The notes under the pieces: generated by a model
What the model was told of the DNA's origin: nothing
Seen by the model: the letters and a program-made list of their open reading frames with translations, nothing else
The model's database searches: none
Translations under genes and position numbers: made by a program
Shown: in pieces, positions 1-41,170 of the stretch
Position numbering within the stretch: the stretch's first letter is position 1
How the letters are laid out: every line of letters starts with the position of its first letter
From: a bacterium
GTDB lineage: Bacteria; Zixibacteria; MSB-5A5; WJJR01
Reading direction: 5' to 3'
NCBI GenBank assembly: GCA_035559435.1
Contig: DATMBC010000092.1
Location: 1 to 41,170 of the forward strand
DNA length: 41,170 nt

Positions 1-1164
1 CCGCCAGACCTGACGGTTGAAGGGCGCCAGTTCCTCCTCCTCAGCGGTCCAGACCGTCACCGGGGTGGAGTCGGTGACGGTGAGAACATCGACGAATCCC
101 AGATACGCGCGCGACCAGGCATCGGGGAAGACCGGCACCGCGCCGAAGAGAATACGGCGCTGGCCTTCCACTTCGGTCTCGATGCCGACATCGTTGGCGT
201 TGTTATCCATCAGACTGAAGTTGCCGACCTGGGTGGTGAAGTTGAAGGTGTTGTAGAGGTCGACCAGTCCGAGTTGGTGGCCAAACTCGTGGGCCAGCAC
301 GCCATTGAGCACGCCGATGCGTCCGTCCTGACTGATTGTTTCCGGCACGAGAATGGCTTCGCCGAGAGTGTCGGCGCCGCCGTTGAGAATGACCGGATCG
401 TCGCGGCGGATGAAGACCGAAAACAGATCATGCGGCGAATCGTTGAGCACGTCGAACTGGCGGCTGGTACCGGCGTGGAAGATGATGACGCCATCGTAGT
501 CGGCGAAGCGGATCGCAGGATCGGCGGCGGCGGCGTTGGCGGCATCCTCAATGAACTGCCGCAGCCCGAAGACCAGCCCCGAGTCGCCATCGCGCTCGCG
601 GCCATAGAAGCCGGTCGGTTGCGGCACACGGTAGGCGCTGTCTTCGGCGACCGGAAAGACATGCGATTCCAGCGACAGACGGCCGTTGGAGACGACATTC
701 CAGTACGCGTTGAGCGCGCGCAGATGGGCCGCGAAGTAGCGGCGATTGTGCGGGCTGGTGTCGAAGCTGTGCCCGGCGGAATCGAAGAAGATGGTCGTGT
801 CGCGCAGATCGAAGCGGCCGCGTCCGGTGGTCAGCGGATCATCGGACTCCTCGTAGGGGAACTCGACGCGGATGGCGAGGATACGCAGCGTGACCGGATC
901 GGCCAGCGCGCGTTTGCCGAGCGCATGCGGCGTCGGACGTTCCAGACCGAGAAGATTGCGTTGCGATGGCCCTCCCGGACAGAGGCAGCGCGGCAGATCG
1001 GCGCGGTTGACGGTCGAGTCGACCACGAGTCGGGCGCGGGAGATCGGGAGGATGCCCCCGGCGGCGCCGACATGGATCGAAGAGAGCACGATGATCAGTG
1101 GAACCAAAAGCAGGCTCGGCAGAAGCCCCGCCCTCCCCGGTCGCAAGGAGGATTCCTTGCGCAT
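1..1164 (-). CDS. Secreted M6-family zinc metalloprotease, C-terminus cut by the window edge
   Basis: The minus-strand frame stays open from 1164 to the left edge (388 codons visible). Residues about 1-36 form a signal peptide with a basic start and a leucine-rich core. Residues 292-296 read HEFGH, followed by QLGLVDLYN, the zinc-binding HExxH helix typical of M6 (immune inhibitor A-like) proteases, which hydrolyse extracellular proteins. The preceding part has the expected secreted pro-region character. ATG 1164 is chosen because the signal peptide starts there; it lacks a strong Shine-Dalgarno. A GTG at 1239 in the same frame would overlap the upstream PorV-like gene. The gene lies 77 bp downstream of that gene and may share its transcript with porU. 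The leucine-rich core overlaps a copy of the repeat fragment also found at 17635 and 20891. The C-terminal part, where a sorting domain would lie, is outside the window. Confidence 0.85.
   Translation of the reverse strand, partial: MRKESSLRPGRAGLLPSLLLVPLIIVLSSIHVGAAGGILPISRARLVVDSTVNRADLPRCLCPGGPSQRNLLGLERPTPHALGKRALADPVTLRILAIRVEFPYEESDDPLTTGRGRFDLRDTTIFFDSAGHSFDTSPHNRRYFAAHLRALNAYWNVVSNGRLSLESHVFPVAEDSAYRVPQPTGFYGRERDGDSGLVFGLRQFIEDAANAAAADPAIRFADYDGVIIFHAGTSRQFDVLNDSPHDLFSVFIRRDDPVILNGGADTLGEAILVPETISQDGRIGVLNGVLAHEFGHQLGLVDLYNTFNFTTQVGNFSLMDNNANDVGIETEVEGQRRILFGAVPVFPDAWSRAYLGFVDVLTVTDSTPVTVWTAEEEELAPFNRQVWR
1109..1136. repeat. Copy of the GGCTCGGC-type repeat fragment inside the M6 protease start region
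   Basis: The first 27 bases match 20891-20917 at 25 of 27 positions by eye, sharing AGCAGGCTCGGCAG. Read on the minus strand it encodes the GRAGLLPSLLL part of the signal peptide. The same fragment occurs in both large inverted blocks and, more diverged, in clpB. Confidence 0.6.
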
Positions 1165-1241
1165 GATGGGTCCGCGCGGCCGTCCGCCGCAGTGGATCGC
1201 CCGCCCGAAGTGGAAATGATCAGTTGGCCGTGTCGCCACCG

Positions 1242-3845
1242 TTAGAACCGTCCTGAGAGACTGTAAAAGAGCGTGTTGGCCAAGGGGAGGTCCTTGGACG
1301 ACGGGATGTAGGCGAAATCGAGGCGCAGGTTGGAGAACGAGATGCCCGCGCCGACGGTCGGCGTCTTGACCTCGCCGTCTTCGTCGTACATGTACCCGGC
1401 GCGCCCCGAGAAGAACGAGCCGTAGCGGTACTCGAAGCCGGCGTTATAGATGATCTGCTTGAGTTCGGACTGGTCGCTCTCGCCGATGTTGACGATCTCC
1501 TTGTTCAGGTCGGCGACGAGGATCAGGTTGTTGAAGGGCGAGCTCCAGAGATGGTAGGCGACGCCGAGCGCGAGGTTGCGCGGCAGCGGGTCGGATTGCT
1601 GGGCATCGATGTAGGAGATATTCGGGCCGAGGTTGGTCAGGGCGCCGCCGACCGTGAGGCGTTTCCAGGGCGTCTTGTAGAGGAAACCGGCGTCCATGGC
1701 GAAGGCGCTGCCGGATCCGGAGCCGATCTCGGCGCCGGCGCCCTGATCGGCAAGGCGCGAGTAGATGAACTTGGCGGACAACCCGGCGGCCAGCGACGGG
1801 GTCAGGCGGGTGCCATACGAGACGGTGGCGGCCATGTCAAAGGAGTTAAACGAGGCACCGATGTTGCCGAGCTCGTCGCGGCGTTCGATCTCGCCGAACG
1901 AGAGGAACGGCAGCGAGAGCCCGATGGTGCCGATGCCGTCGATGTGGGTGACGACGCTCGGGAAGATGTAATACAGATCGAGTTTGAAGTCGGGCAGCCA
2001 GGGGGCATACATGAACGAGACTTCCTTGTGCGGCCGCTGGTAGATGACGACGCGCTCGTTGGTGATGAACCAGTAGTCGCCGCCCTGCTCGCAGATGGCG
2101 CCGACCTGATCGCGGTCGAGGTCGGCATGGTAGTAGCGTCCCCACTCGCCGTTGTCGACTTCGAGCTGGCCGACCTCGGTGGCGACATAGAGGCGGTCGC
2201 CGGAGCCAACGATGTCGGTGACGCGCGAGCCGGCCGGGTTGCGATAGACATAGATGGTGCGTCCCGCCTCCACCCGTCCGCCCTCGAGTTTGTTGTAACT
2301 GGTGATGTACTCCGTCAGACGGCTCACCCGGTCGGGGGTGGCGCGATTGCCGAGACGCGACTCGGCGATCGCCTGCGCGGTGGTGGCCTCGGGGACGGTC
2401 ATCGCTTCGTAGCCGAAGGAGGTCCAGCGGCCGCGGGCGTAACGGAAAGTGCCGAGCGTGGTGCCGACCCAGAGACGGTCGTAGCCGTCGAGGGCCAGCG
2501 CGGTGATGTCGCCGCGCAAGCCGAGCGAGTACGGGATCGAGGCGTTGTTGCCGGCGGCGGGGGCGGCCTCGGCGCCGAGGCCGTTGAGCGCGCGCACTTC
2601 GGCGGCGACACGGGCGATGGCGACCTCATCCTGCGAGTCCATCCACTGGCCGATGGCCTGCTCGAGGGTCTCGCCGACGCTCATCGTGATGACGGAATTG
2701 GCGACAAAGCGGCCGTCGTTGTAGAGCGCTAGCCCCTTGTCGGTGACCACCCAACCGCGGGTGGCATCGGAGAGGGCGACCTTCAGGACGCGCATCGACG
2801 GGAGGCCTTCGCTTGCGCCCAGCGACGACCATTGGCCGGAGTGACGCACGAAGATGCCGTCGTTGGTGCCGACCCAGAGACGGCGTCCGCTGGTGACGGC
2901 CAGGCAGTTGACGACGGTCTTGTCCCATTCCTCAATGCCGGCGGGCGCGGGCACGCGCTCCCAGCGGGCGCCATCGAAGGCGACGACGCCGTTGGCGGAG
3001 GCGACATAGAGGACTTCGCCGTCGCCGGCGATGGCATTGATCGGCGCGCGCAAAAGGTCGGTCAGGCGCACGTCGATCGCCGCCGGCAGAATGGGCGAGA
3101 TCGAGCGCTCCATCGCGAAGCGCACGCGATCCAATTGCGTCTCCTCGGTGACCGGGCCGGAGGGCGGCAGAGCCGCGATCGCGGCGCGCAGTTCCATCAG
3201 ATGTTCGGTGTCGACGCGTCCTTCGTTGAAGGCGACGCGGAATTCGCGTCCGACGTTTTCGAGGATGGTGCGATCACGGTACCCCTCGGGCGTGGCCTCG
3301 GCCAGCCGGGTGATGAAGCTCTCCATTTCCTGCGCCGTGATGCCGGCCTGCGCCGCGACCGACTGGCGGGCGATGGCGTCGGCGTCTTCCTCGGAGAGGA
3401 AGGGCGCATAGCGGCGAATGGCCGCCCCGAGCGAGCCGACGTTTTCGGTTTCCAGCCGGATGCGATCCGGTTCGCCGCCCTTGAGGCGGAAGACGCGCAG
3501 GCCCTGATCGGTGAGGATCCACAGATCGTAGGCCTGGAAGTTGTCATAGGGGAGGCCGTTTTTGAGCGCGACGGCGTCGAGCACCACGCCGCCGGCGTTC
3601 ATCGGGTAGGCGCTCCATTCGGTGTTGAGCGGGTAGGCGCCGAGGCCGGCCGGGTTCCAGTGCGTGGCGGTGGCGTCATCGGCCATGGCGACAAAGGTGC
3701 CGCCCATGCCGGCGGCGCGCGCGCCGGTGGGAATGCGGAGGAAAAGCACGCCGGCGTTGACCTGGGCCTGCGCTTCCACGGGGCAAAGCATCAGGCCGCA
3801 GGCCACGATCAGAATCGCGACGGCGAGGTGTTGGGTTTTCAGCAT
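1242..3845 (-). CDS. porV: PorV-like T9SS outer-membrane protein with an inserted seven-unit beta-propeller
   Basis: The protein has 867 residues; the usual PorV is about 400. Residues 1-27 are a signal peptide. Residues 30-70 match the PorV/PorQ N-terminus (GARAAGMGGTF, then DDATATHWNPAGL). The last 256 residues, from MYAPWLPDF at about 612, match the rest of the PorV barrel: LSFGEIERRDELG, LGPNISY, LVADLNKEIV, GFEYRYGSFFSGRAGY. Between them lie about 530 extra residues with seven blade-like units of the Reg_prop kind (LWILTDQGLRVF near 108, then VLYVASANGVV, LWVGTNDGIFV, GWVVTDKGLAL, LWVGTTLGTFR, LYVATEVGQLE, YWFITNERVVI near 591) and a helical stretch of roughly 130 residues after the first unit. 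PorV shuttles cargo to the sortase PorU at the cell surface in T9SS. The start at 3845 is set by GGAAGGA seven bases upstream and the signal peptide. porU lies 113 bp upstream on the same strand. Family is confident; the role of the propeller is unknown. Confidence 0.85.
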   Translation of the reverse strand: MLKTQHLAVAILIVACGLMLCPVEAQAQVNAGVLFLRIPTGARAAGMGGTFVAMADDATATHWNPAGLGAYPLNTEWSAYPMNAGGVVLDAVALKNGLPYDNFQAYDLWILTDQGLRVFRLKGGEPDRIRLETENVGSLGAAIRRYAPFLSEEDADAIARQSVAAQAGITAQEMESFITRLAEATPEGYRDRTILENVGREFRVAFNEGRVDTEHLMELRAAIAALPPSGPVTEETQLDRVRFAMERSISPILPAAIDVRLTDLLRAPINAIAGDGEVLYVASANGVVAFDGARWERVPAPAGIEEWDKTVVNCLAVTSGRRLWVGTNDGIFVRHSGQWSSLGASEGLPSMRVLKVALSDATRGWVVTDKGLALYNDGRFVANSVITMSVGETLEQAIGQWMDSQDEVAIARVAAEVRALNGLGAEAAPAAGNNASIPYSLGLRGDITALALDGYDRLWVGTTLGTFRYARGRWTSFGYEAMTVPEATTAQAIAESRLGNRATPDRVSRLTEYITSYNKLEGGRVEAGRTIYVYRNPAGSRVTDIVGSGDRLYVATEVGQLEVDNGEWGRYYHADLDRDQVGAICEQGGDYWFITNERVVIYQRPHKEVSFMYAPWLPDFKLDLYYIFPSVVTHIDGIGTIGLSLPFLSFGEIERRDELGNIGASFNSFDMAATVSYGTRLTPSLAAGLSAKFIYSRLADQGAGAEIGSGSGSAFAMDAGFLYKTPWKRLTVGGALTNLGPNISYIDAQQSDPLPRNLALGVAYHLWSSPFNNLILVADLNKEIVNIGESDQSELKQIIYNAGFEYRYGSFFSGRAGYMYDEDGEVKTPTVGAGISFSNLRLDFAYIPSSKDLPLANTLFYSLSGRF

Positions 3846-3958
3846 CGGTTGATCCTTCCCTTTGGTTCTATGCCGAAGGGGTGCAAGCACTCTCCGGCGG
3901 GCGACGAACTGATTATTTGCGAACTGTTTAGTGTCGCGCATTCACCTGATTGTTCAGA

Positions 3959-6900
3959 TCAGCGCGACACGACGACTTTCATCTCCCTATAGGCCTTTTT
4001 ATCGACAATCTGACCGTCATCGGCCAGCACTTGTCCAACGGCTTCCAATTGAGCGAGGTAGACGCCGTTGGCGACACGGTCGCCAGTGTTGTCGCGTCCG
4101 TCCCAACTCGTCAGTCCATCCTGGGCATCGGCCTCCCAGATCAACCGTCCGGCGAGCGTGAAGAGCCGGATGCGGGCAGAAGTAATGGCACGGGTGGCGC
4201 GGAAATAGAAGGTCGTCAGGTCGGACAGGGGGTTGGGGTGGTTCAAGAATTCAGTTAAGCGAAAGTCGATATCCGTTTCTTTTGCAACGACTTGAAGATC
4301 ATAATCCGAGGCGGTCGAGTTATTGGCATTGTCCCATACTTTGAGCTGAAGGCGGTGCGCACCCTGTGTCAGGCCGGCGATGCTGAATTGGGCTTTGCCC
4401 TTGTTGGGTGAGCCGGGGTCGTACACGAAGAGGTCCGTCAGATCGGCGAAGGGCGTTTGGGCCTCATCGACGAAGACCTCGAAGCGGTGGCCGGAGGAGC
4501 CGGTGAGATTGATGCCGGAGGGGTCATCGACGGCGACTTCGAGTGCGGCATCCTCGGGGAGATGGAAGCCATCGACGATGACCTCTCCCTTATCGGTGCG
4601 CAGCGCCACGGCGGGTCCGGCGGTGTCGTTGACGGCGCCGGCGGAGACGGCCAGCGGGATGGAATCGAGCGCGCCACCGGCGACTTCGGCGGCGGCGACG
4701 GCATGGCCCATGACGCGCGCGCCGGTCTGGCCGTAGGCGATATCCTTGGGCACGATGAAGCTGAATTCAAAGCGGCCGTTTTGCACCGGCACCTGCCCGC
4801 GGTAGAGCGTGCCGCCGGAGAGCTGGTAGTTGATCGTATCGTCGGTGCAGTAAGTGTAATGGCGGCGGCGCGGGACATCGCGGACGGTGACGGACATCGC
4901 GCCGTTGAATCCGACGAGGAGATTGCCGTCGGCATCGGTGACGGTCCCGGTGACCGCCGCCGGTGCGAGCGCGGTCAGACTGTCGGGGGAGAGCGAGGCG
5001 AAGTTGACGCGCCGGGTGGGCAGGCCGAGCTTCAGCGCCGGATCGCCGAAGAGGATATAACCGCGGTCATTGGCGCAGGGGCACGGGGGCGTGTCGCAGT
5101 TTTCAAACAGGCGGCAATTCAACTCGAAATACTGCCGTGTGAGTTTGCCGGTGTAGAGCGCGGCGGCAATGCCGGTCAGCCCGCGTTTGAAGAGCAAATC
5201 GAAGACCACCTCGTTGAGATCGGCGTTGGCCAGCGCCCCCGACAGGCGGGTGGCGGAGATCACGGCGACGGCCCCGCCCTCCGGCATCCGAATCCATTCC
5301 TCCGACATTCCTTCGTCGACCGGGTCATCGAAAAAACCGATCGAGCAGGAGAAGGTCAGCACCGCATGGGGTGTGGACCCGTTGGTCAGCCGGGGCAGAT
5401 CGACGGTGCGCTCGAAGACGCGCTCGTGGGCCATGACATCGGGGTTGCCGTGGCCGAGGAAGTCGAAGACTAAGACGCCCTCGTTGAGTCCCGCGACGAC
5501 CGCCTCCTTGGCAGCGGGCTTGCGGCAGCCGGTGGCGGCCGGATCGACGCAGGAGGGGTTGTCGAAGGGGTATTCGGTCAGATAGATCTTCTGCACGTCG
5601 ATGCGCGGCGGGATGTAGGCGTTGGCGATCGCCTCGGCGTCGCGGATGTGGAAGCCCTCGCAGACGGAGAGATTGTCGCGCTCGCCGTACTCGTCATCAG
5701 CGACCATCATCACGCGCGAGCGCCAGGGGCCGAGGTTCTCGGCGGATTCGTAGCGTTTGATCTTGGCGGTGATGGCGGCGATTTCGGCGGAGTTGCGCAC
5801 CGGCCAGCGCCCGATCAACATGTCGGGAAAGGGATTGGCCTGCGTGTCGCCTTCGGCGTCGAGCACGGCGCGGTCGGTGAAATAGACGTAGCTCTCATCG
5901 GAGACCACCGCGTCATCGCGCACGATGTACGGCGGGACATAGTTGACCGAATTGGCGCGGGTGTTGTTGAGAAAGTCGTTGGTGCCATCGCCGACCAGGA
6001 GCGCAAAGACCGGCTGCGGGCCGGGCCAGTGGTAGTGGGTGTGGCGCAGGAAGCGGCGGATGGCGACGGGGTCCTGCGGGCCGAGGGCAAAGCTGTTGTA
6101 GATATCCTCGACGGCGACATAGCGGGTGACGAGGTTGTCGGTCCCGGCGCGGTAGTCGAGGAAATCGGCGGTGGCGTTGCCGAAGGCGCGCGGGCCTATG
6201 GCCAGGTAGTCGGCGCCGGTGGACGGAGTGTGCAGGTCGACCACGGTGACCGGTGCGACGGCCCGCGGTGTCTTCAGCGAGGCGTTGACAAAGGCATAGA
6301 ACAGGCGACGCCGGCCTTTGGCCAGCGCGGCGCCAAACCGGAGGTCGTTGCCGTCACGGCCGGCGTCGATGACGGCGCGCGGACGCTGCGGATCGGAGAT
6401 GTCCCAGACTTGTGCCGACGCGCCGCCGGCGATGGTGAAGTTCAGCGCGGCGGTGGTGTCGGGCGCGGCGAACTTGAACGCTCCCGCGGCCATCTCGAGG
6501 CGGCGGTGGTATTCGATCGTGTAGAAGTCGAGGTAATAGCTGGCGGTGTTGGCCGCATCGAAGAAGAGCTCATAGTCAACATTCGGATCGTAGGCGGCCA
6601 GGCGGAAGGTCGAGAGGGTGGAACGGTCCTCCCCCTTGCGCTCGGCGACGACGTCGGGGAAGACGGTCTGGCCGGCGATGCGCAGGCGCGGATGGTAGTC
6701 GGCGGCGAAGCCGGCCCAGGTGCCCATCTCGATGAGCGCCGGCAACCCCGGGGCGGCGTTGCGGGCCTCGTAGAAGGTGATCGCGCCGACGCGGCGATTG
6801 CGGAAGTAGCGCGTGTAATAACTCTCAATGAATCCCGAGGAGGCGATGCGCAGGATGGTGTCCTCCTCGTGGCGGGCGCGGACGATGCCGGTGAACTGAT

Positions 6901-7960
6901 CGAGGGCGCCCGGCGCGGGCGGCGCCGAGAGCGATTCGACGCGCAGCGGCGGGGTCGAAGCGGAATGCGACAGCGCCAGCCAGTAGACATTGTCGCGGTC
7001 GTAGCGGTGCACGACATCGACGAGATTGCCGAGCGAATCGACATCCCAGCGGTTGAGGCCATCGCCCCAGAAGAGGAACTGCTCGCCATCTTCGAAGGCG
7101 GCGTCATCGTCGCCCTGCCAGAGCATGGCGGCCTCGCGCAGCGTCGGGGCGGGATCGGCGACCTTGGTGGACAGTTGTCGTCCGGGGCCGGCGAAAAGAC
7201 GCATCCCGGCGGGGTTGACGCCGTTGAGCGACACGCCGGCCATGCGCAGGATGCTGGGTGTGATGACAAAGACGCCGTCGCCGCGGGTGCGCAGCGACAC
7301 CCACTGCGCGCCGCCGGCGAAGGGGTTGGTTTCGACGGCGGGTTTGGCCAGATTGCGTTCGGCGTCGACGCGCGCGTCTTCGGGGTTCAGAAGCAATTGA
7401 CCGAGGATGGCGGCATAGGGATCGCGCGACGGCAACGGCGCGCCCGCGTATGACCCGCCGGAAAAACGCACAGAGACCGTCATGGCATCGGTCAGATCGA
7501 GCGCGCCCTGCGGATCGGCATACAGCGCCGGATGCAGAATGAGACGCGCCACCCGCACACCATGCAGGGTGAACAGGTCATCGACGACCAGGCGGGTGTC
7601 GGGATAGGGCCAGGCCGGAGCTTCAAGCGACAATGGCCGGGGCGGGGTCAGGCGGCGACTTGTGCCGACATTCAGCAGGGTTGCATCGACGCGATCGGCG
7701 CCAGGGGGCAGCGCAATGTAGATGATGCGTCCGGGAACCTGCGGCAACCCGGAGCGCGCGTCGAGCGCGGCATTCGCGATGTCGAGATAGACACCCTGCG
7801 CGTTGTTCGCCCAAACGGGAGCGCCGGTGCGGTAAACAAACTGGATTTCGGACTCGGAGCGGGAGAGGATCGAGCAGTCATCGTAAAGCGATGCCTGCGC
7901 GCGGACCGCGCAAAGAGCGGACAAGCAGAACGCCAGGATGTAGCGGTTGACGCGCACCAT
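3959..7960 (-). CDS. porU: Type IX secretion sortase PorU (gingipain-like C25 peptidase)
   Basis: The protein has 1333 residues. A signal peptide covers about residues 1-23. The long N-terminal half is the beta-rich region typical of PorU. The C25 domain spans about 575-985, with LLVGDGTNDFL, IGRWPVRNSAEI, the catalytic His in FLGHGN (H837) and the catalytic Cys in LTFSCSIG (C872). Ig-like modules follow. The last 100 residues are a FlgD-like Ig fold (NHPNPLSDLTTF, LFTLAGRLIW, SWDGRDNTGDRVANGVY), the T9SS C-terminal-domain type that PorU itself carries. In T9SS, PorU removes the C-terminal signal of cargo and attaches cargo to the surface. ATG 7960 is chosen because the signal peptide begins there; the ribosome site (GGGACC) is weak. 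The PorV-like gene follows directly, as in many Bacteroidetes. Other T9SS components are not in this window. Confidence 0.9.
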   Translation of the reverse strand: MVRVNRYILAFCLSALCAVRAQASLYDDCSILSRSESEIQFVYRTGAPVWANNAQGVYLDIANAALDARSGLPQVPGRIIYIALPPGADRVDATLLNVGTSRRLTPPRPLSLEAPAWPYPDTRLVVDDLFTLHGVRVARLILHPALYADPQGALDLTDAMTVSVRFSGGSYAGAPLPSRDPYAAILGQLLLNPEDARVDAERNLAKPAVETNPFAGGAQWVSLRTRGDGVFVITPSILRMAGVSLNGVNPAGMRLFAGPGRQLSTKVADPAPTLREAAMLWQGDDDAAFEDGEQFLFWGDGLNRWDVDSLGNLVDVVHRYDRDNVYWLALSHSASTPPLRVESLSAPPAPGALDQFTGIVRARHEEDTILRIASSGFIESYYTRYFRNRRVGAITFYEARNAAPGLPALIEMGTWAGFAADYHPRLRIAGQTVFPDVVAERKGEDRSTLSTFRLAAYDPNVDYELFFDAANTASYYLDFYTIEYHRRLEMAAGAFKFAAPDTTAALNFTIAGGASAQVWDISDPQRPRAVIDAGRDGNDLRFGAALAKGRRRLFYAFVNASLKTPRAVAPVTVVDLHTPSTGADYLAIGPRAFGNATADFLDYRAGTDNLVTRYVAVEDIYNSFALGPQDPVAIRRFLRHTHYHWPGPQPVFALLVGDGTNDFLNNTRANSVNYVPPYIVRDDAVVSDESYVYFTDRAVLDAEGDTQANPFPDMLIGRWPVRNSAEIAAITAKIKRYESAENLGPWRSRVMMVADDEYGERDNLSVCEGFHIRDAEAIANAYIPPRIDVQKIYLTEYPFDNPSCVDPAATGCRKPAAKEAVVAGLNEGVLVFDFLGHGNPDVMAHERVFERTVDLPRLTNGSTPHAVLTFSCSIGFFDDPVDEGMSEEWIRMPEGGAVAVISATRLSGALANADLNEVVFDLLFKRGLTGIAAALYTGKLTRQYFELNCRLFENCDTPPCPCANDRGYILFGDPALKLGLPTRRVNFASLSPDSLTALAPAAVTGTVTDADGNLLVGFNGAMSVTVRDVPRRRHYTYCTDDTINYQLSGGTLYRGQVPVQNGRFEFSFIVPKDIAYGQTGARVMGHAVAAAEVAGGALDSIPLAVSAGAVNDTAGPAVALRTDKGEVIVDGFHLPEDAALEVAVDDPSGINLTGSSGHRFEVFVDEAQTPFADLTDLFVYDPGSPNKGKAQFSIAGLTQGAHRLQLKVWDNANNSTASDYDLQVVAKETDIDFRLTEFLNHPNPLSDLTTFYFRATRAITSARIRLFTLAGRLIWEADAQDGLTSWDGRDNTGDRVANGVYLAQLEAVGQVLADDGQIVDKKAYREMKVVVSR

Positions 7961-8098
7961 GATTTGGTCCCGAAACCGGGACGGTGATTCTTTGGTGTAC
8001 CACACCCCTGCCCCTAATGGCGAGAGTGTGAAGAATCAATCGAAGTGGTGCGCTAAAACCTCCTGTGGCTCAAACCGTTTACGGTCCGGCAAAGACGT

Positions 8099-8140
8099 TG
8101 TTAATTAACATCTTCGCGGTCGAATTGTCAAACGACAATT
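8099..8140. promoter_or_regulatory. Two adjacent palindromes in the AT-rich core of the divergent intergenic region
   Basis: TGTTAATTAACA at 8099-8110 is a perfect 12-bp palindrome. Fourteen bases on, AATTGTC (8123-8129) and GACAATT (8134-8140) form a perfect 7-bp inverted repeat with a 4-base spacer. Such dyads between divergent genes are candidate operators for a dimeric regulator. No regulator is identified, and the second could also be a hairpin in RNA. Confidence 0.4.
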
Positions 8141-8367
8141 ATGTGGCCGCCCCCGGCTTTGTATCCGGCGGGAAGCTTCTCCCCTCCATGCAAGCGGCAG
8201 GCCAACGGGGCGCATTTGGGTCACGGCGCGCTAAGTGGCATTCGGGCAAGGGGTCGCAAGCGTCGCAGGTAAACCGGGCGCGACGGGTCTGAGTTCGAGA
8301 TGCGCAAAACCCTGCGCAGAGATGCGACCGATGACTGCGAAATGTCACCGAAGCGAGGCGTGGGGCG

Positions 8368-8395
8368 TTGACGCACATAAATCGTCTGGTATATT
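8368..8395 (+). promoter_or_regulatory. Sigma70-like promoter of the S8 protease gene
   Basis: TTGACG at 8368-8373 (5 of 6 to the -35 consensus) and TATATT at 8390-8395 (5 of 6 to the -10) are separated by 16 bases. This would give a leader of about 90 bases before the ATG at 8492. Confidence 0.55.
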
Positions 8396-8491
8396 GGATT
8401 TGCGGGCTGTCCATCGTGTTTGCCCCGCGGCTGTACGTACCTGCGATTCGGCCGGTGCCCCATCGAGACCAGAAAACCTGAGGAGTGTGTG

Positions 8492-10873
8492 ATGCTGAAG
8501 CGAATGCTTCCGGCGGTCTGTTTGTGTGTGGCGGTCTTCCTGTGGGCGGCGCCGGGAGTGGCGACGGTGCGTGACGACGGCCATGTGAACCCGTCGCAGG
8601 GGGAGCGGATCCCCGGCGTGTTGGTGATCCAGCTGGCCGAGGGGTACATGCCTTTTGGCAACAAGCTGCAGAGCAACGGCGCGACCATGGGTGTGCCGGC
8701 GGTGGATCAGTTGAATGTGAAGCACGGGATGAGCGACTACTATCCCCTCTTTCCGCGCGGCAGCGCGAGCGCCAAGTCGGTGGCCGCCGGCCAATCGCCG
8801 ATGGACCGCTGGCATCTGCTCTACTTCGATCCGTCCGCCGATCTCGACAAACTGGCCGCCGAGTACGAGGCGCTGCCGGAGGTTGAGCGAGTCGACTTCG
8901 ATTACTTCGCCTATATCATGCGCACGCCCGACGATGCGCTGTATCCGCAGATGTTCCAACTCAATCAGGGCAGCGACCGTGACATGGACGCGCCGGAGGC
9001 GTGGGAGAAGACGGTCGGCAGTCCCGACATCATCCTCGCCGATACCGACACCGGGGTGCTCTGGTCGCATGAGGACTTAAACGCCAATGTCTGGATCAAC
9101 CCGGGCGAGGACCTGGACGGTGACCGGGTGGTGATGGATCCCTCGGACATGAACGGCATTGACGATGACGGCAACGGGTATGTCGATGACCTGATCGGTT
9201 GGGACTTTGTCACCAGCGGCAGTCTGGTCTGGCCGGGGGAGGACGGGGCGATCCAGGACAATGATCCCAACGACTTCAACGGGCATGGGACGCACACCTC
9301 GGGCACGATCGCGGCGACAACGAACAACACGGTCGGGGTGTCGGGGGTGGCCGGCGGATTCGGAGTGAGCGAGCCGGGCTGCCGGATCATGTGCCTGCGC
9401 ATGGGCTATTCGTTTGACGACGGCGGCCAGGAGAACGGCCGCACGCACATGAGCTATGTCGCGCAGGCGTTCACTTACGCCTACCGCAACGGGGCGACGG
9501 CGATCAATTACAGCTTTGGATCGTCGACCGGCGGCGGCATCGAGGCGGCAACCGACAGCGCGGTGGCGCACGAGCTGGTGATTTCGGCGGCGGCGGGCAA
9601 CGACAACGGCGGCGTCACGGGCTATCTGCAGAACCGTACCGACGTTTTGTGCGTGGCCTCGACGACCTCCAACGACACCCGTTCCAGTTTCTCCAATTAC
9701 GGGCCGCAGGTGGATGTCGCGGCGCCGGGCTCCTCGATCTACAGCACCGTGTCGAACCACTACTCGCCGACGTACGCGCGGTTCAGCGGGACCTCGATGG
9801 CGGCGCCGCAGGTGGTCGGTCAGGTGGGGCTGATCCGATCGTTGAACCCGTCGCTGACGCGTCAGGACGTGTTCGACATCATTATCGGCACAGCCGACAA
9901 CATCGACGCGCTCAATCCGGCCTATGTCGGGATGCTGGGATCGGGGCGAATCAACCTCAACAACTCGCTGCAGAATCTGGCGTCGACCAACTTCGCGGCC
10001 GATCCGCGCGTGGGACCGGCGCCTTTGTATGTGCAGTTCTACGACAGTTCGTTTACGCCGCCGACGGGGTGGACATGGTATTTCGGCGACGGAGACTCGG
10101 CCTTGATCCAGAACCCGTCGCATGTCTACGGTCCGGGGCTGTGGGATGTCACGCTGCGGACGCAGACGGCGCTGGGGACCGGGCTCAAGCAGAAGGTCAG
10201 TTACATCGCGGCGCTGGCGGAGACGCTGGCGGCGGTCGACACGGTCGCGCCGGCGGGCACGGTGGTGGCGGTTGATGTCTGGGCGACCAACTTCCAGCCG
10301 GTGAAGGAGATCATACTGCCGTTGCGGGCCACCAACATTCCCGGCTCGGCCACGCTGGACTCGATGGTGACGACCGGATGCCGCACGGATTATTTCGAGT
10401 ACAAGCAACTGGTGTACGACGCGCGCACCACCGGCGCGGTGTGCATGCGGATGCGCGCCGACAACAATCAGAATGGCTCCCCGGCCCCGTTGGCGCCAGG
10501 CGCGGGGCCGATCGCGCGGCTGTGGTTTAAGATGAAAAGCAACGTGAACCCGGCCAACTTCATCACCGTCGACACGGCGACGCTGGGGATTTCGCAACTG
10601 CAGCTGAAGTTCAGCTCGCCGGTGCTGGACTTTGTGCCGACCTACAACGCCGGCATGGTCAATCTCTTTGTCCTGCCCGGGGACATCGACTATGACGGCG
10701 CGCATACGGTGATCGATGTCACGCTGGCGGTCGATCACCTGTTCCGCTCGGTGCCGTTGCCGACGCCGCCGGATCGTGTCGACGCCAACTGCGACGGAGA
10801 GTACAACATTCTCGATGTGATCAAGGTGGTGGAATTCGCCTTTCGCGCCGGCGTGCCGCAGCCGTGTCCGTGA
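8492..10873 (+). CDS. Secreted subtilisin-like S8 protease with PKD, cohesin-like and dockerin modules
   Basis: The protein has 793 residues. Residues 1-25 are a signal peptide and about 30-150 a prodomain-like region. The S8 catalytic domain shows the full triad: D186 in LADTDTGV, H265 in NGHGTHTSG, S435 in FSGTSMAAP. A PKD-like domain follows at about 500-575 (TWYFGDGDS), then a cohesin-like beta domain at about 580-705 (PAGTVVAVDVWATN, IARLWFKMKS), then a dockerin-like pair of calcium loops at about 730-793 (GDIDYDGAHTVIDVTLAVD and DANCDGEYNILDVIKVV), ending in PCP. It should act outside the cell as a serine endopeptidase, possibly docked to other proteins through the C-terminus. ATG 8492 has GAGGAG six bases upstream. 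The cohesin-like call is the weakest part. Confidence 0.9.
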   Translation: MLKRMLPAVCLCVAVFLWAAPGVATVRDDGHVNPSQGERIPGVLVIQLAEGYMPFGNKLQSNGATMGVPAVDQLNVKHGMSDYYPLFPRGSASAKSVAAGQSPMDRWHLLYFDPSADLDKLAAEYEALPEVERVDFDYFAYIMRTPDDALYPQMFQLNQGSDRDMDAPEAWEKTVGSPDIILADTDTGVLWSHEDLNANVWINPGEDLDGDRVVMDPSDMNGIDDDGNGYVDDLIGWDFVTSGSLVWPGEDGAIQDNDPNDFNGHGTHTSGTIAATTNNTVGVSGVAGGFGVSEPGCRIMCLRMGYSFDDGGQENGRTHMSYVAQAFTYAYRNGATAINYSFGSSTGGGIEAATDSAVAHELVISAAAGNDNGGVTGYLQNRTDVLCVASTTSNDTRSSFSNYGPQVDVAAPGSSIYSTVSNHYSPTYARFSGTSMAAPQVVGQVGLIRSLNPSLTRQDVFDIIIGTADNIDALNPAYVGMLGSGRINLNNSLQNLASTNFAADPRVGPAPLYVQFYDSSFTPPTGWTWYFGDGDSALIQNPSHVYGPGLWDVTLRTQTALGTGLKQKVSYIAALAETLAAVDTVAPAGTVVAVDVWATNFQPVKEIILPLRATNIPGSATLDSMVTTGCRTDYFEYKQLVYDARTTGAVCMRMRADNNQNGSPAPLAPGAGPIARLWFKMKSNVNPANFITVDTATLGISQLQLKFSSPVLDFVPTYNAGMVNLFVLPGDIDYDGAHTVIDVTLAVDHLFRSVPLPTPPDRVDANCDGEYNILDVIKVVEFAFRAGVPQPCP

Positions 10874-10905
10874 GGGCCGCGATCCGTCATCAGATGGTCT
10901 GGCAA

Positions 10906-10925
10906 AGGCGGGTCTTTACCCGCCT
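10906..10925 (+). terminator. Terminator-like hairpin after the S8 protease gene
   Basis: AGGCGGGT and ACCCGCCT form an 8-bp stem around CTTT, 33 bases after the stop codon; an outer GGCA/TGCC pairing extends it. There is no clear T-run, so it may be a REP-like hairpin or a weak terminator. Confidence 0.45.
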
Positions 10926-11019
10926 TCTGCCTGAATGGTGGATCGGGCGGCAAGGACGGCAACAGGCGGGGCGGGAGGATCGTTGCCGTCAGTGCAGTGT
11001 TGGTGTATCTTTCCTATCT

Positions 11020-13347
11020 ATGACGAAAAAGCCAGCCCCTGTGCCTGTCGCGGTGTCCGGGTGGTCCTTCGACTGGCTGGTGGGCGGCATCGTGGTGCTG
11101 GCGCTGGTCCATTTCCTCACGGCGTGGCGTCCCGGCATCTGGACCTGGGGACTGGACTATTGGGCCGAGTTGCCGTTGTGGGGCCGGTCGTTGCTGTTGC
11201 TTTTGGTGGCGGTGGCGGTGTTCCCGGGGGTGGCGGAGCGAGTGGCGGCGACGATGGAGCGTCGGGTGTGGCCACGGGGCGCATCGTGGGGCTTCCTGGC
11301 GGCGGCGGCGGCGTTGTTTCTCCTCTTCCGCATGCGGGGGTATGCCTACGGCGACGGGTACTCGTTTCGCGGCTATCTGGCCGGCGGATTCCCCGACATC
11401 AGCGGCAATCTGGCGTTGATGGGCGGCGACCTGACGGTGCACTGGTTGGTCTTCAAAGCCATCGTAGCGCCCTTGGGCGGATCGCCGGAAACCGCTTATG
11501 CCCTTCTCAGCGCGGCGGCGGGAGTCGCCATGTTGGCGGCGATCGCCACGATCGCCCGGCACCTCTACCCGAAGGACCGCGGCGCGCGTTGGATGGTGAT
11601 TGGGGCCGGCTGTTCCAGTGGGATGGCGGCGCTCTGGTTCGGGCATGTCGAGGCCTACTCGCTGGTCGGCGCGGCGCTGCTCTGGAGTCTGCTCTTCCTG
11701 TTGCGGAGCCGGCTTCTGTGGGCGACGGCGCTGTGGGTACTGGGCTGTGTCCTGCATCTGTTGGCGGTGGCGTTTCTGCCAGCGCTCTTGTGGGTCCTCT
11801 TCGGCAAGCGCACGGTAAGCGGGCTCCTGCCGCGCCGTGCGGGGGCGCTCTTCCTCATCGGCTTTGTCGGCTGGGGCATCGCGGGCGCGGTCTTTTCGAC
11901 GGTGAAGCCCGGCATCTTTGTGCCGCTTTGGGCATCGGAGGAGACCTCGTACACGGCCTTCGGGTTGCCGCATCTGTCCGACACGGTCAATCTGCTATTG
12001 TTTGCCGCGCCGATCGGGGTGATTGGCTTGCTGGCCTGGCTGGCGGGCGCGGGTCGCAAGCCGCTGGACACGTCGTTGGGCATCCTGGCGGTGGCGGCGG
12101 CCTCCTTGTGGTTTTTCTCGTTCTGGGTGGATCCGTTGATCGGCGCGTTCCGCGATTGGGACCTGATCGGCGTCTACGGCATTCCGTTGTCGATTCTGGG
12201 CGCGGCGCAGCTGGCGCGTGGAACGACCGCGACGGGGGGTGTGCGGGCGCAGTGGGTGATGATCGGGGCGCTGGCGCTGGTCCACAGCGGGGCGTTTGTG
12301 TGGGGCGCGCGCGATGAGCGGGCGGTGGTGGCGCGTGTGGACCGTTTGGTGCGCGAGGATCCGCATTACACGCAGCAATTCCACCGTGGCGAGCGGCTGA
12401 TGTCGTGGGCGTATGTGCTGGCCCATCTGACCGGCGACCGTCAGACCGCCATCGAGCACCTGCGCAAGCGCTCAATCTGGCAGCCGCGCGATGTGAACTC
12501 CTGGCGCAACCTGGGCAGTCTGCATTGGCAATTGCAGCAATACGACAGCGCCGCGGCCTGTTTCGAGAAGGCGCTGGAACTGTCGCCGAACGATGCGCAG
12601 GCGCTGGAGCAGCTGGGGTTGACTTATTCCTCGCTGCAACGCTGGGAGGAAGCGAGGGCCACGATGCAGCGTCTGGAAGGTGTGCGCACGCTCAAGATCA
12701 ATGAACTCAATGTCCTGGCGTTCGCCAATCTGTGGCTGAAAGACGAGGCGGCGGCCGACTCGCTGGCACGGGTGAGCATCGCGCGCGACCCGAATCAGCA
12801 GGAGGCCTACTATTACCGCGCGATCATCGCCGAACAGAAGGCGGATACGAACGGGGCGCTGGAGCACCTCGAGCGGGCGATGGTCGGCGGCGCACGGGTG
12901 GAGGATGTCTACCTGCGCTGCGTGCGGCTCTATCAGGCGAAGTTGCGCTGGGAGGACGGAGCGCGGGTGGCGCGGATGTGGCAGGAGCAATTCCCGACGT
13001 CGGGATGGGCGTCTTTCTTCCTCGGGATGTCGTATGTGGCCACCAAACAGTATGAGGCGGCGCGGAACGCGTTCGAGGCGGCGCTGGTGAACAATCCGCG
13101 TCACTCGCTGGCGCACTTCTATCTGGCGACGGTCTATCGCAATCTGGGTCAGGCGGACCGTGCCAAGGCCGCGGCGGAACGGGCCATCGAGTTGGACTCC
13201 AGCCTGGCTCCCCCTTATCTCGAATTGGTCTATCTGGCCGCCGATGCCAATGACCGGGCGGCGGCGGTGGCGGCGACGCGTGAGTATCTGAAACGCTCGC
13301 CGGTTGATTCGGGGATGTCGTATCTGCAGCAATTCATGGAACCCTAA
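11020..13347 (+). CDS. Polytopic membrane protein, GT-C glycosyltransferase-like, fused to C-terminal TPR repeats
   Basis: The protein has 775 residues. Residues about 15-420 contain roughly ten hydrophobic membrane segments. The first large loop has GYAYGDGYSFRGY and later HWLVFKAI, followed by WFGHVEAYSL; this layout resembles GT-C type lipid-linked sugar transferases and related PMT/DUF2723-like proteins, but I see no decisive catalytic motif. From about residue 430 to the end there are tandem 34-residue TPR units (for example WRNLGSLHWQLQQYDSAAACF and AHFYLATVYRNLGQADRAKA). An envelope glycosylation or assembly role is plausible. ATG 11020 fits the start of the hydrophilic N-tail; no Shine-Dalgarno is visible, so the start is less sure. 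It follows the S8 gene by 146 bp. Confidence 0.7.
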   Translation: MTKKPAPVPVAVSGWSFDWLVGGIVVLALVHFLTAWRPGIWTWGLDYWAELPLWGRSLLLLLVAVAVFPGVAERVAATMERRVWPRGASWGFLAAAAALFLLFRMRGYAYGDGYSFRGYLAGGFPDISGNLALMGGDLTVHWLVFKAIVAPLGGSPETAYALLSAAAGVAMLAAIATIARHLYPKDRGARWMVIGAGCSSGMAALWFGHVEAYSLVGAALLWSLLFLLRSRLLWATALWVLGCVLHLLAVAFLPALLWVLFGKRTVSGLLPRRAGALFLIGFVGWGIAGAVFSTVKPGIFVPLWASEETSYTAFGLPHLSDTVNLLLFAAPIGVIGLLAWLAGAGRKPLDTSLGILAVAAASLWFFSFWVDPLIGAFRDWDLIGVYGIPLSILGAAQLARGTTATGGVRAQWVMIGALALVHSGAFVWGARDERAVVARVDRLVREDPHYTQQFHRGERLMSWAYVLAHLTGDRQTAIEHLRKRSIWQPRDVNSWRNLGSLHWQLQQYDSAAACFEKALELSPNDAQALEQLGLTYSSLQRWEEARATMQRLEGVRTLKINELNVLAFANLWLKDEAAADSLARVSIARDPNQQEAYYYRAIIAEQKADTNGALEHLERAMVGGARVEDVYLRCVRLYQAKLRWEDGARVARMWQEQFPTSGWASFFLGMSYVATKQYEAARNAFEAALVNNPRHSLAHFYLATVYRNLGQADRAKAAAERAIELDSSLAPPYLELVYLAADANDRAAAVAATREYLKRSPVDSGMSYLQQFMEP

Positions 13348-13674
13348 GGGCGGATTGAAGAAAGACGGGAACAGCCCGGCGGTGGGCGCGTATGAAGTGC
13401 AAGGCCGTCTTTGTGACGCGTCTCGGGGATGGGCCGGTCAGTTGGCCGGTAATCGCAGGGGCCGTAAGTTGACGCGACCCGGGTTGATCCGGCAGGGAGA
13501 TTGCGCTTAGGAACCGGTGGAACAGAATCTGGCGGGTGTGTGTCGTGGAAGTGTGCATGACGGAGATAAATGGTTGCAAAACAAAGCACATCCTGTCATC
13601 GTAGAAGCAGAGAGCAGGCCGCCGGGAGGGCGGCATGAGCGGGGCAATGGGACCCAAACCAAGGTGAGTTTGTC
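13348..13674. other. Intergenic region before the processing protease gene
   Basis: No gene is seen in these 327 bases. The first part holds an inverted repeat (AAAGACGG at 13361-13368 and CCGTCTTT at 13405-13412) that may terminate the upstream transcript. The rest presumably holds the promoter of the protease gene, but I see no convincing -35/-10 pair. Confidence 0.4.
13361..13412 (+). terminator. Long-loop inverted repeat after the membrane/TPR gene
   Basis: AAAGACGG and CCGTCTTT form an 8-bp stem enclosing 36 bases, and the second arm ends in TTT. It starts 14 bases after the stop codon. The long loop makes the terminator call uncertain. Confidence 0.3.
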
Positions 13675-15489
13675 ATGACGCATGATCGTCGCTTCCGAGT
13701 GTACACCTTGTTTCTCGGCGTGCTGGCGGCCGTCACGATCTGGATTGTCGGATCGGGCGAGGCCACGCCGCACCGCGAGGCGTTGTGGGCGCAGGCGGAC
13801 CGTCAACCGGTCGACACCGACCGCGGGCCGTCCACGTCGGGCGCCAGCCGTGAGACTCTCTATAAGTATTCGAAGCTATTGACCGACATCTCCTATCGCA
13901 TCCAGTCGGCGTACATGGATACGATCAACACCAAGGAGATGATCTACTCCGGCATCCGCGGGATGCTCGATGTGCTGGATCCGTTTTCGGTGTTGATGGA
14001 GCAGCAGAACTACGACCGTCTGATGGAATCGACCCATGGCAAGTACGAGGGGTTGGGGATGCAGATCGATCTGCGCGAGGACACGGTGACCGTGGTCTCG
14101 CCGATCGAGGGCACGCCCGCCCAGCGGATGGGTCTGCAGGCGGGGGACCGAATCATCTCAATCGACGGCAAGAATGCGGTGGGCATGACCACCGAGCAGG
14201 CGTCGAAGTTGATGCGCGGTCCGGCGGGGACCAAGGTCTCCCTCACCATCAACCGGGTGGGGTTGCCCGAACCGCTGGAGTATGTGGTCGAGCGCGCGGT
14301 GATCGAGTTGAAGTCGGTGCCGTATTATGGCATGGCCGACGAGGCCAACAAGATCGGCTATCTGCGGCTCAACAAGTTTTCCGAGAGCACCGACAAGGAA
14401 CTGCAGGATGCCCTGATCGCGCTGAAGGGCATGGGCGCGCAGAGCGTGATCTTCGATCTGCGTTACAACGGCGGCGGGCTCTTGGACCAGGCGGTCAAGA
14501 CCGCCAATTTGTTCCTCGAGAAGGACAGACTGATCGTTTACACGCAAGGGCGCGACCCCGAGTCGCAGCGCAAGTACTTCTCGACCGAGCAGCCGATCGC
14601 GGCCGACATGCCGCTGGTCGTGCTGGTCGATGACGGGACCGCGTCGGCCTCGGAGATTGTCTCCGGCGCGATCCAGGACTGGGACCGCGGGCTGATCGTG
14701 GGCAACACGACCTTCGGCAAGGGGCTGGTGCAGCAGGTGTTCCGTCTGCCCGACACCGAGGATGTGGCGCTGAAACTGACCACGGCGCGCTACTTCGTGC
14801 CGTCGGGACGTTCGATTCAGAAGCCATCGCGCGCCACCAAGCACCCGAACATGGCCGACGAGGAAGCCACCGGCGAAGAGGATTCGGGGCATTCCAACGT
14901 GGTGGAGAAGGACGACTCGGAGGTCTACTACACCAACAAGGGGCGCAAGGTCTATGGCGGCGGCGGAATTGTGCCGGATGTGCTGATCGAGCGCGAATTG
15001 TTGCGGCCCTTGGAGATCAACCTGTGGCGGCAGGGCAAATTCTTCAATTACGCCGTCTATTACTCGTCGAAGAACCCGAACATCCCGCTTTCGTTCGAGG
15101 CATCGGACGAGGTGCTGGCCGACTTCCGCCGTTACCTGGAGGAGAACAAGTTCGACTACAAGACCGACACCGAAGTCGAACTGGACAAGATGCGCGACGC
15201 ATTGAAAGACGATCCGGAACGTCTGGCGATTTACCAGTCGGCCCTGGATCAGATGAAGGCGCTGGTGGCCAAGGAAAAGGAATTGGCCTTCACCGAGAGC
15301 GCCGATGTGCTCAAGCGCGAGATCAAGCGGGCGATCCTGAACAAGGTGTACGGCGAGCGCGGATATTACGAAGGCGTCATCCTCAAGGATGATCCGTATG
15401 TCGCCAAGGCCAAGGAGCTGCTCATTAACAAGGAGGAGTATAAGAAGCTTCTGGCGACCGACACGAAGAAGAATGGTGACAAATCGTAA
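13675..15489 (+). CDS. C-terminal processing serine protease (CtpA/Prc family, S41)
   Basis: The protein has 604 residues and an N-terminal membrane anchor or signal segment (residues 8-25), so it works in the periplasm. A PDZ domain covers about 122-205 (GLGMQIDLREDTV, GTPAQRMGLQAGDRIISIDG). The S41 core follows with YNGGGLLDQA, catalytic S324 in DDGTASASEI and K349 with Q353 in FGKGLVQQ; the 25-residue and 4-residue spacings match the family. About 240 residues follow, including a charged stretch near 385-405 and a helical C-terminal extension beyond the minimal CtpA. Members trim C-termini of envelope proteins. ATG 13675 has AAGGTGAG about eight bases upstream. A strong terminator follows, so the gene is probably transcribed alone or at the end of a unit. 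Confidence 0.92.
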   Translation: MTHDRRFRVYTLFLGVLAAVTIWIVGSGEATPHREALWAQADRQPVDTDRGPSTSGASRETLYKYSKLLTDISYRIQSAYMDTINTKEMIYSGIRGMLDVLDPFSVLMEQQNYDRLMESTHGKYEGLGMQIDLREDTVTVVSPIEGTPAQRMGLQAGDRIISIDGKNAVGMTTEQASKLMRGPAGTKVSLTINRVGLPEPLEYVVERAVIELKSVPYYGMADEANKIGYLRLNKFSESTDKELQDALIALKGMGAQSVIFDLRYNGGGLLDQAVKTANLFLEKDRLIVYTQGRDPESQRKYFSTEQPIAADMPLVVLVDDGTASASEIVSGAIQDWDRGLIVGNTTFGKGLVQQVFRLPDTEDVALKLTTARYFVPSGRSIQKPSRATKHPNMADEEATGEEDSGHSNVVEKDDSEVYYTNKGRKVYGGGGIVPDVLIERELLRPLEINLWRQGKFFNYAVYYSSKNPNIPLSFEASDEVLADFRRYLEENKFDYKTDTEVELDKMRDALKDDPERLAIYQSALDQMKALVAKEKELAFTESADVLKREIKRAILNKVYGERGYYEGVILKDDPYVAKAKELLINKEEYKKLLATDTKKNGDKS

Positions 15490-15516
15490 ATAGGATCAAC
15501 TCTCCGTGAGAACCTA

Positions 15517-15548
15517 CGGCCCCGCGGCACCCGCGGGGCCGTTTTGTT
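15517..15548 (+). terminator. Strong rho-independent terminator of the processing protease gene
   Basis: CGGCCCCGCGG (15517-15527) and CCGCGGGGCCG (15531-15541) make an 11-bp stem with a 3-base loop, followed by TTTTGTT, 28 bases after the stop codon. Confidence 0.9.
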
Positions 15549-15552
15549 GATT

Positions 15553-15582
15553 GGCGATTGACGATTTTCGATTGGCGATTGG
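15553..15582. repeat. Left inverted repeat flanking the four-helix-bundle gene
   Basis: A 30-base AT-richer sequence built from GATTGGCG/GATTGACG units around a central GATTTTCGATT. It matches the reverse complement of 15973-16002 at 28 of 30 positions. It lies ten bases outside the stop codon of the enclosed gene. Confidence 0.8.
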
Positions 15583-15592
15583 CGATTGGGGG

Positions 15593-15952
15593 CTACCTCT
15601 GAGTGTGAGTGCGGGCGGTCTTCTTTGAGGCGATCACCATGGAGAGGATTTCATTGGCTTCTCGCATGAGAGTGTCGAGCTGGCGATTCTCCACCAGGCC
15701 GGCGCGGGTCAGCAGCTCCATCCAGTACAGGCATTCGTCGTATTCTTCCTCTACGATGCCCAATTTTGCGATGAAATCGGCGCGCGACCTGGCCCGGCAT
15801 GCGGCGCGGTAGTTCGCGCCGACGGATGCCCCGCAGCGCAGCAGCTGTCGCGCGATGATATCACCCGTACGCGACTTCGGCAGCGCTTCGCACAGCCGGA
15901 CAACCGCCAAAGCAAATTCCAGAGTCCGCGCCTTGAACACATCCGCATTCAT
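15593..15952 (-). CDS. Four-helix-bundle protein of the 23S rRNA intervening-sequence/Avd-like family
   Basis: The protein has 119 residues and appears all-helical, matching the family often annotated as 'four helix bundle protein' or 'S23 ribosomal protein'. Typical features: the ARTLEFALAVVRLCEALP first helix, then RQLLRCGASVGANYRAACRA with the conserved small-residue turn, the basic ARSRADFIAKLGIVEEE segment and YWMELL. Relatives are encoded in 23S rRNA intervening sequences or accompany reverse transcriptases in diversity-generating retroelements (Avd); neither context is seen here. Function is unknown; RNA binding is plausible by family. ATG 15952 is preferred over an upstream in-frame ATG at 15976, which lies within the flanking repeat. 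The gene sits between two 30-bp inverted repeats, suggesting insertion as a unit. Confidence 0.85.
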   Translation of the reverse strand: MNADVFKARTLEFALAVVRLCEALPKSRTGDIIARQLLRCGASVGANYRAACRARSRADFIAKLGIVEEEYDECLYWMELLTRAGLVENRQLDTLMREANEILSMVIASKKTARTHTQR

Positions 15953-15972
15953 ACACGCAACTCCCCAGTCCT

Positions 15973-16002
15973 CCAATCGTCAATCGAAAATCGCCAATCG
16001 CC
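15973..16002. repeat. Right inverted repeat flanking the four-helix-bundle gene
   Basis: The reverse complement of this sequence matches 15553-15582 at 28 of 30 bases. It begins 20 bases upstream of the ATG at 15952 and ends two bases before the stop codon of the nuclease gene at 16005. Confidence 0.8.
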
Positions 16003-16004
16003 GA

Positions 16005-17228
16005 TCATCCCGGGTCGGGGCCGTCTTCGACGGTGTTGCCTTCTTTGATGGAGAGGCGGACGGTGGTCTGGATGTCGCGAGTGAGGAAGCGCTGGATTTG
16101 GTCGCGGAAAACGGGGTCAAAGGATTTGGAGTCGATAGTCTTGGTCAGTTTGGATTTGGAGAGGTCGGAAACCTTGTCCCAGAGGCCGGAATCGCGCACG
16201 AGGCCTTCGAGGACCTTGCGTTGGGGGTCATCGGTGGCGGGCAGTTTCCAGATCGGCGAGCGGGTGACCGAGACCTGCACGCCATGCCCCTGAAGTTTGG
16301 TGAAGTTCATGCGGGCGGCGAAGTCGACGATCTGCTGCTTGAGTTCCTCGACTCTCTGCTCGGCCTGATCGAGACGGCGCCGGGCCTGCGCATACTGGTC
16401 GGCCAGCTTGACGCCGTCATCGGCGGCGAACTCCTGCGGGGACATGGCGGCGACCACGACCGCGTGGCGTTTGGCGGGACACAACTCGCGGAACTCGCAC
16501 CAGTCGCAGAGCATGGACTCGTGAGGCGGGAAGTCGTTTTTGACTTTCGCCTCCTCGATGGTGTCGATCAGACGGATGGTGTCGAAGCGCAGTTCCTCGA
16601 GCTGGTCCGGCGTGCGGGTCGAGACCAGCGAGCGGTTGGCGCGCAGGTAATGCCAGATCAGGCGGACGTTCTTCACATCGTTGAGGCGGCGCTGAATGCC
16701 GATCTGGTAGAGCGCCAGCTGCCGGTCGCGGTCGACCTCCTCCTGGGTGCGCATGCGCTGATTGGTCTTGTAGTCATGGATTTCAATGGCGCCATCCTCG
16801 GCTTCGGCCAGCCGATCGATGAACCCCTGAATCTTGTAGTGGCCGGAGGGGTCCAGATCGAAGACCAGCCGTTCCTCGAGGCCAAGCACACGGGCATCGC
16901 GGAAGGGATAGAACTTCTTGAAGTAGTCCATGACACAGCGGCGGCCGAGGTTCTTGTAGTCCTCGCCGGTCAAATGCTCGCGCACGATCAGGATGTTCTC
17001 GTTCCACCCCTTGGTCCAGGCGTCCTCGTAGAAGGCGTTGAGGTCCTCCCATTTGGGGGTGCGCTCCATTTCCACCCACTTGTAGAGTTGTTCGAGGGTG
17101 TCATGGACCATCGAGCCCATGAAGGCCTCGGCGGTGGTCTCCTGCGCGACTTTCACCTGTTCGACATAGCGGAAGGCGAATTTGCGCGGGCAGTTTTCGT
17201 AGGTGGACAGACGGCTGTGGGAGTACAT
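16005..17228 (-). CDS. RecB/Cas4-like PD-(D/E)XK nuclease with predicted 4Fe-4S cluster
   Basis: The protein has 407 residues. The nuclease core shows H43 (GSMVHDTLE), D138 (QGFIDRL), D152-x-K154 (EIHDYKT) and the QxxxY motif Q170-Y174, as in RecB-family exonucleases. Four cysteines are placed as in AddB/Cas4-type enzymes: C13 in YENCPRKF near the N-terminus and C241, C244, C250 in LCDWCEFRELC; they likely hold an iron-sulfur cluster. Residues 270-305 form a coiled-coil, and the last 100 residues are a C-terminal extension. It probably processes DNA ends in repair or recombination. ATG 17228 is chosen because homology starts at MYSHSRLSTYENC and GGAGCG lies eight bases upstream. No cas genes are nearby. 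Confidence 0.88.
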   Translation of the reverse strand: MYSHSRLSTYENCPRKFAFRYVEQVKVAQETTAEAFMGSMVHDTLEQLYKWVEMERTPKWEDLNAFYEDAWTKGWNENILIVREHLTGEDYKNLGRRCVMDYFKKFYPFRDARVLGLEERLVFDLDPSGHYKIQGFIDRLAEAEDGAIEIHDYKTNQRMRTQEEVDRDRQLALYQIGIQRRLNDVKNVRLIWHYLRANRSLVSTRTPDQLEELRFDTIRLIDTIEEAKVKNDFPPHESMLCDWCEFRELCPAKRHAVVVAAMSPQEFAADDGVKLADQYAQARRRLDQAEQRVEELKQQIVDFAARMNFTKLQGHGVQVSVTRSPIWKLPATDDPQRKVLEGLVRDSGLWDKVSDLSKSKLTKTIDSKSFDPVFRDQIQRFLTRDIQTTVRLSIKEGNTVEDGPDPG

Positions 17229-17304
17229 AAGCGACGCTCCGGGTTTGGATTGAATTATCGGCGGCGCGCGCGGGGAGACAATCACTTTGTGCGGGGAAAC
17301 AAAG

Positions 17305-17345
17305 ATTCCAAGCCGTCCGGCTCTCTTTGCCGGACGGCTTGGAAT
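17305..17345. repeat. Perfect 17-bp hairpin, AAAGAG-loop REP family
   Basis: ATTCCAAGCCGTCCGGC (17305-17321) and its exact complement (17329-17345) enclose TCTCTTT, preceded by AACAAAG and followed by GACGG. A related hairpin with a different but equally complementary stem lies at 20696-20732. Confidence 0.75.
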
Positions 17346-17481
17346 GACGGTTGGGGCGGGTGCGGCGAAGAGAGCCGAATTGCGGGAGTTGGAGAAGATG
17401 CGGCGGGATGATAGATTGTGGCCGGGGGTAATACGTCGGGTGGGCCGGTTGTAAGACCATGTTCCAGCTGAACAGTGAATT

Positions 17482-17766
17482 GTCATCCCGAGTCGCCGGC
17501 GGCGGGGGTATCTGCTTCTCCTGCCGAACAGGCATAAGCAGATGCTTCGCTGCGCTCAGCATGACAAAGTCAAGGAACCAGGGCGAGTCCGAGGCCCGCC
17601 TGCGCGCATCCATGAATTCCAGCCCATCGCTCTTGTGGAGGGCGAGGCTCCTGCCGAGCCTGCTCTTTGACTTCCGCTACGTCGTCCCGATCCGCCGCCG
17701 GCGGAGAGTGATCTGCTTTTCCTTCGAACCGGGAAAAAGCAGATGCATTGCGGCGCTCCGCATGGC
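17482..17766. repeat. Left copy of a 285-bp composite repeat (inverted relative to 20789-21072)
   Basis: The block has two hairpin-forming units (17482-17565 and about 17684-17766) joined by a 118-base spacer. Each unit has arms near GTCATGCTGAGCGCAGCG and AGCATCTGCTTTT or their complements. Most of the spacer is almost identical to its partner, including CATGAATTCCAGCC and GAGGGCGAGGCTCCTGCCG. The block lies directly upstream of the FN3/dockerin gene; open frames running through it are not credible coding sequence. Nothing else is seen in the 569-base gap at 17229-17797 apart from the hairpin at 17305. Confidence 0.85.
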
Positions 17767-17797
17767 AAGCTGGGTTGAAGCGCATCTTCTGAAACGT

Positions 17798-20635
17798 ATG
17801 GCTGTGCGGCGAATCTTACTGACATTGCTGGCGCTGTTGCCGGGATGGAGCACGGCGGGATGGGGGCGTACACCGGCAACTTCCGCCTCTCCCCTGCCGT
17901 TGGCGGCGGGGGTGGCGGGATTCGACACCAACATTGTCTGGCGCATCCACGATACCGGATATTTGCGCGCGACCGCAACCAATTACGGCTACTTCGGCAC
18001 GGTGCGTGAGCGGCTGCGCGATTCCGCCGGCGCGTTGGTGCCGGTGCTCGAATCGCCGGCGCATTCGCGGATCGAGTACATGTACGAGGCGGGGCTGTGG
18101 ATCGGCGGGATTGTCGGCGGCGACACGCTGGTGTCCAGCGGATCGCTGGGCTTCGGGCAGTCGCACGAGCTGTACGCCGACAACTATGACCCGCCGGTCT
18201 ACTCCGATCGGCTCGGGGATGATGAATGGACCTTTATCTACGGCGACACGACCACCGACCCGGAGACGGTGCGCGATGATCCCTATGACGGCCCGCACCG
18301 TCCCCTGCCGGTGCGGGTGCGCCAGAAGACCTACACTTTAGGCGCGCAATTGCACGATGGCGCGCTGTTCCAGGAGCTGGTGATCACCAACATCGGCACC
18401 GTGCCCATCGAGAGTCTGTGGGTGGGCTGGATGTGCGATCCCGACATCGGACATGCCGAGACCGAAGACTATTGGATGGATGATGTGGTCGGGCACACAC
18501 GACGCAGCATCGTGCAGGGGGACCAGAGCACCGAAGTCTCGGTGGCCTGGGCGGCGGACAACGACGGCGACCCGGATTCGACCGATCATTTCGATGCCCG
18601 GTCGCCGCGGCGGATGTTCGGCTCGATGTACCTGGGCGGCTTCCCGCGTCTGACCGGGGAATCGTTCAACTGGTGGGTGCCATCGTTGCGCGACCCCTAT
18701 GACTGGGGGCCGCAACGCGCGCCGGGCGACACCAACATCTTCGGCGGGCGCGGCTACGACGTGACGGATGCCTACCGTTACCGCCGCATGGCCAACCGCG
18801 AGCTGGACTATGCGCAACCGTACGCGGCGGTGGACCGGTCAGCCGAGGGCTGGATTGCGCCGACGCATGACTCGATCGCGGTCGACTTCGCCGACGGGTT
18901 CGACATTCGGTTTCTGCATACGGTGGGGGCGACGACCCTGGCGCCGGGGGATTCGCTGGTGGTGCACTGGGTGTGGATGGTGGCTCCCTACGGTCACACG
19001 CAGCCGTTGAATTTCAAAACGCTGTTTGACCCGCGGGATCCGTCGAAATACCTGCAGGGGCTGGGCATCAGCCAATTGGAGTATTACGCGCTCGACCAGC
19101 GTCATGCCTGGGACAGCGCCTTCTCGTTTCTGCCAATCGCGCCGCCGCGCACGTTTGACGTGGCGGGATGGAATGACACTTCGGGCGTGCTGACCTGGAG
19201 CGCGCGGCACACCGATCGGTTGACGTATTACCGCGTGCAGCGCCGCGCCGGCGACGGGAGCGATCGACGAACATTCAGCGCCGGCCTTGACACATCGTTT
19301 GTCGATGTCGGGCTGGATCGTTCGAAGACGTACTACTACACCGTCGCCTGCATGGGCCGTCCGGGGATCATCGGACCGGAGTCGATTAGCGACAGTCTCC
19401 TGCCCGACCGCCCGAAAACGCCGGCGCGTCCGATTGCGCTGGCGCAGCGGCATGAAATCCATCTGCACTGGCCGCCGAACGCCGAGGATGACATCAGCGG
19501 GTACCGTGTCTACCGACGCGCGCCGGGTGGCGACTGGGAGCTGATCGCGACGACCGACACGGCCACACGCGTCACCGATCAGGATGTCGCCGGGGCGACG
19601 CTATACGAGTACCGGGTGACGGCGCTCTCGTCGCTGGCCAACGAGAGTTATCCCTCGCCGGCAACGGTGGGTGTGGCGTTTGACTTCGATGGGCCGCCGC
19701 AGATTTTCGACTATACGCTGGCCAACGCATTCTCGCTGACCGACCGTGATTCGACCCGCGCGGTGTGGGAGCGTCTGCTTTCGGGAAGTCTATATCGCGA
19801 CTTCGCGACCGGCGACCCTCCATTGACGCTGGTGGATTTTGATCCGCATCCGCTGACGGTGGTGACCGCCGACGGACGCGGGGCGATGGGCCGCGGCGAG
19901 GAGGAATTGCTGGCGGTGTATTCGAACGCGCGGGGTGTGACGGTTCTGTCGGGACGCGACTTGTTCAACTTTGAGGGCGTTCAGGCGGAGACGGTGGCGG
20001 TGCCGGCGGGATCGCTGGGGGCACTGGCCGGGATACGGCGGGTGTATTATCCGGCATCGCTTTTGGCCGGGCCCACACGGATGAACGCCGAGTTTGTCGC
20101 GGCGGCGCCGGCCGACCCGCGTCTGCCGCGCCTCGCCGTCGATGCCTCCCGCACCGGCTGGGGGCTCAACCCGGCGCTGCCGCATCCAGGCAACGCGGTG
20201 CCGTTTGTGGGCTTCTTCGAAATCGACACCGCCCAGGGAGAAGTACTCTACACGTTTGTATCCAGGGACAGCGCGCATTCGCCGCTGCAGGGCCAGGCGG
20301 TGGCAGTGCGGGCACGCGATCCCCAACGGACGCTGGTGGTCTTCGCTTTTCCCCTGTCGTACATGGATGAACAGGATGCGCGGGCGGCGTTGACGGCCAT
20401 TCTCGGGCGGATGGGATACGGGGTGCCATCGGCGCGGGGCGATGCCGACAACGACGGGGCGGTGACGCCCGCCGATGTGGTCTTCCTCATCGATTACCTG
20501 TACCGGGATGGGTATCTGCTCTATGAATCGGCGGCGGATGTGAATGGGGATTGTGTGGTGGACATCCGGGATCTGGTTTACCTGATCGATCATGTGACCG
20601 GGGATGTGCCCCTGCCGGATGGGGTCTGTCCGTGA
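17798..20635 (+). CDS. Large secreted protein with fibronectin type III domains and C-terminal dockerin
   Basis: The protein has 945 residues. Residues 1-23 are a signal peptide (AVRRILLTLLALLPG). Residues about 40-440 form a beta-rich domain I do not recognise, with calcium-type acidic patches. Two FN3-like domains follow at about 445-625 (TYYRVQRRAGD..., KTYYYTVACMG; GYRVYRRAPGGDWEL, YEYRVTAL). A further alpha/beta region at about 630-870 contains GVTVLSGRDLFNF and RTLVVFAFPLSYM. A dockerin-like pair ends the protein (GDADNDGAVTPADVVFLID and ADVNGDCVVDIRDLVYLID), with terminal VCP. It is likely secreted or surface-exposed. ATG 17798 starts the signal peptide; the frame is open far upstream but that part is repeat DNA. 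The gene is enclosed by inverted composite repeats. Confidence 0.82.
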   Translation: MAVRRILLTLLALLPGWSTAGWGRTPATSASPLPLAAGVAGFDTNIVWRIHDTGYLRATATNYGYFGTVRERLRDSAGALVPVLESPAHSRIEYMYEAGLWIGGIVGGDTLVSSGSLGFGQSHELYADNYDPPVYSDRLGDDEWTFIYGDTTTDPETVRDDPYDGPHRPLPVRVRQKTYTLGAQLHDGALFQELVITNIGTVPIESLWVGWMCDPDIGHAETEDYWMDDVVGHTRRSIVQGDQSTEVSVAWAADNDGDPDSTDHFDARSPRRMFGSMYLGGFPRLTGESFNWWVPSLRDPYDWGPQRAPGDTNIFGGRGYDVTDAYRYRRMANRELDYAQPYAAVDRSAEGWIAPTHDSIAVDFADGFDIRFLHTVGATTLAPGDSLVVHWVWMVAPYGHTQPLNFKTLFDPRDPSKYLQGLGISQLEYYALDQRHAWDSAFSFLPIAPPRTFDVAGWNDTSGVLTWSARHTDRLTYYRVQRRAGDGSDRRTFSAGLDTSFVDVGLDRSKTYYYTVACMGRPGIIGPESISDSLLPDRPKTPARPIALAQRHEIHLHWPPNAEDDISGYRVYRRAPGGDWELIATTDTATRVTDQDVAGATLYEYRVTALSSLANESYPSPATVGVAFDFDGPPQIFDYTLANAFSLTDRDSTRAVWERLLSGSLYRDFATGDPPLTLVDFDPHPLTVVTADGRGAMGRGEEELLAVYSNARGVTVLSGRDLFNFEGVQAETVAVPAGSLGALAGIRRVYYPASLLAGPTRMNAEFVAAAPADPRLPRLAVDASRTGWGLNPALPHPGNAVPFVGFFEIDTAQGEVLYTFVSRDSAHSPLQGQAVAVRARDPQRTLVVFAFPLSYMDEQDARAALTAILGRMGYGVPSARGDADNDGAVTPADVVFLIDYLYRDGYLLYESAADVNGDCVVDIRDLVYLIDHVTGDVPLPDGVCP

Positions 20636-20695
20636 GCGCGGCAGAGGTGGGCTCGGATCAGGTTGAGAGCCTGTTCCTCTGCACGAACAACAAAG

Positions 20696-20732
20696 ATCCC
20701 AAGACCCGGCAAAGAGCGCCGGGTCTTGGGAT
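20696..20732. repeat. Perfect 15-bp hairpin, AAAGAG-loop REP family
   Basis: ATCCCAAGACCCGGC and its exact complement enclose AAAGAGC, preceded by AACAAAG and followed by GACGG, just like the hairpin at 17305-17345 in opposite loop orientation. Located 60 bases after the FN3/dockerin stop codon; it may also act as a terminator. Confidence 0.75.
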
Positions 20733-20788
20733 GACGGGATTTGGTATGGCGAAGGCGGGCCTCAGACCCGCGCTGGTTCCTTGACTTT

Positions 20789-21072
20789 GTCATGCTGAGC
20801 GCAGCGAAGCATCTGCTTTTTGACCGACGGCAGAAAAAGCAGATCCCTCTCTGCCTGCGGCGGATTGGGATGACATTGCGGGAGCCAAAGAGCAGGCTCG
20901 GCAGGAGCCTCGCCCTCCACAAGAGCGATTGGCTGGAATTCATGGATGAGCGCAGGCGGGCCTCAGACTCGCATAGGTTCATTGACTTTGTCATGCTGAG
21001 CGCAGCGAAGCATCTGCTTTTGACCGACGGCAGAAAAAGCAGATCCCTTGCCGCCGGCGGCGGATCGGGATG
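20789..21072. repeat. Right copy of the composite repeat (inverted relative to 17482-17766)
   Basis: Its reverse complement aligns end to end with 17482-17766. The two hairpin units are 20789-20874 and 20990-21072, with the spacer 20875-20989. Within the spacer the stretch from GCGAGTC to CTGCTCTTT (about 90 bases) differs at only about three positions from the left copy. Similarity stops sharply at both ends. The 605-base gap 20636-21240 holds only this block, the hairpin at 20696 and two more hairpins. Confidence 0.85.
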
Positions 21073-21111
21073 GTATAGCGGGAATTTGGATTGCGATTCA
21101 GAGTGGTGGGA

Positions 21112-21128
21112 GCAGGTCTGAGACCTGC
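21112..21128. repeat. Short REP-like hairpin GCAGGTCT/AGACCTGC
   Basis: An 8-bp perfect stem with one intervening base, followed by CCCC. A similar sequence with a longer stem is at 26309-26331, suggesting a second REP-like family. Confidence 0.5.
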
Positions 21129-21165
21129 CCCTTGTGGCCAGGTTTAGGCAGAGCCCTCAACGGCG

Positions 21166-21200
21166 AAGGCCGGGGTCTTATCCAAGACCCCGGCCTTTTG
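21166..21200. terminator. Bidirectional terminator between convergent genes
   Basis: AAGGCCGGGGTCTT (21166-21179) and AAGACCCCGGCCTT (21184-21197) form a perfect 14-bp stem with an ATCC loop; TTTT closes the plus-strand side. It lies between the plus-strand FN3/dockerin gene and the minus-strand Ig-like lipoprotein gene. Confidence 0.8.
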
Positions 21201-21240
21201 CCGTTCTGGAGCGTCCCTGCCCCCCCACCATGAACACTGG

Positions 21241-23355
21241 CTATTCTTCGAGCGTGACCTTCTTGGTGATGGTGATGCCGCCGAAGTTGGGATCGAGGTC
21301 GCGGACCACGATCAGCGCTTCGGAGAAACTCTGGTTGCTGCTGGCGAAGAACTCATATCCGCCGGCGATGCCATACTCGTTGGTGTACTGCGGCGATCCG
21401 GTGATGGTGCCGCCGGAATTGCAGCTCACCTCAACCAAATGGCCGCCCAGCGGGTTGCCCCAGCGGTCCTTGATCTGGATTTCGATCGGGGCGCTGGTGC
21501 CATAGACCATGCTCGACGGGACATCGACGATCGAGGTCTTGGAGTAGGCGGTGCCGGTCAGCAGGACCACCTGCACCTGATCGTTGTAGCCGAACACGCC
21601 ACCCGAGCGCACACGGATGGTGGCGATGGCGCCGACACCCGAGTCGGGGACGGTGACGACATAATCGCGATCGAGCACGCCGGCGACGTAGTCGCCGACA
21701 TAGACGGACGAATGGCAGCCGTCGCGGGCGACGCCATCGGCGATGGTGCCGATGTCGGCTTCGACTTCGACGGTGGTGTTGTCATCGACGAAGACGCCGT
21801 TGCCATCGCGGACATCGATGACCACTTCGCCCTTGTCGCGGTTGTCGGCCAACAGCGTGTCGGGATAGGCGAGGAACTGGCCGAAGGCGGCCGGGCCGGA
21901 CTCGATGAAGACGCTGGTGTCGGCCACTTGGCCGCCGGCGGTCTGCGCCCAGTACCAGACATAGCCGTCGTTTTTCGGCGCGCCGGAATGCCAGGTCGAT
22001 CCGGCGGTGCCGCGCTGGGTGAGCGTCGGATTGGTGACGTCGGCACCCTCAATCAGGCCCTGCTCGCAGCCAAACCAGACGGCGGTCGAGTCGGGGACTT
22101 CGTTGCCCCACTGGTCGACGACCAGGGCGACGATGTCGTTGGTGGCGTTGACGACTTCCCACGAGGGGACGTTGCAATCGGCGGCGCCGAGCGACAGGTA
22201 GGCCGGCGGGCCGGAACGAATGACCAGATGGCTGGCCGCGGAGACCACCGCGCCCGAGCGGGCCAACACGCGCACGGTACCCGAGGCGCTGCCGGCATTG
22301 AGCGTGACGGTCGCCACGCCGTTGGCGTCGGTGATCGCCTTGACCGGACCGACCGGGTCGCCGTTGATCGCCTCACCGCCGCCGGGACCGGCGGTGATGA
22401 GGAACTCGACCTCACGGCCCTGCGGCGCCGGATTGCCCTTGGCGTCGAAGGTGGCCGCGGTCAGCGGGGCAAACTCGATGCCGCCGGTGCCGCGCACCTG
22501 GACAGTCTGCCAGCCGGGGGTGAGCACGATCGAGTGCACCGAATCATTGGAGGTCAGCGAGAGCGAGACTTCCGCCGAGAAGTGAGCGCCGGGCTGGCCG
22601 CCGGTGGCCTTGATGTAAACCACGCCCGCGGTCGAGCCGGCGGTGTAGGTCGTCACGGCCTGGCCGCCGGTGGTGGTCACGGTCGGCTCGATGGCGCCGA
22701 TCGGATCCCAGAGACCATCGGAATCCAGATCGTAGATCAGCGTGTCGACGCTGTTGGTCCAGATGCCGTCGCCGTTGACATCCATGAATTTTTCACCGGC
22801 GACAAACTTGATGACGGTGCCGTCGCCGACAGGATTGCCACTGCCATCGGAAACCAGCGCGTTGATGGTCGCGGTGGAGAGGCCATCGGCCTGCACCAGC
22901 GCCGGAGTGACGGTCAGCACGATGTGGCCGTCGGTGTTGCCGCCGCCGCCGATGTCTTCTTCGACGATGATGTCCTTATAGAGCGTGGTCTGGTCGCCTT
23001 CGACCCGGGCGCTGATGCGAACGCTGCCCGCGGTGGTGGCGGTAAAGATGGTCGACGCCAACCCCTCGTCGTTGGTGACCACGACGCTGGAGTTGAACAC
23101 GCCGCCGGTGTTCGGATTGGCGAACAGGTAGACGGTCGCGTCGGCGAGCGGTTCGCTGTTGGCGTTGGTGACCAGCACCTCAACGACGGCGGTTTCCCCC
23201 TCGGCCAGGATGGCGGGGGTGACATCGACACCTTGCAGTGTCGCGGTGGTGTCGGTCTTGTTGACGCCCGAACAGGCGCCCAACCCGAAGGCAAGCACTC
23301 CGATCCATAGCGCGCGTCCGATCCGTCCCGCGCACGCCCAGTCGCTCCGTGGCAT
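21241..23355 (-). CDS. Lipoprotein made of tandem bacterial Ig-like (Big_1/invasin-type) domains
   Basis: The protein has 704 residues. A lipoprotein signal ends in the lipobox LGAC with C28. About six Ig-like repeats follow, with recurring Big_1 features: 'DGxSTATINALVSDGSGNPV', 'ANGVATVTLNAGSASGTVRV', 'DRWGNPLGGHLVEVSC'. The second repeat has an insert with two EF-hand-like loops (DVNGDGIWT and DLDSDGLWD), about residues 185-215. Such proteins are usually surface stalks or adhesins. ATG 23355 is preferred because AAGGAG lies seven bases upstream; an ATG at 23376 with GAGGGG is possible. The gene is divergent from the FG-GAP protein gene. Confidence 0.85.
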   Translation of the reverse strand: MPRSDWACAGRIGRALWIGVLAFGLGACSGVNKTDTTATLQGVDVTPAILAEGETAVVEVLVTNANSEPLADATVYLFANPNTGGVFNSSVVVTNDEGLASTIFTATTAGSVRISARVEGDQTTLYKDIIVEEDIGGGGNTDGHIVLTVTPALVQADGLSTATINALVSDGSGNPVGDGTVIKFVAGEKFMDVNGDGIWTNSVDTLIYDLDSDGLWDPIGAIEPTVTTTGGQAVTTYTAGSTAGVVYIKATGGQPGAHFSAEVSLSLTSNDSVHSIVLTPGWQTVQVRGTGGIEFAPLTAATFDAKGNPAPQGREVEFLITAGPGGGEAINGDPVGPVKAITDANGVATVTLNAGSASGTVRVLARSGAVVSAASHLVIRSGPPAYLSLGAADCNVPSWEVVNATNDIVALVVDQWGNEVPDSTAVWFGCEQGLIEGADVTNPTLTQRGTAGSTWHSGAPKNDGYVWYWAQTAGGQVADTSVFIESGPAAFGQFLAYPDTLLADNRDKGEVVIDVRDGNGVFVDDNTTVEVEADIGTIADGVARDGCHSSVYVGDYVAGVLDRDYVVTVPDSGVGAIATIRVRSGGVFGYNDQVQVVLLTGTAYSKTSIVDVPSSMVYGTSAPIEIQIKDRWGNPLGGHLVEVSCNSGGTITGSPQYTNEYGIAGGYEFFASSNQSFSEALIVVRDLDPNFGGITITKKVTLEE

Positions 23356-23785
23356 CTCGCCGCTCCTTGTTTGCATCAAGTCCCCTCAAGTCCCCATGAA
23401 TTCGTGGTCACGGCCCGCCCTTGGGCCGCATGGAACAGGACTCCCGCGAGTGGCGGGGGTTCTTAGACTGGTATCGGAGGATTGGTGGGGGAATTTAGCG
23501 CGTAATGCGGTCAAGTTGCGGGGGGCGAGCGCGGGCCGGACTATGGGAATACCCCCACACTCGCCGGTTTCCGCGCCGTGAAAGCCGGCATCCGGGGCCG
23601 GAGGATGGCCAGAATTGTCCTTGCCCGGCCCTGTGGCGGGGTTTTACCATTAAAGTATGACGAATTTCGTCCGCTTTCCGGTCGAACAGTCATCCCGGTA
23701 ATCGCGCTTCACCCGTGCTGTGACAACAAAGCAGGTCAACAGGTCCAGGTACCCTCACCATTACACGCCTGGAAAGGAGTGCATC
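23356..23785. other. Divergent intergenic region between Ig-like lipoprotein and FG-GAP protein genes
   Basis: No gene is seen in these 430 bases. There is a small direct repeat TCAAGTCCCC twice at about 23386-23397. An AT-richer stretch near 23640-23670 (TTTTACCATTAAAGT) may be the core of the plus-strand promoter, but no consensus pair is convincing. Confidence 0.35.
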
Positions 23786-26083
23786 ATGAACAGGCGAAGT
23801 GTTCGGAGGGCAGTGAAGACGCTGACCCTGATTGGAATGCTCATTTCGATCATTGCTTCGGAAGCGTATGCGGGCTCCGGACCGCTGTTGCCACTTCTGC
23901 CGGGCATGAAGCCGGTGGCGGCCGACGCGACGCCCAAGGGCGCGGCGGAGACGGAGGGAATGGGCGTTCCGTACCCTTCCCCGCTGCTCTACCGGAAGAA
24001 CGGCGACGCGGATACCGTCTTAATGGGATACTCCGTGGACGGGGGCGCGGATGTCAACGGCGACGGCGTGCCGGACTTCATCGTGGGCGCGCCACTGGCC
24101 TCGCCCAACGGCGTCATCAATGCCGGCTCGGCGCATGTGTACTCGGGCCTGGACGGCAGCCTGCTCTACCAGATCAACGGCACGGATTCCGCCGAGGTTG
24201 TCGGGGTGTCGGTGGCGATGCTGGGGGATGTCAACGGTGATGCCCGTGCCGACTTCCTGGTGGGGGCGCCGTACGCCGATCCGGGCGGCTTGACCGACGC
24301 GGGTTCGGTGTACCTCTACTCCGGCATGAACGGCATCCTGCTGCAGCAAAAGGACGGCGGCGCGGCCGATGACAATTTCGGGTGGTCGGTGGCGCGCGCC
24401 GGGAACGTCAACGCCGACGCCATTCCCGATTATGTGGTGGGCGCGCCCTATGCGGATTCCGGCGCGGCGCAGAGCGCGGGCAATGTCTACGTGTACTCGG
24501 GGGCCGGGGGCGGGCTGCTCCATCGAAAGTATGGTGACTCGATGTATGTGAATCTCGGGTTGTCGGTCGCCGGAGCCGGAGATGTCAATGCCGATGGGAG
24601 GGCGGATTTCATGGCGGGAGCGCCATACGGCGGCTCCGGCCGCGGCGCGGCTTACGTGTATTCCGGGCTGACCGGAGCGATTCTGCACTACGTCACCGGC
24701 GATTCAATCGGCGCGAACCTGGGGCAGTCCATCGCCGGCATGGGCGATGTCAACGGCGACGGGTACCGTGACTTCATCGTCGGGGCGCCTTACTACCGCA
24801 ATTACACAGGCGCTGCGTACGTCTTCTCAGGGTTCGACGGGGCGCTGCTCCGTCGATTTGACGGCATGCCGGGAAGTTCCTTCGGCTACGCCGTCGCGCC
24901 GGCGGATGTCAACGGCGACGGTCTCAATGACGCCATGATCACGGCGCCCGGAACCGAAGTCGGGGGCTTGATGCAGGCGGGCGCGACGATGATCTACTCG
25001 CTGAAGGATGGGGCGATTCTCCATCACAGTCTGGGATCGCAACAGTTGGGGCTCTACGGGTTCCATGTCGCGAGGATGGGGGACGTTAACGGAGACGGGC
25101 GCGACGAGTTTCTCATCGGCGAGCCGCGGGCCACGGTCAATACGGACCTGCTTGCCGGATCGGCCTATGCCCTGATGTGGGGCGCGTCCGAGGAGATCAC
25201 CATGCTGGCCGACATTCCCAACGATCAGGGAAAGCAGATGCGGATTCAGTGGTCGGACATTCCGGCCAACGACGGGTTCATTCAGGAGTTCGCCATCTAT
25301 CGCCGTGTGGACGGCAATCTGTCGTCGAAGTCCGTTGATCCTTATGCGCGCAAGTCGACGCCGCCCGGAGTGTGGGACTTTGTGATGTCGGTGCCGGCGC
25401 GCGGAGACAGTCTGTACAGCACGGTTGTGCCGACGTTGCGCGATTCGACAATCGCCGACGGAATGTGGTGGACGGTCTTTTTTGTCAGCGGCATCGGGGA
25501 AAACCCGGTTGACCACTTCGATTCGCCGGTGGATTCGGGGTACTCGCTGGACAACCTCGCGCCGGCGCCGCCGACCAACCTGATCGCCGCCTTCAGCGGG
25601 TCCGATGTTGATCTGGACTGGAAGTCGTCCGCGACCGCCGACTTTGATTACTATCGCGTCTATCGTGACACCGTGCCCGGATTCGCCCTGGATCCGAACA
25701 AGGTCATCGGGGAGACCTCGGACACCAGCTTTGTGGACAGCAACGCGCCTTCGGCGGCCGCGGTCTACTACCGGGTGAGCGCGGTCGATTTCTCCGGCAA
25801 CGAGGGGTCGCCTTCCAACGAGGCGTCGCCTTCGTCGTGCCCGTGCAATTGCGCCGCCGATCCGGCCTGCGACGGGGTGACCGATGTGTTTGACGTAACG
25901 CATGCGGTCAATGTGGCGTTTCGCAACGCGGCGCCGATCGGCGATTCAAATCCGCTGTGTCCGTACACCACCACCGATGTCGATTGCAACGGGGTGACCA
26001 ACATCTTCGATGTCACGCATCTGGTCAATGTGGCGTTCCGGAACGCGAATGCGGCGGTGGAATTCTGCAATCCGTGTCCGTGA
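23786..26083 (+). CDS. Secreted FG-GAP beta-propeller protein with FN3 and dockerin-like C-terminus
   Basis: The protein has 765 residues. Residues 1-29 are a signal peptide (LTLIGMLISIIASEAYA). Seven FG-GAP/integrin-alpha-like repeats fill about residues 70-470, each of the form GDVNGDGRADFLVGAP, which is the number needed to close one propeller; the DxNxDG loops probably bind calcium. A region of unclear fold follows, then an FN3-like domain at about 590-685 (DYYRVYRDT, YYRVSAVDFSGNEG), and a Cys-rich dockerin-like pair (ACDGVTDVFDVTHAV and DVDCNGVTNIFDVTHLV) ending in FCNPCP. Likely a secreted or surface-docked protein. ATG 23786 has AAAGGAG eight bases upstream. Confidence 0.88.
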   Translation: MNRRSVRRAVKTLTLIGMLISIIASEAYAGSGPLLPLLPGMKPVAADATPKGAAETEGMGVPYPSPLLYRKNGDADTVLMGYSVDGGADVNGDGVPDFIVGAPLASPNGVINAGSAHVYSGLDGSLLYQINGTDSAEVVGVSVAMLGDVNGDARADFLVGAPYADPGGLTDAGSVYLYSGMNGILLQQKDGGAADDNFGWSVARAGNVNADAIPDYVVGAPYADSGAAQSAGNVYVYSGAGGGLLHRKYGDSMYVNLGLSVAGAGDVNADGRADFMAGAPYGGSGRGAAYVYSGLTGAILHYVTGDSIGANLGQSIAGMGDVNGDGYRDFIVGAPYYRNYTGAAYVFSGFDGALLRRFDGMPGSSFGYAVAPADVNGDGLNDAMITAPGTEVGGLMQAGATMIYSLKDGAILHHSLGSQQLGLYGFHVARMGDVNGDGRDEFLIGEPRATVNTDLLAGSAYALMWGASEEITMLADIPNDQGKQMRIQWSDIPANDGFIQEFAIYRRVDGNLSSKSVDPYARKSTPPGVWDFVMSVPARGDSLYSTVVPTLRDSTIADGMWWTVFFVSGIGENPVDHFDSPVDSGYSLDNLAPAPPTNLIAAFSGSDVDLDWKSSATADFDYYRVYRDTVPGFALDPNKVIGETSDTSFVDSNAPSAAAVYYRVSAVDFSGNEGSPSNEASPSSCPCNCAADPACDGVTDVFDVTHAVNVAFRNAAPIGDSNPLCPYTTTDVDCNGVTNIFDVTHLVNVAFRNANAAVEFCNPCP

Positions 26084-26129
26084 TGGGAGGAGCCGGCGAG
26101 ACTCAGTCGTCACCACCCGACGAGGCAAC

Positions 26130-26230
26130 GTCATTCCGATCCGCCGCCGGCGGAGAGGAATCTGTTCTCTTTCGCGCTGCGGAACAGCAGATTCCTCCCC
26201 CCGCCAGAGAGCGGCGGGGTTCGGAATGAC
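26130..26230. repeat. Fifth copy of the GTCAT...ATGAC hairpin unit
   Basis: Imperfect inverted arms starting GTCATTCCGA and ending TCGGAATGAC, with GAGGAATCTG and CAGATTCCTC inside. It is a diverged member of the units in the 285-bp blocks. Its right half contains a nested hairpin (26191-26227) with loop AGAGAGC, close to the AAAGAGC-loop family. Confidence 0.7.
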
Positions 26231-26260
26231 AAAGCGGGACGTGTCGGGTCGGTGGAGGCA

Positions 26261-26279
26261 AGGGGCCAAAAGCCCCTTG
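26261..26279. terminator. Hairpin AAGGGGC/GCCCCTT
   Basis: A 7-bp stem with a CAAAA loop between the convergent FG-GAP and clpB genes. It may help terminate transcription; no T-run on the plus strand. Confidence 0.4.
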
Positions 26280-26308
26280 TCCGGAATGGGGATATTCGCG
26301 TGGTGAAT

Positions 26309-26335
26309 GGGGCAGGTCGGCGACCTGCCCCTGTT
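26309..26335. terminator. Terminator-like hairpin between convergent FG-GAP and clpB genes
   Basis: GGGGCAGGTCG (26309-26319) and CGACCTGCCCC (26321-26331) form an 11-bp stem, followed by TGTTTGT on the plus strand. It resembles 21112-21128. Confidence 0.5.
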
Positions 26336-26352
26336 TGTGTGCGGTATTTCGG

Positions 26353-29043
<2,691 letters not shown>

Positions 29044-29147
29044 GGTCGACTCCTCTCGTATCCTTTACGCCATTGACAGCGCGTCGTGCCGCACGCCCCG
29101 GGAGGACCGTGCCAGCGCGAGCAATACTTGTGGTTTTACAATGCTGA

Positions 29148-29417
29148 TTAAATGGCGGCTTTGGGTTTGGTGTCGGGGGATTTCGACGCGCCCGAGTCGC
29201 CGGAGTCTTTCTTCGAATCGTTCTTGTAGTCTGGCTTGCGGTAGTCGGTGATGTAGAAGCCGGAGCCCTTGAACAGCAGGCCGCCGCCGGGCGAGATGAG
29301 CCGTTCGACATCCGGCTTGCCGCAATTGGGGCAGACAGCCAGGGGCTTTTCGGTCATGGTCTGAAAGGCCTCGAAGCGGTGGCCGCAGACGCGGCAGCGA
29401 TAGTCGTAGGTCGGCAT
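29148..29417 (-). CDS. FmdB-family zinc-ribbon protein
   Basis: The protein has 89 residues. The N-terminus MPTYDYRC is the family signature. Four cysteines, C8 and C11 (CRVC) and C29 and C32 (CPNC), form a zinc ribbon; GGGLLFKGSGFYITDYRK is the conserved second half, followed by a charged low-complexity tail. Members are called putative regulatory proteins; their function is not established. ATG 29417 is chosen because GGGGGAG is nine bases upstream; an in-frame ATG at 29426 directly abuts that site. It lies between hsp20 and clpB on the same strand, which suggests a link to protein homeostasis. Confidence 0.88.
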   Translation of the reverse strand: MPTYDYRCRVCGHRFEAFQTMTEKPLAVCPNCGKPDVERLISPGGGLLFKGSGFYITDYRKPDYKNDSKKDSGDSGASKSPDTKPKAAI

Positions 29418-29518
29418 GGCGATCATCTCCCCCGCGCCGGCGGGCGCGGCAGATGATTAAGTTATCGGAATAGCGGCTCGAATTCAATCGGCATCACTCA
29501 CTTTCCCCTGATGTGAGC

Positions 29519-29551
29519 GGTCCCGCGGAAGCCGAGCGCCCCCGCGGGACC
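29519..29551 (-). terminator. Hairpin after hsp20
   Basis: GGTCCCGCGG and CCGCGGGACC form a 10-bp stem with a 13-base loop, 18 bases beyond the hsp20 stop codon. No T-run follows on the minus strand, so it may attenuate rather than fully stop transcription into the fmdB-like gene. Confidence 0.5.
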
Positions 29552-29569
29552 TTCTCGGAACAGGGGTTG

Positions 29570-30019
29570 TCAACTCACCTTGACCTCGATCTGCTTGGGC
29601 ATCGCCTTCTCGGTCTTGGGGATGGTGACGGTCAGGACGCCGTTGGTATAGTCGGCGCTCACTCGGGATTCATCGGCCCAAGCCGGGAGGTTGAACGAGC
29701 GCGAGAACGTGCCCATGAAGCGCTCGGTGCGGGTGTAGCCCTTGCGCTTCTCCTCACGGGACTCGTTGCGCTCGCCCTCGATCGTCAGGATGCCGTCCTG
29801 GACGACAACCTTGATGTTGTCTTTCTCCATGCCGGGCATGTCGGCCTTCAGCAGAACCTTGTCATCTTCCTCGACAATGTCCACCGACGGCCGGATGTTC
29901 AGGACCGGCAGATCGAGATTGGCCAACGGCGAGTTGTTAAAGAACTCGTCGAAGATGCTGGAGATGGCCCGCGAGAGCGGGACCGCGTTGCGCGTGGGTT
30001 CATACTTGACCAGTGACAT
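29570..30019 (-). CDS. Small heat-shock protein Hsp20/alpha-crystallin
   Basis: The protein has 149 residues. The alpha-crystallin domain spans about 44-135: PSVDIVEEDDKVLLKADMPG, GILTIEGER, RSFNLPAWAD and the closing NGVLTVTIPK. These are ATP-independent holdases that form oligomers and pass bound proteins to DnaK/ClpB. ATG 30019 has AAGGGGG eight bases upstream; an ATG at 30025 is too close to that site. First gene of the hsp20-fmdB-clpB group. No CIRCE element is seen upstream; an AT-rich dyad lies at 30162-30181. Confidence 0.95.
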   Translation of the reverse strand: MSLVKYEPTRNAVPLSRAISSIFDEFFNNSPLANLDLPVLNIRPSVDIVEEDDKVLLKADMPGMEKDNIKVVVQDGILTIEGERNESREEKRKGYTRTERFMGTFSRSFNLPAWADESRVSADYTNGVLTVTIPKTEKAMPKQIEVKVS

Positions 30020-30161
30020 ACGCATTACCCCCTTTCTTCTGAGTTAACTCATCCATGCGGCCTTGCGGCCGCTTCCGACCATCATGTATGCAGGAGGCGT
30101 GCCAAATCCCGTAAGGCGTTGGGGAGTAATAGAATATGACAATTGACTCATGACCAACATG

Positions 30162-30181
30162 GCCAATATGACATATTTGGC
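30162..30181. promoter_or_regulatory. AT-rich near-palindrome upstream of hsp20
   Basis: GCCAATATG, one A, then CATATTTGGC form 9-bp arms with one extra T. It lies about 145 bases upstream of the hsp20 ATG in a stretch much richer in AT than the rest. Candidate operator or upstream element; regulator unknown. Confidence 0.35.
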
Positions 30182-30213
30182 AGAAAATAGCGCCACAATG
30201 GCATAACAACCGT

Positions 30214-31353
30214 TCAGTTGGCTGTCGATGTGGCAGGGGCGAGGCAGATCAGATTGCGTTTGGAGTCGGCCAGTAGGATGCGGTCGCCGGCTATGATCGG
30301 GGCGATGACCGCCTGGCCGGAGAGGGTGGTGTCGGCCCAGACCACCTCGCCGGTGGCGGCGGATAATGCGGTCACCAGGGCGTTGCGGGCGGTGACCAGG
30401 AGCAGATCGTTGCTGAGGGTGGGAGAGAGGTTGGCGATCGCATCGAGCGCGTAATCCCAGCGGATTTGGCCATTCTGACGGTCCAGCGCGGTGATGCGGC
30501 CATCGTTGGCGGCGACATAGATCAGATCGGAGCCGACCGCGGGTGTGGCGAAGATCCCGCCGCCGAGGCGGATATTCCACAGCAGATGGCCATCGCGGCA
30601 ATCCAGCGCGGTGACGAACGAGTCGGCGCCGCCGAAGAACAACTGGCCGCCATCGACCGCCACGCCCTCGATCGCTCCTGAGACCCCATGCTGCCAGAGG
30701 ATGGAGCCATCATCGGCCGCCAGCGCAAAGAGGGAGCGTCCGCTGGCGGCATAGACAACCGAATCGACCACCGCCGGCGCGGTGCGGATCGGTCCCTCAC
30801 ACTCGGTCTCCCAGAGGATCTCGCCCCGCGGCGTCAGCGCGCGCACCTGGGCACTCCAGGTCGAGATCAGGATCGTGGAGTCATTGAGCAACCGCGGCGG
30901 GGCACTGGCCGAGTGCACGCGGAAATCGGCGCGTTCCTTCCCCTTCTTCATGTCGAAGCGCACGAACCGTCGGTCCTCCTGATCGGTGAGGACCGCGAAG
31001 TCGGTCGCGAAGGCCAGCACGCCCAGCACCGGGCCATCGAGACGCTTGCGAAAGCGCCTCTTCCCGCTGGCCAGGTCATAGACTTCGATGCGCCGGTCCA
31101 GCCCGGGGAAAAAGACCAGTCCATCGCGCACCACCGGTTCGGAGGCGGCGACGCCGCCGGTCTTGACCGACCAGGCGACGGTGTACGGCACATCGGGCAG
31201 CGCCTGCGGGGCGCGTCCGGAGTTGGCCTGATCGGCGCGCGGGGTCGGCCAGCCGGCGGCCCCGGGCGATGGATACCACAATTTGGGCCGTCCGCCGGAG
31301 CAGGCGGCCAGCGCGAGGGCGGCCAGCGCGAGGGCAGGCAGGAAACGTCGCAT
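30214..31353 (-). CDS. PQQ-like beta-propeller lipoprotein (BamB-like)
   Basis: The protein has 379 residues. A lipoprotein signal ends in LAAC with C18. The rest shows tandem PQQ/WD-like blades: VVRDGLVFFPGLDRRIEVYD, GEILWETECEGPIRTAPAV, DGSILWQHGVSGAIEGVAV, DGHLLWNIRLGGGIFATPAV, NGQIRWDYALDAIANLSPT, TGEVVWADTTLSGQAVIAP. The fold is that of BamB, which assists outer-membrane protein assembly, but true BamB identity is not proven. ATG 31353 shares one base with the TGA of the upstream gene (TGATG) and has GGTGGAA before it, so translation is coupled to the MA-peptidase/barrel protein. Confidence 0.87.
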   Translation of the reverse strand: MRRFLPALALAALALAACSGGRPKLWYPSPGAAGWPTPRADQANSGRAPQALPDVPYTVAWSVKTGGVAASEPVVRDGLVFFPGLDRRIEVYDLASGKRRFRKRLDGPVLGVLAFATDFAVLTDQEDRRFVRFDMKKGKERADFRVHSASAPPRLLNDSTILISTWSAQVRALTPRGEILWETECEGPIRTAPAVVDSVVYAASGRSLFALAADDGSILWQHGVSGAIEGVAVDGGQLFFGGADSFVTALDCRDGHLLWNIRLGGGIFATPAVGSDLIYVAANDGRITALDRQNGQIRWDYALDAIANLSPTLSNDLLLVTARNALVTALSAATGEVVWADTTLSGQAVIAPIIAGDRILLADSKRNLICLAPATSTAN

Positions 31354-34169
31354 CAGAAGTTCCACCCGAAGAAGAACTCGAAGCGGGTCTTCTTGTCGAT
31401 GGTGCGGAAGTCGGTGCGCCGCGCCCAGTCGAAGCGCAGCACGACCAGGTAGCCGAGCGCGACGCGGGCGCCGAGTCCCAGCGAACCCTCCATGCGTCCG
31501 AATTCCTCCTCCCAGGCGTTGCCGGCATCGAAGAACAGCGCGCCGCGGATGGCCTGGAAGCCGAGATCGGCGACCGGGAAACCGACGAAGAGCGCATCGA
31601 TGAGCGGGAAGCGCAGCTCGTTGGAGGCGAGCACGACATTGCGGGCATAGACATCGCGGCGATCATAGCCGCGCAGGTCCCAGCTGCCGCCGAAGTAGCG
31701 TCGTTGCGGTTCATGGCCGGAAGAGAAATGCCCCATCAGGCGCATGGCGAAGGCGGAGTAGCGACCGAGCCGGAAGTACTTGCGGGCGTCGGCGATCACC
31801 AGTCGGTTGAAACTGCGGAAGTTCGACAGATCGGCGGTGTAGCCGGCGGTGAGCATGAAGCGCCAGCCATCGATCGGCCCGGAGATATCCCAGAGCGAAT
31901 TGTCATGCACCAGCGAGAGGAATTGCGTGGCCAGCACCGCCTTGCGCGTGTCGGTGAGGATCGATGCGCGGTCGGAGTGGCGCAGGTACAGCGAACTCTC
32001 GATGCGGCGGAACTTCGAGAGCGGGTAGGCGAGGTAGCCGGCGACGCCGATCTGCCGTTCCTCGATCGGGCCTTCGACCGGATCGTTGTAGTCATAGAAC
32101 AGATGGTAGGCGCCGTAGCCGTAATTGAGACGGTTCTCGCGGTTGAAGTACGAGACGGCAACGTTGAAGCTCTGGAGGAATTCATCCTTGGTGTCGGCGT
32201 TGTTGGCCAGCAGGAAGAAGTACTGGTGGTCGCCGAGGACATCGGTGAGCGCGGTCTGGAAACCGCCGACGGTGCCATAGAAGGCATCGTAGGAGACCGC
32301 CGACTGGGCAATGTCGAAGGAGAAATCACGTTCGTATTTCACCGCGCTTTTGGTCATCTCGCCGGAGCCGGCCTCGGGCTGCCAGGTGGGCTCCCACGGT
32401 CCATTGCCGGCGGCCAGAAGCTCGGAAGGCAGCGTGTCGGGCAGATCCATGCGGTAGATCTGGAAGCCGCTGTTCTGGTAGGCGGTGAAGACGATGCTTT
32501 GGCCGTCGGGCATCAGGTGCGGATCGAAGGCGCCGGTGGCCAGATGGGTGAGCTTCTGGCGGCGGCCATCGGCGAAGTGACGGTAGATGTCCAGCACCCC
32601 TTCCTCATCGGAGGTGTAGACCATCGACCCGCCGTCGGGAGCATAGGAGGGGCCGCGCAGGTTGTGCGCGCCGGTCAGGTAGGGGCTGATGCGGCCGGTC
32701 TTGAAATCATAGAGGAAGAGATTGAGAAACCCCCGGGCGCCATGCGCGCCGCGATCGGAGGCAAAGAGAACCGCCGATCCATCGGGGGTAAAGACCGGAT
32801 CAATGTCGAAAAACCAGTCATCGGTCAGACGGTCGAGCGCGCCGGAGGCCAGATCGAGGTGGTAGAGATCATAGACGCCGTCCTTGCCGGAGCCGGCGAA
32901 GATGACGCGCCGTCCATCGGCGGAGTAGTGCGGCGAGCTGATATTGTAGAGCGAATCCCAGCGGTGCTCGCCGACGATTCTTCTGGTGGCGGCGTCGAGT
33001 TCATAGAGGACGTCGCGTTCATGCCGCTGGCCGGAGAAGACCACCCGGCCATCGTGGACATCCAACGATGAGCCCAGCAGGTGCAGCGACTCGAAGCGCG
33101 GCGAGCGCTCGCCTTTGAGCAGGACCTCGACGTCGCGTTCCGCGCCGCCGGGGGCGGCATTGGTGCGGTAAATGCCGGCGTAGCCGAGGCGGTTCGCCTT
33201 GAAGATGATCTGGTCGACGGTGTCGGCGCCCTCAATGGCCCGCACCGGGACCGGTTTGACACTGTAGCCGGGCTTGGTGAGCGGTTCGTAGACGCGGTCG
33301 GGAAGTTCACGGGACTGAATGGTCGGGAAGTACTTCTTCTTCAGCCAATATTCCCACTCGCGGCCGATCTCCTCCAGACTCTTGCCGAAGGTGTACCTTG
33401 CCACGCCGTAGAAGTCGGGGGCGCGCCAGCAGTTGTCGAGCAGGTAGATCAGGTACTCGGCGCCGTAGGTCTCGGCGACGAAGTGGCAAAACGACTCCCC
33501 CTCCTTGTACATGAGGTAGGTGCCGGCGATGGCGTCGATGCGTTCGAGGTTGAAGAAGCGGCCGGTCAGAACCAGGTCGCTTAAGATCATCTCGGCGTCG
33601 GATTCCCACGGCCGCGAGAAGTACTCGGCGATCCCCTCGGTGAACCAGAGCGGCGGCGCGGCAACGTTCAGCTTCTTGTACTTCGACGCGACCGCGGACA
33701 GCTTCGAGTAGGTGAAGACATGGACCAACTCATGTTGCAGGACGCGGCGGAAATCCTCATAGGAGCCGTTGAACGGCAGCACGACCCGCCCCTTGAAGAA
33801 TTCGGTGAATCCGGCGACGTTCTCGGGCAGGAGCGACGAGATCACGTTCGTCTGCGTGAAAAAGCGCGGCGACGAGTAGATGATCAGCGGAATCCGGTCG
33901 TTGCACTCGTGGTTGAAGCGGTCGGCCAGGTAGTCGTAGGAGTCATGGGCCGCCTCGGCGGCGATTTCGGCCAGCTCGCGTTCGGCGTCATAGAAGTAGA
34001 TGTCGAACTTGTCGGTGGCGAGGACCTGCCATTCAAAGTCGGTGTACTGAACCTTGTTCTTGCCAAAGTAGTACTGCGCGTCGACCGGGGCGGCACAGAC
34101 GGCCACCAGGAGGGCGGCCGCGATCAGGCGGCCCATCCGGCACGGATTCTGGTGGTGGAGGCGGCGCAT
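31353..34169 (-). CDS. Peptidase-MA-like domain, TolB-type propeller and Omp85-type barrel in one protein
   Basis: The protein has 938 residues. Residues 1-31 are a signal peptide. Residues about 40-260 are a peptidase-MA-like gluzincin domain with HELVH at 146-150 and WFTEGIAEYFS near 175-185 supplying the third ligand. Residues about 320-600 carry PD40/TolB-like blades (YSADGRRVIFAGSGKDGVYDL, FTPDGSAVLFASDRGAH, YAPDGGSMVYTSDEEGVLDIY, LMPDGQSIVFTAYQNSGFQIY). The C-terminal 300 residues are beta-barrel in character, with the Omp85 signature GGSWDLRGY (LRGY at 832) and FFDAGNAW. It should sit in the outer membrane with the other domains in the periplasm or outside. The start may instead be ATG 34136 (MGRLIAAALL). 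Zinc protease activity is inferred from the motif only. Confidence 0.83.
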   Translation of the reverse strand: MRRLHHQNPCRMGRLIAAALLVAVCAAPVDAQYYFGKNKVQYTDFEWQVLATDKFDIYFYDAERELAEIAAEAAHDSYDYLADRFNHECNDRIPLIIYSSPRFFTQTNVISSLLPENVAGFTEFFKGRVVLPFNGSYEDFRRVLQHELVHVFTYSKLSAVASKYKKLNVAAPPLWFTEGIAEYFSRPWESDAEMILSDLVLTGRFFNLERIDAIAGTYLMYKEGESFCHFVAETYGAEYLIYLLDNCWRAPDFYGVARYTFGKSLEEIGREWEYWLKKKYFPTIQSRELPDRVYEPLTKPGYSVKPVPVRAIEGADTVDQIIFKANRLGYAGIYRTNAAPGGAERDVEVLLKGERSPRFESLHLLGSSLDVHDGRVVFSGQRHERDVLYELDAATRRIVGEHRWDSLYNISSPHYSADGRRVIFAGSGKDGVYDLYHLDLASGALDRLTDDWFFDIDPVFTPDGSAVLFASDRGAHGARGFLNLFLYDFKTGRISPYLTGAHNLRGPSYAPDGGSMVYTSDEEGVLDIYRHFADGRRQKLTHLATGAFDPHLMPDGQSIVFTAYQNSGFQIYRMDLPDTLPSELLAAGNGPWEPTWQPEAGSGEMTKSAVKYERDFSFDIAQSAVSYDAFYGTVGGFQTALTDVLGDHQYFFLLANNADTKDEFLQSFNVAVSYFNRENRLNYGYGAYHLFYDYNDPVEGPIEERQIGVAGYLAYPLSKFRRIESSLYLRHSDRASILTDTRKAVLATQFLSLVHDNSLWDISGPIDGWRFMLTAGYTADLSNFRSFNRLVIADARKYFRLGRYSAFAMRLMGHFSSGHEPQRRYFGGSWDLRGYDRRDVYARNVVLASNELRFPLIDALFVGFPVADLGFQAIRGALFFDAGNAWEEEFGRMEGSLGLGARVALGYLVVLRFDWARRTDFRTIDKKTRFEFFFGWNF

Positions 34170-34311
34170 CGGGTCTACTTCAGATTGTCGTCAGAATGTC
34201 TCGGCGCGTGCAGTCCGTGACGGGGGCAAGTCGAATCGTCGGGGATCTCCCCTGCCGGACTGATTACCGATGAGGGCGCCGGACATTCCCTGTCCGCGAG
34301 CGGGGCGCATC

Positions 34312-36552
34312 CTAATCTACATCACGGGGGCGGCGGGGGTTCCGTTGGCCGTCTTTGCCGGAGGCGCGTTCGACCCCGAGGACCCCGGCGACCCCGCGGA
34401 TGCGTCGCATGATGTCGGAGAGGTGCTGAAGGTTGCGGACCTGAATATCGATGGAGCCCATGCCGGTGGCGCGGTCGGCCGAGAGCGAGACCCCCTGGAT
34501 GTCGGTTTCGGCGTCGGCGATGGCCTGGGTGATGTCACGCAGCAGGTGTTTGCGGTTTTCCATGGTCAGGTTGAGACGGACCAGGAAGGACTGGTCGGGG
34601 GAAACATCCCACTCGACTTCGATTCTGCGTTCGGCGCGGTCGCGCAGGGCAAGGACATTGACGCAGTTGGCGCGGTGCACGGTGACGCCGCGTCCGCGGG
34701 TGATATAGCCGACCACCGCTTCGCCGGGGACCGGCTGGCAGCAGTTGGCGAAGCGGAACATCATGTTGTCGAGGTTATGGATGCGGACGCCGCGCACGGG
34801 ATGGGGGCGTTCGACGGTCTCGGCGGCGGCGGGGAGTTCGGGCCCGGCGGGCCGTGGCTGGAACCGGTTGAGCAGGGTGCTGGCGGCCATGATGCCGGAG
34901 CCGAGCGCGGCCAGGAGACTGTCGACGCCGGAGTGATTCAGCTCGAGCGCCCACTGGTGGAGGGTGGACTCGTTGGGCATCGGCACCCGGGTGCGTTTGG
35001 CCTCGCGGGCCAGCAGGTCGCGTCCGAGTTCGACCGAGTGGTCGAATTCGACCTTGTTGAAGTGCTGGCGAATCTTGGAGCGGGCGCGCGAGGTGACCAC
35101 GAAGGAGAGCCAGTCGCGCGAGGGACGGATCTGGTTGCTGGTGATGATTTCGACCTCGTCGCCGGAGTGCAACTGGTAAGTCAGCGGGACAATGTGTCCG
35201 TTGACCTTGGCGCCGACGCAGCGGTGGCCGACGGCGGTGTGCACGGCGTAGGCGAAATCAACGGGGGTCGCGCCGGCCGGGAGCGGCTTCAGGTCGCCGT
35301 TGGGCGTGAAGACATAGATCTCCTCGTGGAAGAGATCGGTCTTGAACAGCTCGAGGAACTCCTTGGGATCGCGCGTGTCCTTCTGCCATTCGAGAACCTC
35401 ACGCAGCCAGGACATCTGGCGGTCGGAGCGGTCGAACTCCTTTTTTCCTTCTTTGTAGAGCCAGTGGGAGGCGATTCCGAACTCGGCGGTGTAGTGCATT
35501 TCGCGGGTGCGGATCTGAATTTCGACCATGCGTCCGCGCGGGCCGATCACGGTGGTGTGCAGCGACTGGTACATGTTGGTCTTGGGGGTGGCGATGTAAT
35601 CATGGAAACGGTCGACCACCGGGGTCCAGAGGGTGTGGATCACGCCCAGGGCATGGTAGCAGTCGCGTTCGTAGGGGACGATCACGCGAATGGCCAACAG
35701 GTCGTAGATTTCCTCGAAGGCCTTGCGCCGTTTGACCATCTTGCGGTAGATCGAGTCGAGGTGCTTGGCGCGTCCGGAGATTTCGGTCTGGATGCCTTCC
35801 TTGTCCAGCCCGGCCTTCAGCGGCGTGATGACTTCCTGGATGTAGGCCTCGCGTTCCTCGCGCTTGAGTTCGACCTTCTCGGCGATGTCGCGGTAGGCGT
35901 CGGGATGGAGGTACTTCAGCGAGAGGTCTTCCAGCTCCCATTTGATCTTAGCCATGCCGAAGCGGTGGGCGAGCGGGGCATAGACCTCGCGGGTTTCGAG
36001 GGCGATGCGTTCGCGTTTGGCCGCCGGCAGATATTCCAGAGTGCGCATGTTGTGCAGCCGGTCGGCGAGTTTGATGATGATGACGCGGATGTCGCGCGCC
36101 ATCGAGATCAGCATCTTGCGGAAGTACTCGACCTGCTGCTCGGCGTGGCTCTGGTATTTGACGCCGGAAATCTTGGTGACGCCGTCGACTAAGTGGGCGA
36201 TTTCCTCGCCGAAGCGTTCGCGGACGGCATCGATGCCGTAGGGCGTGTCTTCGACCACGTCATGGATCAGGCCGGCGGTGATGGTGGCGGTGTCGAGGTG
36301 CTGCTCGGCGAGGATCATCGCCACGGCGAGGCAATGGTTGATGTAGGGTTCGCCCGATTCGCGCTTCTGGCCGGCGTGAACCATCTCCGAGAACTCATAG
36401 GCGCGGCGCAGCAGCGGGATGTCGACGTTGGCGTTCTCGGCCTCCACCCGGATGATGAACTCGGCCAGATTCAGATCGGGCGGCCGGTTCTCCAGCGGAC
36501 GCGGCATCGCGGCGCCGGTGTCGGGTTTGGGGATGGTCGAGTCGGGCTTCAT
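34312..36552 (-). CDS. rel: Bifunctional (p)ppGpp synthetase/hydrolase, RelA/SpoT family
   Basis: The protein has 746 residues with the full long-RSH layout. The HD hydrolase domain has H73, H97-D98 (HDVVEDT) and KLADRLHNMRTL. The synthetase domain has GRAKHLDSIYRKM, DLLAIRVIV, NMYQSLHTTVIGP and VEIQIRT. TGS (YVFTPNGDLKPLPAGATPVDF, about 412-470), a conserved-cysteine domain (NCCQPVPGEAVVGYITRGRG) and a C-terminal ACT domain follow. It makes and degrades the stringent-response alarmone in the cytoplasm. The motif that is RxKD in bifunctional enzymes and ExDD in RelA reads RFHD (315-318) here. ATG 36552 has only AAAGAA upstream. A promoter-like site lies at 36588-36617. Confidence 0.96.
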   Translation of the reverse strand: MKPDSTIPKPDTGAAMPRPLENRPPDLNLAEFIIRVEAENANVDIPLLRRAYEFSEMVHAGQKRESGEPYINHCLAVAMILAEQHLDTATITAGLIHDVVEDTPYGIDAVRERFGEEIAHLVDGVTKISGVKYQSHAEQQVEYFRKMLISMARDIRVIIIKLADRLHNMRTLEYLPAAKRERIALETREVYAPLAHRFGMAKIKWELEDLSLKYLHPDAYRDIAEKVELKREEREAYIQEVITPLKAGLDKEGIQTEISGRAKHLDSIYRKMVKRRKAFEEIYDLLAIRVIVPYERDCYHALGVIHTLWTPVVDRFHDYIATPKTNMYQSLHTTVIGPRGRMVEIQIRTREMHYTAEFGIASHWLYKEGKKEFDRSDRQMSWLREVLEWQKDTRDPKEFLELFKTDLFHEEIYVFTPNGDLKPLPAGATPVDFAYAVHTAVGHRCVGAKVNGHIVPLTYQLHSGDEVEIITSNQIRPSRDWLSFVVTSRARSKIRQHFNKVEFDHSVELGRDLLAREAKRTRVPMPNESTLHQWALELNHSGVDSLLAALGSGIMAASTLLNRFQPRPAGPELPAAAETVERPHPVRGVRIHNLDNMMFRFANCCQPVPGEAVVGYITRGRGVTVHRANCVNVLALRDRAERRIEVEWDVSPDQSFLVRLNLTMENRKHLLRDITQAIADAETDIQGVSLSADRATGMGSIDIQVRNLQHLSDIMRRIRGVAGVLGVERASGKDGQRNPRRPRDVD

Positions 36553-36587
36553 TATTCTTTAGATCGGCCGTTCGGGACGTCTCTGTA

Positions 36588-36617
36588 AGTATACGCGAAC
36601 AACCGTGGTTATGACAG
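36588..36617 (-). promoter_or_regulatory. Promoter-like site upstream of rel
   Basis: On the minus strand CTGTCA (36617-36612) is followed after 18 bases by TATACT (36593-36588), about 36 bases upstream of the rel ATG. The -10 is good, the -35 matches four of six positions. Confidence 0.45.
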
Positions 36618-36643
36618 CCGCCCCTTGCCGGCGGGCCGGGCGC

Positions 36644-36961
36644 TCAGCGCGTGGACAACCGCAGGCCAACCACGCCCAGCAGAATCAAACCGATGCTGGC
36701 CAGACGGATCAGGTCGCGGGATTCATGAAAGAAGATCATGCCGAAGATGGCGGTCCCCAGGGCGCCGATGCCGGTCCAGACGGCGTAGGCGGTGCCGATC
36801 GGGAGGGCGCGCACAGCGAGGGAGAGAAAGTAGAATGAGCCGAGCATGCCGCCGACGGTGATCATGGACGGGATTGTGCGCGAAAAACCGCGGGTGTACT
36901 TGAGGCCGACCGCCCAGACGATTTCGAGGAGGGCGGCGATCAGGAGTTGAAGCCAGGGCAT
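36644..36961 (-). CDS. Small multidrug resistance exporter, SugE/Gdx type
   Basis: The protein has 105 residues and four membrane helices. E13 in ALLEIVWAVGLKYT is the conserved proton/substrate-binding glutamate. LPIGTAYAVWTGIGALGTAI and FFHES match the SugE/Gdx subgroup, whose characterised members export guanidinium or quaternary ammonium in exchange for protons. It works as a dual-topology dimer in the inner membrane. ATG 36961 is chosen by the family start and AAGGA eight bases upstream; the frame is open for 47 more codons upstream but these do not look like the family. The 184 bases upstream contain the hairpin GAAGGG/CCCTTC, but I find no guanidine riboswitch. Confidence 0.93.
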   Translation of the reverse strand: MPWLQLLIAALLEIVWAVGLKYTRGFSRTIPSMITVGGMLGSFYFLSLAVRALPIGTAYAVWTGIGALGTAIFGMIFFHESRDLIRLASIGLILLGVVGLRLSTR

Positions 36962-37145
36962 GGGTGGGTCCTTTCGACGCGTCGGTCGACGACGGTGAAT
37001 CGATAAGATGGGATGGCGGGTGGCTTTCAGCAATGGCGGTTGTGCGCGGACGAAGGGCTGAAAGCCCCTTCTCTCGCGGGGGTGTAGCGAGGCGAAGAGC
37101 ACGCTCTTTCTTCATCACGTGCACGCGAGGTAACAACGATTGGGG

Positions 37146-38330
37146 CTAGGCGGCGGGGTCGCTTTGCGGAGTCTCGGATTGCAGGGTGGGCAGGGAGGCG
37201 CCGCGGACGCGGGCGACGGTCTCGTAGAGGGTTTGCTCCCATTGGTCGAGGCGTTGGTCCCAGGTGCAGTGGGAGTGGACATAGTTGCGGGCGGCGCTGG
37301 CCATGCGCAGACGGCGGTTGTCGTCAGCGAGCAGGGCGGCGATGGCGTCCGCCAGCGCGGGCGCATTGTCGGGCGGGACCAGCGCGCCGAAGGCGCCGCG
37401 GGCCATGAGGTCGGAAATGCCGCCGACATCAGTGGCGACGGTCGGCAGGCCGGACGCAAGGTTCTCCAGCAACGATCGCGAGACAGTCTCCGAGCCCAAC
37501 GAGGCAATCACGCCGAGATCGCAGCGCGCCAACAGGGCCGGCAGACGCGGCAGGCGGCGGTCGATCACGGTGAAGTCATCGACCAGGTTGCCCTCGACAA
37601 ACCAGCGTTTGAACTGGTCGGCGGTGTAGTCTTTGGGGTAGCCGACCAGCAGGAAGTGCGCCGGAATGTTGCGGCGTTTGAGGATGCCGGCCGCGGAGAT
37701 GAGGACCCGGTGGCCTTTGATCGGCGCGAAGCGGGCGACCATGATGACCAGCGGCACCCCCTCGGGCAGAGTGAGGCCGTTTTCGCGCAGGGCATTGGCG
37801 GACAGGTCGGCGTAATCAGCCGGTTCGATGCCGGCTTCGATGATGCGCATGCGCTCGGGCGCGATGCCCAAGCGATTGTGGTAGGCGGCGAAGTGGCGGC
37901 TGTTGGCGGTGACAATCAGGTCGGTGGCGCGTCGATGCAACCACACCGCCAGCGGGTGGCGTTTCGGCGGCTTGGGATCGAGGGCGCGTACCCGGATGAC
38001 CGTCAGCTTCGGCGCGCGCAGGGCTTTCGCCAGCCCCCAGAGAGCATGATCCTCGCCGCCATGGGCAAGGACGACATCGGGACCCTTTTCGCGGATCAAC
38101 GCCGTGACGGCGCGCAGGTTGTGATAGAAGCGGCCGGGGGATTTCTCCTCGAAATCAAGCTGGTCGATCACCGGCAGACCGGCGGCGCGGGCGCGTTCGA
38201 GGGCGGAGTGGCCGCGTCGCGACAGATACCATACCTGGTGGCCGCGCGCCTGCAGGCGTTTGGCGGTCTCGATGGCATACCAGGTTCCGGCCGAGCCGCC
38301 GCCGAGTGTGGCCGACACGAGGATCTTCAT
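37146..38330 (-). CDS. Glycosyltransferase, GT4 (GT-B fold)
   Basis: The protein has 394 residues. The N-terminal Rossmann half has the nucleotide-sugar/acceptor loop LGGGSAGTWY and the C-terminal half the donor-binding segment SETVSRSLLENLASGLPTVAT, with PLVIMVARFAPIKGHRVLI between. It transfers a sugar from a nucleotide donor, most likely to a lipid-linked envelope glycan at the inner face of the membrane. ATG 38330 overlaps the upstream stop by four bases (ATGA), so translation is coupled. It is the most divergent of the three GT4 genes here. The substrate cannot be told. It is the last gene of the run. Confidence 0.88.
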   Translation of the reverse strand: MKILVSATLGGGSAGTWYAIETAKRLQARGHQVWYLSRRGHSALERARAAGLPVIDQLDFEEKSPGRFYHNLRAVTALIREKGPDVVLAHGGEDHALWGLAKALRAPKLTVIRVRALDPKPPKRHPLAVWLHRRATDLIVTANSRHFAAYHNRLGIAPERMRIIEAGIEPADYADLSANALRENGLTLPEGVPLVIMVARFAPIKGHRVLISAAGILKRRNIPAHFLLVGYPKDYTADQFKRWFVEGNLVDDFTVIDRRLPRLPALLARCDLGVIASLGSETVSRSLLENLASGLPTVATDVGGISDLMARGAFGALVPPDNAPALADAIAALLADDNRRLRMASAARNYVHSHCTWDQRLDQWEQTLYETVARVRGASLPTLQSETPQSDPAA

Positions 38331-39409
38331 GGCAGGAGTCCCTGGAAGTAGTGTTCGAGCCGTTCGAGCATCAGATCCTCGGTGAACATCGCGCGCACGC
38401 GTCGCGCGCCATTCTGCCCCAGTTGTTCGCGGCGGGCGGGCGCGGCGCCGAGTGACTGGATGGCGGCGGCCAGCTCGGCGACATCGCCCGACGGGACCAA
38501 CAGCCCGGCCTCGTCGCGTCCGACCACCTCGGGAATGGCCCCGGCATCGGAGGCGACCACCGCTTTGGCCCGGGTCATCGCTTCCAACAATACCCAACCG
38601 AAGGTCTCTTCGCGAGACGGAAGAACCAGGAGATCGCAGGCGTTGAGGAAATCGGCAGGATCACTGCGGAAGCCGAGGAAATCGACATGCGCCGCGATCC
38701 CCAACTGCGATGCCAGGGCCTGCAGCTCCTTCTCCTTGACGCCGTTGCCGACAATCGCCAGCCGGGATTGCGGCAGTGTCTTCAGCGCGATCTGGAAGGA
38801 GCGCAGGAGGACATCGACCTGCTTGACACGTCGCAGACTGCCGACGAACAGCGGCAGGAAGACATGATCGACGATTCCCAGACGGTGACGAAGGTTGAGG
38901 ACTTCGGCCGGAGGCAGAGGGTCGACCGGAACGATGCCGTTGGGGATGACGGTGATGGACTCGGGCTTCCAGCCGGCCCGACACAAAAGCTCGCGCGAGT
39001 ACTCGGAGGGAACGAGCGCATGGTCGACCAGGCGGTCGCGGGTGAGACGTTGGAACCAGGCGAATTTGGGGCGTCCGCCGACACGCCAGATCACCGGGAT
39101 GTCCAATTGCCGGGCGGCCAACCCAAGCGAGCGGATGTCGCGTCCGGAGCCGACCACGGCCAGCTGGGGACGGTCTTCGCGGGAGAAGCCGCGGGCGCGG
39201 GCAAAGGTGAGCAGGTCGAGTTCCCAGCGGAAGGGCCAGACGAGGGTGCGGATGCCGGCGGCGGCGGTGCGCGGCAGAAGCACGCTGCCGGCGCGTCCGG
39301 CGACGGTCACGCGCCAGCCGGCGCGTTTCATGCCGGTGGCGGCGGAGAGCATCCACTGTTGCAGGCCCCCCCAGCCCTCGGAACTGTCACAGAAGAGAAT
39401 GTGCGGCAT
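38327..39409 (-). CDS. Glycosyltransferase, GT4, paralog of the gene at the right edge
   Basis: The protein has 360 residues. The GT4 core includes LFVGSLRRVKQVDVLL, IVGNGVKEKELQAL and the donor-binding ExxxxxxxE segment SREETFGWVLLEAM. Its middle part (SGRDIRSLGLAARQLDIPVIW, ITVIPNGI) closely parallels the gene starting at the right edge (TGRDIRTVGWVARRRHTPVVW, ITVIPNGI), so the two arose by duplication. ATG 39409 shares one base with the TGA of the upstream gene. Likely part of LPS/LOS-like or surface-glycan assembly. Confidence 0.9.
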   Translation of the reverse strand: MPHILFCDSSEGWGGLQQWMLSAATGMKRAGWRVTVAGRAGSVLLPRTAAAGIRTLVWPFRWELDLLTFARARGFSREDRPQLAVVGSGRDIRSLGLAARQLDIPVIWRVGGRPKFAWFQRLTRDRLVDHALVPSEYSRELLCRAGWKPESITVIPNGIVPVDPLPPAEVLNLRHRLGIVDHVFLPLFVGSLRRVKQVDVLLRSFQIALKTLPQSRLAIVGNGVKEKELQALASQLGIAAHVDFLGFRSDPADFLNACDLLVLPSREETFGWVLLEAMTRAKAVVASDAGAIPEVVGRDEAGLLVPSGDVAELAAAIQSLGAAPARREQLGQNGARRVRAMFTEDLMLERLEHYFQGLLP

Positions 39410-40227
39410 CAGGGGGTCCCGGCCCGGCGGCGAAGTTCGCCCAACTTGGCGTAGCGGGTGAAGACATATACAGCCGAATACCAGGCCTGGACGAACCCCG
39501 GCCAGCCATCGAGGAAGCCGAGGCGCAGAATGTAAGAGCGCAGGAACCGAAAGGGCGGCTTGAGCGCCAGCGCCAGGGCCGAGACGCTTCTCCCCTGCGC
39601 CAGCATCTGGCGGGCGGCGAGCGTGGTGTAGAGATTCTGGCGCGCCAGATGCTCCTCGATGGTGCGTTCGCCCTCATGCAGCAGGAGACCATCGAGGATG
39701 CGGGTGCGTCCGGGGTTTTTCAGCGACTCGTGGATCAGGGCGTCGTTGATTTCGCAACGGCTGCGGCGCACCAGTCGCAGGATGACATCGCGCCCCCAGT
39801 CGCCATGAGCGAGGAAGCGTCCGAGGAAGCGGGTGCGGCGGCGCACGAGGAAGCCATCGCATTCGCCCTGATCGCGTGTCACCGCCTCGATGATCGACTG
39901 GGCGAGCGGCGGTGTGACGACTTCATCGGCGTCGATCATCAGCACCCATTCGCCGGCGGCCTTGCCGAGCGCATACGCGCGGGCGCGGGCGAAGCCCTCC
40001 CAGGGGCGGCGTTCGACCTCATTGGCCAGCGAGCGGGCGACGGCCTCGGTGTTGTCGGTGGTGGCGGCATCGACGATAACGATGATCTGCTCGCAGAAAC
40101 GCAGCGATTGCAGCGTGGCGGCGATGGTGGCGGCGGCATCGCGGGCGATGACACAGGCGGAGACCCGCGGGGGGCGTGGGCGCCCGCGCAACTGCGCGGT
40201 GAGCGGATCGATGGGCGTCTGGTCCAT
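39409..40227 (-). CDS. Glycosyltransferase, GT2, WaaE/KdtX-like
   Basis: The protein has 272 residues. The GT-A fold shows SACVIARDAAATI, IIVIVDAATTDNTEAV and the metal-binding DADE (VLMIDADEVV). Downstream DWGRDVILRLVRRS and the HESLKNPGRTRIL region resemble WaaE/KdtX-like lipopolysaccharide-core transferases. A hydrophobic C-terminal part (FRFLRSYILRLGFLDGWPGF) may bind the membrane. ATG 40227 shares one base with the upstream TGA; a GTG at 40230 is the alternative. The context suggests LPS-core or similar glycan synthesis. Confidence 0.9.
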   Translation of the reverse strand: MDQTPIDPLTAQLRGRPRPPRVSACVIARDAAATIAATLQSLRFCEQIIVIVDAATTDNTEAVARSLANEVERRPWEGFARARAYALGKAAGEWVLMIDADEVVTPPLAQSIIEAVTRDQGECDGFLVRRRTRFLGRFLAHGDWGRDVILRLVRRSRCEINDALIHESLKNPGRTRILDGLLLHEGERTIEEHLARQNLYTTLAARQMLAQGRSVSALALALKPPFRFLRSYILRLGFLDGWPGFVQAWYSAVYVFTRYAKLGELRRRAGTP

Positions 40228-41170
40228 CACGTCGCGGTTGCGCCCAGCTCGCCGAAAAGTGCCTCGACGGCATCGACGGTCTTGTTCAGGTCAAAGGTGT
40301 CGATCACGCGCGCATGTCCCCGTTCGGCCAATTCTCTTCGACGGTCGGGAGACCCGATGAGTTGCATCACGGTGTCGGCGAGCGCCGAGGCATTATCGGG
40401 CGGAACTAGCCAGACGGCATCGGCGCCGACCACTTCGGGGATGGCGCCGACATGGGTCGCTATGCAGGGCTTGGCGTGCAGCATCGCCTCGAGCAAAACA
40501 TAGCTGAAGGATTCGTAGCGCGATGGCAGAATAAACAGGTCGCAGGCGGTGAAGTAGACCGTTGGGTCGCTGGAATAGCCGGTGAGGGCGACGGTTCCGG
40601 TCAGGCCGAGGGCGGCCACCCGGGCGCGGACTTTCCCCTCATCGGGGCCGGTCCCCACCAGCCAGAGGCGGGCATGGGGATGGCGACGGCTGACGGTTGC
40701 GAAGGCGGAGATCAGAGTGTCGATCCCTTTGCCGGGCATCAAACGTCCGACATAGAGGCACAGAAACGTATCGGGTGGCAGACCCAGAAGGGAGCGCGCG
40801 GCGGCGATCGCCTCCTCAGAGGGACGTGGGCGCAGCGCAATGCCATTGGGGATGACCGTGATCTTCTCGCACAGCCAGGCGAAGGGTTGCAGTTCCTGAC
40901 GGACGGTTTCCGACGGGGCGATCACGCGGGAAATCAGGCGGCCGGTGAGGCGGTGAACGAGATTGTCCTTGGGCTTGGGGCCCATGCGCCAGACGACGGG
41001 GGTGTGCCGCCGGCGCGCGACCCAGCCGACGGTGCGGATGTCGCGTCCGGTGGTGACGAGGACGGCTGCCGGCTTGTGTTCGCGCAGCCAGTGACGGGCG
41101 GCGCGGATGGTGGCCCAGTCGAAGTCGCGTTGGAAGGGCCAGGCGACGGTGGGCAATCCGGCGACCTGGG
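40227..41170 (-). CDS. Glycosyltransferase, GT4, N-terminus outside the window
   Basis: The frame is open through the right edge, and the visible 313 codons lack the expected N-terminal nucleotide-binding strand, so the true start lies beyond 41170; a TTG at 41156 is not a credible start. The GT4 core includes LCLYVGRLMPGKGIDTLI, LVGTGPDEGKVRARV and the donor-binding segment SRYESFSYVLLEAM. It aligns along its length with the GT4 gene at 38327-39409, with a GT2 gene between them. First visible gene of the glycosyltransferase run. Confidence 0.9.
   Translation of the reverse strand, partial: QVAGLPTVAWPFQRDFDWATIRAARHWLREHKPAAVLVTTGRDIRTVGWVARRRHTPVVWRMGPKPKDNLVHRLTGRLISRVIAPSETVRQELQPFAWLCEKITVIPNGIALRPRPSEEAIAAARSLLGLPPDTFLCLYVGRLMPGKGIDTLISAFATVSRRHPHARLWLVGTGPDEGKVRARVAALGLTGTVALTGYSSDPTVYFTACDLFILPSRYESFSYVLLEAMLHAKPCIATHVGAIPEVVGADAVWLVPPDNASALADTVMQLIGSPDRRRELAERGHARVIDTFDLNKTVDAVEALFGELGATAT

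Follow-up and report, generated by a model that had tools for sequence, protein, structure and literature searches.

Nearly all Gram-negative bacteria have Omp85 proteins that assemble or cross their outer membrane and, to our knowledge, the branches of the superfamily that lack POTRA domains have no assigned function. The stretch of Zixibacteria DNA analysed here (41,170 nucleotides, hereafter the window) raises the question of what an Omp85 barrel might do when a zinc-peptidase-like domain and a propeller take up the position usual for POTRA, and when the gene for a BamB-like lipoprotein directly follows its own.

A peptidase-like domain, a propeller and an Omp85 barrel in one chain

Open reading frame, Pfam matches and AlphaFold model (pLDDT 84.4, pTM 0.83) agree that the 938-residue protein P0001 joins a zinc-peptidase-like domain, a TolB-like propeller and an Omp85 barrel in a single polypeptide, confirming the preliminary description of this locus (Table 1). 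Pfam finds no POTRA domain (PF07244) in this protein at E ≤ 1 and, as had also been proposed, the peptidase-like domain and propeller take the place of POTRA in both the Pfam matches and the model. M48, TPR and patatin are likewise absent from its Pfam matches at E ≤ 1.

Table 1. Features of the locus, in window coordinates; residue numbers refer to P0001.
Feature	Position	Strand	Basis
BamB-like lipoprotein P0002, 383 aa from GTG	30214..31365	-	Pfam; 8-bladed model, pLDDT 90.9
Peptidase-propeller-Omp85 protein (P0001, paralogue A), 938 aa	31353..34169	-	ORF; Pfam; AlphaFold model
Probable signal peptide, residues 1-31	34077..34169	-	Cleavage after VDA by eye; model pLDDT < 50
Peptidase_MA-like domain, residues 33-293	33291..34073	-	Pfam and model
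HELVH zinc-binding/catalytic motif, residues 146-150	33720..33734	-	H, E and H invariant in 77/77
TEGIAEYF, residues 177-184	33618..33641	-	E178 (probable third zinc ligand) and E182 invariant in 77/77
Six-bladed TolB-like (PD40) propeller, residues about 300-580	32430..33272	-	PF07676; TolB fold match
Omp85-type 16-stranded barrel, residues 616-938	31356..32324	-	PF01103; 16 strands in model
GGSWDLRGY, residues 827-835	31665..31691	-	Counterpart of Omp85 loop-6 RGY/F motif

The C-terminal part matches PF01103 (Omp85; E 6.3e-9, 36.2 bits, cut-off 24), and in a fold search the barrel aligns with that of Deinococcus radiodurans BamA (Z 24.9, 307 residues, rmsd 3.4) and, more broadly, with the BamA, TamA and Sam50 barrels (Z 22-25). 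A barrel unlike Omp85, named beforehand as the outcome that would speak against the description, is excluded by these fold matches. Both features that mark the superfamily, a 16-stranded barrel and the loop-6 RGY/F motif, are present; G827, G828 and R833 of the motif are invariant in 77 sequences, G834 is kept in 90% or more, and the C-terminal residue is F or Y in 29/29. The PD40 repeats match PF07676 (E 1.9e-21, four stretches), and the modelled propeller aligns with TolB (Z 26.6, 243 residues, rmsd 2.5).

For the N-terminal domain, PF13485 (Peptidase_MA_2) scores 21.0-25.0 bits on P0001 (21.0 for the whole protein), below the 32.4-bit cut-off; the same-genome paralogue B exceeds that cut-off in each of two runs (41.7 and 38.0 bits), and 29/29 aligned N-terminal domains match at E ≤ 0.01 (best 1.7e-15). 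The five predicted zinc-binding and catalytic residues, H146, E147, H150, E178 and E182, are invariant across all 77 full-length relatives, including B paralogues of only 31-35% identity, which rules out a chance HExxH match. The sequence carries the gluzincin-type pattern of an HExxH motif (HELVH) and a downstream glutamate (in WFTEG), with E178 as the putative ligand. A profile search of this domain against solved structures gave no match better than E 0.03; collagenases were among the matches. TolB, BamA, TamA and Sam50 dominate the matches listed for the whole model in the fold search, and the lack of a separate peptidase match there carries no information on the peptidase fold. Residues 107-120 of the model, which include invariant residues, have pLDDT < 50; this stretch and the sub-threshold Pfam score count against the quality-control role considered below.

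PF00149 is the metallophosphoesterase family. It defines the "Metallo" class of Heinz and Lithgow (PMC4104836), which we rejected as a counterpart of P0001 on that ground. The class whose definition P0001 does carry, a propeller N-terminal to an Omp85 barrel and no POTRA, was named "WD40-Omp85" by the same authors in 2014, without known function, and they saw in it a likeness to a BamA-BamB fusion (PMC4104836). The propeller is TolB-like in both, but the subfamily description in that paper includes neither an HExxH peptidase domain nor a lipoprotein partner (PMC4104836).

A BamB-like partner inherited with paralogue A

The lipoprotein gene P0002 matches PQQ_2 (Pfam, E 2.3e-40) and encodes a lipobox (LAAC, Cys22). 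Its start is more likely the ATG at 31353 (31353-31351), which shares one base with the barrel gene's stop codon (TGATG). In the fold search P0002 aligns with E. coli BamB (Z 34.8, 316 residues, rmsd 2.3) but is closer to other eight-bladed propellers (YxaL, Z 40.8). Although it shares the lipobox and eight-bladed propeller with BamB, it scores 151.4 bits against the BamB equivalog TIGR03300 and does not reach the cut-off of 285.2, and we therefore call it BamB-like only.

Members of the barrel-gene family are present in 132/132 Zixibacteria (the phylum of the window) and 148/149 Neomarinimicrobiota genomes searched, in a survey centred on these two phyla. The family comprises two ancient paralogues, A and B, of which the window holds A; in the tree, ((zA,nA),(zB,nB)), each group falls on one side of a branch with support of 97-100, and descent looks vertical across both phyla. 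For the minor Omp85 subfamilies, in contrast, genus-level conservation and dissemination by transfer have been described (PMC4104836). One scan of genome contigs gave six loci, all from Zixibacteria or Marinimicrobia, and the viral contigs searched held no relative. Of the plasmids, 34 records matched, none covering 80% of the query, and two were followed up; a "basic secretory protein-like protein" on Salinibacter ruber plasmid pSR116 (WP_118831798.1, 633 aa) shares the peptidase (FGKNK...HELVH...EGMAEY) and PD40 propeller but has no barrel.

The BamB-like gene follows paralogue A in 30/30 Zixibacteria loci with room for it and adjoins A in 28/29 Neomarinimicrobiota loci, the remaining locus being split over contigs. 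Both genes are found in the same 29 of the 149 Neomarinimicrobiota genomes, so that the BamB-like gene is inherited and lost together with A. The coupling put forward in the preliminary description, which homologues with a lipoprotein gene never adjacent would have contradicted, is thus borne out by this survey and, in the window, by Pfam, lipobox and gene overlap. Of 54 A loci, 18 have a TGATG overlap and a further 8 have TAATG; 35 of 56 BamB-like proteins pass an automatic lipobox rule, an imperfect count since visual inspection reveals a lipobox in several of the others, while at least one accepted case (L010) seems misplaced. No other neighbour is kept within the 1.5-kb flanks of the A loci, RelA being confined to the window and the six relatives nearest to it, so we rejected general synteny as the source of the coupling. 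Paralogue B lacks the BamB-like gene; it adjoins murA in 20/20 Zixibacteria loci and has an lpxH-like gene nearby in 10/20 and 12/18 loci, neighbours that were not seen at A in the loci inspected.

Possible roles at the outer membrane

P0001 shares with BamA and the BAM complex the 16-stranded Omp85 barrel, an RGY-type loop-6 motif and an eight-bladed BamB-like lipoprotein encoded alongside, but differs in carrying a peptidase and propeller in place of POTRA. A true BamA with five POTRA (PF07244) matches is encoded on another contig of the same genome (the C65 protein), besides two other POTRA-Omp85 proteins, and we therefore rejected P0001 as the genome's main insertase. Since its C-terminus resembles the signal recognised by BAM, P0001 is probably a BAM client itself; for both reasons, the "self-contained" device of the preliminary description is doubtful.

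We tentatively favour the reading that P0001 may be a zinc metallopeptidase of the periplasm, anchored in the outer membrane and equipped with a BamB-like subunit of its own, that helps to assemble outer-membrane proteins and to control their quality. Ordinary BAM would insert the barrel, which would tether peptidase and propeller to the periplasmic side of the outer membrane; propeller and lipoprotein would provide a platform on which unfolded barrel precursors dock, and the peptidase would cut stalled clients or trim one particular client. Such a two-gene assembly and quality-control device would combine the actions of BepA, BamB and an Omp85 barrel. The invariant HExxH...E residues, the predicted folds, co-inheritance of the BamB-like gene and vertical descent support this reading, as do the F/Y C-termini and the envelope genes beside paralogue B. 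Two precedents point the same way. BepA of E. coli, a periplasmic M48 peptidase with TPR, promotes or degrades LptD as it assembles on BAM (PMC8423444), and PlpD, a type Vd patatin-POTRA-Omp85 protein, keeps the domain N-terminal to its barrel in the periplasm (PMC11116518). The likeness to BepA, a zinc peptidase at the outer membrane, is one of working only, as BepA belongs to another peptidase family and has neither barrel nor propeller; PlpD likewise has an enzyme N-terminal to its barrel, but this is a patatin lipase and a POTRA is present, and the word "lipoprotein" does not occur in the main text of its description (PMC11116518). Against the quality-control reading, a BepA-like role may already be filled by the genome's own M48 peptidases (four matches, two of them in reading frames 526 and 765 aa long), and the barrel-less S. 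ruber relative suggests that the soluble part may serve a job unrelated to barrel assembly.

Somewhat unlikely, in our view, is a specialised second insertase, whose barrel would fold a few clients through a lateral gate with propeller and BamB-like lipoprotein as receptors, the peptidase maturing rather than destroying them. The constant partner favours it, as would the lower confidence of the first modelled strands (residues 616-640, pLDDT about 51-79), which would fit a mobile gate, and every Omp85 protein whose function was studied before PlpD serves in protein assembly or translocation (PMC11116518); PlpD itself shows, however, that not every Omp85 barrel is an insertase (PMC11116518), and P0001 lacks POTRA in a genome already equipped with three POTRA-Omp85 proteins. 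A distinct kind of BAM-like machine, in which a POTRA-less insertase barrel, a propeller-gated zinc peptidase handling clients and a dedicated BamB-like subunit would insert or destroy outer-membrane precursors as a two-gene unit inherited vertically since before the Zixibacteria-Neomarinimicrobiota split, we regard as unlikely. Export of the peptidase-propeller part through its own barrel, as once proposed for PlpD, would accord with the type V layout of N-terminal enzyme and C-terminal barrel and with the resemblance of the S. ruber relative to a secreted enzyme, but is improbable: folded domains totalling some 580 residues would need to cross an Omp85 pore, the PlpD enzyme stays periplasmic (PMC11116518), and a periplasm-facing lipoprotein partner would have no obvious use.

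Pal is the binding partner of TolB-like propellers in the Tol system, and TolB/Pal structures are among the fold-search matches of the whole model. Together with the murA and lpxH-like neighbours, this could suggest an envelope factor processing proteins that coordinate lipopolysaccharide or peptidoglycan rather than barrel proteins, a role we consider distinctly improbable for P0001, as those neighbours belong to paralogue B. A catalytically inert scaffold, its peptidase fold kept for binding only, would suit the sub-threshold Pfam score, and dead enzyme domains can occur in envelope factors, but it is highly improbable given that a dead domain would not need the five invariant residues.

The propeller-Omp85 class was already known (PMC4104836); for the peptidase domain and the lipoprotein partner we found no account in the open-licence literature, whether of a peptidase-propeller-Omp85 protein or of a BamB-like partner of one. 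A branch nearly universal in two phyla, with predicted catalytic residues kept without exception and a partner gene gained and lost with it, yields a concrete and testable hypothesis, that of a quality-control peptidase anchored in the outer membrane and served by a BamB-like subunit of its own. In these little-studied bacteria, the locus points to an uncharacterised outer-membrane quality-control or assembly machine.

Architecture and conservation of the barrel protein

P0001 carries PD40 repeats (Pfam, E 1.9e-21), an Omp85 barrel over the Pfam cut-off (E 6.3e-9) and a Peptidase_MA_2 domain whose Pfam score is under threshold, and its NCBIfam matches, to the TolB-like and Omp85-like parts, are all under cut-off. 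The three-part chain proposed in the preliminary description is thus borne out within a single ORF, as is the replacement of POTRA by peptidase-like and propeller domains, given that a Pfam search of P0001 at E ≤ 1 returned no POTRA and that the model has the corresponding domain order. An AlphaFold2 model built on an alignment of 77 sequences (pTM 0.83, mean pLDDT 84.4) predicts a mixed alpha/beta domain (residues ~33-293), in which helix 137-163 holds HELVH directly behind a short strand (129-132), then a six-bladed propeller (~300-580) and 16 long strands spanning 616 to 936. In structural comparisons, the propeller matches TolB (Z 26.6, rmsd 2.5, 243 residues), and the barrel is of the Omp85 type originally suggested, closest to D. 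radiodurans BamA (Z 24.9, rmsd 3.4, 307 residues) and then to Sam50 and TamA (Z 22-24).

The 77 full-length sequences, 31% to 72% identical to P0001, were chosen on length and coverage, with the motif playing no part; 8 of 85 matches were dropped as duplicates or truncated. H146, E147, H150, E178 and E182 are invariant across the set, and we take the invariance of these predicted catalytic residues, together with the architecture as read from sequence and prediction, as firm ground. Also invariant are FGxNK, T107, N108, E116 and G120, which fall in low-confidence stretches of the model (residues 33-123) that might act as a flap or as a contact surface for a partner. Peptidase_MA_2 is matched in 29/29 N-terminal domains and Omp85 in 24/29 barrels, with ShlB matched as well in 12/29. 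The client signal read by BAM, the main outer-membrane-protein insertase, usually ends in phenylalanine or tyrosine; because every one of the 29 barrels does so, P0001 is probably a BAM client itself.

Positions of the features discussed (C, contigs of the window's own genome; L, loci)
Feature	Position	Strand	Remarks
P0001 ORF	window 31353-34169	minus	938 aa
P0001 residues 33-123	window 33801-34073		
BamB-like lipoprotein gene	window 30214-31365	minus	PQQ/BamB-like propeller, E 2.3e-40 (Pfam)
Proteostasis cluster	window 26353-30025	minus	
Paralogue B	C103:26064-29261 (L089 6523-9768)		1082-aa frame, architecture as in A
PQQ-type propeller frames	C64:5600-11038 (L118, L120)		1516 and 1529 aa
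M48-matching frame	C83:30599-32239 (L007, L147)		765 aa
S. ruber pSR116 relative	L149 3908-5809		annotated 'basic secretory protein-like protein'

Pairing with a BamB-like lipoprotein

The likely ATG of the lipoprotein gene shares a base with the barrel-gene stop codon (TGATG), and across 54 loci of paralogue A, to which P0001 belongs, such overlaps read TGATG in 18 and TAATG in 8. The predicted lipoprotein is an eight-bladed propeller (pLDDT 90.9) resembling E. coli BamB (Z 34.8), but this fold by itself is insufficient to make it BamB, since other eight-bladed propellers score up to Z 40.8. We call it BamB-like because it scores 151.4 bits against the NCBIfam BamB equivalog, below the cut-off of 285.2.

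The coupling of the two genes held up when surveyed. Using a profile of Zixibacteria lipoproteins on a subset of 31 A loci (the window, the best-scoring of 132 genomes and one named contig), we found a BamB-like ORF closely downstream on the same strand in 30; the remaining locus has 151 bases of downstream room. Among 149 Neomarinimicrobiota genomes, 29 carry A, read off as matches at E ≤ 2.1e-95, lower ones being B-type or weaker. Whole-genome searches with 56 lipoproteins gave near-full-length matches of at least 228 bits in 28 of these, and the 29th (G133) has a lipoprotein fragment at a contig end directly behind its A gene. The two genes adjoin in 28/29, the pair being split over contigs in G270. 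None of the 120 genomes without A has a lipoprotein match above 191 bits, and the matches there are mostly partial and mostly inside larger proteins. Fisher's test on co-occurrence (p 1.9e-29) is descriptive only, as it ignores shared ancestry. Because the profile was built partly from A loci, lipoprotein scores at those loci are high by construction, and the informative part of the survey is the absence from genomes without A. At the loci examined, the genetic pairing is constant. Mean column identity is 28% for the lipoprotein, whereas on smaller sets with B included the peptidase domain reaches 58% and the barrel 47%; the lipoprotein sequence drifts fast while the presence of its gene stays constant.

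The remaining neighbours vary from locus to locus. Within 1.5 kb of A, RelA is the sole window gene to recur, in the six closest relatives; 6-kb flanks contain an Hsp20 gene at two loci (L040, L041) and glycosyltransferases at another (L043). In the window, the pair is followed on the same strand by ClpB, an FmdB-type zinc-ribbon protein and Hsp20, a proteostasis cluster.

Two ancient paralogues

The window falls within Zixibacteria, since its relatives among named records are Candidatus Zixiibacteriota. At E ≤ 1e-10, the family is matched in 132/132 sampled Zixibacteria genomes, including 78/78 near-complete ones, with A and B pooled and some matches possibly to the propeller alone; it is matched in 148/149 Neomarinimicrobiota genomes. 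A tree of 47 proteins resolves as ((A Zixibacteria, A Neomarinimicrobiota), (B, B)), each group forming one side of a branch (support 97-100, quick method, midpoint root). From this topology, the A/B duplication would either predate the Zixibacteria-Neomarinimicrobiota split or have passed early between them; the tree is compatible with vertical descent. No BamB-like partner was found at 20 Zixibacteria B loci, of which 18 extend 1.2 kb or more downstream, or at 18 Neomarinimicrobiota B loci. A murA-like gene is present at all 20 of the former, and an lpxH-like gene lies near B in 10/20 and 12/18, respectively.

A 633-aa protein of Salinibacter ruber plasmid pSR116 shares with P0001 the FGKNK start, HELVH, EGMAEY and PD40 propeller but, unlike P0001, lacks the barrel. 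The peptidase-propeller unit thus exists on its own, which makes the barrel look like a later addition serving as anchor or pore. In S. ruber, a cultured organism, a serine carboxypeptidase (S10) family gene comes after the gene for this relative.

Relation to BAM and possible function

The window's genome encodes seven Omp85-type barrels, including an evident BamA, whose 957-aa frame matches POTRA five times, and M48 peptidases are encoded elsewhere in it. The window lipoprotein is the only BamB-like protein found, other PQQ_2 matches lying in ~1500-aa frames. The barrel-lipoprotein device therefore supplements BAM and does not replace it. On C83, the site of the frame with an M48 match also has a frame of equal length that matches the P0001 propeller; this may be a further, independent pairing of peptidase and propeller. 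Two large frames on C64 bear PQQ-type propeller matches.

The enzyme domain of PlpD was found to be periplasmic (PMC11116518), and by analogy the peptidase and propeller would lie in the periplasm. Outer-membrane precursors could dock on both propellers, that of the barrel protein and that of the lipoprotein, and the peptidase could cut stalled or specific clients, as suggested by analogy with BepA (PMC8423444). We regard this joint reading as tentative, its likelihood falling a little short of even.

PF00149 is a metallophosphoesterase family. The 'Omp85-metalloprotease' class rests on PF00149 (PMC4104836, section 10), and its name may be misleading. The propeller-barrel architecture, classed as WD40-Omp85 in 2014, is already known and unexplained, the WD40-like Omp85 group still being given as not well characterised in the consulted part of PMC11116518; the portions consulted of that paper and of Heinz and Lithgow (PMC4104836) mention neither a peptidase domain nor a lipoprotein partner for this group. 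Within the literature searched, there appears to be no precedent for the invariance of the peptidase, for a lipoprotein partner that is constant, or for a distribution that is ancient, near-universal and shared between two paralogues, and together these features make the function of propeller-Omp85 proteins open to testing.
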